Origin: Haloplanus sp. XH21
Lineage (GTDB): Archaea; Halobacteriota; Halobacteria; Halobacteriales; Haloferacaceae
Direction of reading: 5' to 3'
NCBI RefSeq assembly: GCF_023276355.1
Contig: NZ_JALLPL010000001.1
Span: 1,240,001-1,304,000, forward strand
DNA length: 64,000 nucleotides
Part shown: positions 1 to 64,000 of the stretch, in pieces
Numbering within the stretch: position 1 is the stretch's first letter
Layout: every line of letters starts with the position of its first letter
Notes under the pieces: model-generated
Database searches by the model: none
The model's input: only the letters and a program-made list of their open reading frames with translations
Told to the model about the DNA's origin: nothing
Position numbers and translations under genes: made by a program

Positions 1-84
1 TGTTCATTCCCTCAATCGTCGTCGACGGCAACCGACACGAAACCGGCAATATTTTTGTAGGGTCGTGTGTACGGAGAAGCGACC

Positions 85-816
85 ATGAGCGAGGAACGCG
101 ATGCGCGGCTGGGACGGCGACGGCTGCTGCGGGCCGGCGCCGGAGCCGTCGGCGCCGGTCTGGTCGGCGCGGGCGCGACCGGAACGGCACTGGCGCAGTC
201 GGAACCGTTCGGCGGCTGGATGAGCGACGTGGGCAACTACGAGGGGCTCGTCGACGGAACTGGCGCCGATCAGATCACCGTCGATGTCGGCGCCGAGGCG
301 AATCAGGGCTCCTTCGGCTTCGGCCCGCCGGCCGTTCAGGTCGACCCCGGGACGACCGTCGTCTGGGAGTGGACGGGTCAGGGCGGTCAGCACAACGTCG
401 TCGCCGAGGAGGGGGCGAGCTTCGAGAGCGACCTCTCCGCCGAGGAAGGCTTCACGTTCGAACAGACCTTCGAGGAAGAGGGCGTGATCAAATACTACTG
501 CCTCCCGCACCGAGCGATGGGCATGAAAGGCGTCGTCGTCGTCGGCGACATCGACACCGGCGCCGAGGTCATCGAGGGCGATGTCGGTGGCAGCGGTGGC
601 AGCGGAGGCGGCGAGGGCGGTAGCGGCGACAGTGGCGGCCTCGGCGACGGCGGCATCGTGATGTCGCTGCTCATCGCCGGCTCGCTCGTCGCGGCGTTCC
701 TCTCACCCGTCGTCTTCGGTATCGTCATGATGCTCAAAGACGTGGGCGGCAAACCCGGGGATGCGGGCGCCGAACACGGCGACGCGGGCCACGGCGAAGC
801 GAGTCACGACGACTAA
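85..816 (+). CDS. halocyanin-type blue copper protein, C-terminally anchored
   Basis: This 243-residue protein carries a twin-arginine signal (residues 9-38, RRRLLRAG then a hydrophobic stretch), so it is exported folded. A cupredoxin domain of about 100 residues follows, with likely type 1 copper ligands His103, Cys139, His142 and Met147 in the usual C-x2-H-x4-M spacing. A Gly/Ser linker (168-190) leads to one membrane helix (190-217) and a His/Asp tail. It should act as a membrane-tethered electron carrier on the outer face. A GTG 18 nt upstream is in frame, but ATG at 85 puts the Arg motif close to the N-terminus and is preferred. An A/T-rich box lies about 35 nt upstream. Its stop overlaps that of the convergent regulator. 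Confidence 0.93.
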   Translation: MSEERDARLGRRRLLRAGAGAVGAGLVGAGATGTALAQSEPFGGWMSDVGNYEGLVDGTGADQITVDVGAEANQGSFGFGPPAVQVDPGTTVVWEWTGQGGQHNVVAEEGASFESDLSAEEGFTFEQTFEEEGVIKYYCLPHRAMGMKGVVVVGDIDTGAEVIEGDVGGSGGSGGGEGGSGDSGGLGDGGIVMSLLIAGSLVAAFLSPVVFGIVMMLKDVGGKPGDAGAEHGDAGHGEASHDD

Positions 817-1445
817 CCGTCGTCCCCCGAGACGAACGCGCGGATGATGGCGCCTTCGGCGCGGTGGAGCCGCTCGCTAGCTGTCGATTTTGCGATCCCG
901 AGGTAGTCGGCGAGTTCCGTCAGGGTACACCGTCGCGGCGTGTCGTAGTACCCCCGCTCGACGGCCGTCTCGATCAGTTCTCGCTGGTTGTCGCTCACCA
1001 CCGAGTCAGGATCCATCGACGTGCGCACCGCCCGAACGTCGAACTCCAGACCAAAGGTCCGCAGTTGCTCCGACAGCGACGAGAGCCGGTCGTGCGAGGC
1101 GGTGATTTCGAGGTCGGCGACGCCGTCGACGATCGTGATCGGCGGTTCGAACGGGGCACGGGAGTTGCGAATCGAGAGAAGCAAGAGCGGGTCGTCGGTC
1201 TCGAACTGCACCAGCGCCCGGTCCTCGCCGCGGTGGAGCACCTCGAACACTCGGACGCCCGTGGCCTCGGTCAGTCGCGAGAGGACATCGTTGAGGTCGG
1301 GCGCCGTGATCTCGACCAGGCCGACGCCCGTCTCCTCGGCCGGAAGCGCCGCGAGAACGCGAAAGGTCGCCGCCGGAAAACGAGTAGAGAGATCGGCGAT
1401 CCAGGTTTCCTCGGGGAGCGTGACCGCGAGTTGCGCCGTGGGCAT
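813..1445 (-). CDS. Bat-type helix-turn-helix transcriptional regulator
   Basis: This 210-residue protein has a C-terminal HTH of the bacterio-opsin-activator type (HTH_10), around LTELADYLGIAKSTASERL at residues 180-200. The N-terminal 150 residues form an alpha/beta sensor region with no obvious ligand motif. Haloarchaea carry many such regulators and the target cannot be read from sequence. The ATG at 1445 is preferred over one 48 nt upstream because TATATAT lies 23-32 nt before it, which suits a leaderless transcript. It converges on the halocyanin gene and shares stop-codon bases with it. Confidence 0.88.
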   Translation of the reverse strand: MPTAQLAVTLPEETWIADLSTRFPAATFRVLAALPAEETGVGLVEITAPDLNDVLSRLTEATGVRVFEVLHRGEDRALVQFETDDPLLLLSIRNSRAPFEPPITIVDGVADLEITASHDRLSSLSEQLRTFGLEFDVRAVRTSMDPDSVVSDNQRELIETAVERGYYDTPRRCTLTELADYLGIAKSTASERLHRAEGAIIRAFVSGDDG

Positions 1446-1467
1446 ATCCCCGGTAGATGGTCGACAG

Positions 1468-1477
1468 CATATATACC
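1468..1477 (-). promoter_or_regulatory. TATA-like box for the Bat-type regulator
   Basis: GGTATATATG on the minus strand lies 23-32 nt upstream of the start codon. This spacing predicts transcription starting at or very near the ATG. Confidence 0.6.
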
Positions 1478-1566
1478 AACGGTCCGGGACCACGGCCGCC
1501 GCCGAACTTGCGTGTCACCGTCTCGCACGCGCGGAATTCCCGTGGCTACGCGGCGAGTCATAAGGC

Positions 1567-1573
1567 ATTTTAT
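1567..1573 (+). promoter_or_regulatory. TATA-like box for the CysD-like gene
   Basis: ATTTTAT lies about 27-33 nt before the ATG at 1600, in a locally A/T-rich stretch, which suggests a leaderless transcript. Confidence 0.55.
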
Positions 1574-1599
1574 CGTCGATAATTATATCTCATTACACG

Positions 1600-2568
1600 A
1601 TGAGCGAGTTCCCCGACTACCTCGACGTCGACTACACGGACGGCGAGGGACAGACGCCCGACGACTACCCCACGCTCGAAGACAAACTCGAGAAGGCCAT
1701 CGAGGTCACCCGTAAGGGCCTCGAACAGTACGAGAATCCCGCCGTGATGTGGACCGGCGGCAAGGACTCGACGCTCACCCTGTATTTCATCAAGGAAGTC
1801 GCCGAGAAACACGGCTACGACGTGCCACCCGCGGTGTTCATCGACCACTACCAGCATTTTGACGCTATCCACGACTTCGTCGACCGCTGGGCCGACGAGT
1901 GGGACCTCGACGTCATCTACGCCCGCAACGAGGACGTGGGCGAGTACGTCGACGAACACGACCTGGAACCCGGTGACGACATCCCCGTCTCTGCGCTCTC
2001 CGAGCACAACCAGCACCACGTTCGGGACATCCTCGAATACGAGGAGGACACCTTCCCGTTCCTGCTCGACACCTACGTCGGCAACCACCTGCTGAAGACC
2101 GTCGCGCTCAACGACGCCCTCGAGGAGTACGACATCGACGGCGTCATCTCCGGCGTCCGCTGGGACGAACAGGAAGCCCGCGCCGACGAGACGTTCTTCA
2201 GCCCGCGCCACGACCCCGACATCTACCCGCCCCACGACCGCATTCAGCCGATTCTCCAGTTCGCGGAACGCGACGTGTGGGACGCCTTCTGGAACTACGT
2301 CGTCCCCGACACGGTCGAGGGCTTCCCGGACGAGGGCTACGTCCCCCAGGGTGCCGACGACCTGCCGAACGGCCTCACGCAAGAGGACATCCCGGTCAGC
2401 CCGAAATACTTCGCGGGCTTCCGGTCGCTGGGGAGCGAGGTCAGCACCGAGAAATCCGACACCGAGCCCGCGTGGCTCCAGGACATCGAGAACACGACCG
2501 AACGCGCCGGCCGCGCCCAGGACAAGGAGGACCTCATGGAGCGCCTCCGCGACCTGGGCTACATGTAA
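1600..2568 (+). CDS. CysD/PAPS-reductase-like PP-loop ATPase
   Basis: This 322-residue protein of the adenine-nucleotide alpha-hydrolase fold has a PP-loop, TGGKDST, near residue 52. GVRWDEQEARADE and a C-terminal RSLG...TTERAGR...GYM pattern resemble the small subunit of sulfate adenylyltransferase (CysD). The PP-loop itself is closer to the SGGKDS of PAPS/APS reductases. It therefore belongs to the CysD/CysH group and probably adenylates or reduces a sulfur substrate. No CysN GTPase partner, sulfite reductase or reductase Cys motif is visible nearby. A TTTTAT box 28-33 nt upstream supports the start. The exact reaction is uncertain. Confidence 0.85.
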   Translation: MSEFPDYLDVDYTDGEGQTPDDYPTLEDKLEKAIEVTRKGLEQYENPAVMWTGGKDSTLTLYFIKEVAEKHGYDVPPAVFIDHYQHFDAIHDFVDRWADEWDLDVIYARNEDVGEYVDEHDLEPGDDIPVSALSEHNQHHVRDILEYEEDTFPFLLDTYVGNHLLKTVALNDALEEYDIDGVISGVRWDEQEARADETFFSPRHDPDIYPPHDRIQPILQFAERDVWDAFWNYVVPDTVEGFPDEGYVPQGADDLPNGLTQEDIPVSPKYFAGFRSLGSEVSTEKSDTEPAWLQDIENTTERAGRAQDKEDLMERLRDLGYM

Positions 2569-2637
2569 GCCGAGGCGACGGTCACTCTCACGGCGCGAAC
2601 CGCAGTTCCTAACCCCGCGCTTCTCCTATCGACGCCG

Positions 2638-3354
2638 ATGACCGACAACGGAGCCTGGGCGAGCCTCTTTTCCGGCGGCAAGGACTCCTCGTGGGCGCTG
2701 TATCGCGCGCTCGAAACGGGGCTTGACGTCCGCCATCTGGTCACCGTCCACCCGAGCGACGACTCCTACATGTACCACGTGCCGGCGACGGACCTCGCCA
2801 GCCTCGCCGCGGAGAGCATCGGCATCGACCTCGTGGAGATCCGCCCCGACGACCTCGGCGCCGAGGACGCGACCGATTCCGCCGCCCAGGGCGACGCCGA
2901 ACTCGAACCGCTGGAAGCGGCGCTCCGCGAGTTGCAGGCCGAAGACGGCCTCACCGGCGTCACCGCCGGCGCCATCGAAAGCGAGTACCAGACCAGTCGC
3001 ATCGAGGCGATGTGTGACCGGCTGGACATCGACCTCTTTGCCCCCCTCTGGCAGCGCGACCCCGTCGCGCTGGCCGAGGACATGCTCGACGCGGGGGTCG
3101 ACATCCTGATCGTCCAGGTTGCGGCCGCCGGTCTCGACGAATCCTGGCTCGGCCGGCGCCTCGACGCCGACGCGCTGGCCGACCTCCAGACGCTCAACGA
3201 GCAGTACGGCGTCCACCCGCTCGGCGAAGGCGGCGAGTTCGAGACGCTCGTCACCGACGGTCCACACATGCACCGCCCCATCGAACTCGACTGGGAGCGG
3301 GTGTGGGAAGGCTCGCGCGGCCATCTCCGCATCACGGACGCCCACTTGGGGTAG
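2638..3354 (+). CDS. dph6: diphthine--ammonia ligase (Dph6 family)
   Basis: This 238-residue PP-loop ATPase has the motif SGGKDSSWALYRAL at the N-terminus. It also has family features such as ESEYQTSRIE (about residue 120), LFAPLWQRDP and the C-terminal GEGGEFETLV. Dph6 adenylates diphthine on elongation factor 2 and amidates it to diphthamide, the last step of that modification. The start lies 69 nt after the CysD-like gene on the same strand, so the two may be co-transcribed. The length matches archaeal members. Confidence 0.92.
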   Translation: MTDNGAWASLFSGGKDSSWALYRALETGLDVRHLVTVHPSDDSYMYHVPATDLASLAAESIGIDLVEIRPDDLGAEDATDSAAQGDAELEPLEAALRELQAEDGLTGVTAGAIESEYQTSRIEAMCDRLDIDLFAPLWQRDPVALAEDMLDAGVDILIVQVAAAGLDESWLGRRLDADALADLQTLNEQYGVHPLGEGGEFETLVTDGPHMHRPIELDWERVWEGSRGHLRITDAHLG

Positions 3355-3405
3355 CCCGCGCGGGAACCCCCGCTTTCATACTACCGCTCCGCGTTCGTAC
3401 CTCCG

Positions 3406-4080
3406 ATGCGCTATCCGCGTGACGACCCGGGGTACGCCCGCCTCGCGACGCTCGACATCGAGACGACGGCCGCCGACCCGGCGGAGGGCGAACTCGTCTC
3501 TATCGGCGTGGGTCACCACGACCGGTCCGATCCGCTGTCGAAGGCGACCTACGAGTCCTTCCACCGGCGGGGCGACGACGAGGTGGCGCTCGTGCGCGAC
3601 GCCGTCGCGTGGCTCGACGACGCTGGCGCGGACGCCCTCGTGTCGTACAACGGGGTCGGCTTCGATCTGGACTTTATCGATGCCCGACTGGACCGCCACG
3701 GCGTCGATATCTCCCGACCCGCCGTGGCCGACGCCGACACCCACCTAGACCTCTTTCGTGACCGCCGGCGGCGGGCCGAGCGCGATGGCGACCCGTGGCC
3801 CGCCCTCGAGGACTGTCTGCGCGCGTACGGACTGACGCCCGCGACCACCGTCTGGCAGGGCGCCCCCGTCGACAACACGCGCTTCGGCGAGGAACTCGGT
3901 CCGGCGTATCTCCGGACGCTCGACACCGCGACCGGGGCTCGTCTCCGGGACGCCCTCGTCGAGGCCATCGACCACTACCTGCGCACCGACCTGGAGGCCA
4001 ACTTCGCCCTGTTTTACGCCGATATCGGGGACTCCCCTGACCCCTCCTATCTCGGCACCCGCGCGCAGTTCGACGTGTAG
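3406..4080 (+). CDS. RNase H-fold 3'-5' exonuclease-like protein
   Basis: This 224-residue protein has the exonuclease I motif LDIETT near residue 17, SYNGVGFDLDFID in the ExoII position and a later Asp/His-rich segment. These are the acidic residues of DEDD-type nucleases of the RNase H fold. It may trim or degrade RNA or DNA; the substrate is unknown. It lies 51 nt after dph6 on the same strand. Haloarchaea commonly encode this as a predicted RNase H-like domain protein. Confidence 0.8.
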   Translation: MRYPRDDPGYARLATLDIETTAADPAEGELVSIGVGHHDRSDPLSKATYESFHRRGDDEVALVRDAVAWLDDAGADALVSYNGVGFDLDFIDARLDRHGVDISRPAVADADTHLDLFRDRRRRAERDGDPWPALEDCLRAYGLTPATTVWQGAPVDNTRFGEELGPAYLRTLDTATGARLRDALVEAIDHYLRTDLEANFALFYADIGDSPDPSYLGTRAQFDV

Positions 4081-4095
4081 CCGTCGCGTCGGCGA

Positions 4096-4350
4096 CTACT
4101 CCAGGGACTTCCAGTCACCGGCGTGGAACAGTCGCACGAGATGCAGAGTGACCAGTCCGAACACGACGGCGAAAAAGTGGATCGTCGGCCCGGCGAGCCC
4201 CGCGATTATCTCGCCGAAGACGACCCGTATCGGTGCGGTGAGTACGATGAGAACGAGCGGGCCGATACCGATACCAAGCAGTACGCCCCCGAGAACGCGA
4301 AGCAGTGCGCCGTTCGGAAGCCGCTGGGAGACGGTTCGTGTCACGTCCAT
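4096..4350 (-). CDS. small two-helix membrane protein
   Basis: This 84-residue protein has two clear hydrophobic helices (about 16-40 and 46-72) joined by a short turn, and charged ends. No motif identifies a function. It sits between the convergent exonuclease-like gene and the sugar nucleotidyltransferase, 15 nt from the exonuclease stop. The hydrophobic pattern supports a real gene. Confidence 0.65.
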   Translation of the reverse strand: MDVTRTVSQRLPNGALLRVLGGVLLGIGIGPLVLIVLTAPIRVVFGEIIAGLAGPTIHFFAVVFGLVTLHLVRLFHAGDWKSLE

Positions 4351-4401
4351 ACGTCCATTCGGCCGCGGCCACGTTAGCGTTCCGCCAACAACCAGTCCGG
4401 C

Positions 4402-5382
4402 TTAGTCGTCGCCCGAGGCGCCGTTCAGCATCGTCGAGTGGGCGCCGATGAGCGCGTCCGCGAGGTCGAGATTCTCGACGCGCGTCTCCTCGTCGATGAT
4501 GGACCGGCGCACGTCGGCGTCGCGGATGGTCGCGTTGGGAAAGACTACGGTGCGTTCGAGCGTGGAGTCGACGACCTCCGCGCCCGCCATGACGTGGACG
4601 TTGCCGCGGAGGGTGGCGTTCTCGACGGTGGCCGACGCGTCGACGTGGTCGTCGCCGTCGAGCTGCCAGGCGACGGCGTCGAGATAGCTCTCGGGCGTCC
4701 CGATGTCGAACCACGCGCCGTCGAAGGTGAAGGCGTGGACCGGACGGCGCGACTGCATCCACTGGATGAACCAGCCCGGTTCGTCCGGGTTCTCGCCGGC
4801 GTCCAGATACTCGTCGAACAGTGGGAGGGTGTCGGCGGGGAAGGCGTAGCAGGCGATGGAGACGAGCGTGCTCTTTGGGTCGTCGGGCTTCTCCTGGAAG
4901 TCGACGACGCGGTCGCCCTCGAGATCGACCAGGCCATACGAGCGCGCGCGCTCCTTCGACCCGACATCATAGGCGGCGAGCGTGGGCGTCTCCTTGTCCT
5001 CGAAGAAGTCGACGAACTCCGCGATGTCGAAGCTGATGAGGTTGTCGCCGGCGACGACGACGAGCTCCTCCTCGACGCCCTCGCGGTCGATGAGCTGGGC
5101 GAGCGCGCCGACGACGCCGAACTTCTCGTCCTCGGCCGTCGTCTCCTCGACGGAGAGGGTGGGCTTCTCGAACTCGCTGTCGGCGAGATACGACGCGAAC
5201 TCGTCGGCGAAGCGTTCGTTCGTGCTGACGAACACCTCCGAGATGCGGTCATCGGCCTCCAGATCTTCGAAGACGGTGTCGATGACCGTCGACTCGCCGA
5301 TCGGGAGGAACATCTTCGGTCGATGTTTGGTGATGGGCCACAGACGCGTCGCGTACCCACCCGCCAGGACGATGGCCTTCAT
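4402..5382 (-). CDS. sugar-phosphate nucleotidyltransferase
   Basis: This 326-residue protein begins with the nucleotidyltransferase signature LAGGYATRLWPITKHRPK, followed by VVAGDNL near residue 108. A C-terminal run of hexapeptide-like repeats (about 240-320) suggests a short left-handed beta-helix. It should join NTP to a hexose-1-phosphate to make an activated sugar for glycans or the S-layer; base and sugar specificity are not readable. A box reading GGATACAAAAAGAA on the minus strand lies about 29-42 nt upstream of the ATG. Confidence 0.9.
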   Translation of the reverse strand: MKAIVLAGGYATRLWPITKHRPKMFLPIGESTVIDTVFEDLEADDRISEVFVSTNERFADEFASYLADSEFEKPTLSVEETTAEDEKFGVVGALAQLIDREGVEEELVVVAGDNLISFDIAEFVDFFEDKETPTLAAYDVGSKERARSYGLVDLEGDRVVDFQEKPDDPKSTLVSIACYAFPADTLPLFDEYLDAGENPDEPGWFIQWMQSRRPVHAFTFDGAWFDIGTPESYLDAVAWQLDGDDHVDASATVENATLRGNVHVMAGAEVVDSTLERTVVFPNATIRDADVRRSIIDEETRVENLDLADALIGAHSTMLNGASGDD

Positions 5383-5410
5383 ACCCGTTCCGACCGACTA
5401 CAGCGCTAAG

Positions 5411-5424
5411 TTCTTTTTGTATCC
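5411..5424 (-). promoter_or_regulatory. TATA-like box for the nucleotidyltransferase
   Basis: GATACAAAAAGA on the minus strand lies about 30-40 nt upstream of the start at 5382. The same core recurs at 37505-37516 before a small membrane-protein gene. Confidence 0.5.
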
Positions 5425-5482
5425 CCACTGGTGAACGATCACTTCCAGATAGGAATATACGGGTCGCGTCCCTACACGGGGT

Positions 5483-5764
5483 ATGGAATCGACGACCCGG
5501 GAACGCATCGTTGCAGCGCTCCGTGACGACTCCGCAACGCCGAGTGCACTCTCGACGCGCGTCGGCACCGCCCGATCGGCCGTCTACGACCACCTCGAAC
5601 ACGTCGCCCGGTCCCTCTCGGACGCGGACGAGGAGTTGCTCGTCGCGCCGCCCACCTGTCAGGACTGCGGCTTCGACGCCTTCGACGATCCCGTGAACCA
5701 CCCGTCGAACTGCCCCGACTGTCGGAGTGAGAACGTCTCGGAACCGGTCTTTCGCATCGACTAG
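5483..5764 (+). CDS. HTH-zinc ribbon regulator
   Basis: This 93-residue protein has an N-terminal winged-helix segment (about 5-45). A zinc ribbon follows, with two CxxC knuckles, CQDC near residue 61 and CPDC near residue 78. It matches the group of predicted archaeal regulators in which an HTH is fused to a C-terminal zinc ribbon. GAATATAC lies about 25-30 nt upstream. Its TAG stop overlaps the oppF stop on the other strand through CTAG, so the two genes converge exactly. Targets are unknown. Confidence 0.85.
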
Positions 5765-7302
5765 TCGTGGAGGTGACACGCCCGCTCCCGCAGCGGGCCG
5801 AACGCGCCGTACAACTCGTCGGCGGCGTCGGCGGCCCGCCCTGCGAGGAGGGCGTCGACCGCCGTGCCGACCGCTCGTTCGACCGTCGCGTCCGAGAGCG
5901 GTTCCGGGAGCCGGAACGCCGCCCGGACGGCCAGATGGTCGATATCGCCCGCGCGGTCGGTCTCCTCGCCACACCGCTCCCGGAGTCGCTCCGTCACCAC
6001 GTCGTCGGGATCGTCGACGAGCGTCGCCACCCACGCGCGGAACGTCTTCAGGGCCGCCCACTCGTCGGCTGAGAGGTCGGTGTCTTCGGGCACGAGCTCC
6101 GGGCGTTCTCGCCGACAGACCGTCGGGAAGGCCTCGGCCAGTCGCTCGGCCGCGCCGTCGGCGTCGCCGGCGACGATGCGGTCCAGCGCGTCGCCGAGCG
6201 CCGACTCCGCTCGCGGATCCGGCAGTTCGGCTGGAATATCGAACTCCTCGCGGATGGCGGCCCGGATCGCCCCCGAATCGGCAGTCTCGGGATCACCCTC
6301 ACCCGCGTACGCCCGCACGGCGTCGAGATCGATTCCCGTCGACAGTACCCGTAGCCGGAGGTCGAGTACCGCCCGCCAGGTGGACTGCGAGAGGTCGTAG
6401 TCCTCGTCCGGGATCACCTCCGGACAACGCGTGTGGAATCGGCAGCCCGACGGCGGATCGGCGGGACTCGGCACGTCGCCGGTGAGGCTCGTCCCCTGTC
6501 CCCGTTGTCGAGGGTCGGCCACCGGCGTCGATCCGAGTAGTGCGCGGGTGTAGGGGTGCTGTGGATCCTCGAACAGGGCCGCCGTCGGCGCCGTCTCCAC
6601 GATTTCGCCGAGATACATCACCGCCACCCGGTCACAGATCTCCCGCACGACGCCCAGGTCGTGACTGATGACGACGACGGCCAGGCCGAACGCGGACTGG
6701 AGGCGGTCGATGAGGTCCAGAATCTCGGCCTGGACGCTCACGTCGAGCGCGCTCACGGGTTCGTCGGCGACGACGAGGTCGGGATTGATGACGAGCGCTC
6801 GCGCCAGGCCGATCCGCTGTTTCTGCCCGCCGGAGAACTCGTGTGGGTAGCGGTCCATGTCGCTGGCGTCGAGGCCGACGCGCTCCAGCAGATCACCGAC
6901 GATGCGCCGGCGACGCTCCCGGTCGCGCATTCCATGGACCCGGAGCGGTTCGGCCACCGACTCGCCGATGCTCATCCGGGGATCGAAACTCGACGTGGGG
7001 TCCTGAAACACCATCTGCGCCCGCCGCCGGAACCGTTTCAGTTCGGCGTCGTCGAACGTCGTCACATCCGCTCCGTCGAAGACGACGTGACCGTCGGTCG
7101 GTTCTTCTAGGCGGAGCGTCGTCGTTGCGGCCGTCGACTTCCCACAGCCGGATTCGCCGACCAGTCCCAGCGTCTCCCCGCGGTCGACCGTGAAACTGAC
7201 GCCGTCGACGGCGCGGACCCGACCCACCTCCGATCGGAGGACGCCCTCGGTGACCGGATAGTGTTTCTTCAGTCCCTCGACGTCGAGCAACGGGCGAGTC
7301 AC
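5761..7302 (-). CDS. oppF: oligopeptide ABC transporter ATPase OppF with expanded C-terminus
   Basis: This 513-residue ATPase starts with GTG overlapping the oppD stop. Walker A is at 49-57 (GESGCGKST), the signature FSGGQ at 156-160, Walker B at 177-182 and the H-loop His at 214. The oligopeptide-transporter C-terminal region normally ends in four closely spaced cysteines. Here they fall at 287, 293, 396 and 509, because about 100 residues are inserted between the second and third and again between the third and fourth. The two inserts are homologous: [13 protein letters not shown] (297-309) matches [12 protein letters not shown] (404-415), and AAERLAEAF matches AADELYGAF. It drives import with OppD; the role of the inserts is unknown. 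Confidence 0.93.
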
Positions 7303-8360
7303 GCGTCGGTCACCTCGTCAGCGTCAGTGAGTCGCCCGCCATCGGCTGTCTGCGTGTCCTCGCCACGGACCACCGAGGGGTCGCCGCCGGGCTCGTAATG
7401 CACGCAGGAGACGACGTGGCCCTCGCCCTCGTCGACCGGCGTCATGGGTGGCTGGTCGCCCTCACGACAGGCGTCGATGGCGTAGGCACACCGCGGGTGG
7501 AACCGGCAGCCGTCGGGTGGATCCGTCGGCGAGGGCAGTTGACCGCCGATGGAGGACGCGCCGCCGGTGCCCCGGCCGGGGAGACAGTCGAGCAGCGCCC
7601 GCGTATATGGATGCGAGGGGCGCTCGAACACGTCGAAGACGCCGCCGCGTTCCATCACCTTGCCCGCGTACATCACGACCACGCGGTCGGCCACCTCGGC
7701 GACGACGCCCAGGTCGTGGGTGATGAGCAGGATGCTCATGTCGAACTCCGACTGCACGTCGTCGAGGAGGTCGAGGATCTGGTTCTGGATCGTCACGTCG
7801 AGGGCGGTGGTGGGTTCGTCCGCGATGAGCAGGTCGGGGTTGGTCGCCAGCGCCATCGCGAGCGAGACGCGCTGTTTCATCCCGCCGGAGAACTCGTGGG
7901 GGTAGTCGTCGAACCGACGTGTCGCCTCGGGGATGCCGACCCGATCCAGGAGGTCGACCGCCCGCGCCCGGGCGGCCTCCTTGCCCACGTCGTCGTGGAG
8001 TTGGATCGCCTCGACGATCTGCCATCCGACGGTGTAGACGGGGTTGAGCGCGCCCTGCGGGTTCTGGAAGACGTGGGCGATGCGGTCGCCGCGCAGGTCG
8101 CGCAGGTCGTCGTCCGAGAGTGCCGTGAGGTCCTGGCCGTCGAAGACGATTTCGCCGCCCGCTATTTCGCCGGGCGGCGTCCGAATCAGGTGCGTGATCG
8201 ACTCGCCGGTGACGGTCTTGCCGCTGCCGGACTCGCCGACGATGCAGACGGTTTCGCCGCGGCCGATGTCGAAGCTCACGCCGTCGACGGCGCGGACGAC
8301 GCCTTCGTCGGTGTGGAAGACGGTGTGCAGGTCACGGATCGAGAGCAGTGGTTCGGACAT
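7299..8360 (-). CDS. oppD: oligopeptide ABC transporter ATPase OppD
   Basis: This 353-residue ATPase has Walker A GESGSGKT at 42-49, signature FSGGMKQR and Walker B LLIADEP. The normal C-terminal cysteine cluster (C-x5-C-x6-C-x18-C) contrasts with the expanded version in OppF. It pairs with OppF to power peptide import. The start overlaps the oppC stop by one base and its stop overlaps the oppF start (GTGA), so translation is coupled. Confidence 0.95.
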
Positions 8361-9544
8361 TATGTCTCCTGTCGCGGGTCGAGCGCGTCACGGAGGGCAT
8401 CGCCCATGAAGTTGAACGCGAGGATGGTCGTAAAGAGGAACACGCCGGGCACGGTCGACACCCACCAGGCCGTCGAGAGGTCGCTCCGCCCGGTGGCGAT
8501 GACCTGCCCCCACGAGGGCACGGTCGGATCGCCGAGCGAGAGGAAGGAGAGCGACGCCTCGAAGAGGATGAACCCCGGAATCAGTAGCGTCGCGGCCGTG
8601 ATGACGCTGTTCGAGACGTTCGGGACGAGATGGCGCCGGATGACGTAGAGCGTGCCGGCGCCCGCGCCCCGCGCGGCGGTGACGTAGGCCTCTTCGGCCC
8701 GCTGGAGCGCCTCGGAGCGCACCAGTCGGGCGATACTTCCCCACCCCGTCAGCCCGAAGATGAGGATGAACATGAACAGGCTCCCGCCGAAGAGATACGT
8801 CAAGAGGAGATAGAGGAAGAAAGCCGGGAAGACGAGTTGGATGTCGACGTAGCGCATCAGCGCCTCGTCGATCAGGCCGCCGCCGTAGGCCGCGACGGTG
8901 CCGACCGTCGTCCCGATGGTGACCACGAGCAGCGTCGAGATGAGGCCCACCTTCATGCTGACCTGCATCCCGTAGATGACGAGCACGAGGAGGTCTTTCC
9001 CGTCGCCGGTCGTGCCGAGTGGGTGGGCCATCGTCCCCTGACATCGCCCCTCGACGACGGGGCCGACGCAGTTTACCGGCACCGACGAGTCGACCGAGAA
9101 GTAGGCGGGGGGCTGGTACGCCTGGTCGAGCGCGAGCGCTGGCTGATCGAGCAGTATCGGCCCGATGGTGCCGATCAGGAAGACGACGAGTAGGTAGCCG
9201 ATGCTGAGCACGGCCATCCGGTTCTTCCGGAACTCCCGCCAGTAGTAGACGGTCAGCCGCCGGTTGCCGTAGAGCGGGACGACGACGTAGAACAGGAGCG
9301 CGAGCAGCGTCGCCACGAACAGCCAGTCCAGTTGCGTGACGTTCCACTCGACGGGCGTCGTGATCGTTGGCTGGTCCGCGGGGACGACGGCGTAGTCGTA
9401 GACGAAGGCGGCGATGAGCGTCACTCCGGCGAGGAGCGCCCCCCAGTCGCGCCGCGAGAGCGTCGAGAACCGACTGCCCGTCTCCTCCCAGTCGACGGAT
9501 TCGAAGGTGTCTGTCGCGTCGTCGGTGTCGCTTGTCCCCGCCAT
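8360..9544 (-). CDS. oppC: oligopeptide ABC transporter permease OppC
   Basis: This 394-residue permease of the binding-protein-dependent transport family has the EAA loop around EEAYVTAARGAGAGTLYVIR. It is longer than the usual 280-310 residues. Two extra hydrophobic segments (about 33-52 and 68-92) precede the canonical WREFRKNRMAVLSIGY start, and a loop near 165-180 carries two cysteines (VNCVGPVVEGRCQG). The extra N-terminal helices are the odd feature. One-base overlaps with oppD and oppB mark tight coupling. Confidence 0.93.
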   Translation of the reverse strand: MAGTSDTDDATDTFESVDWEETGSRFSTLSRRDWGALLAGVTLIAAFVYDYAVVPADQPTITTPVEWNVTQLDWLFVATLLALLFYVVVPLYGNRRLTVYYWREFRKNRMAVLSIGYLLVVFLIGTIGPILLDQPALALDQAYQPPAYFSVDSSVPVNCVGPVVEGRCQGTMAHPLGTTGDGKDLLVLVIYGMQVSMKVGLISTLLVVTIGTTVGTVAAYGGGLIDEALMRYVDIQLVFPAFFLYLLLTYLFGGSLFMFILIFGLTGWGSIARLVRSEALQRAEEAYVTAARGAGAGTLYVIRRHLVPNVSNSVITAATLLIPGFILFEASLSFLSLGDPTVPSWGQVIATGRSDLSTAWWVSTVPGVFLFTTILAFNFMGDALRDALDPRQET

Positions 9545-10512
9545 CAGCGATCACCGTAGTCGATGCGCGGGTCGAGCACCGTGTACGCCACGTCCTGGAG
9601 CAAGTTGCCGATGACGGAGACGAACGTGAAGATGAGCGTCGTCCCGAGCACGAGCGACGTGTCCTGGGCGATGATGGCGTTGTAGGACAGTTGTCCCAGC
9701 CCGGGAATGCCGAACACCACCTCGACGAGATACGACGCCGCGAGGAAGATACCGAGGATGTCGCCGACGAGGATGGTCATCAGCGGCACCGCCGCCGGGC
9801 GCAGAACGTGGCGCGTGAGGATGCGGTAGCCGCCCGCGCCCTTGGCTTTCGCCGTCTTGACGAACTCCGCTTCGACGTACTCCAGCGCCTCGGCCCGGGA
9901 GTAGCGCATGATGCCCGCGATGGTTCCCGTCACCAGCACGATGACGGGCAAGACGAGTTGTCGGGCCATCCCGAGGCTGAGGAAGGGTAGGTCGGCGTCG
10001 AACACGACCGGGAACCAGCCGAGTTGCACCCCGAACACCAGCAGGAGGATGATGGCGAACCAGAAGTTGGGGATGGCGTAGCCGAAGAACGCGAAGAAGG
10101 TGGCGGCGTAGTCCGTCTTGGTGTACTGGTTGGTCGCGGAGTAGAGCCCGATCGAGAGGCCGAGGAGGATCGAGAGGATCGTCGTCGGGATGGAGTAGAC
10201 GGCGGTGTAGGGAAGCGCGCTCGTGATCGCGTCCATCACGGGCTGTGACCGGCTCTCGGACCACCCCCAGTTGAGCGTCAGCATGTTGTGCATATACTCC
10301 CGGTAGCGAGTCCACGGCGACCGGTCGAGGCCGCGTCGCGCCTCGAACGCTTCCTCGGCGGCCTCCGCCGATCCGCCGCTGGCCGCGGCCTGGAACTGCA
10401 TCTGCTCGGCCGCCGGATTCGGCGTGATCGCGAGCAGCCCCCAGGTGATCGAGAGGATGAGATACGTCGCGATCACCGCCCACGCGACCCGCCGGACCAC
10501 GTACCAGCGCAT
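9544..10512 (-). CDS. oppB: oligopeptide ABC transporter permease OppB
   Basis: This permease of about 322 residues starts MRWYVVRRVAWAVIATYLIL, typical of OppB/DppB first helices. The EAA motif lies in EYVEAEFVKTAKAKGAG and about six membrane segments are visible. With OppC it forms the channel. ATG at 10512 is chosen over an in-frame GTG six bases upstream, since the family begins at this methionine. It lies 31 nt downstream of the oppA stop. Confidence 0.93.
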   Translation of the reverse strand: MRWYVVRRVAWAVIATYLILSITWGLLAITPNPAAEQMQFQAAASGGSAEAAEEAFEARRGLDRSPWTRYREYMHNMLTLNWGWSESRSQPVMDAITSALPYTAVYSIPTTILSILLGLSIGLYSATNQYTKTDYAATFFAFFGYAIPNFWFAIILLLVFGVQLGWFPVVFDADLPFLSLGMARQLVLPVIVLVTGTIAGIMRYSRAEALEYVEAEFVKTAKAKGAGGYRILTRHVLRPAAVPLMTILVGDILGIFLAASYLVEVVFGIPGLGQLSYNAIIAQDTSLVLGTTLIFTFVSVIGNLLQDVAYTVLDPRIDYGDR

Positions 10513-10543
10513 GCTCACCGGTCCGGTCGCCTCCCCGAACCGG

Positions 10544-12373
10544 TCACGCGAAGTACCATGTCTGGGCGTCCCATACCGTGTTGAACTCCTCGTCGTACCC
10601 CCGTACGTCGTCGGCGAAGCCGGTCACGCTCGACGGCATCGCGAGGAAGCCGAAGGGCTGTTCCTCGCTGATGAGGCCGAACGCCTCGCCGAACAGTTCC
10701 CGACGCCGCCCTTCGTCCGTCGTCGATGACGCCTGCTCGTACAGGCCGGCGATGTCCGCCTCCGGATAGTAGCCGTAGAAGTTGATCCCGCCCCGCTCCT
10801 CGAAGAAGCCCTTGCTCGACGCCGGCGTGAACGGATAGGTGTTGAACTGCAGGTTGAGCGACATGTCCCACGGCTCGGCGCTCGTGGCCACGTCCCGCGG
10901 GCCGCCGTTGAACATGCCCGCGGTCCACTCGGGGTCGGTCCCCGCCGGTGCCGATGTCTCGACGTAGTTGCTCTGGAACGTCGATGTCGAGACGGCTTCG
11001 GGTTGGACGGCGATGCCGGCGTTCTCGCCGAACTCCTGGGCGACGAACTCCGCGATGGTCCCTTCGGTCGGTTGGCCGGAGTCGTAGTAGAGCGACAGCG
11101 TCACCTGTTCGCCGTCGCCGTCGACGAGGCGGTCACCCTCGTACGCGTACGCCGTGTCCGAGAGCGCGTCGGCGAGTCGGGAGCGCGTCGGCTCCGGTCC
11201 GTACCGGTCGCCGACGCCGAACTCCTCGACGCGGCTGTCGTCGTACCAGTCGGACCACTCCGGTTGCATGGTCTGGGCCACGTTCGCGTAGCCGCGGTAG
11301 ATGTTCTCCGTGATCGTCTCCTTGTCGACGGCAAAGGCCAGCGCGCGCCGGACCGCTTTCGAGCGAAACGGCTGCCAGCCGTTCGCCCGCATGTTGTAGA
11401 CGAGGAGACGGAGATAGGGCTGTGGCGTGACGTTGAGGGTGACGGTCTGCAGGTTCTCGAAGCGTTCGGCCTTGTCGGGCGGGACGCCCACGGAGTCCAC
11501 CTCGCCGGATTCGAGCGCGCCGAGCCGGGTGCTCTCCTCCGAAATCACGCGGGTCGTCTGCTGGTCGAAATACGGCGCCTCACGGAACCGCTCTGGCACG
11601 CCGTCGACGTCTCTGAGGTAGTAGTCCTCGTTTCGCGTGACGACGTACTGGGCCGAGCGATCCCACTGCTCGTAGGTGTACGGGCCGAGGTTCCCCGTGT
11701 AGGCGAGCGTGTTCAGTTCCTCGTCCTGTTGTAGTCCCTCGCCGTCCTGGTCCGGGACGTACTTCTCCAAAATTCCTTTCGGCACGCACTGCTGGCGCCA
11801 CAGGACGGGCTTGAACGGGAACGACGGATCGACCTCGAACAGGCGAATCTCGAAGGTCCGCGTCCCGGTCCGTTCGATCGGGATCGGCTCCTGTTCCCCG
11901 GTGTCGGGGTTCGTCCGGAACCAGGCGCCGGCGTCGGGGTAGCCGCTCCAGTTTTCCTCGGCCTGGAAGACGTTCCGTATCATGTACACCCAGTCCTCGG
12001 CGGTCATCTGGCCGTACCCGGCGCCCCACTCCAGATTCTCTCGGAGCTCGATCTCGTAGACGCGTCCGTCGTCGGTCGAGTAGTCGGCCCACAGCGGGAA
12101 GATCTCCCGCTCGGGTTTGATCGCCCACGCCCCGTCGAGCGTGTCGGTGACGTACGCGCCCGAGGTGGAGTCGGCGATGGTGAGCCAGTTGAGCGACTGC
12201 GCGTCGACGCTGGTGGCGGAGACGTAGGTTCCCTGGACGCTCCGCCCGCCGCTCTCCTCGCTCCCGCCGGACGAACAGCCCGCGAGGCCGGCGACCCCCG
12301 CTGCCCCAAACAGCTTCAGTACGTCGCGGCGTTCCGTGACCCCCGATCCGCGACGGTCGTTACCAGACGGCAT
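10544..12373 (-). CDS. oppA: peptide-binding lipoprotein OppA
   Basis: This 609-residue solute-binding protein of SBP family 5 opens with a twin-arginine signal (ERRDVLKLFG) and a lipobox ending at Cys33 (LAGC). It is therefore exported folded and lipid-anchored on the outer face. The mature part has the large two-lobe length typical of oligopeptide binders. It delivers peptides to OppBC. A CTAATACC box (TATTAG on the minus strand) lies 25-32 nt upstream, so this first gene of oppA-B-C-D-F has its own promoter. Confidence 0.93.
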   Translation of the reverse strand: MPSGNDRRGSGVTERRDVLKLFGAAGVAGLAGCSSGGSEESGGRSVQGTYVSATSVDAQSLNWLTIADSTSGAYVTDTLDGAWAIKPEREIFPLWADYSTDDGRVYEIELRENLEWGAGYGQMTAEDWVYMIRNVFQAEENWSGYPDAGAWFRTNPDTGEQEPIPIERTGTRTFEIRLFEVDPSFPFKPVLWRQQCVPKGILEKYVPDQDGEGLQQDEELNTLAYTGNLGPYTYEQWDRSAQYVVTRNEDYYLRDVDGVPERFREAPYFDQQTTRVISEESTRLGALESGEVDSVGVPPDKAERFENLQTVTLNVTPQPYLRLLVYNMRANGWQPFRSKAVRRALAFAVDKETITENIYRGYANVAQTMQPEWSDWYDDSRVEEFGVGDRYGPEPTRSRLADALSDTAYAYEGDRLVDGDGEQVTLSLYYDSGQPTEGTIAEFVAQEFGENAGIAVQPEAVSTSTFQSNYVETSAPAGTDPEWTAGMFNGGPRDVATSAEPWDMSLNLQFNTYPFTPASSKGFFEERGGINFYGYYPEADIAGLYEQASSTTDEGRRRELFGEAFGLISEEQPFGFLAMPSSVTGFADDVRGYDEEFNTVWDAQTWYFA

Positions 12374-12397
12374 ACGCTTTGCAAACGGTGGTGCGCA

Positions 12398-12405
12398 CTA
12401 ATACC
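12398..12405 (-). promoter_or_regulatory. TATA-like box for the opp operon
   Basis: GGTATTAG on the minus strand lies 25-32 nt before the oppA start and 48 nt beyond the hpt stop. It probably drives the whole opp operon. Confidence 0.55.
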
Positions 12406-12453
12406 CATCGGTCGGCAAAACCACGAACCACCGGACACCGGCGCGGTCGACGG

Positions 12454-13020
12454 CTATCCGTCGCCGTGTGGATCCGTAATGATGACTTCGCCGTCCTCGA
12501 CGGTGACGTTGATGAGCGTCTTGACGCTGTAGCCCGTCTCGTCGAGTTCGTTCGGTCCCGCCTTCTTGATGACAGCGACCACGTCGCTGACGTCCGCACC
12601 GATATGTTCGAGGGCGTCGATGATCGCGTTCATCGTGCCGCCGGTCGAGAGCACGTCGTCCAGGACGAGCACGCGGTCGCCCGCCTCCACGTCGTTGATG
12701 TACATCTCGCTCTCGGAGTAGCCGGTCTGGGCCGAGAGCGACACCTCGCCTTCGAGACCGTACTGGCGTTTCCGGATGACGACCAGCGGGATGTCGGTCA
12801 TCAGCGAGACGGCGGTGGAGATGTGGATGCCCATCGCCGCCGGCGTGACGATCTTGTCGATGTCCTCCAGATCCGCCTTGCGGATGATCTTGATGACGAT
12901 CTCGCGGAGGAGTTCGGGTCGGAGCATCGGTACGCCGTCGCTGACGGGGTGGACGAAGTACTCGTACTCGTCTTTCTCGATGATCGGGGCGTCGAGAAGC
13001 GACTGCCGCAACTGGTCCAT
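12454..13020 (-). CDS. hpt: hypoxanthine/guanine-type phosphoribosyltransferase (Hpt)
   Basis: This 188-residue type I phosphoribosyltransferase has the PRPP-binding loop [14 protein letters not shown] at 117-130. It resembles the archaeal purine-salvage group that joins hypoxanthine or guanine to PRPP. The sequence looks related to adenine phosphoribosyltransferases, so base preference is not certain. CTTTATTC on the minus strand lies 23-30 nt upstream. It stands alone between the opp and Mrp operons. Confidence 0.88.
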
Positions 13021-13037
13021 GTCGTCCGTACCGACCG

Positions 13038-13050
13038 TTTAGAATAAAGT
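13038..13050 (-). promoter_or_regulatory. TATA-like box for hpt
   Basis: CTTTATTCTAAA on the minus strand lies about 19-30 nt before the hpt start, the best promoter-like stretch in the 48-nt gap. Confidence 0.55.
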
Positions 13051-13068
13051 CTGGCGATTCCCGGGTGG

Positions 13069-14811
13069 CTATACGATTCCGAGCCACGTCAGCACGCCAG
13101 CGAGCACCACGATCAGCACGAAGATGCTCTCCCCGATGTTGGCGCGGAGGCGGGCGAAGGCGGCCGAGTCGGCACGCAGGGCCGTCGCGCGCTCGACCAG
13201 CGCGACGGCGGCGCGGTCGACGGCCGCGTACGTCTCGGTCACGCCGTGGACGAGCGCGCGCGTCCCGTAGAAGGCGAGCGGATTGTACCCCGCGTCGACG
13301 TCGGGGACGCGCCCCACCTTCGACAGCGGGCGTTTGAGGATGACGAAGCCGAGCACGCCCGCCGCGGCGAGCGCGATTCCCTCGACCACGTGGCCCACGG
13401 TGTAGGTGTGGTAGACGTGGGCGACGACGGTTCCGTCGGTCACGTCGAACGGGAGCAGACTGAACAGCGCGCCGTCGAAGACGCCGTAGAACACACACAG
13501 TGCCGCGACGAGCAGCATCGCAACCTGCTGTGTCCGCGGTGCCGATGTCACGGGGGCGCCCTCGTACGGTCCGTGGAGGAAGGCGTAGTAGCCGAACTTG
13601 ATGAACGACAGGAACGTGCCGACGCCGCCGACGAGGAGCAGCAACTCCAGCGTGTAGAAGTCGCCGACGACGAGCGGTCCTTTCACGAACGTGTAGTGGC
13701 TGGCGGAGATCACGATGCCCTTGCTGACGAAACCGTTGAAGCCGGGGAAGCCGGCGATGGAGAGCGCGGCGATGGTGAAGGCGATGGCCGTGACCGGCAT
13801 CTCGCGGGCCAGACCGCCGAGATACTTCAGGTTCTCCTCGTCCGTCTGGTAGATGATCGCTCCCGCCGTCATGAACAGGAGGCTCTTGTAGAGGATGTGG
13901 TTGAAGACGTGGCCGAACGCGCCCGCCTGCGCCAGCGCGCTGCCGATGCCGACGCCCGCGACCATGTAGCCGACCTGGGACTGGATGTGGTAGGAGAGCA
14001 GGCGGCGCATGTCGTTCTGGAGGAGGGCGGCGGCGGCGCCGAAGACGGCCATCGCCCCGCCCATGTAGGCGATCCAGAGGTGCCCCTCGGGGAAGGCGCG
14101 GTACATGGCGTAGACGCCCGTCTTGGTCGTGTACACACAGAGGAAGACGCTCGCGGCGATATGCGGGCGCGGATAGGTGTCCGGCAGCCACGCGTGCAGG
14201 CCGATGAAGCCGACGTTGACGCCGATGCCGATGGCGGCGAGCAACTGTGGCACCGTGCCGACCATCCCGCTCGCGGCGGTGAAGAGGAAGGAGCCGACTT
14301 CGACGTAGTGCCACGCGACGGCCGCGAGGACGAGACTGCCGCCGATGCCGTGCAGGATGGCGTAGCGGAAGCCCGCCCGCACCGCCTTCCCGCCGTAGTC
14401 CCAGACGAGGATGGTGCTCGTGACGGCCATCAGCTCCCACCAGACGACCATCGTCAGCCAGTCGCCGGCGAAGACGGCGCCCAGACTCGATCCGACGTAG
14501 GTGAGCGCGTACGCCGTCTGCCGACTGCTCGCGCCTGTCGCCCACGAGTAGCCGACGGCGACGGTGGCGATGAACGCGAAGACGAGGCCGACGATCCGCG
14601 AGAAGGGGTCGACCGCGAAGAAGACGGCGTCGAAGCCGAACAGCTGTCCGGGCAGGTGGGTCCCCGCGGGGACGACCCACACCCACACCGTGACGAGGGC
14701 AGCGGTGGCACCGCCGACGAGATGGCCGAGCCGGCGACCGGCCAGTCCCGCGACGAGCGCGGCCGCGAGGACGACGATGCCCGGCGGGATCATGGTGAGC
14801 GGGCCAGCCAT
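13069..14811 (-). CDS. Mrp antiporter D-type subunit, distal paralogue (580 aa)
   Basis: This polytopic proton-conducting subunit of the NuoL/M/N-MrpA/D family is the last gene of the antiporter operon. It keeps the TM5-type glutamate (VVWWEL), a lysine in YTTKTGVYAMYR and another in HILYKSLLF. At the conserved TM7 lysine (KAAxxPLHxW in relatives) it has Asn, in VNVGFIGLHAWLPD. The start is ATG at 14811, which overlaps the upstream stop as ATGA; a longer open frame upstream lies inside the neighbour. It probably forms part of the ion channel, perhaps with altered proton handling. Confidence 0.9.
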   Translation of the reverse strand: MAGPLTMIPPGIVVLAAALVAGLAGRRLGHLVGGATAALVTVWVWVVPAGTHLPGQLFGFDAVFFAVDPFSRIVGLVFAFIATVAVGYSWATGASSRQTAYALTYVGSSLGAVFAGDWLTMVVWWELMAVTSTILVWDYGGKAVRAGFRYAILHGIGGSLVLAAVAWHYVEVGSFLFTAASGMVGTVPQLLAAIGIGVNVGFIGLHAWLPDTYPRPHIAASVFLCVYTTKTGVYAMYRAFPEGHLWIAYMGGAMAVFGAAAALLQNDMRRLLSYHIQSQVGYMVAGVGIGSALAQAGAFGHVFNHILYKSLLFMTAGAIIYQTDEENLKYLGGLAREMPVTAIAFTIAALSIAGFPGFNGFVSKGIVISASHYTFVKGPLVVGDFYTLELLLLVGGVGTFLSFIKFGYYAFLHGPYEGAPVTSAPRTQQVAMLLVAALCVFYGVFDGALFSLLPFDVTDGTVVAHVYHTYTVGHVVEGIALAAAGVLGFVILKRPLSKVGRVPDVDAGYNPLAFYGTRALVHGVTETYAAVDRAAVALVERATALRADSAAFARLRANIGESIFVLIVVLAGVLTWLGIV

Positions 14812-16487
14812 CAGACGGCCCCCCCCGTCGCCGCCGCGACGATGACCTCGACGAGGCGGAGGAAGACGGCGGTCCGCGGGATGACGCCGAGGACGACGGC
14901 CCCCGTCATCGCCGCGAGGATGGGACCGAGCATGAACCACGTGCTCTCGGCGCCGCGCCACCCACGACGCTCCCAGCCGCCGGCGGGCGGACCGCCGTGG
15001 TGGCTCTCTTCCCCGCCGTGCGGGCTTTCGAGCCCGTCGTCATCCCCGTGCCCGCCGTCGGTGATGGGGTCGGATTCCGGCCGGGATGCCTCGGGAAGGA
15101 TCGACCGCGACTCGCCGCCGAGGGAGAACTCGACGAGCGGTTTGGCGTCGTGGTCGTCCTCGCTCTCGAAGAAGGCCTGGTAGAACACGGGCCAGAAGTA
15201 GGCGATGTTGAGGACGCCCGAGAGCAGGAGGACGACGGCGAAGAGCGTCTGCCCGGCGCTGACGCTCCCGAGTAGGAGATACCACTTGCTGACGAAGCCG
15301 GCGACGAGGGGGATGCCGGCCATGCCCGCGGCCGCGACGCCGAAGGCGAGCATCGTCAGTGGCATCCGCTTGCCGATGCCGGCCATCTCGCTGATGTCGT
15401 CGGTGTGGGTTTCGACGTGGATGGCGCCCGCGGTGAAAAAGAGGGTAAGTTTCATGAATGCGTGAGCGGGGATGTGGAGCAGGCCGCCGGTGATGGACTG
15501 CGGGTCGAGGACGGCGAGGCCGAGGACGATGTAAGAGAGTTGGCTCACCGTCGAGTACGCCAGCCGGCGCTTGAGGTTGTCCTGGCGGAGCGCGATGATG
15601 CTCGCGATGAGGAGCGTCGCGGCGGCGACGATGGCGAGCGGAAGCCCGAGGCCGAGCGAGGCGGTGAGGTCGACGCCGAAGACGTCGAGGAGGACGCGCG
15701 CGACGCCGAACACGCCGCTTTTGACGACGGCGACGGCGTGGAGCAGGCCGGAGACGGGCGTCGGCGCGACCATCGCGTCGGGGAGCCACGAATGCAGGGG
15801 CATTAGCGCCGCCTTGACGCCGAAGCCGACGACGAGCAGGACGAACGCGGCCCGCGCGAGGAGGGGATCGGATTCCGCGAGGCCCGCGATGCCGCCCGGG
15901 GTGAAGGCCGTCGTCCCCGTCATGGTGGCGACGAGCACCGTCCCCGCGAGGACGGCGACGCCGCCGCCGAAGGTGTACGCGAGATACTTCCGCCCGGCGG
16001 CCCGCGCCTCCGGCGTCTCGTCGTGGGTGACGAGGGGGTAGGTCGCGACCGTCAGCAGTTCGTAGAAGACGAACAGCGTGACGAGGTTGGCAGCGAAGGC
16101 GACGCCGAGGGCGGCGGCGACGCTCGCGGCGAAGGCCGCGAAGTAGCGGGTCTGGGCGTGTTCGTCGAGGCCGCGCACGTAGCCGATGCTGTAGAAACTC
16201 GTGATCAGCCAGAGGAGGCTGGCGACGGTGGCGAAGAGGAGGCCGAGCGGGTCGGCCCGGAGCGAGAGGTCGACGCCCGCGACGAACGTCCCCAGTTCGG
16301 AGACGAGGATCGTCCCGTTGAGGGCAGCGGGGAGCATGCTGGCGACGATGGCGAAGGCCCCGCCCGCCGCGAGGATCGTCCAGCTTTCACGGAGGTTCGG
16401 CCGGCGGCCGGAGGCGAGGATCGGTACGACGGCGACCGCCGCGAGCGCGACGGCCAGAGCCGGTCGGAGTGAGGTGATCTCAGTCAT
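14811..16487 (-). CDS. Mrp antiporter D-type subunit, middle paralogue (558 aa)
   Basis: This polytopic family member has the full set of conserved charges: Glu in FVFYELLTV, Lys in VKAALMPLHSWLPD, Lys in VVKSGVFGVAR and Lys in HAFMKLTLFF. A hydrophilic His/Gly/Glu-rich insert near the C-terminus (about 470-510) includes several histidines. It should translocate H+ or Na+ with its paralogues. Four-base overlaps occur on both sides (ATGA). Confidence 0.92.
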   Translation of the reverse strand: MTEITSLRPALAVALAAVAVVPILASGRRPNLRESWTILAAGGAFAIVASMLPAALNGTILVSELGTFVAGVDLSLRADPLGLLFATVASLLWLITSFYSIGYVRGLDEHAQTRYFAAFAASVAAALGVAFAANLVTLFVFYELLTVATYPLVTHDETPEARAAGRKYLAYTFGGGVAVLAGTVLVATMTGTTAFTPGGIAGLAESDPLLARAAFVLLVVGFGVKAALMPLHSWLPDAMVAPTPVSGLLHAVAVVKSGVFGVARVLLDVFGVDLTASLGLGLPLAIVAAATLLIASIIALRQDNLKRRLAYSTVSQLSYIVLGLAVLDPQSITGGLLHIPAHAFMKLTLFFTAGAIHVETHTDDISEMAGIGKRMPLTMLAFGVAAAGMAGIPLVAGFVSKWYLLLGSVSAGQTLFAVVLLLSGVLNIAYFWPVFYQAFFESEDDHDAKPLVEFSLGGESRSILPEASRPESDPITDGGHGDDDGLESPHGGEESHHGGPPAGGWERRGWRGAESTWFMLGPILAAMTGAVVLGVIPRTAVFLRLVEVIVAAATGGAV

Positions 16488-17971
16488 GAGGCGAGAAGGG
16501 TGTCGATGGTCGGTTCGAGCAGTGCTTGCAGGTCGGTGACGAGGAGGCCGAGCGCGACGGCGACGACGGCGGCGCCGACGACGAGCGCCACCGACCGCCG
16601 CGACGGTGCGGTGACGGCGTCAGTGCCGCCGTCGGCCGCGGCCCCCACCGGCTCCGACATCGGGGCGACGTACATCCGTTCGATCAGCCGTGCGAAGTAG
16701 GCGAGCGTCAGGAGCGTCGACGCGAAGATGACGACCGCCAGGGGCCAGGTACCGGCCCGCACGGCGCCGAGTGCGATATACCACTTGCCCGCGAAGCCGA
16801 CCGCCGGCGGGACGCCCACCATCGCGAGCATGAGGACGGCGCTCGCCCCGCCGAGGATCGGGAACCGGTCGGCGAGACCCGCGTACTCGTCGACGGTCCG
16901 GGCGCCGGTCGCGTCGTCGACGGCGCCCGCGGCGACGAACAGCCCCCCTTTCATGACCGCGTGGCCGAGCAGGTGGACGACCCCGCCGAAGACGGCCGCC
17001 GGCGTCCCGATGGCGACCGCCGCGACCACGAGGCCGTACTGGGACACCGACGAGTACGCGAGCATCCGCTTGATGTCGGACTGGACGACGGCGAGGACGC
17101 TCCCGATGACGATGCTCGCCGTCGCGAAGACGACGAGCGCGTCGCGGGCGACGGGTACGGCGTCGAAGAAGGCGGGCGTGTAGACGGTGTACACCAGGCG
17201 CGCGAGGACGTAGGCCGCGACCGTCGAGACCAGCGCGGAGATGAGCGCGCTCACGCTGTTGGGCGCGTCCTGATACGCGCCTGGCTGCCACGTATGCAGC
17301 GGGAACAGCGCCGCCTTGGTCGCGAGGCCGACGACGATGAACCCGAAGGAGGCGAGCACGAGCGGCGAGGTGTAGCCCACCTCGGCCAGTTTGACCGAGA
17401 GGTCGGCCATGTTGAGCGTCCCCGTGGCGACGAGCGCGTAGCCGACGCCGAGCAGGTACACCGAGGCGGCGACGGTCCCGAAGAGGAGGTATTTCAGCGC
17501 CGACACCGCGGACTCACCGGTGCCCGCGCTCGCGACCAAGGCGTAGGTCGCCAGCCCCGAAATCTCGAGGAAGACGTAGAGGTTGAACACGTCGCCGGTG
17601 ACGGTCATCCCCGAGAGGCCAGCCACGAGCAGCAGATACTCGGTGTAGAACGCGGTGCTATCGGGGTCGTCCTCGGCGGCGAACGCCAGGATCACCAGCG
17701 AGACGACGGCGACGAGGACGACTACGACCGCGGACAGCCCGTCGACGACGAGTTCGATGCCGTAGGGGGCGACGAAGCCGCCGACTTCGGTCGACAGGGG
17801 GCCGGCGTCGATGGCCCGCCAGCCGATCCAGCCCGCGAGCCCGGCCTGTCCGAGGAGGGTGAGGCCGGCGACGGCGGGCGACGCGTCCTCTCGCACTAGC
17901 CCGGCCGCGAGGACGAGGAGGGCGCCGAGCAGCGGCAGGGCGACCAGCAGGGGGACGAACGCCTCAGTCAT
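16484..17971 (-). CDS. mnhD: Mrp antiporter subunit MnhD (495 aa)
   Basis: This 495-residue protein has about 14 membrane helices and the MnhD length. It has Glu in LYVFLEISG and the TM7 lysine in TKAALFPLHTWQPG. The next helix, SALISALVSTVAAYVLAR, lacks the lysine found in its paralogues, while HAVMKGGLF keeps the later one. It lies directly after mnhC, the usual D position. The start overlaps the mnhC stop by eight bases. Confidence 0.94.
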   Translation of the reverse strand: MTEAFVPLLVALPLLGALLVLAAGLVREDASPAVAGLTLLGQAGLAGWIGWRAIDAGPLSTEVGGFVAPYGIELVVDGLSAVVVVLVAVVSLVILAFAAEDDPDSTAFYTEYLLLVAGLSGMTVTGDVFNLYVFLEISGLATYALVASAGTGESAVSALKYLLFGTVAASVYLLGVGYALVATGTLNMADLSVKLAEVGYTSPLVLASFGFIVVGLATKAALFPLHTWQPGAYQDAPNSVSALISALVSTVAAYVLARLVYTVYTPAFFDAVPVARDALVVFATASIVIGSVLAVVQSDIKRMLAYSSVSQYGLVVAAVAIGTPAAVFGGVVHLLGHAVMKGGLFVAAGAVDDATGARTVDEYAGLADRFPILGGASAVLMLAMVGVPPAVGFAGKWYIALGAVRAGTWPLAVVIFASTLLTLAYFARLIERMYVAPMSEPVGAAADGGTDAVTAPSRRSVALVVGAAVVAVALGLLVTDLQALLEPTIDTLLAS

Positions 17972-18329
17972 TCGCCCGCACCTCCTCGAGGGTCGCCTCG
18001 TTCACGGTGCCGTAGTTCTCGTAGATGCGGATGACGAGCGCGAGCGCGACGGCGGTCAGGCTCACCCCGACGACGATGGCGGTCAGGATGAGCACGTGCG
18101 GGAGCGGGCTGACGAAGGGGCCGCCTCCGCCGCCGCTTTCGACGACGGGCGAGCGCCCGTCCATGCGGTAGGCGCTCGTGATGAAAAACACGAAGATGCC
18201 CGTCTGGAACACGTTCAGGCCGATGATCTTCTTCACGAGGTTGTCGCTCTCGATCATGACGTAGACGCCCAGTGCGAGCAGGACGACCACCGTGAGATAC
18301 GTGTACTTCGTCGTGAGTAACTCGATCAT
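17964..18329 (-). CDS. mnhC: Mrp antiporter subunit MnhC
   Basis: This 121-residue NuoK-like protein has three membrane helices and the family motif VKKIIGLNVFQTGIFVF in the second. A Gly-rich loop precedes helix 3. It packs beside the D-type subunits in the Mrp complex. Its start directly abuts the mnhB stop. Confidence 0.95.
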   Translation of the reverse strand: MIELLTTKYTYLTVVVLLALGVYVMIESDNLVKKIIGLNVFQTGIFVFFITSAYRMDGRSPVVESGGGGGPFVSPLPHVLILTAIVVGVSLTAVALALVIRIYENYGTVNEATLEEVRAND

Positions 18330-18863
18330 CTATTGCTCTTCCTCCGTTCCGGGTTCGGTCGCCTCGTGTGCGGTGTCGACGCCGGTACCGAGCAGGAAGA
18401 AGAGCCCGGTGATGACGCCGGAGACGACGAGGCCGATGCCGACTTCGACGAGTTCGATGCTGTACTTGCTCCCGTGGTGCATGACCGTCTCGTACGCGGA
18501 GACCTGGAGGAAGTCGTCGCCCACGGCGTAGCCGCCGAGACCGATGAGGAGGAAGGTCCCGAGGCCGCCGAGGACGAGGAGGGACAGGTGCTCGTCGCGA
18601 AGGCTGGACGCGATCGGCTCGATACCGAACGCGAACCCGAGCATGACGACGGTCGTCGCCGCGATGACGCCGCCCTGGAACCCGCCGCCGGCCGAACTCG
18701 CGCCGTGGAACATCACGAACACGCCGAGCGTCAGGACGAATGGGGCGATGACGCGGACCGTCGTCATGATGATCGTGCTCTCGACGTAGGCGGGGCGTTC
18801 CTCGGCAGGACGGACCACCTCGCCCGCGTCTTCGGTCTCGCTCGCGTCGTCGCGGTCGCTCAT
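18330..18863 (-). CDS. mnhB: Mrp antiporter subunit MnhB
   Basis: This 177-residue protein has an acidic cytoplasmic N-terminus of about 28 residues, then four helices. The MnhB signature is FHGASSAGGGFQGGVIAAT. The start ATG at 18863 overlaps the stop of the DUF4040 gene as ATGA; the longer open frame upstream is not used. The C-terminus is Glu-rich. Confidence 0.95.
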   Translation of the reverse strand: MSDRDDASETEDAGEVVRPAEERPAYVESTIIMTTVRVIAPFVLTLGVFVMFHGASSAGGGFQGGVIAATTVVMLGFAFGIEPIASSLRDEHLSLLVLGGLGTFLLIGLGGYAVGDDFLQVSAYETVMHHGSKYSIELVEVGIGLVVSGVITGLFFLLGTGVDTAHEATEPGTEEEQ

Positions 18864-19396
18864 ACGAACGCCTCCCGTCGCAGCACGAGCAACATGGCGA
18901 TACCGGCGGCGAAGACCACCGCGGCCTCGCCCAGCGTGTCGAACCCGCGGTAGCCGACGAGGACCGCGGTCACGACGTTCGTCACGCCGGTCTGCTTGTA
19001 CGCGTTCTCGAGATAGTACTGGCTCACCTCGCCCTGGATCACGGGCGTCGTGGGGTCGCCCACCACCGGAAGCGCCGGAATCGTCGCCCCGACGGTAACG
19101 GCGATGGCGACGACGGCGACGACCGAGCGGACGCTGACGCCCTCGAACCGCGCCGAGCGCGACACGCTGGTGCGGGCGATGGTGAGCAAGAAGAGGACGG
19201 TCGTGATGCCGGCGCCGACGGCGGCCTCGGTGAGGGCGACGTCGGGCGCGCGGAGGAACGCCCAGAGGACGGCCACGCCGAAACTGTAGCCGGCGAAGGC
19301 GACGATGCTCCCGACCACGTCGCGCAGGACCGCCGCCGCGAGGGCGCTCCCGATCATGAACAGGAGGACGGCGGCGACGGGCAGCGAGAGCGTCAT
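18860..19396 (-). CDS. DUF4040/MbhD-like antiporter subunit
   Basis: This 178-residue membrane protein has an N-terminal part (about 1-80) matching DUF4040/MbhD, with the motif APDVALTEAAVGAG. A second part (about 85-175) resembles the MbhE/MnhB N-terminal region, with YRGFDTLGEAAVVFAA. In bacteria these segments form the C-terminus of MnhA; here they are a separate gene. It overlaps mnhB and mnhG by four bases each. Confidence 0.9.
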   Translation of the reverse strand: MTLSLPVAAVLLFMIGSALAAAVLRDVVGSIVAFAGYSFGVAVLWAFLRAPDVALTEAAVGAGITTVLFLLTIARTSVSRSARFEGVSVRSVVAVVAIAVTVGATIPALPVVGDPTTPVIQGEVSQYYLENAYKQTGVTNVVTAVLVGYRGFDTLGEAAVVFAAGIAMLLVLRREAFV

Positions 19397-19737
19397 GCCT
19401 CACCCCCCTCGGCGTCGTCGTCGGCCCACGGGACGTCCTCTTCGCCGGCGGGTTCGACCGCCTGCTCTTTCCCCGCCCGCGCGATGGCGTGGGCGGCGGT
19501 CGGACTCGTCACGAAGAGGAAGAGGAGGAGAAAGAGCATCTTCAGCGACTCCGTGCCGACGCCGAGGACGACGATGGTGCCGGCCGCGGCGAGCACGGAG
19601 CCGAGGGTGTCGCTTTTCGACGCGGCGTGCAGGCGCGAGTAGAGGTCGGGCAGCCGGAGCAGTCCGACCGTGGCGACGAAGCCGAAGAAGGTGCCTCCGA
19701 CGACGAGCGCCGCCGCGAGGAGTTCCAGCGGCGTCAT
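19393..19737 (-). CDS. mnhG: Mrp antiporter subunit MnhG
   Basis: This 114-residue protein has three helices and the MnhG signature LLRLPDLYSRLHAASKSDTLG. The C-terminal tail is acidic. ATG at 19737 is chosen because it overlaps the mnhF stop as in the rest of the operon; an in-frame ATG 15 nt upstream lies inside mnhF. Confidence 0.95.
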   Translation of the reverse strand: MTPLELLAAALVVGGTFFGFVATVGLLRLPDLYSRLHAASKSDTLGSVLAAAGTIVVLGVGTESLKMLFLLLFLFVTSPTAAHAIARAGKEQAVEPAGEEDVPWADDDAEGGEA

Positions 19738-20018
19738 ATGACGCCACCCCACTCGACGGTGAACTTCGAGACGGCGATGCTCATGACGAAGTTGAGCAGG
19801 GCGTACACCAGCGCCACGTCGAGATAGCCGTACTCACCGAACGCGACGCTCACGAGCGCGATGACGATGACGGTGTTCGTGCCGATGACGTTGATCGCGA
19901 CGATGCGGTCCTGCGTGGTCGGGCCGCGGACGACCCGGTAGAGCAGAACGACCGCGAACAGCATGAACGCGCCGGCTGCGCCGAGGAAGACGGTCGACAG
20001 CGGCGGTTCGAGCGCCAC
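19734..20018 (-). CDS. mnhF: Mrp antiporter subunit MnhF
   Basis: This 94-residue protein has three helices and the family motif YRVVRGPTTQDRIVAINVIGT. It overlaps mnhG by four bases and lies two bases after the mnhE stop. It is a structural subunit of the Mrp antiporter. Confidence 0.95.
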   Translation of the reverse strand: MALEPPLSTVFLGAAGAFMLFAVVLLYRVVRGPTTQDRIVAINVIGTNTVIVIALVSVAFGEYGYLDVALVYALLNFVMSIAVSKFTVEWGGVI

Positions 20019-20020
20019 GA

Positions 20021-21094
20021 TCAGTCACCCCCCTCCTCGCCGTCGTCGCGGCGTTCCAGCGGCGTGGGGATGCGCGACGCCGACCGGCCGTAGAACACGA
20101 ACCGGACGAGGCGCTCGAGTTTCCCCTCGAACAGGTCGGCCTCGGCGCCCGGGATGAGCGCGTGGACGAGGAAATGCTGCCGGCTGACGTCGACCGTCAG
20201 GGTTCCCGGGGTCAGCGTGATCGAGTTGGCGAGCGTGGTCACGGGCATGTCGCCCCAGACGGCGGCGTCGAACTCGACGACGCGGGGATCGATCGGCAGG
20301 CTCGGGTGGAGCACCACGTACGCGAGCGTGACGTTCGCCTTCGTGATCTCCCAGAGCAGGATCGGGGTGTAGATCGCTATCCGGACCAGGGTGCGCCCGA
20401 CGCTCGTGAAGGCGGGCACGTCGCCTTTCATCGAGACGCGGGCGAGCGTGAGGCTCACGACGCCCGCGGTGAAGGCGCCGGTGAGCAGTTCGTAGGCGTC
20501 GGTGACGTGGAAGCCACCGAGGGCGAGATAGAAGAGCAGGGAGACGGAGAAGGTCAGCAGGAACGCTGACGGACCGACTTCGGTGAAGGGGAGACTGCGA
20601 CGGGTCCGTCGCGTGACGGGGGCTTCCACCACGTCGAACCCTCTGCGCGCGAGTTCCTCCTCGAACGAGCGCAGGATCGGAACGGTGCCGCCGGGGCGAA
20701 AGGAGGGATCGACGACGACCCGGGTGACGTCGTTCGCCTCGGCGTAGCGCTGGATCACGTCGGCGAAGTCGCTAGGACTGAAGACGTACTCGTCGGTGCC
20801 GACGATGGTCGACGCGAACTCGACGGGCCGTGGCGCGCCCTCTTCGATCAGGTCGTCGAGTTCCTCGTTCGCCCAGGCGACGGTGCGTTCGAGCAGCGCT
20901 TCCGCCTCCTCGACGTTCCGATGGCTCGTCTCGAAGACTCGCCAGCGGGCGGGGTAGACGAAATGGACCGTCGCCGACTCATCCGTCTCGACTGCCGTCT
21001 CGTAGGCCGCCTCGACGGCGTACCCGACGGTCCGGCGGAGCGTGTCCGAGTCACCGACGGGAACGAGCACGTCTCGCTCGTGATTAGCCGCCAT
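20021..21094 (-). CDS. mnhE: Mrp antiporter subunit MnhE fused to an N-terminal USP-like domain
   Basis: Residues about 1-160 form a soluble alpha/beta domain that begins RDVLVPVGDSDTLRRTVGYA, like universal stress proteins, with VTRVVVDPSF near 123-132. Residues about 170-340 are MnhE, with membrane helices and VTTLANSITLTPGTLTVDV near its end. Bacterial MnhE is about 160 residues, so the N-terminal half is an addition. It could sense nucleotide or stress state and gate the antiporter. It is the first gene of the nine-gene operon. Confidence 0.92.
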   Translation of the reverse strand: MAANHERDVLVPVGDSDTLRRTVGYAVEAAYETAVETDESATVHFVYPARWRVFETSHRNVEEAEALLERTVAWANEELDDLIEEGAPRPVEFASTIVGTDEYVFSPSDFADVIQRYAEANDVTRVVVDPSFRPGGTVPILRSFEEELARRGFDVVEAPVTRRTRRSLPFTEVGPSAFLLTFSVSLLFYLALGGFHVTDAYELLTGAFTAGVVSLTLARVSMKGDVPAFTSVGRTLVRIAIYTPILLWEITKANVTLAYVVLHPSLPIDPRVVEFDAAVWGDMPVTTLANSITLTPGTLTVDVSRQHFLVHALIPGAEADLFEGKLERLVRFVFYGRSASRIPTPLERRDDGEEGGD

Positions 21095-21322
21095 CCGGTC
21101 ACCGACCCCCGGCGAAACGAGCGATGGCTCCCCCGTTCATTCGTATCGTAGCCTTCGCTTCCGGTTTCATAACTATTGCTATCCCGTTTGTGGGACGGGG
21201 CCGCCGTGCGCCCCACTGACAGCGCCGTCCGGCGGTCCGGTCATCCGGATTATGTACCTGTTCACTGGTGGTTCGCCGTGACGGTCCGGCGAACCACTGG
21301 TACTGACGTACAATAACCCGTG
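21095..21322. other. mnhE upstream / coaBC downstream region with strong inverted repeat
   Basis: This 228-nt gap separates two minus-strand genes. It holds a perfect 11-bp inverted repeat (GTGGTTCGCCG at 21268-21278 and its complement at 21287-21297, 8-nt loop). The repeat starts 25 nt past the coaBC stop and lies about 175 nt before mnhE. It could form a hairpin at the end of the coaBC transcript or bind a dimeric regulator. No T-run follows on the minus strand. No gene was seen. Confidence 0.6.
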
Positions 21323-22492
21323 TCAGTCGAGCGCCGCGGCGAGCTCGTCGGCGACGCGCGCGCCCAGCCCGGCTTTCGACCCCGTGTACGTCTCCACCGC
21401 GTCCGCGCGGATCAGCAGCGCCCGCGTCTCGTCGTCGCCCATCACCGACGCGTCGTTGGCGACGACGAAGGCGAGGTCGACTCGGTTGCGGAGCGACCGG
21501 GCGCGTTGCGCCATCGCCTCGCCGTCGCCGCCGGTTTCGGCCTTGAACCCGACCATCGGCAGGTCGGGGTGTTCCGCTCGGACCGAATCCAGCACTTTCG
21601 GCGTCGGTTTCAGGTCGAGCGTCAGATGCTCGCCCGACCGAATCTTCTCGGCGGCGGTCTCGACGGTGAAGTCGCCGATGGCGGCCGCGGAGACGAGGGC
21701 GTCCGCCGCCGTGCCGTCGTCGCCCGCGACCGCCTCCTGCACTGCCTCGAGCATCTCGCTGGCGCTCTCGACCGAGCGAACGTCCGCGTAGGGCACGTCC
21801 GGACCGTCGTGGACGAGCGTCACGGACGCCCCGCGGACGTAACAGGCGCGGGCGACTGCTCGCCCGGTCCGGCCCGAGGCGCGGTTCGAGAGCGTCCGAA
21901 CGGGATCGATCGATTCGGTGGTCGCACCGCTGGTGACGACGACGTGCCGACCGTCGAGCGTCGCCGGCGTCGTCGCGCGGGCGACGCCGGTGACGATGGC
22001 CGCCTCGCTGGCGAGTTTCGCCTTGCCCTCCTCGATCCGCGGGTCGACGAAGTCGACGCCCCATGACTCCACGCGGTCGATGGCCTCCAGCACCCCGGGG
22101 TGGTCGTACATTGGTTCGTGCATCGCGGGCGCGATGACGACCGGCACGTCCGCCCCGAGCGCCGTCGTCGCGCAGGTCGTGACGGGGGTGTCGTCGACTG
22201 CCGCCGCGATCTTTCCGACGGTGTTCGCGGTCGCGGGCGCGATGAGGAGCACGTCGGCCCACCCCGTGCGCCCACAGAGGTCGACGTGTTCGACCGCGCC
22301 GGTGAGCTCCGTCACGGGCGGGTGGTCGGTGGCGAACTCGACCGCCCAGGGGTGGATGATCCCCTGCGCGCTGTCGGTCATCACGCCGCGCACGGTCGCG
22401 CCGTGGCGCCGGAGTTCGTGGGCGAGTTCCACCGCTTTCACCGCCGCGATGCTCCCGGTGACGCCCAGGGCGACGCGGGTTCCGTCGAGCAT
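21323..22492 (-). CDS. coaBC: bifunctional CoaBC (PPC synthetase/decarboxylase)
   Basis: This 389-residue protein has an N-terminal flavoprotein half (about 1-175) with GSIAAVKAVEL and the likely catalytic His in AVEHVDLCGR. The C-terminal half (about 185-389) is a phosphopantothenoylcysteine synthetase with VTSGATTESIDPVR and SAAIGDF. Together they add cysteine to phosphopantothenate and decarboxylate it on the way to coenzyme A. The usual PAMN motif reads PAMH here. ATG at 22492 is preferred to an upstream in-frame ATG because of a CTTAAG box about 28 nt before it. Confidence 0.93.
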   Translation of the reverse strand: MLDGTRVALGVTGSIAAVKAVELAHELRRHGATVRGVMTDSAQGIIHPWAVEFATDHPPVTELTGAVEHVDLCGRTGWADVLLIAPATANTVGKIAAAVDDTPVTTCATTALGADVPVVIAPAMHEPMYDHPGVLEAIDRVESWGVDFVDPRIEEGKAKLASEAAIVTGVARATTPATLDGRHVVVTSGATTESIDPVRTLSNRASGRTGRAVARACYVRGASVTLVHDGPDVPYADVRSVESASEMLEAVQEAVAGDDGTAADALVSAAAIGDFTVETAAEKIRSGEHLTLDLKPTPKVLDSVRAEHPDLPMVGFKAETGGDGEAMAQRARSLRNRVDLAFVVANDASVMGDDETRALLIRADAVETYTGSKAGLGARVADELAAALD

Positions 22493-22576
22493 TGCCGTCC
22501 CCTTCCGCCGCGAGGGTCTTAAGCCCGAGCGTCGACGGCGCGGAACGCTTACCCGGTGGGACACCCATCCACCGAC

Positions 22577-23113
22577 GTGGACCGCATCCACGTCAGTACG
22601 GTCGTCTGTATGCCCGCCGCGGCGGTGTACGACTTCCTCGTCGACTTCCCGAGATACGCCAAGTATTCGGCGTATCTGACGGACGTGACCGCCGACGGCG
22701 ACGGCTCACCGGGGACGCAGTATCGCCTACGCTTTGCCTGGTGGAAACTCGCCTACATCGCCCGGACCGAGGTCACCGATGTCGATCCCCCGACTCGACT
22801 CGACTGGCGCGTGACGAAGGACATCGACGCGCGGGGGTGCTGGCGGGTCGAGGAACTCGACAGCGTGCCGGCGGCGTGTCCTGACGAGGGGCCGGCCTGT
22901 CGCGTCCACCTGGAGGTGGCGTTCGACCCCGACTCCGTCGGCGACGGCGTCGTCGACCTGCCGCGGTTCGTCTCGCTGGACTGGGTGATCGGGAAGGTGA
23001 AGCCGATCCTGCTCGACGAAGCCGAGCAGGTCGTCGAGCGCATCGTCACCGACCTCGAAGGGCGGCGCCGCGATGTCGACCTCGTCGTCCACGACACACC
23101 CGACGGTGTCTGA
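22577..23113 (+). CDS. SRPBCC (polyketide cyclase/coenzyme Q-binding-like) protein
   Basis: This protein of about 178 residues has a START/SRPBCC-like fold pattern, AAAVYDFLVDFPRYAKYSAYL and WRVTKDIDARGCWRVEEL. Such domains bind hydrophobic ligands; the ligand is unknown. The start is either GTG at 22577, giving an N-terminus like relatives (MDRIHVSTVV), or an in-frame GTG at 22556. A CTTAAG box shared with the divergent coaBC would suit either. Confidence 0.75.
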   Translation: MDRIHVSTVVCMPAAAVYDFLVDFPRYAKYSAYLTDVTADGDGSPGTQYRLRFAWWKLAYIARTEVTDVDPPTRLDWRVTKDIDARGCWRVEELDSVPAACPDEGPACRVHLEVAFDPDSVGDGVVDLPRFVSLDWVIGKVKPILLDEAEQVVERIVTDLEGRRRDVDLVVHDTPDGV

Positions 23114-23188
23114 CGGAAGCGAAATCGTGATACTACGGGCGCAGCCACGTGGACGCATGGTCACAGTCTGTCGGGGGCGCGGTCGACC

Positions 23189-24526
23189 GTGCGCATAATC
23201 ATCGTCGGCGCGGGGCAGGTCGGATCGAGCATCGCGGCCGACCTCGCGGAGAGCCACGACATCGTGGTGGTCGACCTGGACGGCGACCGAGTGGAGGAGC
23301 TGACCTACTCGGTGGACATGCTGCCGGTGCAGGGCGACGGCACCGCGCTGTCGACGCTGGAGGAGGCCGGCATCGACGACGCCGACATGGTGATCGCGAG
23401 CACCGACGACGACGAGACGAACATCGTCATCTGTTCGACCGCGCGCGCGGTGAGCGACGCCTTCACCGTCGCCCGGGTGAAGAACACCGAGTATCTGCGG
23501 ACCTGGGAGCGGTCGGAACGCGCCTTCGGCATCGACTTCATGGTCTGTACCAACCTGCTGGCGGCGCAGTCCATCGTCCGGGTCGTCGGCATTCCCGCCG
23601 CTCGCGACGTCGACTCGTTCGCCGACGGGCAGATACAGATGGCGGAGTTCGAGATTCCGCCGGGCAGCCCGGTGACCAACCAGACCGTCGCCGAGGCCGA
23701 CCGGTTCGAGGAACTCACGTTCGCGGCGATCCTCCGCGACGACGAGGTCGAACTCGCCCGCGGCGATTCCGTCCTCGGCGAGGGAGATCGGATCGTCGTC
23801 ATCGGGAACCCGGAAGCCGTTAGGGGGTTCGCAACCACCATCGCTCCGGAGGAGCGACCGGGGACTGCTGAGGAGGTGGTCATCATCGGCGGGAGCGAAA
23901 TCGGCTACCACGTGGCTCGACTGCTCGGCGAACGCGGATTCAAGCCGCGACTCGTCGAGCAGGACCCCGACCGCGCCCGCGAACTCGCGGAGGAACTCCC
24001 GAACACGGTCGTGATGGAGAGCGACGCCACCGACACCGAGTTTCTGGAGCGCGAACACGTCGGCGACGCCGACTTCGTCGTCGCCGCGCTCGACTCCGAC
24101 GAGAAGAACCTGCTCGTGTCGCTACTAGCCCGCCGCCTCGGCGTCGAACGCACCGTCGCGGTCATCGACTCGCCCGCGTACGTCGAACTCTTCGAGACGG
24201 TCGGCGTCGACGTGGGGATCAATCCCCGCCAGGTCGTCGCCGAGGAAATCACCCGATTCACCCGCGACGGCGGCGCCGAAAACGTCGCCATCATCGAGAG
24301 CGACCGCGCGGAGGTGCTCGAAATCGAAGTCAGCGAGGAGAGCGTCCTCGCGGACCGGGAGATCCGTGACTCGATCGCGGACCTGCCCGACGGCGTCGTC
24401 ATCGGGGCGATCACCCGCGACGCGACGTTCATCACGCCGCGCGGTGATACGGTGATCCACCCCGGAGATCACGTCGTCGTCTTCCTGGCTGCCGATGTCG
24501 TCGACGACGTGACGCCGAAACTGTAG
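23189..24526 (+). CDS. trkA: Trk potassium uptake protein TrkA
   Basis: This 445-residue protein has two tandem RCK units. The first nucleotide-binding fold begins MRIIIVGAGQVGSSIA and the second begins near residue 229 (VVIIGGSEIGYHVARLL). Each is followed by a TrkA-C domain. It is the cytoplasmic NAD/ATP-binding ring that gates TrkH. The start codon is GTG. It sits directly upstream of trkH on the same strand. Confidence 0.95.
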   Translation: MRIIIVGAGQVGSSIAADLAESHDIVVVDLDGDRVEELTYSVDMLPVQGDGTALSTLEEAGIDDADMVIASTDDDETNIVICSTARAVSDAFTVARVKNTEYLRTWERSERAFGIDFMVCTNLLAAQSIVRVVGIPAARDVDSFADGQIQMAEFEIPPGSPVTNQTVAEADRFEELTFAAILRDDEVELARGDSVLGEGDRIVVIGNPEAVRGFATTIAPEERPGTAEEVVIIGGSEIGYHVARLLGERGFKPRLVEQDPDRARELAEELPNTVVMESDATDTEFLEREHVGDADFVVAALDSDEKNLLVSLLARRLGVERTVAVIDSPAYVELFETVGVDVGINPRQVVAEEITRFTRDGGAENVAIIESDRAEVLEIEVSEESVLADREIRDSIADLPDGVVIGAITRDATFITPRGDTVIHPGDHVVVFLAADVVDDVTPKL

Positions 24527-24594
24527 CCGTCGACCACGCGTGTCCATCAGCAGTTTCAAGCCGCTCCGCTGGTCATCGCTCAACGAACGATCCG

Positions 24595-26199
24595 ATGGCT
24601 ATTCGTGTCGACTACCGGGCGAGTCTCAGTCTCGTCGGCAGCATCCTCAAGTATCTCGCCGTCCCGCTGTCGATTCCGCTGGTCGTTAGCTTCGGGTACG
24701 GCGAACCGGTCGCGCCGTTTCTCGTCACCATCCTGCTGACCGTCTCCTTCGGGTTCGGGCTCGAACGGCTCCGGACCGATCCGGATCTCGGCGCGCGCGA
24801 GGGGTTCCTGATGGTTGGCGTGACGTGGCTCGCGGTGTCGGTCGTCGGCGCGGTTCCGTACCTGATCGAAGCACACGGCGTGCCGCCGGTCGTCGCGCCG
24901 ACGGCCCCCGACTCGACGCTCGCCAACCCCGCGAACGCCCTCTTCGAGAGCATGAGCGGGTTCACCACCACCGGGGCGACCGTGCTCGGCGAGATTTCGC
25001 TCGACGCTCACTCCCGCGGGATCATGCTGTGGCGACAGCTCACCCAGTGGCTCGGCGGGATGGGGATCGTCGTCCTCGCGGTGGCGATCCTGCCCGAACT
25101 CTCGGTCGGTGGGGCGCAGTTGATGGACGCAGAGGCGCCGGGGCCCGGTATCGAGAAACTCACGCCCCGCATCGCGGAGACGGCGCGGGCGCTGTGGGGT
25201 GCCTATCTCGGATTCACCGTCCTCGAGATGCTGTTGCTTTACGCGCTCCATCTCGGCGGCATGGCGCCCGCGATGGACGCGTACAACGCGGTCGCTCACG
25301 GTCTGACGACGATGCCGACCGGCGGGTTCTCGCCCGAGGCCCGGAGCATCGAGGCGTTCTCCGCGGCCGTCCAGTGGCTCGTCATCCCCTTCATGGTCGC
25401 GGCGGGGACCAACTTCGCGCTGTTCTGGCACGCGCTCACCGGCGACCCGAAACGGCTCGCGGACGACTCCGAGTTCCGCGTCTACGTCGGCGTCATGGCG
25501 GTGCTCGCTGGGGTGGTCGCCGCCCTCCTGTTCGCCGGGAAGGGCCTCGCGATGGCCGCGCCGGCGGGCGGCACATACGACGCGGGCTATCTCGCCGGCG
25601 TTCAGGCGACGCTCGTCGGTCACGTCGAACCCGCGCTCAGACACGCTGCGTTCCAGGTCGTCTCCATCGTCACCACCACCGGATACGCGAGCATCGACTT
25701 CAACGCGTGGAGCCAGTCGGCCAAGTACTGCCTGCTCTTTGCGATGTTCATCGGTGGGTCCGCGGGATCGACCGGTGGGGGCATCAAGGTGGTCCGCTGG
25801 TACGTCATCCTGAAATCGATCCGCCGTGAACTGTTCACGACGGCCCACCCCGAGGCGGTGCGCCCGGTGCGTCTCGGCGGGCGCGCACTCGACGAACGCG
25901 CGATCCGCGGCATCTACGCGTTCACCCTCCTCTATCTGGTGATCTTCCTGGTTGCGACGGGGCTGATCTTCCTCGACGCCGAACGGACGGGGCTCTCGCT
26001 GTCGGTGCTGGAGGCGATGAGCGCCGTCGCTGCGACGCTCGGCAACGTCGGTCCGGGGTTCGGCGTCGTGGGTCCGATGGGAAGCTATCTCGACTTTTCG
26101 GGCGCATCGAAACTGTTCATGGTGACGCTGATGTGGATCGGCCGACTGGAGATTCTACCAGTGCTCATCCTGCTCATGCCGGAGTACTGGCGACAGTAG
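24595..26199 (+). CDS. trkH: Trk potassium uptake channel TrkH
   Basis: This 534-residue membrane protein has the four-fold selectivity-filter pattern of TrkH/KtrB, including ESMSGFTTTGATV, LTTMPTGGFSP, VSIVTTTGYAS and ATLGNVGPGFG. WLGGMGIVVL and GGSAGSTGGGIKVVRW are further family motifs. It takes up potassium, the main osmolyte of salt-in halophiles. It starts 68 nt after trkA and is followed by a 6-bp hairpin. Confidence 0.95.
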   Translation: MAIRVDYRASLSLVGSILKYLAVPLSIPLVVSFGYGEPVAPFLVTILLTVSFGFGLERLRTDPDLGAREGFLMVGVTWLAVSVVGAVPYLIEAHGVPPVVAPTAPDSTLANPANALFESMSGFTTTGATVLGEISLDAHSRGIMLWRQLTQWLGGMGIVVLAVAILPELSVGGAQLMDAEAPGPGIEKLTPRIAETARALWGAYLGFTVLEMLLLYALHLGGMAPAMDAYNAVAHGLTTMPTGGFSPEARSIEAFSAAVQWLVIPFMVAAGTNFALFWHALTGDPKRLADDSEFRVYVGVMAVLAGVVAALLFAGKGLAMAAPAGGTYDAGYLAGVQATLVGHVEPALRHAAFQVVSIVTTTGYASIDFNAWSQSAKYCLLFAMFIGGSAGSTGGGIKVVRWYVILKSIRRELFTTAHPEAVRPVRLGGRALDERAIRGIYAFTLLYLVIFLVATGLIFLDAERTGLSLSVLEAMSAVAATLGNVGPGFGVVGPMGSYLDFSGASKLFMVTLMWIGRLEILPVLILLMPEYWRQ

Positions 26200-26212
26200 G
26201 CGGCACGGAGAA

Positions 26213-26227
26213 CCGCCGTTACGGCGG
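26213..26227. terminator. hairpin after trkH
   Basis: CCGCCG and CGGCGG flank a three-base loop, 14 nt past the trkH stop. No long T-run follows, so termination is only suggested. Confidence 0.4.
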
Positions 26228-26536
26228 CCAATAAGTATCACCGCTGAGAACGCGGGGCGTAAGATTATATGGTGTACGGACACAGTACGGGTGGGTGTCC
26301 GGATTCGGCACCGGAGCGACCTTTCGCTACGGCTTCGACGCGGCTCCGGGGGGAACGCGTCGTCCGCCGGATCGGACGCCTCTCGCGTGTGACCCCAACA
26401 CCCTTTGATACGGTTATTGGAAGTCATGCCCGGTGGATCGCCGACCCGTCTCGACGACCCACCGGTAGACAGTTACGATGAGCAGTCCCTCGCTTTTCGG
26501 ACCTCGGGCCGTGAGCGTCGTGAAAACGGAGAGCCC
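26228..26536. other. non-coding gap between convergent trkH and gatA
   Basis: No convincing gene lies in these 309 nt. A TTATAT box sits at 26265-26270 although no plus-strand gene follows. Four inverted repeats come after it: arms 26277-26283/26295-26301, 26311-26317/26343-26349, 26361-26366/26373-26378 and 26430-26436/26459-26465. Arms of 6-7 bp are not rare at this GC content, so an RNA is possible but weakly supported. Confidence 0.4.
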
Positions 26537-27820
26537 TTACTGCTCGCGTTCGACCGCGCTGGCGGCCCGGACGATGGTCCGCTCACCGAACGCCGGCCCG
26601 ACGAACTGGAGGCCGACGGGGAGTCCGTCGGCGGTCCCGGCTGGCACGGAGATCGCCGGGAGGTTGGCGAGGTTGACCGGGACCGTGTTGGCGTCGGCGA
26701 GATACATCTGCAGCGGGTCGTCGAGGCTCTCGCCGAGTTCGAACGGGAGCACGGGCATCGTCGGCGATGCCAGCACGTCGGCCTCGGAAAGCGCCTCGTC
26801 GAAGTCCTGTTTGACCCACGCGCGGGCGTCCTGGGCCTTGGCGTAGTACTTGTCGTGATAGCCCGCAGAGAGGGCGTAGGTGCCAAGCAGGATACGGCGT
26901 TTCACCTCGTCGCCGAAGCCCTCCTCGCGGACGCGGGCGAACGCCTCGTTCCAGTCGTCCTCGCTCTCGCTCTCGGTGTCGGGGCCGTAGCGAACGCCGT
27001 CGAAGCGCGCGAGGTTCGAGGAGGCCTCGGACATGGCGATGACGTAGTAGGCCTGGACGGCGCGTTCGACGGAGGGGAGACTCACGTCGTGAATCTCCGC
27101 ACCCTGTGCTTCGAGGTCCGCGAGGGCGTCCTCGAACGTCTCGACGACGCGTTCGTCGGCCCCCTCGACCAGCTCGGTCGGGACGCCGATGGTGAGGCCG
27201 TCGACGTCGCCGTCGGCGGCGCTGGCGTAGTCGGCGTCGGCGCCTTCCTCGCGGGTCGTCGCGTCGCGGTCGTCGGGACCGGCGATGACCTCCAGTAGTT
27301 CGGCCGCGCCCTCGACGGTCGGCGCCAGGGGACCGATCTGTTCGAGCGAGTTGGCGTAGGCGACGAGGCCGTACCGGGAGACCAGGCCGTAGGTGGGCTT
27401 GATGCCGACGACGCCACAGAAGGCGGCCGGACACCGGACGGAGCCACCGGTGTCGCTGCCGAGGGCGAGGTCGGCCTCGCCGGCGGCGACGGCGGCGGCG
27501 CTGCCACCCGAGGAGCCACCGGGCACGCGCGACTCGTCGACGGGGTTCGTCGTCGGGCCGAACGCCGACGTCTCCGTCGTCGTCCCCATGCCGAACTCGT
27601 CCATGTTGGTCTTGCCGACGATGGTCGCGCCCGCGTCAGCGAGGCGTTCGACGACCGTCGCGTCGTAGGGCGGCACGTAGTCCTCGAGCATCGCAGACCC
27701 GCAGGTGGTCCGGACGCCCTCGGTGGAGATGTTGTCCTTGACGGCGACGGTGCGACCCGCGAGCGGGCCGTCGTCGTCGCCCTCGATGGCCGTCTCGGTG
27801 ATGAAGGCGTCGTGGCTCAT
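26537..27820 (-). CDS. gatA: Glu-tRNA(Gln)/Asp-tRNA(Asn) amidotransferase subunit A
   Basis: This 427-residue amidase-signature enzyme has catalytic triad candidates Lys28, Ser103 (GGSSGGSA) and Ser127 (GSDTGGSVR). It releases ammonia from glutamine to amidate mischarged tRNA in the GatCAB complex. It overlaps the gatC stop as ATGA. gatB is not in the window, so it must be encoded elsewhere. Confidence 0.95.
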   Translation of the reverse strand: MSHDAFITETAIEGDDDGPLAGRTVAVKDNISTEGVRTTCGSAMLEDYVPPYDATVVERLADAGATIVGKTNMDEFGMGTTTETSAFGPTTNPVDESRVPGGSSGGSAAAVAAGEADLALGSDTGGSVRCPAAFCGVVGIKPTYGLVSRYGLVAYANSLEQIGPLAPTVEGAAELLEVIAGPDDRDATTREEGADADYASAADGDVDGLTIGVPTELVEGADERVVETFEDALADLEAQGAEIHDVSLPSVERAVQAYYVIAMSEASSNLARFDGVRYGPDTESESEDDWNEAFARVREEGFGDEVKRRILLGTYALSAGYHDKYYAKAQDARAWVKQDFDEALSEADVLASPTMPVLPFELGESLDDPLQMYLADANTVPVNLANLPAISVPAGTADGLPVGLQFVGPAFGERTIVRAASAVEREQ

Positions 27821-28095
27821 GACACGCTCGGCCCCTCGAAGTGGCCGTCTTCGGTCGCCGGCGCGTTCCGCAGGGCCTCCTCCTGGGTGAGTCCCTCGCG
27901 AACCTCGTCGGCTCGCATGACGTTCACCAGGTCAGGTTCCGACTCGACCTCGGGCACGTCGTCGAGGGCGTCGAAGTAGGAGAGGATGTCCGCGAACTGC
28001 ACGGCGAACTGGTCCACCTCGTCCTCGGCCAGGTCGATCCGGGCGAGGTCGGCGACGTGGCGGACCTCGTCGGGGTCGACGGGCGTCTCGCTCAT
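27817..28095 (-). CDS. gatC: amidotransferase subunit C
   Basis: This 92-residue GatC has the motif VRHVADLARIDLAEDE and the C-terminal MRADEVREGLTQEEAL...NAP, which clamps the GatA/GatB interface. ATG at 28095 starts the conserved region; upstream residues in the longer open frame do not fit the family. A weak CCTTAG box lies about 27-33 nt upstream. Confidence 0.92.
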   Translation of the reverse strand: MSETPVDPDEVRHVADLARIDLAEDEVDQFAVQFADILSYFDALDDVPEVESEPDLVNVMRADEVREGLTQEEALRNAPATEDGHFEGPSVS

Positions 28096-28510
28096 GTGTG
28101 AGGGGAACTCTGGGCCGGCACTAAGGGTTTCGGTCCAGCTGTGATGCGCGGTCGTTCGTATCGCCGCTCGCGCATCTTCCCATCGTCCACACCTCGCGTT
28201 CACGCACCGAATACAGCCGCAGATCAAACTCAGTATGTGTTTGTTTAGGCCCGCTGAAAACAGGGACGTTGGCGGTAGTTGACGCCGTTCTATCATTCGA
28301 CAATGGGTAATGAGTTTTATTTACCCTCTCAGTTGCCATTAACGACGGTAGACACACACATACAAGATCCGAAAATGTGCTTTGCTTGGGTTCTGAGTCG
28401 ATATACATCCGCGTTTGTGTCTCACTGTCTACGGCCGACACCTCACACTCCAACGGGACAGCAGGTAAGTACAAATGTTTATGCCTCTGGCGACCGAGTA
28501 TCTATACGGA
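28096..28510. other. A/T-rich divergent regulatory region (gatC / hbpS-like)
   Basis: This 415-nt divergent gap is visibly poorer in G and C than the flanking genes. Three TATA-like boxes face the hbpS-like gene: TTTTATTT (about 28315), ATATAC (about 28400) and TTTATG (28478-28483). A 6-bp inverted repeat, GGGTAA/TTACCC (28305-28326), surrounds the first. Short open frames on both strands lack haloarchaeal codon bias. Multiple promoters for the downstream pair are likely. Confidence 0.5.
28478..28483 (+). promoter_or_regulatory. TATA-like box for the hbpS-like gene
   Basis: TTTATG lies 28-33 nt before the ATG at 28511, which supports that start and a leaderless transcript. Confidence 0.55.
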
Positions 28511-28960
28511 ATGGTTCAATCTATCACACTTGACACTGCAAAAGAGTTGATCGATGCGGCCGAGCAGAAGGCCGATGAAATCGATAATCCGATGGTAATC
28601 GCGGTTACGAACAGCGAGGGCAACCTCATCGCCCAGCGTCGGATGGACGACGCGTGGCTCGCGTCGGTCTCGATTTCGCGGAACAAGGCCTACACGTCGG
28701 CGGCGCTCGACATGCCGACCCACGAACTCGCCGAGCCTTCCGAGCCCGGCAACTCCCTGTACGGACTTCAGACGACCGACGAGGGTCGCATCGTCATCTT
28801 CGGCGGCGGCTATCCGCTGTTCGACGAGGACGGCGATGTCGTCGGGGCGTTCGGCGTCTCCGGCGGCGCCGTCGAACAGGACATGGAAGTCGCGGAAGCG
28901 GGCGTCGCCCACTGGGAATCGCTTCGGGACAGCGCGACACCGGCTGAGGTGACCAACTAA
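28511..28960 (+). CDS. GlcG/HbpS-family heme-binding-like protein
   Basis: This 149-residue protein has the GlcG/HbpS pattern: an N-terminal helix, MVIAVTNSEGNLIAQRRMDD, and the C-terminal VVGAFGVSGGAVEQDMEVAEAG. Relatives bind heme or act as small regulators; the role here is unknown. The stop overlaps the next gene's ATG by one base (TAATG), so it is made together with the dehydrogenase. ATG at 28511 is preferred to one 36 nt upstream because the TATA box lies between them and the new start. Confidence 0.85.
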   Translation: MVQSITLDTAKELIDAAEQKADEIDNPMVIAVTNSEGNLIAQRRMDDAWLASVSISRNKAYTSAALDMPTHELAEPSEPGNSLYGLQTTDEGRIVIFGGGYPLFDEDGDVVGAFGVSGGAVEQDMEVAEAGVAHWESLRDSATPAEVTN

Positions 28961-30123
28961 TGTCGATGGACGCCGTCGTCTACAAGGGGCCACACGAGGT
29001 CGCCGTCGAAGAAGTTGAGGAACCGGAGATCGAACATCCCAACGACGTCCTGATCGACATCACGACGTCGTGCATCTGTGGCTCCGACCTTCACATGTAC
29101 GAAGGGCGGACGGCCGCGGAACCGGGCATCGTCTTCGGTCACGAGAACGTGGGCATCGTCACCGAAACCGGCGAGGCCGTGACCGACCTCGAAATCGGCG
29201 ACCGCGTCGTCGCCCCGTTCAACGTCGCCTGCGGGTTCTGTGAGAACTGCGAGAACGGCAAGACCGGCTTCTGTACCACCGTCAACCCCGGCTTCGCCGG
29301 CGGCGCGTACGGCTACGTCGCCATGGGCCCGTACAAGGGCGGTCAGGCGGAGAAGCTCCGCATCCCCTTCGCCGACTTCAACGCGCTCAAACTCCCCGAG
29401 GGCGACGAACACGAGGACGCGTTCTCGCTCCTCGCGGACGTCTTCCCCACCGGCTGGCACGGACTCGAACTCGCCAACTTCGAGGCCGGCGACTCCGTGG
29501 CCATCTACGGGGCCGGCCCGGTCGGTCTGATGGCCGCGTACAGCGCGAAGATCCGCGGTGCCGCCGAAATCTACGTCGTCGACCGCGTCGAGAGTCGGCT
29601 CGACCTCGCCGAGGAACACTGCGACGCGACGCCCATCAACTTCGAGGAGAGCGATCCGGTCGAACAGATCAAGGAGATCCACGGCGGCGGCGTCGACAAG
29701 GGCGTCGACGCGGTCGGCTACCAGGCCGTCGACCCCGACAAGGAGGGCTCCTCTACGTACGACCCGGCCCGTGAGAACCCCGCGGTCGTCATCAACAACC
29801 TCATCCGGACCGTCAAGCCGACGGGCGAACTCGGCATTCCGGGCCTCTACGTGCCCGAAGACCCCGGTGCGCCCGACGACATGGCCGCCCAGGGTCGCAT
29901 CGGCATCGACTTCGGCCTCCTGTTCGAGAAGGGGCAGGCCCTCGGCACCGGCCAGTGTAACGTCAAGGAGTACAACCGCGAACTCCGCGACCTCATCATC
30001 GAGGGTCGCGCCGACCCCAGTTGGCTCGTCTCCCATCGCGTCGGTCTCGAGGAGGCGCCGGAGATGTACGAGGCCTTCGACAACCGCGAAGAGGGCGTGA
30101 CGAAAGTGCTGCTGGAGCCGTAG
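28960..30123 (+). CDS. zinc-dependent dehydrogenase, glutathione-independent formaldehyde dehydrogenase type
   Basis: This 387-residue medium-chain dehydrogenase has catalytic zinc ligands in the Cys40 (CGSDLH) and His61 (GHE) region. Structural zinc cysteines are 91, 94, 97 and 105, and the NAD fold carries GAGPVGLMAA. The long segment VDPDKEGSSTYDP before the last strands is typical of the glutathione-independent formaldehyde dehydrogenase/dismutase subgroup. It likely oxidises formaldehyde or other short aldehydes. It is coupled to the hbpS-like gene. Confidence 0.88.
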   Translation: MSMDAVVYKGPHEVAVEEVEEPEIEHPNDVLIDITTSCICGSDLHMYEGRTAAEPGIVFGHENVGIVTETGEAVTDLEIGDRVVAPFNVACGFCENCENGKTGFCTTVNPGFAGGAYGYVAMGPYKGGQAEKLRIPFADFNALKLPEGDEHEDAFSLLADVFPTGWHGLELANFEAGDSVAIYGAGPVGLMAAYSAKIRGAAEIYVVDRVESRLDLAEEHCDATPINFEESDPVEQIKEIHGGGVDKGVDAVGYQAVDPDKEGSSTYDPARENPAVVINNLIRTVKPTGELGIPGLYVPEDPGAPDDMAAQGRIGIDFGLLFEKGQALGTGQCNVKEYNRELRDLIIEGRADPSWLVSHRVGLEEAPEMYEAFDNREEGVTKVLLEP

Positions 30124-30152
30124 TCTCCGCTTCTCGGCCTCCAGTTCCACGC

Positions 30153-30161
30153 GATATGTTT
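30153..30161 (+). promoter_or_regulatory. TATA-like box for the 52-aa gene
   Basis: GATATGTTT lies 26-34 nt before the ATG at 30187, so the small gene may be transcribed on its own. Confidence 0.45.
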
Positions 30162-30186
30162 CACACTACGATGACAACGAGACCCC

Positions 30187-30345
30187 ATGTGCCAATACTG
30201 TAGTTACCGCTACCACAGCGGCTGGACGCAGATGCTGTCGTACGACGACACCTACCAGACGGCGATGCAGTCGGCGTCGTCGTCGACGTACGGCTTCCAC
30301 GAGTCGTGGGACGACCTCCGCGACGATGTCGGCCTCGGCGTCTAG
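30187..30345 (+). CDS. 52-residue CxxC small protein
   Basis: This short frame of 53 codons encodes a protein that starts MCQYCSYRYHSGW and is rich in Tyr, Ser and Asp. One CxxC and one nearby His could bind a metal, perhaps as a dimer. The third codon positions are strongly G/C as in its neighbours, and a TATA-like box is well placed, so it looks real. It lies 63 nt after the dehydrogenase. Its TAG stop overlaps the stop of the convergent G3E GTPase through CTAG. No family was recognised. Confidence 0.7.
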   Translation: MCQYCSYRYHSGWTQMLSYDDTYQTAMQSASSSTYGFHESWDDLRDDVGLGV

Positions 30346-31454
30346 GCTTCCCGGGGGAAGGGATCAGTCGGATACGACGCCGCGCGCTCCGACTCGTCGG
30401 CCAGACAGTCGTCGAGGGCGGCCGTCACTTTCTCGCTGTCGAGATGCCGACCGATGAGCACGAGTCGCGTCGCGGGGTCGTCCGCGCCCCACTCACCGAT
30501 CGGGCCTGCCTGAACGGCTGGCCCCGCTTGACTCACCCCGAGCACCGCGTCCGGCCGGCTCGCGACCCACGCGAACCCTTTCAACCGGACGATGTCACCC
30601 TCCCACTCGTCGAGCCAAGCGTCGAATCGCCCGGGATGGAACGGCCGTTCCCGGCGGTAGACGAACGATTCGACGCCGTGGGCGGCGGCCGCCGGCTGGT
30701 CACCGTGGTCGTGGCCGTCCGTCTCGCCCCCTTCCGCTGCCGCCAGCGCCTGCTTCCATCCTTGCTGCCCTTTCGCCGCCTCGAAGTCGAATCGCCCCGT
30801 TCCGAGCACGGTCCCCGGGTCGACCGCGGAGTCTATGGTTCGATGAATCGCTGCTCGTGGCTGGAGTTCCCGGATCGCGCCCTCGACGGCGTCGAGTTCG
30901 TCGTCCGGCACCATATCACATTTGTTCAACAGGAGCACGTCACAGAACTCGATCTGGTCGACCAACACTTCGGTCAGGGGTCGCTCGGGGGCTGGCGCCT
31001 CGTCGGGGAGCGATTCCGACGGGTCGAACGCCTTCCAGAAGCCGTAGGCGTCGACGACCGAGACGGTCGTATCGAGGCGGAATCGGTCGGGGAGGTGACC
31101 CTCGTCCGTCCCGACGGTCAGCGTTCGGGCGATGGGAATGGGTTCGCTGATGCCCGACGCTTCGACGACGAGATAGTCGAACGAGCGCTCCTCGGCCAGC
31201 CGGGTCACCTCGCTCACCAGGTCGTCCTGCAGACGACAGCAGATACAGCCGTTCGAGAGGTCGATGACGCCGTCGTCGGTCTCTCGGTCCAGGAGTTCGG
31301 CGTCGACGTTCACCTCCCCCATGTCGTTGACGATCACGGCGATGCGTCGGTCCCCCGGATCGTTCAGGAGCCGATTCACGAGCGTCGTTTTTCCGGCGCC
31401 GAGCGGACCGCTGATGAGTGTGATCGGAATCGGCGTGTCGTTGGAGGAAACCAT
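30342..31454 (-). CDS. G3E-family (CobW/YjiA-like) GTPase
   Basis: This 370-residue protein has P-loop GPLGAGKTT at 16-24, the metal-binding GCICC motif (Cys70, 72, 73), NKCD for guanine and a His-rich linker (GHDHGD) before a CobW C-terminal domain. Such proteins ferry metals (Zn, Co, Ni) to client enzymes. A 20-bp palindrome covers the start codon. The likely client is unknown; the zinc dehydrogenase and the CxxC protein are the nearest candidates. Confidence 0.92.
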   Translation of the reverse strand: MVSSNDTPIPITLISGPLGAGKTTLVNRLLNDPGDRRIAVIVNDMGEVNVDAELLDRETDDGVIDLSNGCICCRLQDDLVSEVTRLAEERSFDYLVVEASGISEPIPIARTLTVGTDEGHLPDRFRLDTTVSVVDAYGFWKAFDPSESLPDEAPAPERPLTEVLVDQIEFCDVLLLNKCDMVPDDELDAVEGAIRELQPRAAIHRTIDSAVDPGTVLGTGRFDFEAAKGQQGWKQALAAAEGGETDGHDHGDQPAAAAHGVESFVYRRERPFHPGRFDAWLDEWEGDIVRLKGFAWVASRPDAVLGVSQAGPAVQAGPIGEWGADDPATRLVLIGRHLDSEKVTAALDDCLADESERAASYPTDPFPREA

Positions 31455-31470
31455 GATACCCGTATCATGG
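31451..31470. promoter_or_regulatory. palindromic operator candidate on the G3E GTPase start
   Basis: CCATGATACCCGTATCATGG has 9-bp perfect arms around a CC centre. It covers the start codon (31452-31454) and the expected transcription start, with a CATTCATA-like box about 27-34 nt upstream of the ATG. This is the classic position for a dimeric repressor. Confidence 0.6.
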
Positions 31471-31554
31471 CAGCGAGCCGTATGAATGTGTGTTCACAGC
31501 CGCGTCGGCGTGTCGTGCGTCGCCCGTGAACGATCGCCAGACGACTCCGACAGA

Positions 31555-31560
31555 TTTAAA
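31555..31560 (+). promoter_or_regulatory. TATA box for tfb
   Basis: TTTAAA lies 55-60 nt before the tfb ATG, which predicts a leader of about 30 nt. Confidence 0.6.
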
Positions 31561-31614
31561 CCTTCTCGTCGAACTACTTTCTGTACAGAGCCGTTTTGCT
31601 CACGATACAAACCA

Positions 31615-32604
31615 ATGACCGATAGCGCACGCGGTTACACGACCGAACGCTCTCGCGCGCGCGAGCGCGAGGACGAGAGCGAAAGTACCGAGACGGACAG
31701 CGAGCAACTGAGCTGTCCGGAGTGCGGAGGCCAGCTCGCCACGGACACCGAACACGGCGAGACGGTGTGTGCCGACTGCGGCCTCGTGGTCGAGGAAGAC
31801 GAGATCGACCACGGCCCCGAGTGGCGCGCCTTCGACTCCAAAGAGAAAGACCAGAAGTCCCGGGTCGGCGCGCCGACGACCCAGATGATGCACGACAAGG
31901 GGCTCTCGACCAACATCGGGTGGCAGGACAAAGACGCCTACGGCAAGACGCTGAGCGCCCGCCAGCGGGAGAAGATGCAGCGGCTGCGCACGTGGAACGA
32001 GCGGTTCCGCACCCGCGACTCCAAGGAGCGCAACCTGAAGCAGGCCCTCGGCGAGATCGACCGCATGGCCTCCGCGCTCGGCCTCCCCGAGAACGTCCGT
32101 GAAACCGCGAGCGTCATCTACCGCCGCGCCCTGGCCGACGACCTCCTCCCCGGGCGCTCCATCGAGGGCGTCGCCACCAGTGCCCTCTACGCCGCCGCCC
32201 GCCAGGCCGGCACCCCCCGCTCGCTCGACGAGATCGCCACCGTCTCCCGCGTCGAGAAAGACGAGATCGCTCGAACGTACCGCTATGTCGTCCGCGAACT
32301 CGGCCTCGAGATCCAGCCGGCCGACCCCGAGCAGTACGTCCCCCGATTCGCCTCCGAACTCGACCTCTCCGACGAGTCCGAACGCCGCGCCCGCGACCTG
32401 TTGAAAACCGCCAAGGACCAGGGCGTCCACAGCGGCAAGAGTCCGGTCGGGCTCGCCGCCGCTGCCATCTACGCCGCCGCGCTCCTCACCAACGAGAAGG
32501 TGACCCAGAGCGAGGTGTCCGAAGTCGCCAACATCAGCGAGGTCACCATCCGAAACCGATATCACGAACTGCTCGAAGCCGAAGAGCAGATCCAGGTTCC
32601 CTAA
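31615..32604 (+). CDS. tfb: transcription initiation factor IIB (TFB)
   Basis: This 329-residue TFB has an N-terminal zinc ribbon (Cys34, 37, 52, 55), the B-reader/linker region RVGAPTT...GLSTNIGW, and two cyclin-like repeats (about 130-215 and 225-320). A Lys/Arg- and Glu-rich N-terminal tail precedes the ribbon. It recruits RNA polymerase to TATA-bound TBP. Haloarchaea have several TFBs, and which paralogue this is cannot be told. ATG at 31615 lies after the TTTAAA box; an upstream in-frame ATG would span the promoter. Confidence 0.96.
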   Translation: MTDSARGYTTERSRAREREDESESTETDSEQLSCPECGGQLATDTEHGETVCADCGLVVEEDEIDHGPEWRAFDSKEKDQKSRVGAPTTQMMHDKGLSTNIGWQDKDAYGKTLSARQREKMQRLRTWNERFRTRDSKERNLKQALGEIDRMASALGLPENVRETASVIYRRALADDLLPGRSIEGVATSALYAAARQAGTPRSLDEIATVSRVEKDEIARTYRYVVRELGLEIQPADPEQYVPRFASELDLSDESERRARDLLKTAKDQGVHSGKSPVGLAAAAIYAAALLTNEKVTQSEVSEVANISEVTIRNRYHELLEAEEQIQVP

Positions 32605-32711
32605 CGCCGTTCGACCGACACGTCCGCCGGGACGACGATCCGCTGCGTTTCGCCGGAAAGGTCGATTTCTATCGTCCCCACCGCCGCGTCAATGGGTATC
32701 GTGCGATTCAT
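32601..32711 (-). CDS. possible 36-residue protein
   Basis: This short frame encodes a peptide beginning MNRTIPIDAAVGTIEIDL that looks like two beta-strands. Its stop overlaps the tfb stop through CTAA, as in other convergent pairs here. Codon bias is moderate and no well-placed TATA box was seen. It was not recognised and may be spurious. Confidence 0.3.
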   Translation of the reverse strand: MNRTIPIDAAVGTIEIDLSGETQRIVVPADVSVERR

Positions 32712-32824
32712 TCGGTCGTTTTTGAGACGGAGATGGCTCACGGGCCGTCTGCTCCCGGCATCCGATAAAAAATCCGCCCACGGTCGAGCGCAACGTCGAT
32801 ACGTCCGGCGGGCCACTGCCGCCC

Positions 32825-33295
32825 ATGGAGACGACCCGACATTTCACCGCGACGGTGTATCTCGTCGCGGACGGTGCGACCGCACTCCACGACCACCCTC
32901 GACTTGATCTCCGCCTCCCGCCTGGCGGCCACGTCGACCGCGGCGAACTCCCCCACGAAACGGCGCTCCGCGAGGCCCGGGAGGAGACGGGACTCGACCC
33001 GACGCTGCTGACCGACCATCGCGACGTGCGCTCGACGACGGCGCGGGCGATTCCCCGTCCCCGACACCTGATGCTCGCCGACGTGAACGTCTGCGACGGC
33101 GAAGTGGGCCACCAGCACGTCGATCACGTCTTCTACGCGACCGCCGAGAGCCGTACGATCGATCCCGATCCGGGCGAACCGGGGGCGGCGGCGTGGTCCT
33201 GGTACGACGCCGCAGCGCTTCGTGAGGTCGATGTCGATCCGGACGTGCAGGCGTTGGGACTGGAAGCCATCGAGGCCGCGGCGGCGGAGTCGTGA
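32825..33295 (+). CDS. NUDIX hydrolase
   Basis: This 156-residue protein has a complete NUDIX box at 35-57 (G35, E41, R49, E50, E53, E54). It should hydrolyse a nucleoside diphosphate linked to another group; the substrate is not readable. A GATAAAAAAT box lies about 55-60 nt upstream. It converges on the asparagine-synthase-like gene with one base between the stops. Confidence 0.9.
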   Translation: METTRHFTATVYLVADGATALHDHPRLDLRLPPGGHVDRGELPHETALREAREETGLDPTLLTDHRDVRSTTARAIPRPRHLMLADVNVCDGEVGHQHVDHVFYATAESRTIDPDPGEPGAAAWSWYDAAALREVDVDPDVQALGLEAIEAAAAES

Positions 33296-33296
33296 C

Positions 33297-34385
33297 CTAT
33301 GACTCGACCAGCGAGTCGATATACTGCCCGACGTGATCGTCCATGCGACGCTTGAAGCCGGCCTGTCGGGCCAGTCGATCGAGTTCGCGGGAGACGAGGC
33401 TCCCGTACTGCACTGCCTTCTTGTCCGCGGTGACGACCGACGGCGGCAGCCAGTCGCTCGCTGCCCGTCGGAGCGCCACCTTGCGTTCGTCGCTCGTCGC
33501 GAGCAGGTAGTCGGGAAGCGGGAGCGCCGCGTCGACGACGGCGTCGGTCAACAGCGGGGTTACCGGTTCGACGCCCGCCGTCCGGAGCGCGAGCGTGTCG
33601 CGTTCGAGCTGGTCCGGTAGCGTTTCGATCACCTCGCGGGTCGCGCCCCGGACGGTGGTTGCCGCCACGCGGCCGTCGCTCGCCGGATCGACGACCTTCG
33701 CGTAGCCGCCGAACAGTTCGTCCGCGCCCTGCCCGAGCGCGAGGCGGTCGACGCCGTCGGTGGCGGCGCGCTCGGCGACGAGATACAGCGGCAGCGCGAT
33801 GGTCACGCTCATGGGATCGGCGCGTCCCGTCGCGGCGACCACCTCGGGAACCGCCCGCTCCAGGTCGTCGTGGGTGAGTTCGACCACCCGCAGATCACGG
33901 CCCATCTCATCGGCGGCCGCGCGCGCCCGCTCGACATCGGCTGCGTCGGGAAAGCCTGCGACGTAACAGGGGGCGTCGGGGACGCCCGCGGCGACGAGCG
34001 CGGAGTCGAGGCCACCGGAGAACGCGACCGCGACGCCGTCGGGATCGACTGCCGTCACGGACTCGCGGACGGCGCGCCGAACGGCGGCACAGGCAGTCCC
34101 GTCGTCGGCCGCGACGGCTGGGGCAGGAAGTGACCAGACGCGGCGGTCACGGACCTGCCCATCCACTCGTTCGCGGACGTGACCCGCGGGCACCGGCGAG
34201 GCGGCCGCGTCGACGGCACCGGGTCGAAAGTCCCAGTCCTCTGGCGTGCCGAACAGCGGTTGGCGGCCGAGAACGTCCCGAACGAGGCGGCCGTCGAGGT
34301 GGCCGGCGAAGCCTGCCGTGCCGGGGAGGGGGTCGGTCGCGTCGAGGGCACGGCGAACGGTCGCCGGATCGGTCCCGCGGATCAC
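33297..34385 (-). CDS. asparagine-synthase-like protein with vestigial N-terminal domain
   Basis: This 362-residue protein has the PP-loop SGGLDS at 123-128 and the asparagine synthase C-terminal pattern (GQGADELFGGYAK, ADKKAVQYGS). It lacks the N-terminal Cys2 and most of the glutaminase domain of AsnB. A remnant, GFAGHLDGRLVRDVLGRQPLF (21 residues from 25), recalls the RDxLGxxPL part of that domain. It may use free ammonia or amidate another acid. The start overlaps the stop of the PHP gene by four bases. Confidence 0.85.
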   Translation of the reverse strand: MIRGTDPATVRRALDATDPLPGTAGFAGHLDGRLVRDVLGRQPLFGTPEDWDFRPGAVDAAASPVPAGHVRERVDGQVRDRRVWSLPAPAVAADDGTACAAVRRAVRESVTAVDPDGVAVAFSGGLDSALVAAGVPDAPCYVAGFPDAADVERARAAADEMGRDLRVVELTHDDLERAVPEVVAATGRADPMSVTIALPLYLVAERAATDGVDRLALGQGADELFGGYAKVVDPASDGRVAATTVRGATREVIETLPDQLERDTLALRTAGVEPVTPLLTDAVVDAALPLPDYLLATSDERKVALRRAASDWLPPSVVTADKKAVQYGSLVSRELDRLARQAGFKRRMDDHVGQYIDSLVES

Positions 34386-35065
34386 AGTAGATCGCCGATG
34401 GCACGGCGGATTCGCCGTTTCGCGCCGCCCGCGGCCTGCCGGAAGCTGATGTGCCAGGGGGTGCGCCGTCCGACGACGCTCGTTCGGCCGGCGGCGACGG
34501 CGTCGAGGATGCTTCGGGCCGAGCGGCCGTCGGCGTCGACTTGCGTGACCGCCTGGCCGACCATCTCCGCGATGTGGGCGTCGCTGCCGGCGGTCATCGG
34601 CAGGCCGTGTTCGACGGCGAACCGCTCGGCCTTGCGGTTGGCGCGCCCGGTCAGGAGGCGGGAGTTGTACACTTCGATGGCGTCGGCGCTCGCGAGCGCT
34701 TCAGTGCTGATGTGGGCGGCGACGCCGTGGCGCGACGACTGGAAGGGGTGCGGGATCACGGCGATGCCGTTCTGGTCGTGGATGCGGTCGAGCGTCTCGT
34801 CGAACGGCAGGTCGGCGGGCACGGCCTCGCGGACGCCAAGCGCGAGGACGTGTCCGGCGGCGGTCGTGATTTCCATGCCCGGGATGCCGACGAGGCCGTA
34901 GTCGGGCGCCTGCTCGACGGCGTCGAGGCTGGCGTCGATTTCGTCGTGGTCGGTGACGGCGAGGGCGTCGAGGCCGACCGACGACGCCTGTTCGAGCAGG
35001 TGGTCGACCGGGTCGCGGCCGTCATGTGACAGCGACGAGTGCGTGTGCAACTCGACCGATAACAC
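34382..35065 (-). CDS. PHP-domain metal-dependent phosphoesterase
   Basis: This 227-residue PHP-family protein has metal-ligand motifs HTHSSLSHDG (His7, His9), VTDHDE, IPHPF and AGSDAH. The family includes polymerase-associated phosphatases, histidinol phosphatase and small-molecule phosphoesterases; the substrate here is unknown. The four-base overlap with the asparagine-synthase-like gene implies a shared pathway. Confidence 0.88.
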   Translation of the reverse strand: MLSVELHTHSSLSHDGRDPVDHLLEQASSVGLDALAVTDHDEIDASLDAVEQAPDYGLVGIPGMEITTAAGHVLALGVREAVPADLPFDETLDRIHDQNGIAVIPHPFQSSRHGVAAHISTEALASADAIEVYNSRLLTGRANRKAERFAVEHGLPMTAGSDAHIAEMVGQAVTQVDADGRSARSILDAVAAGRTSVVGRRTPWHISFRQAAGGAKRRIRRAIGDLL

Positions 35066-35173
35066 GGTGAGCCTCTAGATACGCGCGGTGAAAAACACGC
35101 CGGTTCGGCGGGTGTCCGCGCCTCTGCCCCCAATGGAAAGACATTACCTCGGGAGCGTGAAAGACGGAGGTGA

Positions 35174-37327
35174 ATGAGCCTGTCCGATCCGGACCACGAC
35201 CTCGTCACCGCCGAACTCGGGCGGGACCCGACGCCCGCCGAGGCCGCGCTGTTCGAGAACCTCTGGAGCGAGCACTGCGCCTACCGGTCGTCGCGACCCC
35301 TGCTGTCGGCCTTTGACTCCGACGCCGAGCAGGTGGTCGTCGGCCCCGGCGACGACGCCGCGGTCGTCGCCCTCCCGGTCCACGACGACGACGGCGACGA
35401 GATGTACGTCGCGATGGGCATCGAGAGCCACAACCACCCCTCCTACGTCGATCCGTACGACGGCGCGGCGACCGGCGTCGGCGGCATCGTCCGCGACATC
35501 CTCTCGATGGGGGCCTACCCCATCGCGCTGACCGACTCCCTCTACTTCGGCGGGTTCGACCGCGAACACTCCCGATATCTCTTCGAAGGAGTGGTGGAGG
35601 GCATCGCGGACTACGGCAACGCCATCGGCGTCCCGACGGTCGCCGGCAGCGTCGACTTCAACGACGGCTACGAGGGCAACCCGCTCGTGAACGTCGCCTG
35701 CGTCGGCCTGGTGACTGATGACCGCCTCGTCACGGCCGAGGCGAAGACGCCGGGGAACAAACTCGTCCTCGTGGGCAACGCCACCGGCCGCGACGGCCTC
35801 GGCGGCGCCTCCTTCGCCAGCGAGGACCTGAGCGAGGACGCCGAGACCGAGGACCGCCCCGCCGTCCAGGTGGGCGACCCATACACCGAGAAACTCCTCA
35901 TCGAGGCCAACGAAGCGCTCGTCGACGAGGATCTGATTCGCGCCGCGCGCGACCTGGGCGCCGCAGGCCTCGGCGGTGCTTCCAGCGAACTCGTCGCCAA
36001 GGGCGGTCTCGGCGCCGAAATCCGTCTCGAAGACGTGCATCAGCGCGAACCCAACATGTCCGCCCTGGAGATTCTGCTCGCGGAGTCCCAGGAGCGGATG
36101 TGTTACGAGGTGCGGCCGGAGGACGTAGAGCGCGTCCAGGAAATCGCCGACCGTTACGACCTCGGCTGTTCGGTCATCGGGGAGGTAACCGAGGGGAACT
36201 ACGTCTGTACGTTCGAGCCGAGCGGCGAGGACGACGAGTCACGAGGCCGAGAGACGGTCGTTGACGTGCCCGCACACTTCCTCGCGGAGGGTGCGCCGAT
36301 GAACGACCTGCCGATGGAACCGCCGACGGGAGCGAGCCGTGATCTGCCCGACGCCGATTTGACCGAGGCCTTCGAGGCCGTCGTCGCCAGTCCCAACACG
36401 GCGAGCAAGGAGTGGGTCTACCGCCAGTACGATCACGAGGTGGGCACGCGGACGGCGCGTCGCCCCGGCGACGACGCGGCAGTCATGGCCATCCGCGAGG
36501 CGGGCACGGGCCTCGCGCTCTCGTCGGGCGCGGTCCCCGCCTGGACCGACGCCGCTCCCTACGAGGGCGCGCGGGCCGTCGCGCTGGAGAACGCGACCAA
36601 CCTCGCCGCGAAGGGCGCGACGCCCCACGCCGCCGTGGACTGTCTCAACGGCGGCAACCCGGAGAACCCCGACGTTTACGGCGGCTTTTCCGCTATCGTC
36701 GACGGCCTCGCCGAGATGTGCCGCGACCTCTCGGTGCCCGTCGTCGGCGGCAACGTCTCCCTGTACAACGACTCCGTCGCCGGTCCCATTCCACCGACGC
36801 CGACGGTGGCGATGATCGGCACCCGCGAGGGCTACGACGCGCCCCCGATGGGCGTCACGGGCGACGGCGTCTTGCTGGAGGTCGGGACGCTCGGGAACGC
36901 GCTCGGCGGGTCGGAGTATCTGGCACAGCTGGGCGGTAGCGACGCCTTCCCGGACCTGCCCGCCGATCCCGCGACGGCCGTCGAGCGCGTCGCCCAGGTG
37001 GCGAATCTGGCGTCGACGCGTGCGGTCCACGACGTGAGCCACGGCGGCCTCGCGGTGACGCTCGCGGAGATGGTGTCGGCGGACGTCGGCGTCGACGCAG
37101 CCCTCGGGAGCGTCGCGGAACTGTTCGACGAGACGCCGGGCCGGGTCGTCGTCGAGACGACGGACCCACAGGCGGTGCGAGACGCGGCGGGCGACGTGCC
37201 CGTCCGACGACTCGGCGAGGCGACGACCGAGGGCGACCTCGACCTGACGGTCGACGACGAACGACTCGTCCGCACGGCGTCGGCGATCCGCGACCTGCGG
37301 GCCGTGATTGAGCGAGAACTGGAGTAA
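35174..37327 (+). CDS. purL: phosphoribosylformylglycinamidine synthase subunit PurL
   Basis: This 717-residue small-type PurL has [23 protein letters not shown], the glycine-rich GIESHNHPS and the second-half repeat [13 protein letters not shown]. It makes formylglycinamidine ribonucleotide from FGAR, ATP and ammonia in purine synthesis, with PurQ and PurS subunits encoded elsewhere. GGAGGTGA abuts the ATG; this is too close to be a normal Shine-Dalgarno site. Confidence 0.96.
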
Positions 37328-37331
37328 GCGG

Positions 37332-37484
37332 TTACAGCAGTAGCGGCAGACCGAACGTCACCGCGAGACCGACGAGGAGGACGACGAAGCCGACGCCGGC
37401 CTCGCCGGTCGAGAAGTCCTGCATCGGCGACGTGGTGCGACCGTCGGTATCCTCGTCCTGGTCCTCGTGAGCGTGATCGTCCAT
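37332..37484 (-). CDS. small acidic one-helix membrane protein
   Basis: This 50-residue protein has an acidic N-terminal half (MDDHAHEDQDEDTDG) and a C-terminal membrane helix (about 27-50). Small haloarchaeal proteins of this shape are widespread with no known function. A TCTTTTTGTATC box lies 21-32 nt upstream, supporting ATG at 37484. It converges on purL. Confidence 0.65.
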   Translation of the reverse strand: MDDHAHEDQDEDTDGRTTSPMQDFSTGEAGVGFVVLLVGLAVTFGLPLLL

Positions 37485-37504
37485 GCCTCTGCGTGCGGCG
37501 TGGC

Positions 37505-37516
37505 GATACAAAAAGA
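37505..37516 (-). promoter_or_regulatory. TATA-like box for the small membrane protein
   Basis: TCTTTTTGTATC on the minus strand lies 21-32 nt before the start at 37484. The element resembles the one before the nucleotidyltransferase at 5411-5424. Confidence 0.5.
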
Positions 37517-37534
37517 CTCCCGATAGGCGGTCGG

Positions 37535-37574
37535 ACGCCACCCCGACCGGGCGGCTTTTGACGGACGGTGGCGT
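37535..37574. promoter_or_regulatory. inverted repeat flanking the hisF TATA box
   Basis: ACGCCACC (37535-37542) and GGTGGCGT (37567-37574) form an 8-bp inverted repeat. The CTTTTGA promoter box (37555-37561) sits between the arms, 28-34 nt before hisF. It could be an operator. Confidence 0.4.
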
Positions 37575-37588
37575 AGCAGCGCATACGG

Positions 37589-38404
37589 ATGGCCGTAACC
37601 AAGCGCATCATTCCCTGTATCGACGTCGACATCGACGACGAGGGCAACGCGGCGGTGTATACGGGTGTCAACTTCGAGAACCTGGAGTACACCGGCGACC
37701 CCGTCGAGATGGCCCGCGAGTACAACCAGGCGGGCGCCGACGAGTTCGTCTTTCTCGACATCACGGCCAGCGCCGAGGGGCGGGAGACGATGCTCCACGT
37801 CGTCGAATCCATCGCCGACGAGGTGTTCATCCCCCTGACCGTCGGCGGTGGCATCCGCACCAAAGACGACATCAAGGAGACGCTCCGGGCGGGGGCGGAC
37901 AAAGTGTCGATCAACACCGCGGCCATCCAGACCCCCGAGATCGTCGACGAGGGCGCGGCGGCCTTCGGCAGTCAGTGTATCGTCATCAGCGTCGACGCGC
38001 GCCGCCGCTACGACGAGAAAGGAGAGCATTACGAACGCGTCGACGGCGAGTCCTGCTGGTTCGAATGCACGATCAAGGGCGGCCGCGAGGGAACTGGCAT
38101 CGATGTCGTGGAGTGGGCGCGCGAGGTGGAGTCACGCGGCGCCGGCGAACTGTTCGTCAACTCCATCGACGCCGACGGCACCAAGGAGGGGTACGACATC
38201 CCGCTGACCCGCGCGGTCTGTGAGAACGTCTCGACGCCCGTCATCGCCTCGTCGGGCTGTGGCGGCCCCGACGACATGTACGAAGTGTTCAGCGAGGCGG
38301 GGGCCGACGCCGCGCTCGCGGCGTCGATCTTCCACTACGACGAATACTCGATCCGCGAGGTCAAGGAGTATCTCGACGAGCGCGGCGTTCCGGTTCGGCT
38401 CTGA
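37589..38404 (+). CDS. hisF: imidazole glycerol phosphate synthase subunit HisF
   Basis: This 271-residue TIM barrel has IPCIDVDI with the N-terminal catalytic Asp, a second catalytic Asp in [10 protein letters not shown], and phosphate-binding loops GGGIRTKDD and [11 protein letters not shown]. An insertion after the second Asp makes it slightly longer than bacterial HisF. It makes imidazole glycerol phosphate and AICAR in histidine synthesis, with HisH encoded elsewhere. Confidence 0.96.
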
Positions 38405-38410
38405 GAGGGA

Positions 38411-38698
38411 TTACGCGGCGGCGTCGTCGAACGCGGCCACGAAGTCGTCGGCGACGTCCTGCACCTGGCGCGAGGCGTCCGCGACGGCCTCCAGCGGATC
38501 GGTGCCGGATTCGGTCTTGACCGAGAGGATCGGCTCCGTCTGGCCACCCGACTGTTCGGGGTTCATGTCGTACGTCGCCGCTTCGACGCCCGCCGTCTCC
38601 AGAAGCGCCCCCTTGAGGACGTTCATGAACGTGTGATCCTCGCCCGCGATCTCCATGCGAAGTTCCTCGTCGGTGATTTCGATGACCCGCAGTTCCAT
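38411..38698 (-). CDS. rpoL: RNA polymerase subunit L (RpoL)
   Basis: This 95-residue Rpb11/RpoL protein begins MELRVIEI and has [20 protein letters not shown], the family core. It pairs with RpoD in the polymerase assembly platform. The longer upstream frame is not conserved. A GCTACTATA box on the minus strand (38760-38768) lies about 62 nt before the ATG and probably gives a short leader. It converges on hisF, six bases apart. Confidence 0.95.
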
Positions 38699-38834
38699 GT
38701 CGCTAACTACCGGCGGTTGGCGTTTCAAGGTTTCGTATACGCCCCGTCGGGTGGAGAGATATAGTAGCGTTTGGAACTGTTTGCACACCTGCTCGCCGGA
38801 TTGCGTGCGATCTGGTGTGTGATGACTTACAAAG

Positions 38835-38843
38835 GCTACTATA
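38835..38843 (+). promoter_or_regulatory. promoter-like box for the structured RNA candidate
   Basis: GCTACTATA is identical to the box facing rpoL on the other strand at 38760-38768. It ends 16 nt before the first stem-loop. Confidence 0.45.
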
Positions 38844-38858
38844 CTCGATCTCAACGAA

Positions 38859-39020
38859 CGGGCGACGCCGAGAGTGGCGTCCCCCGAACGGAGAACGTAC
38901 GGACCACGCGATGTGGTCGTTCGACTGACCAAGCCACTGCGAGGAGCACCTGACTCGCAATGTGCCGTGCGATGCTGTGGCGCGCCCGGCCGAAAGCCGC
39001 TCGCGCCAGTTTCAATTTTG
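38859..39020 (+). ncRNA. candidate structured non-coding RNA
   Basis: Four tandem stem-loops are seen. Stem 1 (38859-38886) has GACGCC/GGCGTC plus four more pairs after one mismatch. Stem 2 (38896-38923) has GACCAC/GTGGTC plus four outer pairs. Stem 3 (38935-38964) has TGCGAG/CTCGCA plus CAC/GTG. Stem 4 (38979-39007) has GGCGCG/CGCGCC with inner CGGC/GCCG. TTTCAATTTT follows, like an archaeal terminator. It does not show RNase P, SRP or tRNA signature motifs. Expression is inferred only. Confidence 0.5.
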
Positions 39021-39140
39021 ACGCTTGTGTTGAAAAACCTGTCGAATAGATCAATATCGGGTACGAACGCACCTATATCTAGTCGTATGTTTCTCTATTG
39101 TTCGATGATCGGATAGAATCCGTATCTCATTTCAGCAGGC

Positions 39141-39767
39141 TCATCGGACCAGATACGGGTCGTTGCCCGCGATGAACCGCCCGAGGTCGCTCTCGCGGCG
39201 GTAGTCGGTCTCTCGGAGCGTCTCGATGGCGTCGACCAGACGGTCGGCGTCGTCGTCGGCCCACGCGCTCGGGTCGCGAATCGGGAGGACGAGCCACCCG
39301 CTTCCCAGGAGTTCGGTCGCGTGGAGCGCCTCGACGTCGAGGTCGGTCGTCTCGTGGGCTGTGCAGGTTTCGAGGACGTGTCGGATCGGTCGCTCGCCGA
39401 CGGGGAGGAGGACGTGCGCCGCGATGGCGCGGAGTTCCGCGTCGAAGAAGGGTTCCATCGCTCCGTAGTCGTCCTCGGTCGGTTCGCCCGCGGTGACACA
39501 GGTGTGGAGATAGGAGAGATACGTGTTCGCTACCTCGGGTTCGTCGCCGGTCGTCCGCAGGAGGCCGGCGTCACGAAGCGCGCGCTGGAGGCGCCGGCCG
39601 GCCGGATGTCCCGTGAAGGGGACGCCCGTCTCGCTGCCGCCGTGGACGCCGGGATGGTCGCCGATGACGTGAAAATGCGCATTGGCGTCGCCGTACCCCG
39701 GAACGAACCGATCGCAGGGCGGTCGCATGCCAAACGGATTGCTAACGCGGTCGGTGACGTTTCGCAC
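39141..39767 (-). CDS. uracil-DNA glycosylase superfamily protein, atypical
   Basis: This 208-residue protein has the superfamily's first motif in the form GDHPGVHGGSETGVPFTGHPAG. The second-motif region reads LPVGERPIRHVL. Family 4 enzymes carry four cluster cysteines and a late His-Pro-Ser; here only Cys18, Cys89 and one later Cys are seen, and the late motif reads IRDPSAW with no His. It may bind or cleave an unusual base, or be inactive. Confidence 0.75.
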   Translation of the reverse strand: MRNVTDRVSNPFGMRPPCDRFVPGYGDANAHFHVIGDHPGVHGGSETGVPFTGHPAGRRLQRALRDAGLLRTTGDEPEVANTYLSYLHTCVTAGEPTEDDYGAMEPFFDAELRAIAAHVLLPVGERPIRHVLETCTAHETTDLDVEALHATELLGSGWLVLPIRDPSAWADDDADRLVDAIETLRETDYRRESDLGRFIAGNDPYLVR

Positions 39768-39797
39768 GGTACCGCATACGCGTCGAGAAAGGTAAAC

Positions 39798-40271
39798 CTA
39801 GAGTTCGACGCCCGACGGGATGAGGCTCTTCGACCGCAGAAGGCTCCCGTTGGCGTCGTAGACGAGGAACGTGCTCTTCGAGTAGGTGGTGACGGGTTCG
39901 CCATCGATCTGGATGGTGACGCTGTATCGGCCACCGTCGTCGTCGGTCGACTGACCGTATTTCCGGGCCGCTCGGACGAACCGGAGGACATCGTCGGCGT
40001 CCTCGTTGAGTTCGAGGAGGAAATCCCCCGTGATGCGGTCGGTGACGCTGACGACGCCCGTCGCGTCCGGGTCGTCGAGGGGATCCTGCAGGCGGAAGGT
40101 GACGTCCGTTTCGGCGTCCTCCAGCAGCTCCCCCTCGGCGTCGGTCAGGCGATCAGTCAACGCCTCTTTCGGTCCCTGAAAGTCGATGACGACACGGGGT
40201 TCGGCCGGCTGATCGCCAGTCTCCACCCAGTCGATGTTGTCTGCTTCCAACTCGAAGTGCTCGCGCCTCAT
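39798..40271 (-). CDS. DUF5793-like haloarchaeal protein
   Basis: This 157-residue acidic protein of the haloarchaeal DUF5793 type starts MRREHFELEADNIDWVE and contains VSVTDRITGDFLLELNEDADDVL. It is probably soluble and beta-rich. No catalytic motif is visible and the function is unknown. It starts 122 nt from the divergent membrane-protein gene. Confidence 0.75.
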   Translation of the reverse strand: MRREHFELEADNIDWVETGDQPAEPRVVIDFQGPKEALTDRLTDAEGELLEDAETDVTFRLQDPLDDPDATGVVSVTDRITGDFLLELNEDADDVLRFVRAARKYGQSTDDDGGRYSVTIQIDGEPVTTYSKSTFLVYDANGSLLRSKSLIPSGVEL

Positions 40272-40358
40272 TCCGTACGCGACCCTTTGAGTTCAGAGGG
40301 TATGAACGTAACGCCCGCCGTCTCCCGGCCGGCGGCGGACTTCGCGTCGTTCGCGCCG

Positions 40359-40375
40359 ATGGGATTTTATCCCAT
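40359..40375. promoter_or_regulatory. palindrome enclosing the TATA box of the DUF7549-like gene
   Basis: ATGGGAT-TTT-ATCCCAT is a perfect 7-bp palindrome with three central T. Its TTTTAT core lies about 24-30 nt before the ATG at 40394, so a protein on the palindrome would block TBP. Confidence 0.5.
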
Positions 40376-40393
40376 GTGAGTCTCTTCACGAGT

Positions 40394-40903
40394 ATGTGGG
40401 TCCGGTCGGAGTACGCCGGTGAACTGGCCGTCTTGATGACGTGGCTGGCAGCGCTGATCCCCTGGAACGTCTCCTACGCCGCGGGCACGAGCGGGAGCGC
40501 GGTCCTGTTCGTCCGGTTCCCTCTCGTCCAGGTGCGATACGTGTTCGGCGTGCCCATCGCTCGGGGGGTGTCCCTCGCCGATCCGCTCTCGGCCATCGCC
40601 TTCCAGCAGGGCCAACCCATCGAACTCGTCTATCAGGTCTGGGCCGTCGGCGCCGGCGTCTACGCCGCCGCGTTGCTCGTCTCCATCGTCTACTATCGGC
40701 GCGAGGCGTGGGCCGAATCGTGGCCCGTCGACCCCGTGCGTCTCCTCGGCGCGCTCCTGCTCGTGACGGGCCTCGTCTTCGCCGCGGCGACGTATTACCT
40801 CGCGACGCGAGGTTTCTCGTCGCTCCCCATCCCGATCGGCGTCGGTTTCCTGCTCCTGTTCGGCGGCCTCCTGCTCGTCATCGAGCGGACCGACGTGGCG
40901 TGA
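40394..40903 (+). CDS. DUF7549-like haloarchaeal membrane protein
   Basis: This 169-residue protein has four hydrophobic segments (about 8-30, 76-98, 113-134 and 143-163) and begins MWVRSEYAGELAVLMTW. It resembles haloarchaeal unknowns with this N-terminus. No transport or catalytic motif was found. ATG at 40394 is favoured over an upstream in-frame ATG, because the TATA-containing palindrome ends 18 nt before it. Confidence 0.7.
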   Translation: MWVRSEYAGELAVLMTWLAALIPWNVSYAAGTSGSAVLFVRFPLVQVRYVFGVPIARGVSLADPLSAIAFQQGQPIELVYQVWAVGAGVYAAALLVSIVYYRREAWAESWPVDPVRLLGALLLVTGLVFAAATYYLATRGFSSLPIPIGVGFLLLFGGLLLVIERTDVA

Positions 40904-40920
40904 CGCCGTCGAAGGCACAA

Positions 40921-41135
40921 GCTATAAACACGATCCACACCCCATTTCAGCCGTGACCGTTGCACGCGTCGCCCTCGGCGTTCGCTCCCCCGGAGCGACG
41001 CGTGCGTTCACGACTCTTCTGAAGAAACGCGGCCGGTGATCGCGCTCGGGGCGGGCGTAGCACCCCCGTCGCGGGCGGCCGCCGGACTGTGACGTTTCGA
41101 CACGACTAACAGCGCAGCCACCCCATCCACACGAA
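40921..41135 (+). promoter_or_regulatory. lysine-operon promoter and structured leader
   Basis: CTATAAAC (40922-40929) is the best TATA box, which predicts a leader of about 185 nt. The leader holds a hairpin with perfect 11-bp arms (40962-40972 and 40995-41005). A second has nested arms GCGGCC/GGCCGC, CGCG/CGCG and CGGGG/CCCCG (41029-41082). No closer promoter is evident. This may be an attenuator or ligand-sensing leader; it does not resemble the bacterial lysine riboswitch core. Confidence 0.5.
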
Positions 41136-42038
41136 ATGACACTCACCGAGTTCCGCGGGGTCTACCCCGCCATGACGACGCCGTTCCACGAGAACGGCGG
41201 TATCGACTTCGAAACGCTCCGGGCCGACGCCCAACGCCTCGCCGACGCCGGCGTCGACGGCCTCGTCCCCGTCGGCTCCACCGGCGAGAGCGCGACGCTG
41301 AGCCACGACGAACACATCGAGGTCGTCGAGGCGGTCATCGACGCCGTCGACGACGACGTGCCCGTCATCGCCGGATCCGGGTCGAACAACACCCGCGAGG
41401 CGCTCTCGCTCTCCCGGCGCTCCGCCGACGCTGGCGCCGACGCGCTCCTCCTCATCTCGCCCTACTACAACAAGCCCGAACCCCAGGGGATGTACGAGCA
41501 TTACCGCACCATCGCCGACGAAATCGACATCCCCCAGATCGTCTACAACGTCCCCGGGCGCACGGGCCAGAACATCTCCGTCGACACGGCGGTCGACCTC
41601 GCGTCCCATCCGAACATCCTGGGCTACAAGGCGGCGAGCGGCGACCTGAACCAGGTGTCGGAGGTCGTCGAGCGCACTCGCGACGAGGACTTTCACGTCC
41701 TCGCCGGCGACGACGGCCTCATCCTGCCGACCCTCTCCATCGGCGGGACGGGAACCATCAGCGTCGTCGCCAACATCGAACCCGCGCGGACGGTCGATAT
41801 GGTTCACTCCGCGCTCGACGGCGACTTCGAACACGCCCGCGAGCGCCACCACGAACTCGGCCCGCTGATGCGCGCGCTCTTCGTCGAGACCAACCCCATC
41901 CCGGTCAACGAGGCGATGGCCATGCGGGGCTACGGCCCCGGCACTGTCCGTCTCCCGCTCACGCGGCTCTCGCAGGAGCACCACGAGGAACTCGCCTCGG
42001 TTCTCGCCGCCCTCGATCCGCTGGAGGCCGAACAGTGA
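41136..42038 (+). CDS. dapA: 4-hydroxy-tetrahydrodipicolinate synthase DapA
   Basis: This 300-residue TIM barrel has GSTGES near residue 48, catalytic Tyr in YNVPGRTGQ and Schiff-base Lys in GYKAASGD. It condenses pyruvate with aspartate semialdehyde, the first step of the diaminopimelate route to lysine. It is the first gene of a six-gene operon, and its stop overlaps the dapB GTG start. Confidence 0.96.
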   Translation: MTLTEFRGVYPAMTTPFHENGGIDFETLRADAQRLADAGVDGLVPVGSTGESATLSHDEHIEVVEAVIDAVDDDVPVIAGSGSNNTREALSLSRRSADAGADALLLISPYYNKPEPQGMYEHYRTIADEIDIPQIVYNVPGRTGQNISVDTAVDLASHPNILGYKAASGDLNQVSEVVERTRDEDFHVLAGDDGLILPTLSIGGTGTISVVANIEPARTVDMVHSALDGDFEHARERHHELGPLMRALFVETNPIPVNEAMAMRGYGPGTVRLPLTRLSQEHHEELASVLAALDPLEAEQ

Positions 42039-42790
42039 TCCACCTCGCCGTCACCGGCGCCGGCGGGCAGATGGGTCGCGAGGTGCTCGAAGCGGCCGAC
42101 GACCGCGAGGATGTCGAAGTCGTCCTCGCGGTCAACCGCACGCCCATCCCGCCCGTCGCGGGCACCACCGTCGACGACGAGGCCGACCTGCCGATCCTCC
42201 TGCCCGAGCGCGACCCCGACGTGCTGGTGGATTTCACCGTCTCCGACTCGAGCACGCGCTACGTCGAGGCCTGTGCCGACGCGGGCGTCGCCGCCGTCAT
42301 CGGAACGACCGGCTTCTCGGAGCCGCAACTGGAACTCCTCGCCGACGCCGCCGAGGAGATTCCCGTGCTTCGGGCCTCGAACTTCTCTCGCGCCATGACG
42401 GCGTTTCGGGGCGTCGTTCGGGAGGCCGTTGCCGCGCTCCCGGACTACGACATCGAACTCAGCGAGACCCACCACAACCGCAAGCGCGACGCCCCCTCCG
42501 GGACGGCCAACGACATCCTCGACGACATCGCGGAGATCCGCGGCGAGTTCGACCGCGTCCACGGCCGCGAGGGCGACCAGCCCCGGGAGGGGGACGAGGT
42601 TGGGGTCCACGCGCTCCGGGCCGGCGACATCCGCGGCGAACACGAACTACTACTTGCGGGGAACCACGAGGTACTAACGCTCACGCATCGGGCCGAGTCC
42701 CGCGGCGTCTTCGCCGAGGGCGCGCTCGATGCCGCAGAATGGCTCGCCGGTCGTCCGGCCGGTGAATACGACTTCGAGGACGTACTATGA
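42035..42790 (+). CDS. dapB: 4-hydroxy-tetrahydrodipicolinate reductase DapB
   Basis: This 251-residue protein starts with GTG and the NAD(P) fold VTGAGGQMGREV. The catalytic region reads SETHHNRKRDAPSGTAN, with the His pair and Lys of DapB. It reduces the DapA product. It overlaps both neighbours by four bases. Confidence 0.96.
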   Translation: MIHLAVTGAGGQMGREVLEAADDREDVEVVLAVNRTPIPPVAGTTVDDEADLPILLPERDPDVLVDFTVSDSSTRYVEACADAGVAAVIGTTGFSEPQLELLADAAEEIPVLRASNFSRAMTAFRGVVREAVAALPDYDIELSETHHNRKRDAPSGTANDILDDIAEIRGEFDRVHGREGDQPREGDEVGVHALRAGDIRGEHELLLAGNHEVLTLTHRAESRGVFAEGALDAAEWLAGRPAGEYDFEDVL

Positions 42791-43620
42791 CGCTCCAATC
42801 CGACGTATCCGACCTGTGGCACCGCTACGACGACGACGCCGTCGCCGCCGAGACGGCCACCGCCGACGACTACGACACGCTCGACGCCTTCCTCGACGCC
42901 CTCGAGGCGGGCGAGGTCCGCGCCGCCGAGAAGCGGGGCGGCGAATGGGAGGCGAACGAGTGGGTCAAGCAGGGCATCCTGCTCAACTTCGGCCTGCGCG
43001 AGACGGAGGCCCGCAGTTACGGCGGCGTCGACTACCACGACGTCCTGCCCCTGCGGGAGACGGGCGACCTGGGCGACCGAGGCACCCGCAACACGCCCGA
43101 CGGCACCACCATCCGCCGCGGCGCCTACCTGGGCAGCGACTGCATCATGATGAGTCCCTCCTTCGTCAACATCGGCGCCCACGTCGGCGACGGCACGCTC
43201 GTCGACTCCTGTGACACCGTCGGCTCGTGTGCCCAAATCGGCGAGAACGTGAAACTCGGCGCGAACACGCTCATCGGCGGCGTGCTCGAACCCGTCGAGG
43301 ACGCGCCCGTCATCGTCGAGGACGGCGTCTCGCTCGGCGCTGGCTGTCGCGTCACCTCGGGCTTCGTCGTCGGCGAGAACACCGTCGTCGGCGAGAACAC
43401 GCTGCTCTCGCCCCGGATTCCGGTCTACGACCTCGTCGAGGAGGAGGTCATCTACGGACACCTCCCGCCGGAGCGACGCGCCTTCACCCGGATGGTGGAG
43501 TCCTCCATCGGCGACCACGACCTCTTTGCGGGCGGCGCCTACAAGCCCGCCGTCGTCGCGATGGACATCGAGGCCGAGACGCGCGACGCCACGCGCCGCG
43601 AGGAGGCGCTCCGGGAATGA
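42787..43620 (+). CDS. dapD: tetrahydrodipicolinate N-succinyltransferase DapD
   Basis: This 277-residue acyltransferase has a left-handed beta-helix of hexapeptide repeats (about 100-215) with GAYLGSDCIMMSPSFVNIGA. It indicates that lysine is made through succinylated intermediates. It lies between dapB and lysA with ATGA overlaps at both ends. Confidence 0.94.
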   Translation: MTLQSDVSDLWHRYDDDAVAAETATADDYDTLDAFLDALEAGEVRAAEKRGGEWEANEWVKQGILLNFGLRETEARSYGGVDYHDVLPLRETGDLGDRGTRNTPDGTTIRRGAYLGSDCIMMSPSFVNIGAHVGDGTLVDSCDTVGSCAQIGENVKLGANTLIGGVLEPVEDAPVIVEDGVSLGAGCRVTSGFVVGENTVVGENTLLSPRIPVYDLVEEEVIYGHLPPERRAFTRMVESSIGDHDLFAGGAYKPAVVAMDIEAETRDATRREEALRE

Positions 43621-44864
43621 GCGAGGAGGCGGTCGAGGCGACCGGGCCGCAAGTGCGCCGCCTCGGCGACTGGGCCGCCGCCGACCTGGCCGACCTGGCC
43701 GCCGAGTACGACACGCCGCTGTACGTCACCGACCTCGAACGGGTGCAGGCGAACGCGACCCGTCTCCGGGCCGCGTTCCCCGACGCCGACGTGCATTACG
43801 CCGTCAAGGCCCACACCGGGCAGGCCGTCCTCCGGGCGGTCCGTGCGGCCGGTCTCGGCGCCGAATGTGCCTCCGCCGGCGAAGTGGTGCGCGCCCTGAA
43901 AGCGGGCTTCGAGGGGCGGGAGATCCAGTACACGGCGGTCAACCCGCCCGCGACCGACCTCGACACTGTCGTCGAGCGGTGGCGCGATGATGCGGCGGGC
44001 CTGACCGTCGTCGCCGGAGCGCGCGACACCCTCGACCGCCTCCGCGACCGCGGCTTCGACGGCCGCATTGCCATCCGCGTCAATCCCGGCGTCGGCGCCG
44101 GCCACCACGCCAAGGTGACGACGGGCGGCCACGCCAAGTTCGGCGTGCCCTACGACCGCGCGGCCGACCTCCTCGCCGACGCCCGTGACGACTTCGACGT
44201 GGTCGGCATCCACGCCCACGCCGGCAGCGGCATCTCCGGCGAGGATCTGGACGCCCACCGCGAACTCGTCGCCCGGATGGGCGACCTGGCCCGCGACGTG
44301 GGCGACCTGGAGTTCGTCGACGTGGGCGGCGGCTTCGGCGTCCCGTACCACGAGGACGAACCCCCACTCGATCTGGGCGCCGTCGCCGACGCCACCCGCG
44401 AGGCGCTGGGCGATGTCGACGCCCGACTCGCGGTCGAACCCGGGCGCTACGTCGTCGCCGACGCGGCCGTCCTCCTGACGCGGGTGAACACGGTGAAAGA
44501 GGCGGAAGGTGTCGCTGTCGCCGGCGTCGACGCCGGCATGACGACCCTGTTGCGCCCGGCGATGTACGGCGCCTACCACGCCATCCGCAATCTGGACGCC
44601 GACGGCCGTCGGGAGCGCCCGGTCACCGTCGCCGGCCCCGTCTGCGAGACGGCGGACCTGTTCTGTGAGGAGCGCCCCCTGCCCGACCCGCGCCGCGACG
44701 ACCTGCTCGCCGTCGGCAACGCCGGCGCCTACGGCTACGAGATGGCGAACACGTACAACTCGCGGCCGCGCCCCGCGGAGGTCGTCCGCGACGCCGACGG
44801 GGTGCGCCTCGCTCGCGAACGCGAAGGGTTAGAAGCGTTGACCGCCTTAGAGGGAGACGAATGA
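43617..44864 (+). CDS. lysA: diaminopimelate decarboxylase LysA
   Basis: This 415-residue fold-III PLP enzyme has the PLP lysine in HYAVKAHT, HAGSGISGEDL, the glycine-rich VDVGGGFGVPY, and Cys in GPVCETADLF that contacts substrate. It converts meso-diaminopimelate to lysine. ATG at 43617 overlaps the dapD stop; the much longer open frame upstream is within dapD. Confidence 0.95.
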   Translation: MSEEAVEATGPQVRRLGDWAAADLADLAAEYDTPLYVTDLERVQANATRLRAAFPDADVHYAVKAHTGQAVLRAVRAAGLGAECASAGEVVRALKAGFEGREIQYTAVNPPATDLDTVVERWRDDAAGLTVVAGARDTLDRLRDRGFDGRIAIRVNPGVGAGHHAKVTTGGHAKFGVPYDRAADLLADARDDFDVVGIHAHAGSGISGEDLDAHRELVARMGDLARDVGDLEFVDVGGGFGVPYHEDEPPLDLGAVADATREALGDVDARLAVEPGRYVVADAAVLLTRVNTVKEAEGVAVAGVDAGMTTLLRPAMYGAYHAIRNLDADGRRERPVTVAGPVCETADLFCEERPLPDPRRDDLLAVGNAGAYGYEMANTYNSRPRPAEVVRDADGVRLAREREGLEALTALEGDE

Positions 44865-45742
44865 CGATTCGCGCAGAGAAGTACCACGGCACGGCCAACG
44901 ACTTCCTCGTCGTCCCCGCCGACGCCTCCGTCGCGGACCGCGCGGCCTTCGCGGCCACGCACTGCGACCGGGAGACGGGAGTCCGTGGCGAGCGGATCGG
45001 TGCCGACGGCGTCCTCTTTCTGGACCTCGATCCGACCGCCTCGCCCGTCCGGGTGACGATGACGCTCGTCCAACCCGACGGCTCCGTCGCCGAGATGTGT
45101 GGCAACGGCGCCCGCGTCACCGCGACGTGGGCGGCCCGCGAAACCGGCGCCCGCGAGGTGATCATCGAGACGCCCGCCGGCGACCGCCGTGCCGTCGTCC
45201 AGTCCGAGGGCGTCACCGTCGAGATGGGGCGTCCCTCCTTCGACCCCGCCGACGTGCCCCTTACGCACGACGCCGGCGGCCCCCTGATCGATCAGGTGGT
45301 CGACGGTCTCTCCGTCACCGCCGTCGACACGGGCGTCCCCCACGCCGTCGCCTTCGTCGACGACGTGGACGCCGTCGATCTGGAGACCGTCGCGCCGCCC
45401 GTTCGCCACGCCGATGTCTTCCCGGAAGGGGCGAACGTCACCCTCGCCGCTCGGGCCGTCCTCGACGACGGGGCCACCGACGGCGCGCCGGGCGACCCGG
45501 TCGCCTTCCGGCAGCGAACCTACGAACGCGGCGTCGAGGGCGAGACGCTCGCCTGTGGCACCGGCGCGGTGGCCGTCGTCGCCGCCGCGAAGCGCACGGG
45601 CCGTCTCGACGCCGACGGTCCGGTCCGGGTGTCGCCGCCGGGCGGTGACCTCGTCATCGTCGTCCCGGACGACGGTCCGGCGACGCTGACCGGGCCAGTC
45701 GAACACGAGTTTGCGATCGATCTGGAGGTCCCCGAGGTATGA
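44861..45742 (+). CDS. dapF: diaminopimelate epimerase DapF
   Basis: This 293-residue epimerase has its two catalytic cysteines in MCGNGAR and ACGTGAVAV. It converts LL- to meso-diaminopimelate. Four-base overlaps with lysA and the next gene keep translation coupled. Confidence 0.96.
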   Translation: MTIRAEKYHGTANDFLVVPADASVADRAAFAATHCDRETGVRGERIGADGVLFLDLDPTASPVRVTMTLVQPDGSVAEMCGNGARVTATWAARETGAREVIIETPAGDRRAVVQSEGVTVEMGRPSFDPADVPLTHDAGGPLIDQVVDGLSVTAVDTGVPHAVAFVDDVDAVDLETVAPPVRHADVFPEGANVTLAARAVLDDGATDGAPGDPVAFRQRTYERGVEGETLACGTGAVAVVAAAKRTGRLDADGPVRVSPPGGDLVIVVPDDGPATLTGPVEHEFAIDLEVPEV

Positions 45743-46866
45743 ACGCGAGCGGAGCGGACAGCGACGGCTTCGACCCCATCGCCTTCCTCGACTCGGCGGT
45801 GCGGATCGACTCCCACGCGGACGTGACCGAGATGCGATCGTTCCTCGTCGATACGCTCGCCGCCCACGGCCACGACCCGACCGTCGACGACGCGGGCAAC
45901 ACCCTCGCCACGAAGGGGTCGGGCTCACCCCACGTCGTCTTGAACACCCACATCGACACCGTCTCGCCACACGTCCCCTACGAACGCGACGATGGCATCA
46001 TCCGCGGACGGGGGTCCTGTGACGCGAAGGGACCGCTCGCGGCGCTGCTGTCGGCTTTCTTCGCCACCGACCCCGACGGCCGCCTGACGCTCGCCGTCAC
46101 GCCCGACGAGGAGGTGTACTCCACGGGCGCCGCGGCGCTCGACCTCACCGTCCTGCCCGGCGTCGACGCCGACACGGCCGACGCCTACATCGTCGGCGAA
46201 CCCACCGGACTCGACGTCTGCACCGCCGCGAAGGGGCGGTTCGAGGGGACGGTCGCCCTCTCGGGGACCAACGCCCACGCCGCCGAACCCGAGTCGGGGG
46301 TGAACGCCGTCGCCGCCGCGGAGGGCGCGCTCGCCGCCATCCGCGGGTTCGACGCCGACCGCGACCCGCACCCCGACCTCGGCCCGGCGACGCTCACGCC
46401 GACGGTCATCGAGGGCGGCGACGCGACAAACCAGGTGCCCGCCGACTGCGCCATCACCGTCGACCGGCGGAGCGTCCCGCCGGAGTCGGCCGCCGGCTTC
46501 CGCGACGCCCTGGAGACGGCCGTCGCCGACGCCGTCCCGGACGACGTCGGCGTCACCTTCGACCTCACCGAGCGGCCGACCCCCTTCCTCGAGGCCTTCG
46601 CCACCGACGCCGACGAACCGGTCGTCCGCCATCTCTCCGCGGCGGCCGAGCGCGTCACCGACGGCGCGGGCGGCGCCGTGCGGCCCTTCACCGCTGCGAC
46701 CGAGGCGTCGTATTTCGCGCCCGCGCCGACGGTCGTCTTCGGCCCCGGCGTCCTCGCGGACGACGAGGGACCGGTCGCGCACGCCGACCGCGAGTACGTC
46801 CGCGTCGCCGACGTGGAGCGGGCGGCGACGGCGCTTTCCGACGCCCTCGACGCGCTGGTCGGGTAA
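45739..46866 (+). CDS. dapE: succinyl-diaminopimelate desuccinylase-like M20 peptidase (DapE)
   Basis: This 375-residue M20 peptidase has metal-ligand motifs NTHIDTVSPH, GRGSCDAKGP, PDEEVYSTGA and a C-terminal His. Given the operon it should remove succinate from succinyl-LL-diaminopimelate; acetyl-lysine deacetylases are close relatives. It ends the operon. No succinyl-DAP aminotransferase gene (dapC) is in the cluster. Confidence 0.9.
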   Translation: MNASGADSDGFDPIAFLDSAVRIDSHADVTEMRSFLVDTLAAHGHDPTVDDAGNTLATKGSGSPHVVLNTHIDTVSPHVPYERDDGIIRGRGSCDAKGPLAALLSAFFATDPDGRLTLAVTPDEEVYSTGAAALDLTVLPGVDADTADAYIVGEPTGLDVCTAAKGRFEGTVALSGTNAHAAEPESGVNAVAAAEGALAAIRGFDADRDPHPDLGPATLTPTVIEGGDATNQVPADCAITVDRRSVPPESAAGFRDALETAVADAVPDDVGVTFDLTERPTPFLEAFATDADEPVVRHLSAAAERVTDGAGGAVRPFTAATEASYFAPAPTVVFGPGVLADDEGPVAHADREYVRVADVERAATALSDALDALVG

Positions 46867-46904
46867 CCGCAACCCCCAAGCGCCCGGGGGGTCTGCTCAC
46901 GAGC

Positions 46905-47588
46905 ATGTACGAGGCGGTCCACGCCCCGGACGGGGCGGCCGACGCTGTCGCTACCGCCGAGCGGCTGGGCTACGACGGCGTCGTGCTCCGCGCCACCGGC
47001 GCGACGCCGGACTACGACGCCCTCCGCGAGGGGGTGACCATCGACATCGTCGACGCCCTCGAAATCGTCGCCGACGACCCCGAGACGGCGAGCGGCGCCG
47101 TCGGTGGAGAGCGCCCCGACCACACCCTCCTCTGTGTCCGCGGCGGCACGGACCGGCTCAACCGCTTCGCGGTGGAGAACGAGCGCATCGACGTGCTCAC
47201 CCGACCGATGGCCGACGACGGCGACGTGAATCACGTCCTCGCGAACCGCGCCGCCGAGAACGGCGTCCGCATCGAGTTCGACTTCGGCCCCGTCCTCCGG
47301 GCGACCGGCGGCGAACGGGTTCGCGCGCTTCGCGACCTGCGGAAACTCCGCGAACTCGTCGACGCCTGCGACGCGCCCGCCGTCGTCAGCGCGAACGCCA
47401 CGACCCACCGGCAGCTCCGCGCGCCGCGGGAGCTCGTCGCCGTCGGCGAGGCCGTGGGGTTCGACGCCGAGATGGTGCGGGACGGTCTCCGCGAGTGGGG
47501 GGCGCTCGCGGCGCGTAACCGCCACCGACAGTCCGAGTCGTTCATCTCGCCGGGCGTCGAACGGGGGCCGTATGATCCGGACGCGTGA
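46905..47588 (+). CDS. rnp3: RNase P protein component 3 (Rpp30 homologue)
   Basis: This 227-residue PHP-like TIM barrel has LRATG, VLCVRGGTDRLNRFA, and the C-terminal GAVSANA-like VVSANATTHRQLRAPRE of Rpp30. It is a subunit of archaeal RNase P, which trims tRNA 5' ends. It lies 12 nt before rnp2 and 38 nt after dapE. Confidence 0.93.
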   Translation: MYEAVHAPDGAADAVATAERLGYDGVVLRATGATPDYDALREGVTIDIVDALEIVADDPETASGAVGGERPDHTLLCVRGGTDRLNRFAVENERIDVLTRPMADDGDVNHVLANRAAENGVRIEFDFGPVLRATGGERVRALRDLRKLRELVDACDAPAVVSANATTHRQLRAPRELVAVGEAVGFDAEMVRDGLREWGALAARNRHRQSESFISPGVERGPYDPDA

Positions 47589-47600
47589 GGTGGGGTCGGC

Positions 47601-47951
47601 GTGAAACACCTGCCAAAATATCTCCGGCCGCGGTGGCGGTATCTCGCAGTCGAACTCGACGCGCCGGCCGGCGCCGACCTCACCAGACACGCCTTCCAGC
47701 GGGCGGTGTGGTACGCGGCGGGGAACCTGCTCGGCGACGCCGGGAGCGCCGACGCCGACCTCCGCGTGCTCCGGTTCCGGGTCGACGACGGGCACGGCGA
47801 AGCGGTCGTGCGCGTCCGTCACGGCGAGGTGTCGCCGGCGCGAGCGGCACTGGCCTGCGTTCACGAGGTCGACGATCACCCGATCGGTCTCTACGTCCGG
47901 GGCGTCTCGGGGACGATCCGGGCCTGCGAAGAGCGGTTTTCGCACCGCTGA
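47601..47951 (+). CDS. rnp2: RNase P protein component 2 (Pop5 homologue)
   Basis: This 116-residue protein starts with GTG as MKHLPKYLRPRWRYLAVEL. That opening and the later GVSGTIRACEERF mark Pop5. It partners Rnp3 in the RNase P complex. The rnp3-rnp2 pair beside psmA is common in archaea. Confidence 0.93.
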   Translation: MKHLPKYLRPRWRYLAVELDAPAGADLTRHAFQRAVWYAAGNLLGDAGSADADLRVLRFRVDDGHGEAVVRVRHGEVSPARAALACVHEVDDHPIGLYVRGVSGTIRACEERFSHR

Positions 47952-48005
47952 GCGGGTGACGGCCGGCCGCAAAAGCGTCGGGAGTCGACCCCCGACAGTC
48001 GGGCG

Positions 48006-48767
48006 TTACTCCTCGTCTTCGTCGTCCTCGTCCTCCGACGGCAGGAGGTCGAGGTCGGCGAGGTGGGTCTCGATCTCGTCGTTGTCGAGTTCGTGGAACT
48101 CCTCGGTGTCGACCGGGACGGTCCCCACGTCGACACCGGCGGGTTCGAGCGAGCCGTCGTTGGCGGAGGCGAGCGCGCGGAGCGCGAGTTCGATTCCGCC
48201 GTCGAGGTCGAGGTCGTCGCCGTAGTTCTCTTCGAGGTAGTCCTGGAGGTCACCACGGTTCGCCCCGATGGAGACCGCCTTCCACTCGTAGGGCGTTCCC
48301 GAGGGGTCGGTCTCGTAGAGACGTGGTTCGCCGTCCTCGATGCCGCCGATGAGGAGGGCGACACCGAACGGGCGGGCGCCACCGACCTGCGTGTACTGCT
48401 GGATGTGGTCGGTGACTTCCTTGGTGAGGGCTTCGATGCCGATCGGTTCGCTGAAGCGGAGGCGGTTGACCTGCGCCTGGCGGCGAGCGAAGTCGATCAG
48501 CTGGCGCGCGTCGGCGACGTGGCCGGCGCTCGCGATGCCGGCGTGGTCGTCCGCCTTGTGGATCTTCTCGACGCTCGTCGGCTCCATCAGCGGCGAGCGG
48601 GAGCGTTTGTCCGCCGCCAGTACCACCCCGTCTTCGGTTCGGACGCCGATACTCGCTGTCCCTCGCTTGACGGCCTCTCGGGCGTATTCGACCTGATAGA
48701 GGCGGCCATCGGGCGAGAAGATCGTTATCCCACGGTCGTAGGCCTGTTGTTGCGCTTGTCCCTGCAT
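48006..48767 (-). CDS. psmA: proteasome alpha subunit PsmA
   Basis: This 253-residue subunit has the alpha signature YDRGITIFSPDGRLYQVEYA and VKRGTASIGVR. The C-terminal tail is very acidic (EDEDDEDEE). It forms the gating rings of the 20S proteasome. The start at 48767 matches the family; a longer upstream frame is not conserved. It converges on rnp2 with 54 nt between. Confidence 0.96.
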   Translation of the reverse strand: MQGQAQQQAYDRGITIFSPDGRLYQVEYAREAVKRGTASIGVRTEDGVVLAADKRSRSPLMEPTSVEKIHKADDHAGIASAGHVADARQLIDFARRQAQVNRLRFSEPIGIEALTKEVTDHIQQYTQVGGARPFGVALLIGGIEDGEPRLYETDPSGTPYEWKAVSIGANRGDLQDYLEENYGDDLDLDGGIELALRALASANDGSLEPAGVDVGTVPVDTEEFHELDNDEIETHLADLDLLPSEDEDDEDEE

Positions 48768-49049
48768 TGTATCACGTTGACTCGAAATCGAGTTCGGTCG
48801 CGACCGAGACGCCGTCGGCAGACTGGGGCTCACCGGACGGCACGTGGTGCCCCGCCGACGGACGTCCCGCGCACGACGCGTCTCTCGGCCGGCACTCCGG
48901 CCCGGCGTCCTAAATACCTTTCTTGTCGGCACCGCCCGCTCGGCGGCTATCGCCGCCGCCGCACGCCACGCGAACGGCCCGCTCCGCGTCTCATACTGCC
49001 GGCTGTAAGTCGATACAGATGCCGAGGCGGCGAATATTTTGAGACAGTC
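48768..49049. promoter_or_regulatory. psmA upstream region with tandem palindromes
   Basis: Two palindromes abut: 48780-48793 (6-bp arms, AA centre) and TCGGTCGCGACCGA at 48794-48807 (perfect, 14 bp), 13-40 nt before the psmA ATG. GGTATTTAG on the minus strand at about 48911-48919 may be the promoter, giving a leader of about 120 nt. A 7-bp hairpin lies at 48941-48958. No gene was seen. Confidence 0.5.
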
Positions 49050-49400
49050 TCAGTACTCTTCGTAGGCGAGGTTCATCAGCCACTGCGAGAAGGCGTCGCT
49101 TCGCGGGTCGACCTCCTCCTCGCCGATGAAGGGCGAGAGCATGTCGCCCGCCATCAGCAACGAGAAATCGAGGTCGCTGGCGGTCGGCATCAGGAAGTAG
49201 GTGTTGTGCCCCTGATACACCGTCTCCTCCCGTCGGATGAGGTCGTTGTCGACCAGCGACTCGGCGACCCGACTCCCCTTCCGCGAGGAGATGTCGAGTT
49301 CCTTCCAGAGTTCGCTCTGGTGGATACCACGCGTCTCGAGGACGAGATCGAGCGCCGCGCGTTCGACCTCCGAGAGGTCGGCGTCCTCGGCGGCGCTCAT
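49050..49400 (-). CDS. winged-helix transcriptional regulator
   Basis: This 116-residue protein has a winged helix at about 10-80 (LSEVERAALDLVLETRGIHQ, then SSRKGSRVAESLVDNDLI) and a C-terminal region of unknown role. It resembles MarR/Lrp-like archaeal regulators. ATG at 49400 is preferred over one 36 nt upstream because the HTH begins just after it. A 6-bp palindrome (49040-49052) overlaps its stop codon. Confidence 0.75.
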   Translation of the reverse strand: MSAAEDADLSEVERAALDLVLETRGIHQSELWKELDISSRKGSRVAESLVDNDLIRREETVYQGHNTYFLMPTASDLDFSLLMAGDMLSPFIGEEEVDPRSDAFSQWLMNLAYEEY

Positions 49401-49457
49401 CGGCTCACCTCCGCATCGGCGATCCGGTACATACACTCACAAACCGGGGGCGCGTGT

Positions 49458-50240
49458 TTAAAGTTGACTTTCGTCCGCGTCCGCGTTCGCGTCGGCCGTG
49501 CGGTACGCCGTCTCGCAGGGCGGCCCCGGAGCGAACCGGAACGTCGGCTCGTCGCCGAGACGGATCAGCGACGACGACCGCGTGCCGTAGCCGTCCTCGT
49601 GAATACAGACGCCGTACTCGTGGTCCGCGAGGACATCGCCCGCGCGGTCGAGCCACGACGCCGCGTCTTCCCCCGGTTCCGGCGTCAGTTCGGCCCGGAC
49701 GGCTCGAGCGTTGGCCATCTGTTCGGCCGCGCGCTCGGCGCCGTCGCCCTCGGGCGTCACGAAGCGATCCGTCACGGCGCCGCCCCCGCCGAGCGCCGCG
49801 CCGCTGTTGACGACGACGTGGACGCCCGGATGGAGCCGTATCTTCCGCAGGTCCCCGTCCCACTCGAAGAGATAGGCGCCCGTGGCGTCGGCGACGACGA
49901 GGTTGAACCCGTCGTAGTCGTGGTCCGCGACCGACCGCTCGACCAGGCGAGCGGCCGCCTCCGCGTCGGTCTCTTGCAGGGCGTCGTCGACGAGGCGGCC
50001 GCGCGAGCGTTCCGCCCGCGCCTCGGCGCGCCAGCGGTTCGTGATGCCGACGAACAGTCCCGCCTCGTTGTAGCCGATCCAGGTGCCACCGGCCTCGGCG
50101 TCGCGGGGCGCGACGATCCACGGATCCGAGCCACGCCGCGTCGGCGGTTCGGAGGGGCGGTCACGGCGCTCGTCGCGATTGGCTGCGACGACGACCGGTG
50201 CGTCAGGAAACACCTGCCACGCGAGCGTCAGAGTGCACAC
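49458..50240 (-). CDS. NRDE (TANGO2-like) family protein
   Basis: This 260-residue protein starts MCTLTLAWQVFPDAPVVVAA, followed by NRDER (residues 21-25), the family name motif. GTWIGYNEAGLFVGITNR and VNSGAALGGGGAVTDRF also match. Family members may have Ntn-hydrolase-like folds with Cys2 at the N-terminus; roles in heme or lipid handling are debated. It lies 40 nt downstream of the folate gene on the same strand. Confidence 0.88.
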   Translation of the reverse strand: MCTLTLAWQVFPDAPVVVAANRDERRDRPSEPPTRRGSDPWIVAPRDAEAGGTWIGYNEAGLFVGITNRWRAEARAERSRGRLVDDALQETDAEAAARLVERSVADHDYDGFNLVVADATGAYLFEWDGDLRKIRLHPGVHVVVNSGAALGGGGAVTDRFVTPEGDGAERAAEQMANARAVRAELTPEPGEDAASWLDRAGDVLADHEYGVCIHEDGYGTRSSSLIRLGDEPTFRFAPGPPCETAYRTADANADADESQL

Positions 50241-50280
50241 GCGGCGACGTAGGACGGCCGCTGGGTTAAACGCGCCGTCC

Positions 50281-52740
50281 TCACGCCTGCCAGTCCTCGG
50301 GAACGCCGTCGGGGTCGGCCGTCGCGACGGCGGCGCGGACGGCGGCGACGTTCTCGGGCACGTCGTGGACGCGCACGAGGTCGGCGCCGCGGTCGACCGC
50401 CAGCGCGGAGGTGGCCACGGTCGCCGGCAGGCGTTCGTCCGGGTCCTGCCCGATGTGACCGAACATGGATTTGTGAGAGTGGCCGATGAGGATCGGACAG
50501 CCGAGCGCCCGGAACTCGTCGAGGCGATCGAGCAGGGTGAACTCCTCGACGGCGTCTTTCCCGAAGCCGAGACCGGGGTCGACGATCACCTTCTCGCGAG
50601 GAAGCCCGGCGCGCTCCGCGAGGGCGATCCGCTCGGCGAGTTCGTCGATCACGTCCGACACCACGTCGTCGTAAGCGACGGTCTTGCCCGGCACCACCGG
50701 CGCGTCGATGCTGTGCATCACGACGACGGGCACGTCGTACTCGGCGGCCAGAAAGCGCATCTCGGGGTCGGCCAGTCCCGTCACGTCGTTGAGGATGTCG
50801 GCGCCGGCGTCGAGGGCCGCCCGCGCTACCTCGGCCTTCCGGGTGTCGATGGAGACGAGCGCGTCGAGATCCGCGATCGCCTCGATGACCGGCGTGACGC
50901 GTTCGATCTCCGTCTCGGTGGGAACGGTGTCGGCGCCCGGTCGCGTGCTCTCGCCGCCGACATCGATAACGTCCGCGCCGGCCTCGACCATCGCCTCGGC
51001 GCGCTCGACCGCCGCGGTCGGATCGAAGAAGTCGCCGCCGTCGTGGAAACTGTCCGGCGTCACGTTCAGGATGCCCATCACGGACGGCCGCGCCTCCCAG
51101 GGGTAGCCGTGCGAGGGGAGTCCGTCCTCCTCGTCGATCCGTTCCCGCAGGATCGCGGCGACGTTCGCCACCTCCTCGTCGCGTCCGTCGAGCGCCGAGA
51201 GCAGCGCTCGGAGTTCGCCGTCGGTGCCCGCGACCACGGCCGACCGGAGTTCGCGATCGGTACGGTAGTCGGCAGTGACGGCCGTCGCAGCCGTTCGTCC
51301 GACGGCGCGATCGAGCGCCCGCGCCTCGCGCCGGTCGAGGCGCGTCGTGACGACGCGGTGGACGCTCTCGGCGGCGGCGTCGGTGACATCGCTGGCGTCG
51401 GCGTTTGCCCGTTCGAGGACCGCCCGCGCGTCGCCCTGGCTATCGACATCGCGGGGCACCGCGAGCCGGGACCAGGTGCGCCGCGCTTCGGCGACGGCGA
51501 ACAGCGAGCCGACGACGAGCACGCAGTCGTCCGGGGCGGCGTCCCCACGGGCGCGGTCGAGCGCCGCCGACACCGTCGGTGCCGTCGTCACGTCCGCGCC
51601 GTCGGCCGCGTCGAAGGCGGCGGCGAGGACGGCGGGATCGGCCGCGCGTTCGTGAGCGGGCGCGCAGGTCCGCACCGACGCCGCGTCGGGGAGTTCCGCC
51701 GCCATCTCGCGGTGGTCCTTGTCGTGCATGGCGCCGAAGACGAGGTGGAGGTCGTCGTAGTCGTACTCGCCGACCGTCTCCGCGATGGCCGCACAGGCGC
51801 CGGGGTTGTGCGCGCCGTCGAGGACGACCAGTGGGTCACACGCCATCACCTCGAACCGACCGGGCCAGTGGGCGCTCCGGAGGCCGCGTTCCAGAGCGGC
51901 CTCGGTCACGCGGTCGCCGCCCACCTGTCGCGCCAGCACGGCCGCGACGCCAGCGTTTCGTGCCTGATACGATCCGGGCATCGGGACGCGCGTCTCGACG
52001 CCCCAGTCCCGTCCTTCGATGCCGACGCCGGCCTCCGTGTGGTTGACGAGGCCGTCGTAGCGCACGGTCACGTCGGGCGACTCCTCGGCGACGCCGACGG
52101 CGACGGCGTCGGGCGCGTGGTCGCGGACAGCGGCGAGCGACTCGCCCGTCGCGCCCGTCACCAGGGGCGCGTCGTCGGGGGCGACGGTCACCTTCTCGGC
52201 CGCGATCTCGCCGAGCGTCTCGCCCAAAATATCCGTATGTTCGAGGCTGACGGCGGTCACCGCGGCGGCGACGGGGTCGACGACGCTCGTTGCGTCGAGA
52301 CGCCCGCCCATGCCGACTTCGAGCACCGCCACGTCGACGTCCGACCGCCCGAAATACCAGAGCGCCATCGCGGTGAGCGTCTCGAAGGAGGTGAGCGGAT
52401 CGCCCTCGACCGCTCGGTCGACGAGGAAGGGTCGGACGCGCTCGACGAACTCCGCGACGGCGGACTCGGTGATCTTCCGGCCGTCGACGCGGACGCGTTC
52501 GCGCAGGTCGTCGAAATGCGGCGAGGTGTAGAGGCCGACGCGGTAGCCCGCCTCCCGGAGCACTGACTCGGTCATGCGTGCCGTACTGCCCTTCCCGTTC
52601 GAGCCGGCGATCTGGACGAACGCGACGTCCTCGTGGGGATCGCCGAGTTCTCCGAGGAGCGCCCGGATCGACTCCGTCCCCGGGTCGACCGCAAACCGAC
52701 GGAGGTCCGAGAGAAAATCCGCGGCGGCGTGATAGTTCAT
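50281..52740 (-). CDS. fused folylpolyglutamate synthase-dihydropteroate synthase (FolC-FolP)
   Basis: This 819-residue fusion has a FolC/Mur ligase domain at 1-425 (P-loop GSNGKGST at 46-53, FGAMHDKDH). A linker of about 120 residues (426-545) has no clear match. Dihydropteroate synthase follows at 551-819 (MGILNVTPDSF, GGESTRPGA, DPGLGFGKD, GHSHKS). It would join pterin to p-aminobenzoate and then add glutamate. Fusions of this type are known in haloarchaea. No dihydrofolate reductase gene is nearby. Confidence 0.93.
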   Translation of the reverse strand: MNYHAAADFLSDLRRFAVDPGTESIRALLGELGDPHEDVAFVQIAGSNGKGSTARMTESVLREAGYRVGLYTSPHFDDLRERVRVDGRKITESAVAEFVERVRPFLVDRAVEGDPLTSFETLTAMALWYFGRSDVDVAVLEVGMGGRLDATSVVDPVAAAVTAVSLEHTDILGETLGEIAAEKVTVAPDDAPLVTGATGESLAAVRDHAPDAVAVGVAEESPDVTVRYDGLVNHTEAGVGIEGRDWGVETRVPMPGSYQARNAGVAAVLARQVGGDRVTEAALERGLRSAHWPGRFEVMACDPLVVLDGAHNPGACAAIAETVGEYDYDDLHLVFGAMHDKDHREMAAELPDAASVRTCAPAHERAADPAVLAAAFDAADGADVTTAPTVSAALDRARGDAAPDDCVLVVGSLFAVAEARRTWSRLAVPRDVDSQGDARAVLERANADASDVTDAAAESVHRVVTTRLDRREARALDRAVGRTAATAVTADYRTDRELRSAVVAGTDGELRALLSALDGRDEEVANVAAILRERIDEEDGLPSHGYPWEARPSVMGILNVTPDSFHDGGDFFDPTAAVERAEAMVEAGADVIDVGGESTRPGADTVPTETEIERVTPVIEAIADLDALVSIDTRKAEVARAALDAGADILNDVTGLADPEMRFLAAEYDVPVVVMHSIDAPVVPGKTVAYDDVVSDVIDELAERIALAERAGLPREKVIVDPGLGFGKDAVEEFTLLDRLDEFRALGCPILIGHSHKSMFGHIGQDPDERLPATVATSALAVDRGADLVRVHDVPENVAAVRAAVATADPDGVPEDWQA

Positions 52741-52812
52741 GACTCGACTCCGTTCGGCGAGGGTTTTAGTCTCACGGGTCGCGACGAGCGTTGCGGTCGG
52801 GAGACCGCCTGT

Positions 52813-54600
52813 CTACGACAGCGCGCCGCGTTCTCGCGCCGTCGCAAGCGCCTCGCGATCGATGAAGACGACGATCTCCTCGCTCCAGAGACGGAAGTCG
52901 TGGCGGTGGCGGTCGTACCCCGACAGCTGGCTCGCCACGCGATCCTCGTCCCACCCCGCGGCGATGACGACCGGCGGCGGATCCGCGCCGATCGTTTCGT
53001 TGGGTGCCGTGCTCGTGACGTTCGCGCCGTAACGCTCGAGATACCAGGGGAGAGGCAGGCGCGTATGCCAGGCGGGGCCGCCGGGCCGTGGCTGGCGCAG
53101 CGAACTCTCGTTCTCGACGTAGAACTGCACGTCGCTGGGGTTACCGGGGGCGTGCGTGCCGACGAACAGCACGTCGGTGCCCTCGGTGACCTGCGAGACG
53201 GCGCGCACGCGCTGGAGCGTTCCCTTGAGTTCGTTTTCGGGCTGGGCCCACTGGATGATTTCGCCCGCCTCCTCCTCCGAGGCGGCGTTCGTGTAGGTGA
53301 GGTTGGCGCCGACGACGCCGACCACGGCGCCACAGAGTACCAGCGCCGCGAGCGCCACCGGGAGCGTCCAGGTGCCGGATGCGTCGGCGTCGGGGTTCTC
53401 ACCGATCGACTCCCAGATGTCAGCGACGGCCGGCCGGACCCGGCGGACGAGCGTCGCGACGCCCACGGCCCCCGGCACGGCGAGCGGAATCACGGCGTGG
53501 ACGACGGCCCACGGTGCCCGGATGTCGGTCGCGATGGGGTAGCCGAGGATGCTCACCGCGCCCCAGTAGGTCGCGAAGGCGACGAGCGCCCGGGTGCCGT
53601 CGCTCCCCTCGTAGCCGTCGGCGACGACCCCGATGACGGCGAACAGGCAGACGAACAGCGCCCCGTAGAGCAGGGTTTCGAGGTAGTCGTAGAGGAAGGG
53701 GAGGTAGTCGTGGTTCTGGTGGCTGCCGGCGACCCAGAGGCCGTAGAAGGACTTCCAGGAGCCGACGGTGGCCGATTCGAGGACGCCCGGCAGCCGGGCG
53801 GGCGCACCGAGCGCCGTCCAGAGGTCGGGCCGCGGCGCGTAGAAGAAGGCGACGACGGCGACGAAGACGGCGACGGCCCCCACGGCGTGGGCCGCGGTGA
53901 GCGCCGCTCCCCGGCCGACGGTGCCGCCGAATCGCTGGAGCCGATAGCCCAGGGCCAGTCGCCAATCCTCGGTGACGACCCGTCGGACCGACCGTCCGGC
54001 GCGCGCCGATCGGAACAGGCGATGGTCGACCAGGAGCGTGCCGGCCCCCAGGAAACACAGCAGATAGACGACGGCGTTCTCCTTGGTGGTGAACGCCAGG
54101 GCGAAGACGGCCGCCGCGGGGTAGACGAGGCGGGCGTCGCCTCGGTCGAGGGCGCGGACGACAAGCGCGAGGGCGACGAACGCGAACGCCCCGACGAGCA
54201 CGTCGTTGCGCATGAACCGCGAGTAGTAGACCAGGAGTGGGTTGAGCGCGAGCAGGAGCGCGAGCGCAGTCATCTCTACGTCGTCCAATCGGTCGCGCAG
54301 CAACCACGCAGAGAGCGGGAGGAGTCCGCCGACGACCGCGACGATCAGGCGAGCGCTGAAGTCGGAGGCGCCGAGGCCGGGAACGGCGAACAGCCAGTCG
54401 TTGACGACGAAGAGGAAGGGCCCGTGGACGATGGGCCGGTAGGCGAACTCGCCGGTCTCGTGATACCGGAGGATCCAGTAGCCGACGCGACCCTCGTCCC
54501 AGTGGAAGATTCGGGTGCCGAGGCCGACGACACGGACGGCGAGGGCGAGGGCGGTGACCAGCAGGACCGCCCGAAGGGCGCGGCCGTCGTCAGAACGCAT
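52813..54600 (-). CDS. Agl23-like (TIGR03663) multi-pass membrane protein
   Basis: This 595-residue protein has an N-terminal GT39/PMT-like membrane domain with FHWDEGRVGYW (the DE pair in the first loop) and YYSRFMRNDVLVG. About 12 helices and a C-terminal extracytoplasmic region (about 440-595) follow. It matches the family annotated as flippase activity-associated Agl23 and probably acts in lipid-linked glycan handling. ATG at 54600 starts the membrane domain; a long upstream frame runs antisense to ribH. Confidence 0.88.
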   Translation of the reverse strand: MRSDDGRALRAVLLVTALALAVRVVGLGTRIFHWDEGRVGYWILRYHETGEFAYRPIVHGPFLFVVNDWLFAVPGLGASDFSARLIVAVVGGLLPLSAWLLRDRLDDVEMTALALLLALNPLLVYYSRFMRNDVLVGAFAFVALALVVRALDRGDARLVYPAAAVFALAFTTKENAVVYLLCFLGAGTLLVDHRLFRSARAGRSVRRVVTEDWRLALGYRLQRFGGTVGRGAALTAAHAVGAVAVFVAVVAFFYAPRPDLWTALGAPARLPGVLESATVGSWKSFYGLWVAGSHQNHDYLPFLYDYLETLLYGALFVCLFAVIGVVADGYEGSDGTRALVAFATYWGAVSILGYPIATDIRAPWAVVHAVIPLAVPGAVGVATLVRRVRPAVADIWESIGENPDADASGTWTLPVALAALVLCGAVVGVVGANLTYTNAASEEEAGEIIQWAQPENELKGTLQRVRAVSQVTEGTDVLFVGTHAPGNPSDVQFYVENESSLRQPRPGGPAWHTRLPLPWYLERYGANVTSTAPNETIGADPPPVVIAAGWDEDRVASQLSGYDRHRHDFRLWSEEIVVFIDREALATARERGALS

Positions 54601-54709
54601 CGCTAACCCCTGCCATCTCGCCGGTAACAACTCTTTTGTTTCGGCTCCGGGTGTCCTCGCCTTCGGCCGCACAGTAAGGCCTTTCCCACCCGGCGCCGAC
54701 GCGCCGACT

Positions 54710-55120
54710 ATGGTTACACTGGGGCTGGTGGTGGCGCAGTTCAACGCGTCGGTCACCGAACCGATGGCGGAGCGCGCGCGGTCGGCGGCCGCCGAGGCCG
54801 AGGCCGACGCCGAAATCGGCGAAACGGTGCCGGTGCCGGGAGTGTACGACGCGCCGCTGGCGGCGGATCGACTCGCCCGGCGGGACGACATCGACGCGGT
54901 GGCCGTCGTCGGCGCTATCGTCACCGGCGATACGGACCACGACCGCGTCATCGGCGACGCGACCGCACAGGCGCTGACGCGCGTCAGTCTGGATCGCGAT
55001 ACGCCGGTAACGTTCGGCGTCAGCGGCCCGGGCATGAGCGGGGCCGAAGCCCGGGAGCGCGTCGAGAAGGGAGCGGAAGCGGTAAACGCGGCGGTGCAGA
55101 TGGTACGAACGTTACCATGA
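54710..55120 (+). CDS. ribH: 6,7-dimethyl-8-ribityllumazine synthase RibH
   Basis: This 136-residue protein has VAQFNASVTEPM, the substrate loop VPGVYDAPLAADRL, and VVGAIVTGDTDHDRVIGDAT with the catalytic His. It makes the lumazine precursor of riboflavin. It is short, as in archaea. The stop overlaps the aminotransferase start by four bases. Confidence 0.95.
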   Translation: MVTLGLVVAQFNASVTEPMAERARSAAAEAEADAEIGETVPVPGVYDAPLAADRLARRDDIDAVAVVGAIVTGDTDHDRVIGDATAQALTRVSLDRDTPVTFGVSGPGMSGAEARERVEKGAEAVNAAVQMVRTLP

Positions 55121-56322
55121 TCGACTTCGATTTCGCCGGGCGAGTCGAGCGCGTCGAACCCAGCGCGACCCTCGCCATCAGCAACCTCGCGAACGAACTG
55201 GAAGCCGACGGCGTCGACGTGGTCGACCTCTCCGTTGGGGAACCCGACTTCGATACGCCCGCCAACATCGTCGACGCGGGCAAAGCGGCCCTCGACGCCG
55301 GCCACACGGGCTACACCTCCTCGAACGGCGTCCCGGAACTCCGCGAGACCATCGCCGCCAAACTCCGCGAGGACGGCATCGACGCCGACGCGGAAAACGT
55401 CCTGGTCACTCCCGGCGGCAAGCAGGCGCTCTACGAGATCTTCCACACGCTCATCGATGCGGGCGACGAAGTCGTCCTCCTCGACCCCGCGTGGGTGTCC
55501 TACGAGGCGCAGGCGAAGATGGCGGGCGCCGACCTCTCGCGGGTCGACCTCTCGCCCTACGACTTCCAGCTCGAACCCGCGCTCGATGACCTGGCCGACA
55601 CCGTCTCCGACGACACCGAACTGCTAGTCGTCAACTCGCCGTCGAACCCGACGGGTGCCGTCTACTCCGACGCGGCCCTCGAAGGCGTCCGCGACCTCGC
55701 GGTCGAGCACGACGTGACGGTCATCTCGGACGAAATCTACCAGCAGATCACCTACGACATCGACCCGACGAGTCTGGCCACGCTGGACGGCATGGAAGAC
55801 CGGACGATCACCGTCAACGGCTTCTCGAAGGCCTACGCGATGACGGGCTGGCGGCTCGGCTACTTCTGTGCCCCCGACTCCTTCGTCTCGCAGGCGGGCA
55901 AACTCCAGTCACACTCCGTCTCCTGTGCGGTCAACTTCGTCCAGCACGCGGGGATCGAGGCGTTGCGAAACACCGACGAGGCGGTCGTCGAGATGCGCGA
56001 CGCGTTCCGCGAGCGCCGCGACATGCTCGTGGACCTCTTCGCCGACCACGGCGTCGACGTCCCCGTCGGCGACGGCGCGTTCTACATGATGCTGCCCGTC
56101 GACGAGGACTGCGAGGCGCTTGTCGCCTCGGATTGGGGAAGCGGCGATGAGCCGCGACCCGTCGACCAGGCCTGGTGTGAGGCCGCCATCGAAGAGGCCC
56201 ACGTCGCGACGGTGCCCGGCAGCGCGTTCGGCACGCCGGGCTACGCCCGCATCTCCTACGCCGCTGACAAGGACCGACTCCGTGAGGCGGTCGACCGCCT
56301 CGCCGAGGGCGGCTTCCTCTGA
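55117..56322 (+). CDS. class I/II PLP aminotransferase
   Basis: This 401-residue fold-I enzyme has the PLP lysine in NGFSKAYAMTGWRLGYF, the VNSPSNPTGAVYS loop and a DEIYQQI aspartate. It resembles aspartate aminotransferases. Specificity is open. It is the nearest candidate, about 8 kb away, for the succinyl-diaminopimelate aminotransferase missing from the lysine operon, though it is coupled to ribH. Confidence 0.9.
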   Translation: MIDFDFAGRVERVEPSATLAISNLANELEADGVDVVDLSVGEPDFDTPANIVDAGKAALDAGHTGYTSSNGVPELRETIAAKLREDGIDADAENVLVTPGGKQALYEIFHTLIDAGDEVVLLDPAWVSYEAQAKMAGADLSRVDLSPYDFQLEPALDDLADTVSDDTELLVVNSPSNPTGAVYSDAALEGVRDLAVEHDVTVISDEIYQQITYDIDPTSLATLDGMEDRTITVNGFSKAYAMTGWRLGYFCAPDSFVSQAGKLQSHSVSCAVNFVQHAGIEALRNTDEAVVEMRDAFRERRDMLVDLFADHGVDVPVGDGAFYMMLPVDEDCEALVASDWGSGDEPRPVDQAWCEAAIEEAHVATVPGSAFGTPGYARISYAADKDRLREAVDRLAEGGFL

Positions 56323-56368
56323 TCGGCTTCGCAAGGAATCGTTCGCTTTCTGCCCGTTCGAGCGTCGG

Positions 56369-57925
56369 TCAGTCCTGCATCTGCTCGTCGCGCTGGCTCC
56401 GTGGCGCGTACTCGCTCCAGTCCACGTCCTGCTGGACGTAGACGTAGGCCGCGTAGAGAACGACCGCGTAGAGGACGGTAAACGGGAGCGCGAGCGTCGT
56501 CGAGAACGATTCGAGGACGCGCGTGCCGCCGCCGAGATAGGTCGTCATCACGCCGATGGAGAGCATCAACACGCCCCAGGTCGCGCGGATGCGGGCGTTG
56601 GGCGCCCGATCGCCGGTGTTGATCGCAGCGAGCATGTACACCGCCGAGTCGAGCGACGTGACGATGTAGCCGACGAGCGCGACGATGAGCAGCGCCCCCA
56701 CGAGCGGAGCGTACGGGACGAGCGTGATGGCCGTGCTCAGCGCCGCCGCGTTGCCGCCCTCGGCGAGTGCGTCCCCGATTACGGCCGCGTTTCCGGGCGC
56801 GAGCGCCAGCCCCCCGAGCACCGCGTGCTGGAACACGAGCAGGGTGGTCGGGACGATACACAGGCCGACGAACACCTCGCGGACGGTCCGGCCCCGCGAG
56901 ACGCGGGCCACGAAACTGCCGACGAACACGCCCCACGCGGCCCACCACGCCCACCAGAAACTCGTCCAGTTCTGGGGCCAGAGGCTCCGCTCGACCGGGT
57001 CGGTGTACAGCATGAGCCGCGGCAGGTTGTTCAGCCAGACGCCCATCGCGTCCAGGCCGAGTTCGACGATGAACAGCGACGGCCCTAGGACGAACAGGAC
57101 GACTGACGCGACGACGTTCGCGACGACGGCGACGCGCGCGGCGTTGCGGATGCCGCGTTCGAGGCCGAGCCACACGTCGGCCAGAAAGAGCGCGGCGACG
57201 CCGGCGAACAGACCGACCGTGAGCAGTCGCGAGTCGACGCCGTAGACGACCGAGACGATGGAAGAGAGTTGGCGACCGATGAAGCCGAGGGAGGTGGCCA
57301 GCCCGCCGACGATGGCGACCAGCGACAGCAGATCGACCAGCCAGTAGACGCTCGCGTACCGCTCGCGGTCCAGAATCGGGGTGAGGACCGTACTGACGCG
57401 CCAGTCGCCGGTGCCCCAGACGATCACACCGAACGCGATGGCGAATGGGAGGTACCACGCGATCAACCCGGGAAGGATGTCGTGGAGATAGGTGAACGCG
57501 AGCGCCAGCGACTCGGGGGAAGCCCCCGGGACCGGCGACGGCTCCGGCGGCGACTGGAGGATGTACACTGGCTCCGCGACGCCCCAGAAGAGGACGGCGA
57601 TGGAGTAACCGACGGTGAACACCATCGAGAGCCAGGAGAAGCGGCCGAACGCTGGCGTCGCGTCCGGGCCGCCGATACGGAGGTGTCCGTAGCGTGACAG
57701 CGAGAAGGCCGTGAGACCGACCGTCAGGAGGAAGCTCAACAGGATGAACCACCAGCCGAAGTAGTTCAACACCAGATCGAAACTCCGGCTGAACGCGTCA
57801 CCGACGGCCGCCGGGTACCGAATCCCGGCCGCTGCGAGGCCGATAGAGAGCAGCGCCGGCACGCCGAACAGGGCCACCTCACTGCGCGTCGCGTCCGCGA
57901 GTCCGATGGAGGATCGAAGTGACAT
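56369..57925 (-). CDS. BCCT-family betaine/choline/carnitine transporter
   Basis: This 518-residue transporter has 12 helices and the Trp-rich helix NWTSFWWAWWAAWGVFVGSF, then VARVSRGRTVRE, a hallmark of BCCT carriers. It takes up a quaternary-ammonium solute, probably glycine betaine, with Na+ or H+. ATG at 57925 starts the conserved N-terminus. It shares a 146-nt divergent region with the flavin monooxygenase. Confidence 0.93.
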   Translation of the reverse strand: MSLRSSIGLADATRSEVALFGVPALLSIGLAAAGIRYPAAVGDAFSRSFDLVLNYFGWWFILLSFLLTVGLTAFSLSRYGHLRIGGPDATPAFGRFSWLSMVFTVGYSIAVLFWGVAEPVYILQSPPEPSPVPGASPESLALAFTYLHDILPGLIAWYLPFAIAFGVIVWGTGDWRVSTVLTPILDRERYASVYWLVDLLSLVAIVGGLATSLGFIGRQLSSIVSVVYGVDSRLLTVGLFAGVAALFLADVWLGLERGIRNAARVAVVANVVASVVLFVLGPSLFIVELGLDAMGVWLNNLPRLMLYTDPVERSLWPQNWTSFWWAWWAAWGVFVGSFVARVSRGRTVREVFVGLCIVPTTLLVFQHAVLGGLALAPGNAAVIGDALAEGGNAAALSTAITLVPYAPLVGALLIVALVGYIVTSLDSAVYMLAAINTGDRAPNARIRATWGVLMLSIGVMTTYLGGGTRVLESFSTTLALPFTVLYAVVLYAAYVYVQQDVDWSEYAPRSQRDEQMQD

Positions 57926-58071
57926 TGTGATCGAGGTGTCGGTGACCACAACGCCCAACCGAGTTAAAGTCACCCTTCGAAGGCAATATATGAAGAGATT
58001 ATTTCTTCAGTATTCGCAACCGTCGGTCAGTAGACGAAGATTTAACCGCTTGATGACCTATCGTGGGTGAT
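57926..58071. promoter_or_regulatory. divergent promoter region, BCCT transporter / monooxygenase
   Basis: TTTAACC (58041-58047) lies 25-31 nt before the monooxygenase ATG at 58072. A small palindrome, TGAAGA/TCTTCA around GATTATT, lies near 57990-58008. The region is A/T-rich compared with its flanks. Confidence 0.5.
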
Positions 58072-59430
58072 ATGCTTGACCTCATCGCGTACACGAACTG
58101 CTCGCACTCGCCGGCGGTCGAGGACGCCTGGAAAGCCTCGGATCACGGCCAGGCGGCGGGCTACTGCGATGTCGATTTCTGGACCGATCTCGCGCGGCGA
58201 CTGGAGCGTGGCGGATTCTCGGCGCTGTTTTTCGCGGATGCGTTCAACGTGGCGTCGCAGTATCAGGGCAGCATCCGCCCGACGGTCCGCCACGGCGAGC
58301 AACTCCCCGAGAACGACCCCCTGCCCCTGCTGTCGGCGCTGGGTGCGGCGACCGACAGTCTCGGCCTCGTCGCCACCGCGTCGACGTCGTTCTATCCGCC
58401 CTACCTCCTCGCGAAGAAACTCTCGACGATCGATCACCTCACCGACGGTCGGCTTGGCTGGAACATCGTCACGTCGTCGGGCGAGCTGGAGTTTCGCAAC
58501 GTCGCCGGCGAGTACGTCCCCCACGACGAACGCTACGAAATCGCCGACGAGTCTCTCGAGGTCTGCTATCGGCTCTGGGAAGACAGTTGGGACGACGACG
58601 CCGTCGTCACGGACGCCGAGAGCGGCACCTACGCCGATCCGGACGCCGTCTCCTTCATCGACCACGACGGCGAGTATTTCGAGGTTCCGGGGCCGCACAT
58701 GTGCGCGCCGTCGCCACAGCGGACGCCGATGCTGTTTCAGGCGGGACAGTCAGAGCGCGGCCGCGAGTTCGCCGCGCGCCACGCGGAAGCGACCTTCTCC
58801 TTCCATCTCAGTCGTGAGGGGTTCGAAACGTACGCCGCCGATGTCGTCGACCGGGCGGCCGACTACGGGCGGTCCCGCGCGGACATCCGCTTTTATCCCG
58901 CGGTCACGCCGTACGTTGCCCCGACCACAGCGGACGCCGAAGCGCTGTACGACCGCGTTCTGGACTACATCGACCCCGAGACGGGGCTCGTTCGCCTCTC
59001 GAATCACTTCAATCACGACTACAGCCAGTACGACCGCGATGCGCCCCTGGCCGACCTGCCCGTCGAGGGCATCCGCGGCGCGCTGAAGGTGTTCATCGAG
59101 GACGATCACGAGTGGACCGTCGGCGAGGCGGCGAAGCGGTACGCCAGATACCCGGCGGTCGAACTGGTCGGCGACGGTGACACCGTCGCGAGCGAACTGG
59201 AACGGTGGCACGCCGCCGGCGCGGACGGGTTCGTCGTGCTGGCACCGCTCGTCCCTCGTTCGTTCGAGGCCGTCTGCGAGCATCTCGTCCCCGAACTCCG
59301 CGCCCGCGGATCGCTCGCCGACGCGCCGCCGGCCGAGTCGCTCACGCTTCGGGAGCGCCTCTTCGACCGCCGCGACGACGCCACACTCGCGGCGTCCCAC
59401 CCCGCGTGGAAGTGTGCGCCGGACGGATGA
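58072..59430 (+). CDS. NtaA/SnaA/DszA-type flavin-dependent monooxygenase
   Basis: This 452-residue luciferase-like monooxygenase of the NtaA/SnaA/DszA subgroup has FFADAFNVASQYQGS, LGLVATASTSFYPPYLLAKK, DGRLGWNIVTS and the DszA-type VPGPHMCAPSPQRTPMLFQAG. These enzymes use FMNH2 from a separate reductase on sulfones, chelators or antibiotics. ATG at 58072 fits the TATA box; an in-frame GTG nine bases upstream is less likely. Confidence 0.9.
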   Translation: MLDLIAYTNCSHSPAVEDAWKASDHGQAAGYCDVDFWTDLARRLERGGFSALFFADAFNVASQYQGSIRPTVRHGEQLPENDPLPLLSALGAATDSLGLVATASTSFYPPYLLAKKLSTIDHLTDGRLGWNIVTSSGELEFRNVAGEYVPHDERYEIADESLEVCYRLWEDSWDDDAVVTDAESGTYADPDAVSFIDHDGEYFEVPGPHMCAPSPQRTPMLFQAGQSERGREFAARHAEATFSFHLSREGFETYAADVVDRAADYGRSRADIRFYPAVTPYVAPTTADAEALYDRVLDYIDPETGLVRLSNHFNHDYSQYDRDAPLADLPVEGIRGALKVFIEDDHEWTVGEAAKRYARYPAVELVGDGDTVASELERWHAAGADGFVVLAPLVPRSFEAVCEHLVPELRARGSLADAPPAESLTLRERLFDRRDDATLAASHPAWKCAPDG

Positions 59431-59450
59431 ATCCCCGCCTCGACCGTGGG

Positions 59451-59456
59451 TTTAGG
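59451..59456 (+). promoter_or_regulatory. TATA-like box for the helicase
   Basis: TTTAGG lies 24-29 nt before the ATG at 59480. Confidence 0.45.
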
Positions 59457-59479
59457 TGTGGTGACGGCCCAGAAGGAGC

Positions 59480-61378
59480 ATGCGCGTCCGGGACCTGCCC
59501 CTCTCGACGGCGGTCATCGACCATTTCGAGTCGCGGGGCATCGAGGAACTCTACCCGCCCCAGGTGGCGGCCGTCGAGGCCGGCGTCGCCGAGGGACGGC
59601 GACTCGTCGCCGCCGTGCCGACCGCAAGCGGCAAGACGTTCATCGCCACGCTGGCGATGCTCACCGCCGACGGTCCCGGACTCTACATCGTCCCGCTTCG
59701 GGCGCTTGCCCGCGAGAAATACGAGACGTTCTCGGACATACCGGGCGTGAGCGTCGGCATCTCGACCGGCGACTACGACGCTACCGACGAGCAACTCGGA
59801 GACAACGACATCGTCGTCGCCACCAGCGAGAAGGTGGATTCGGCCATCCGCAACGGCGCCGACTGGATCGCCGACCTCGCCTGCGTCGTCGTCGACGAAG
59901 TACATCTCGTCGGGAGCGAGGGGCGCGGCCCGACGCTGGAGGTAACGCTCGCAACGCTCCAGCGGCGCGCTCCGGGCGTCCAGGTGGTCGCGCTCTCGGC
60001 CACCGTCGCCAACCCCGAGGACTTGGCCGATTGGCTCGACGCCGGTCTCGTGCAGTCCGATTGGCGCCCCGTCGACCTCCGCACCGGCGTTTACGCCGGG
60101 AACGCGGTGTCGTTCGACGACGGTACGACGCTCGATATCGCCGTCGCGGGCGATCCGGCCGACGCCACGAACGCGACCGAGGCGCTGGTGTCGGACACCG
60201 TCGACGGCGGCGGGCAAGCGCTGGCGTTCGTTCGGTCGCGCCGCGAGGCCGAATCCCTCGCCGACCGCCTCGCTACCGCGGGGCTGGGGTCAGCGCCCGA
60301 CATCGCCGGCGAGATTCGCGACCCGGACGGCACCGAGACGGGACGCCGACTCGCCGACTGTGTCGAGAGCGGCGTCGCCTTCCACCACGCGGGCCTCCGG
60401 AGCGATCACCGCGTCGCCGTCGAACGCGCCTTCCGTGACCGCGACCTGCGCGTCATCTGCGCGACGCCGACCCTCGCCGCGGGTGTGAACGTCCCCGCAC
60501 GGCGGGTCGTGATCCGCGACCAGCAGCGCTACACCGGGTCCGGGATGGAGTGGCTCCCCGTCCTCGAAGTCCATCAGATGTGCGGGCGGGCGGGGCGCCC
60601 CCATCTCGACCCCTACGGCGAGGCGGTGCTCGTGGGCGACGGCGACACCCGTGACGAACTCCGGGCGCGCTACGTCGAGGCGGATCCGGAGCGCGTCGAG
60701 TCGCAGTTGGCCGATCCGAACGCGCTCCGGACGCACGTCCTCTCCATCGTCTCCTCGGACTTCGCCGCGTCGCGGGAGGGCGTCCTCGACGTCCTCGACG
60801 CGACGTTTTACGCTCACGGGACGCCGACGATCGAGTTGAGCGGCGTCGTCGACACGGCCGTCGCGGACCTCGTCTCGATGGAGATGATCCGCGACGACGG
60901 CGGCCTGGCGGCGACGGACCTCGGCGAGCGCGTCTCCCGACAGTACGTCGCCCCCGAGACGGGCGCCCGCGTCGTCGCCGGCCTCCGGACGGCGGCAGGA
61001 ATGGAGACGGTGACCGGCCTGACGGCGCTCGAAATCGTCTGTGACACGCCCGACATGCAGGACACGTATCTCGGGAACCGCGAGCGTGCGGAGATGTACC
61101 GCTTCGCCCAGTCACACGCGGCCGAGTTCACGACGGCGATGGGCGAGACGGACGCGTTCGAGGCGTGGCTGACGGCAGTGAAGACGGCACGTATCCTGCA
61201 CGAGTGGACCGAAGGCGCGAGCGCCGCCGACCTGGTCGAGCGCTTCCGCATCGGTCCCGGCGACCTGGAGTCACGCATCGAACGCGCGGAGTGGTTGCTC
61301 GGCGCAGCCGACGCCATCGCCGAGGTGGTCGACGCCGACGCAGCGGTCCCGTTCCGCAAGGTGCGGGCGCGCCTCTAA
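59480..61378 (+). CDS. Ski2/Hel308-like DEAD/DEAH helicase
   Basis: This 632-residue helicase has the Q motif LYPPQ, Walker A VPTASGKT at 46-53, DEVH, LSATVANP, FVRSRREAE and motif VI MCGRAGR. A winged-helix/ratchet-like region follows (about 430-600). Hel308 is usually over 700 residues and ends in a helix-hairpin-helix domain, not seen here. It may unwind DNA at stalled forks or act on RNA. Confidence 0.9.
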   Translation: MRVRDLPLSTAVIDHFESRGIEELYPPQVAAVEAGVAEGRRLVAAVPTASGKTFIATLAMLTADGPGLYIVPLRALAREKYETFSDIPGVSVGISTGDYDATDEQLGDNDIVVATSEKVDSAIRNGADWIADLACVVVDEVHLVGSEGRGPTLEVTLATLQRRAPGVQVVALSATVANPEDLADWLDAGLVQSDWRPVDLRTGVYAGNAVSFDDGTTLDIAVAGDPADATNATEALVSDTVDGGGQALAFVRSRREAESLADRLATAGLGSAPDIAGEIRDPDGTETGRRLADCVESGVAFHHAGLRSDHRVAVERAFRDRDLRVICATPTLAAGVNVPARRVVIRDQQRYTGSGMEWLPVLEVHQMCGRAGRPHLDPYGEAVLVGDGDTRDELRARYVEADPERVESQLADPNALRTHVLSIVSSDFAASREGVLDVLDATFYAHGTPTIELSGVVDTAVADLVSMEMIRDDGGLAATDLGERVSRQYVAPETGARVVAGLRTAAGMETVTGLTALEIVCDTPDMQDTYLGNRERAEMYRFAQSHAAEFTTAMGETDAFEAWLTAVKTARILHEWTEGASAADLVERFRIGPGDLESRIERAEWLLGAADAIAEVVDADAAVPFRKVRARL

Positions 61379-61384
61379 CGCCGG

Positions 61385-62284
61385 TTAGAGGATCCGGCGC
61401 CGATACCGGTAGAGGAGCCCCGCCACGACGGCGATGGGCGTCAGGAAGACGAGGAGATAGGGTGCGACGAAGGCGGCGCCGACGGCCAGTGCGCGGAGCG
61501 CGACGCCGACCCCGTGGACGGACTCGAGGAACGCGGACAGGATGGGCGTGTCGTACCAGTGATCGGGGGCGGGGCGGTCGGGCCGGGGTTCGCTCATCTC
61601 GACCGTGATCGTGGAGTACGCGACCTGCCGCTGGAGGCTCTGCAACCGCGCTTCGGTTTGCTCGATTTCGGTCTGTACTTCGGAGAGTCGACGCTCGACG
61701 GCGAGAACGTCCTCGGTGTCGTTGGCGCGATCGTACAGCGTCCGCAGTCGGTCGCGCTCGGCGCGCAGATTCTCCAGTCGCGCCTCTAAGTCGACCACCT
61801 GGTCGGTCACGTCCTGGGTCGACGTCCGTGACTCGCGGACGTGGCCCTGGCGCTCGACGACGGTCATCATCTCGGCGAAGTCCTCGGCGGGGACCCGGAG
61901 GACGACCCGACCCGAGGTCCAGGCGTCGTCGCCGCGTTCGTGGACCTGCTGGGACGACCCGCTGACGTAGCCCCCCCGCGCCTCGACGGCGGCGGTCAGG
62001 TTCGACCGTGCGGTCTCGTAGTCGTCGACCCGCAGTTGCACCTGGCCGGTGCGGATGATGGAGCGTCCCGCCCTGGCGGTCGCGTCGGCGCTGCCGCCGT
62101 CCCCTCCGCCGCCCTCGTCGTTAGCTGCCCGCTCTTCGGCCCCGGATTGGTCGACGGCGGCCGTCTCCGCGAGGGTCGTCGCATCGCCACCACCGCTGAC
62201 CTGGGCGCCGCTGCTTGCCCCGCCACTACATCCGGATAGTACTACCAGCGCCGCGAGCAGTACTACTCCAAGTCGTCGTACCAT
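61385..62284 (-). CDS. DUF4349 lipoprotein
   Basis: This 299-residue protein has a signal peptide and lipobox ending at Cys19 (LSGC) and a Gly/Ala-rich linker. The DUF4349 core (about 75-235) includes a coiled coil (VVDLEARLENLRAERDRLR), and a C-terminal membrane helix (about 265-290) ends RYRRR. The function is unknown. The start at 62284 fits a GTTATAGC box 22-29 nt upstream. Confidence 0.85.
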   Translation of the reverse strand: MVRRLGVVLLAALVVLSGCSGGASSGAQVSGGGDATTLAETAAVDQSGAEERAANDEGGGGDGGSADATARAGRSIIRTGQVQLRVDDYETARSNLTAAVEARGGYVSGSSQQVHERGDDAWTSGRVVLRVPAEDFAEMMTVVERQGHVRESRTSTQDVTDQVVDLEARLENLRAERDRLRTLYDRANDTEDVLAVERRLSEVQTEIEQTEARLQSLQRQVAYSTITVEMSEPRPDRPAPDHWYDTPILSAFLESVHGVGVALRALAVGAAFVAPYLLVFLTPIAVVAGLLYRYRRRIL

Positions 62285-62305
62285 ACGTCGCCTACTCCGT
62301 GGACG

Positions 62306-62313
62306 GCTATAAC
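62306..62313 (-). promoter_or_regulatory. TATA box for the DUF4349 lipoprotein
   Basis: GTTATAGC on the minus strand lies 22-29 nt before the start at 62284. Confidence 0.55.
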
Positions 62314-62395
62314 ATCGGGTGAAGCACAAACGACTGTTTGATCAACCAGCGACGCCTCCCATCGTGAATATGTGTCACAACACTCCTCAGCTTCC

Positions 62396-62423
62396 GATAT
62401 ATATTATATAATATACATTTATG
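62396..62423 (+). promoter_or_regulatory. extended TATA region for the DUF7260-like gene
   Basis: This 28-nt stretch is almost entirely A and T. Its last part, TTTATG at 62418-62423, lies 25-30 nt before the ATG at 62448. The long A/T tract may allow several initiation sites. Confidence 0.6.
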
Positions 62424-62447
62424 CTGGCTCGGCCGTTCGGGACGAGT

Positions 62448-63197
62448 ATGGCCGTAGACGGCACGATCGACGCTGCCAGGGCAGCGGTCGACGAGGAACG
62501 GGCGTGTGTGCGTGCCGAACGCGACGCCTTCGCCGCGTTCAACCGCCGTGTGGCGGATCTGCCGACGGCGTCGGTCTCGGCGTCTCCGCCCGCAGTCCCC
62601 GGGTTCGACCGCCCAGACCGGACGACCGACGCCGTCCGCACGGCGTACGTCGAGACGGTGATGGACGTGGCCCATTACGGCGCGGAGTACGGTGACACCG
62701 TCCCCGAGAGCCTCGCGGTGGAGTTCGGCGACACGCTGGCGGCCGCCATCGTGAGTGACGCGGTGTTGACACCGGAGATCCGCGGCGCGGTGCGGTCGGC
62801 GGCGACGGCAGCCCGGGACGAGCGCGAGGCCTTTCTTGATGTCCTGGACCACGAGCGGTCGGCACTGGCCCGGGCAGCCGACGACATCGACGACCTGTGT
62901 GCGACGCTTCGGTCGCTCGACGTGGACTCGCACACCCGGTACGGGTTCGACACCCTGCGTGATCGGTGGTCGACGCTGGACGATCTCGAAGCCCGCGTGG
63001 CGGACCTCGGCGCGCGACGACAGGAGACGATCCGCGGCTATCGGGGCGACCTACCGGGCGTCCCGACGGATCTGACGGAGTATCTCTACGCCGACCTCTC
63101 GGTGTCGTACCCGGTCCTCGACGCCGTCGGGGCTCTCGGAACCCGGATCGATACCGTCCGCGGCCGGATCGAACGAGTGCTGACCGCGACGGCCTGA
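62448..63197 (+). CDS. DUF7260-like haloarchaeal protein
   Basis: This 249-residue acidic, mostly helical protein begins with a coiled-coil-like stretch (IDAARAAVDEERACVRAERD) and resembles a haloarchaeal family of unknown function. No catalytic motif was seen. ATG at 62448 is chosen over one 27 nt upstream on the basis of TATA spacing. Confidence 0.75.
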   Translation: MAVDGTIDAARAAVDEERACVRAERDAFAAFNRRVADLPTASVSASPPAVPGFDRPDRTTDAVRTAYVETVMDVAHYGAEYGDTVPESLAVEFGDTLAAAIVSDAVLTPEIRGAVRSAATAARDEREAFLDVLDHERSALARAADDIDDLCATLRSLDVDSHTRYGFDTLRDRWSTLDDLEARVADLGARRQETIRGYRGDLPGVPTDLTEYLYADLSVSYPVLDAVGALGTRIDTVRGRIERVLTATA

Positions 63198-63242
63198 TCG
63201 CGACGGGAAACGTTGAGGAGGCCCGCCCGCTGACAGGGTGGT

Positions 63243-64000
63243 ATGCGACCCGAAGACCTCCGGGCGGCGATTCCGGTCTGTGAACGGGGCGTCTACTTCA
63301 ACACCGGCGCCTCGGGGCCGGCACCCCGCCCCGTCGTCGAGGCGACGACCGACTGTCTCGAACACCATGAGTACGTCGCCCCGGTCGAGGAGGGGGCGTA
63401 CCCCGCCGCCTACGAGATTTTCGAGGTGGCGCGCGAGGCCGTGGCCGACTTCGTCGGTGCCCAACCCTCGGAGATCGCGCTCACCAACAGCACCGCCGAC
63501 GGTATCGCGCGCGTCGCCGCGACGGTCGACTGGAACCCCGGCGACGTGGTCGTCCGCACCGACCTCGAACACCCGGCCGGCGTCGTCCCGTGGTGGAACC
63601 TCCGCGAACGGGGGGTCCGGGTTCGCGTCCTCGAAACTCAGTCCGGCCGGATCGACCTCGACGCGGTCGAAGACGCCGTCGCCGACGCGCGCCTCCTCTG
63701 TCTGAACTCCATCACCTGGAGTCACGGGACGCGACTTCCTATCGCCGATGTCGTCGAAATCGCCCACGAACACGACACGCTCGTTCTGGTCGATGCCGTC
63801 CAGTCGCCGGGACAGGTCCCCGTCGACGTCGGGGCGTGGGAAGCGGACTTCGTCGCCGCCGCCGGCCACAAGTGGCTGCTCGGGCCGTGGGGCGCCGGCT
63901 TTCTCTACGTCGACCGCGAGGTGGCCGACCGCCTCACGCCCGGTCTCGCGGGCTACCGCAGCGTCGACGACCCCGGTGCCCAGGAGTTGGAACTCGTCGA
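63243..64000 (+). CDS. class V aminotransferase / cysteine desulfurase-like protein (truncated by window)
   Basis: The first 252 codons of an open frame run off the window. It starts MRPEDLRAAIPVCERGVYFN and has VDAVQSPGQVPVDVGAWEADFV. The PLP lysine lies in AAGHKWLLGPWGAGFLYV, a motif of the SufS/isopenicillin-epimerase-like class V group. The reaction (desulfurase, lyase or epimerase) cannot be told. It begins 45 nt after the preceding gene. Confidence 0.92.
   Translation, partial: MRPEDLRAAIPVCERGVYFNTGASGPAPRPVVEATTDCLEHHEYVAPVEEGAYPAAYEIFEVAREAVADFVGAQPSEIALTNSTADGIARVAATVDWNPGDVVVRTDLEHPAGVVPWWNLRERGVRVRVLETQSGRIDLDAVEDAVADARLLCLNSITWSHGTRLPIADVVEIAHEHDTLVLVDAVQSPGQVPVDVGAWEADFVAAAGHKWLLGPWGAGFLYVDREVADRLTPGLAGYRSVDDPGAQELELV

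Follow-up and report, generated by a model that had tools for sequence, protein, structure and literature searches.

Gene context of the RNA locus

The interval examined lies between rpoL (38411..38698, minus strand; PF13656) and a gene of the uracil-DNA glycosylase superfamily (39141..39767, minus strand; PF03167) in a 64,000-nucleotide stretch of the Haloplanus sp. XH21 genome, referred to here as the window. Read along the minus strand from the glycosylase gene, it holds a BRE/TATA-like promoter element (GACAGGTTTTTCAA, 39030..39043), a small RNA gene with three hairpins and an unpaired tail (38902..39008), a possible fourth hairpin, an 84-bp dispersed repeat and, beyond the repeat as seen from the RNA, a promoter-like block of rpoL (CGAAACCTTGAAACG, 38721-38735) that is conserved in congeners. 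At nearly every locus the glycosylase-like gene is the immediate upstream neighbour of the RNA and is encoded on its strand, and rpoL follows 0.15-4 kb downstream where visible; the first-pass annotation had tied the candidate RNA to rpoL, but that link proved secondary to the conserved one with the glycosylase-like gene. Near the glycosylase gene lie two further genes, at 39798-40271 (DUF5793, PF19106) and 40376-40903 (DUF7549, PF24417), both of unknown function, whose homologues recur in this order at many of the loci.

In Haloferax volcanii, rpoL is HVO_1042 (PMC8576121) and the glycosylase gene is HVO_1038 (PMC7776575), and from this synteny the RNA gene is expected just behind HVO_1038. 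In the literature searched, HVO_1038 was named only in work on mutation rates.

A dispersed repeat between the RNA and rpoL

A search with 38760-39130 separated the interval into two unrelated components. The stretch from about 38850 to 39050 is conserved in all 12 Haloplanus genomes, and its core also occurs in other genera. The other component is an 84-bp element (38760..38843) whose ends are TATAGTAGC and GCTACTATA and whose body is an imperfect palindrome. It occurs in many copies in this genome, where ten more of them were read, and in congeners and other genera; copies in other genera and in another family (L201-L203) match at 53-63 of the 84 bases. The element is absent from the RNA locus in 11 of the 11 other Haloplanus genomes, and with its short dispersed copies, terminal inverted repeats and empty orthologous sites it has the properties of a MITE-like element. 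Its left end was also present in 21 viral contigs.

Since the insertion separates the RNA from the promoter-like block of rpoL, the repeat is the native promoter of neither gene. The promoter that the first-pass annotation had read in GCTACTATA at 38835 is present as sequence, but it is one end of this insertion, missing in congeners; the mirror copy of the same 9-mer facing rpoL does exist, at 38760, but it is the other end of the repeat and not a promoter.

Structure and strand of the RNA gene

The four stem-loops first noticed in the sequence proved to be real, at 38859-38886, 38902-38918 (the stem within 38896-38923), 38935-38962 and 38978-39008. Compared with dinucleotide shuffles the region folds with z -2.1 on the plus and -2.75 on the minus strand, a modestly better folding that in G+C-rich DNA would be unconvincing by itself. 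The sequence variants are more informative. At the Haloplanus paired positions that were scored, every variant is Watson-Crick or G.U when read on the minus strand, and the same G.U pairs become A/C mismatches on the plus strand; because the wobble and pair variants fit the minus strand only, the RNA was assigned to that strand.

In minus-strand order the TATA-like box is followed by hairpin P1 and, after a linker, by hairpin P2; next come the tail GUGGCUUGGUCAG(UC) and P3, a G+C-rich hairpin with a T-run behind it in several genera. Of 30 representatives drawn from many genera, nearly all have a TTTT(T/A) TATA-like box 25-31 nt upstream of P1; the box in the window, upstream of P1, likewise contains TTTT, and its activity is predicted. 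The locus thus has what is expected of an autonomous intergenic sRNA gene, namely its own promoter element at a fixed distance, and it has a conserved secondary structure with compensatory changes (P2 across the family, P1 and P3 in Haloplanus).

P1 (38978..39008, minus strand) shows a compensatory exchange of GGCGCG/CGCGCC and GACGCG/CGCGTC as well as G.U variants that fit the minus strand only, and in 21 representatives it folds with a mean z of -2.15, better than shuffles in nearly all. P2 (38935..38962, minus strand; loop UCAGGUGCUC at 38944-38953) covaries: in 56 distinct family sequences 93.4% of its pairs are standard, 5 of its 7 pairs vary on both sides, and its covariation score is 0.440, against 0.284 ± 0.015 when shuffled and at most 0.11 when slid. 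The support comes from paired cells, doubly changed cells and the score; the counts of doubly changed pairs and of pair types are no higher than in shuffles. P3 (38902..38918, minus strand) is kept as a hairpin with free sequence (mean z -2.65 in 21 representatives, better than shuffles in nearly all), shows a compensatory change from A-U to G-C in Haloplanus, and is terminator-like in many genera, with a T-run in Halonotius and others and none in Haloplanus.

As Haloplanus lacks a T-run after P3, the 3' end of its RNA is uncertain. The ends are predicted: a transcript ending with P3 would measure about 107 nt (38902..39008, the short form, kept in all Haloplanus and across the Haloferacaceae), and one that runs on through P4 about 150 nt; the length of roughly 160 nt proposed earlier thus comes close for the longer form. 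P4 (38859..38886, minus strand), a possible Haloplanus-specific 3' extension, is invariant at the scored pairs in 12 Haloplanus and was not seen in other genera; being invariant, its pairing has no covariation behind it and is unproven. P4 and a hairpin at 38879-38896 are mutually exclusive, and both are nearly constant within Haloplanus; the overlap at 38859-38896 could be a structural switch or mere overlap of pairing potential.

While the stems vary freely, two unpaired stretches are nearly fixed in the family alignments: the P2 loop, GGURCUC, and the tail, GUGGCUUGGUCAGUC (38923..38937, minus strand; 60 sequences), which overlaps the 3' end of P2 and is a candidate functional sequence. Loop and tail also persist in some genomes in which P2 is degenerate. 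Because these motifs stay fixed while the stems vary and P2 sometimes decays, we take the unpaired motifs to be the probable working part of the RNA. A pseudoknot between the P2 loop (CUG) and the tail (CAG) was considered and discarded on inspection, being disrupted in Haloplanus and Haloprofundus. A peptide-coding reading, with the tail as an open reading frame fragment, was likewise rejected, as third codon positions are fixed and the lengths behind the tail differ.

Taken as a whole, the region from 39008 to about 38902 on the minus strand is very probably an autonomous structured small non-coding RNA gene of the Haloferacaceae, perhaps extending in Haloplanus to 38859.

Distribution and variants

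With E<=1e-6 as the cut-off, a search model built from the P2-tail-P3 core (R1) matched 67 of the 94 Haloferacaceae genomes, and the 298 genomes from other families of the same order gave no match. The gene is present in 15/15 Haloferax and 12/12 Haloplanus genomes, and carriers include Halobellus, Halogeometricum, Halonotius, Halohasta, Haloprofundus, Haloparvum, Salinigranum and Haloquadratum. Genus g14 is probably Halorubrum, which is not among the names that the pattern scan gives. Behind the glycosylase gene no recognisable copy was found in the Haloferacaceae genera g3, g5 and g10 or in other families, and the absence from these three genera indicates that the RNA is not essential family-wide. 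The first-pass annotation had suggested an undescribed structured RNA, to be dropped if close relatives showed no conservation of sequence or structure next to rpoL and there was no transcript; the comparison went well beyond that test, since at the level of genus and family alike conservation extends to sequence, structure, covariation and gene order.

Several loci depart from the common form. In genus g12 (L097, L105, L110) and in genome G026 (L215), P2 is degenerate with the GUGCUC motif and tail retained, the tails of L105 and L110 carrying substitutions. In genus g17 (L204, L207), a P1-like hairpin stands behind the glycosylase gene, with ATTGGTGCTC or ATCGGTGTTC after it; this doubtful remnant may be a relative of the RNA that has diverged strongly. 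Two bacterial MAG contigs (L136, L138) also match the pattern exactly but have none of the haloarchaeal neighbours; these matches are presumably due to chance or misbinning. Viral copies of the RNA were not found.

Relation to known RNAs

No Rfam 15 family matched in the window at the gathering threshold, and in a permissive scan of 38700-39150 the sole match, at 13.5 bits where the cut-off is 60, was noise. The earlier statement that the region lacks an RNase P signature holds, the single RNase P RNA of the genome (RF00373) lying elsewhere (C1:123829-124225). Bacterial seed-region trans-acting sRNAs have a promoter, a 5' hairpin, a conserved unpaired stretch and a terminator-like hairpin; the RNA described here has the same layout, a likeness for which no homology is claimed.

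Archaeal H/ACA guide RNAs carry several short hairpins in series, with an ANA box behind the hairpin and a K-turn or K-loop. The row of short hairpins is shared, but the alignments of the present RNA show no conserved ACA box or K-turn. Membership was rejected on inspection: almost every sequence has GUGG instead of ANA after P2, and neither strand shows a conserved K-loop. The window does carry an ACA behind P1, and Haloplanus a plus-strand K-loop, GAGGAGCACCUGACUC, but neither feature is conserved.

The closest parallels are the intergenic sRNAs of Haloferax volcanii and H. mediterranei, which are alike in being short intergenic genes with a promoter-like element (PMC3956466, PMC5852579). 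However, the RNA studied here occurs family-wide with covariation; most of the H. volcanii sRNAs tested (22/27) were reported without homologues outside the species (PMC3956466). Another H. volcanii RNA, rancRNA_s194, is an independently transcribed, ribosome-bound sRNA of about 100 nt with a TATA box (PMC6104027), reported to be conserved only in Haloferax and ending in stretches of 4-6 C. It resembles our RNA in TATA box and size, and ribosome binding is one possible function here, but it is encoded at HVO_2011s2 (PMC3956466), whereas synteny puts the present RNA behind HVO_1038. The loci probably differ, and identity of the two RNAs is unlikely. A very abundant antisense sRNA reported at the glycosylase gene HVO_RS09685 (PMC5892119) may concern the present locus, although the strand as described does not fit.

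The tail sequence did not occur in the searched literature. Since published catalogues hold hundreds of Haloferax sRNAs, a transcript from this locus may already be catalogued. Intergenic archaeal sRNAs are a known kind; no description of this family, of its covariation or of its range across the Haloferacaceae turned up in the literature searched. The RNA could become an Rfam family. It is distributed family-wide, it covaries, its gene order is stable and it has a candidate functional sequence; the gene is also present in the genetically tractable Haloferax, where the role of a conserved haloarchaeal sRNA could be put to a direct genetic test.

Possible function

The best explanation overall, to which we give an even chance, is a gene for a trans-acting small regulatory RNA with the tail, perhaps together with the P2 loop, as its seed. 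The RNA would act in trans as an autonomous regulator: GUGGCUUGGUCAG, possibly assisted by the P2 loop, would serve as a fixed seed that pairs with several mRNAs and alters their translation or stability, and P1 and P3 would protect the ends of the RNA. The base-pairing step itself is conceivable at somewhat under even chances. Among exact 11-mer complements, none was common to the 12 Haloplanus genomes except the RNA gene itself, and complement counts in Haloplanus were not above those of the reversed pattern; this target search covered exact 11-mers only. One Haloplanus (L255) has a 14-nt complement that falls at a start codon; it was set aside as unconserved.

A tentative alternative, for which the case is appreciable, is that the GGURCUC loop and the tail GGCUUGGUCAG are recognised by a protein (e.g. 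Lsm) or the ribosome, the RNA acting in a ribonucleoprotein and not as an antisense molecule. Two fixed motifs in fixed places on a covarying stem would suit such binding, as would the lack of a conserved complementary mRNA among exact 11-mers in Haloplanus and the precedent of a ribosome-bound sRNA in Haloferax volcanii (PMC6104027); yet no known protein-binding motif was recognised in it, no Rfam family matched, and the binding is predicted only. A narrower version, a housekeeping-like RNA restricted to the Haloferacaceae that forms a ribosome-, Lsm- or polymerase-associated particle, for example, through GGURCUC and GGCUUGGUCAG, appears unlikely. If true, it would represent a functional class for which no counterpart among archaeal RNAs has been described.

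That the RNA shares its strand with both neighbours and, at almost every locus, directly follows the glycosylase gene would also suit a cis-acting element, either a 3' untranslated region of that gene or a 5' leader of rpoL. We consider this improbable, as a TATA-like box of its own lies between the glycosylase stop codon and P1, other sequence of up to 4 kb separates the RNA from rpoL in most genera, rpoL has its own conserved promoter-like block, and complementarity to the glycosylase mRNA, a possible cis target, is not above that of shuffles. Pairing of the tail with the 3' end of 23S rRNA, suggested by an exact 11-nt complement (GACCAAGCCAC) in this genome, is very improbable: the rRNA end is not the same across Haloplanus and Halogeometricum (AGTCCAAG, AGTCCGAG, AGTCCATAGCC), whereas the tail is constant, and shuffled tails attain similar energies. 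Equally little credence can be given to the plus-strand RNA of the first reading, running from GCTACTATA to TTTCAATTTT. The four hairpins do fold on the plus strand too, but GCTACTATA belongs to a repeat that congeners lack at this place, and the supposed terminator TTTCAATTTT, present at 39010-39019, is unconserved and stands 5' of the true RNA, whose pair variants fit only the minus strand.

One genome of genus g6 (G016; L106, in the rpoL region) keeps the P2 hairpin and loop with the tail altered to GTCAATTGATCATGA. The glycosylase gene has no close counterpart there, the best match reaching 34% identity, and the genome offers a natural variant in which matching changes in targets can be sought.
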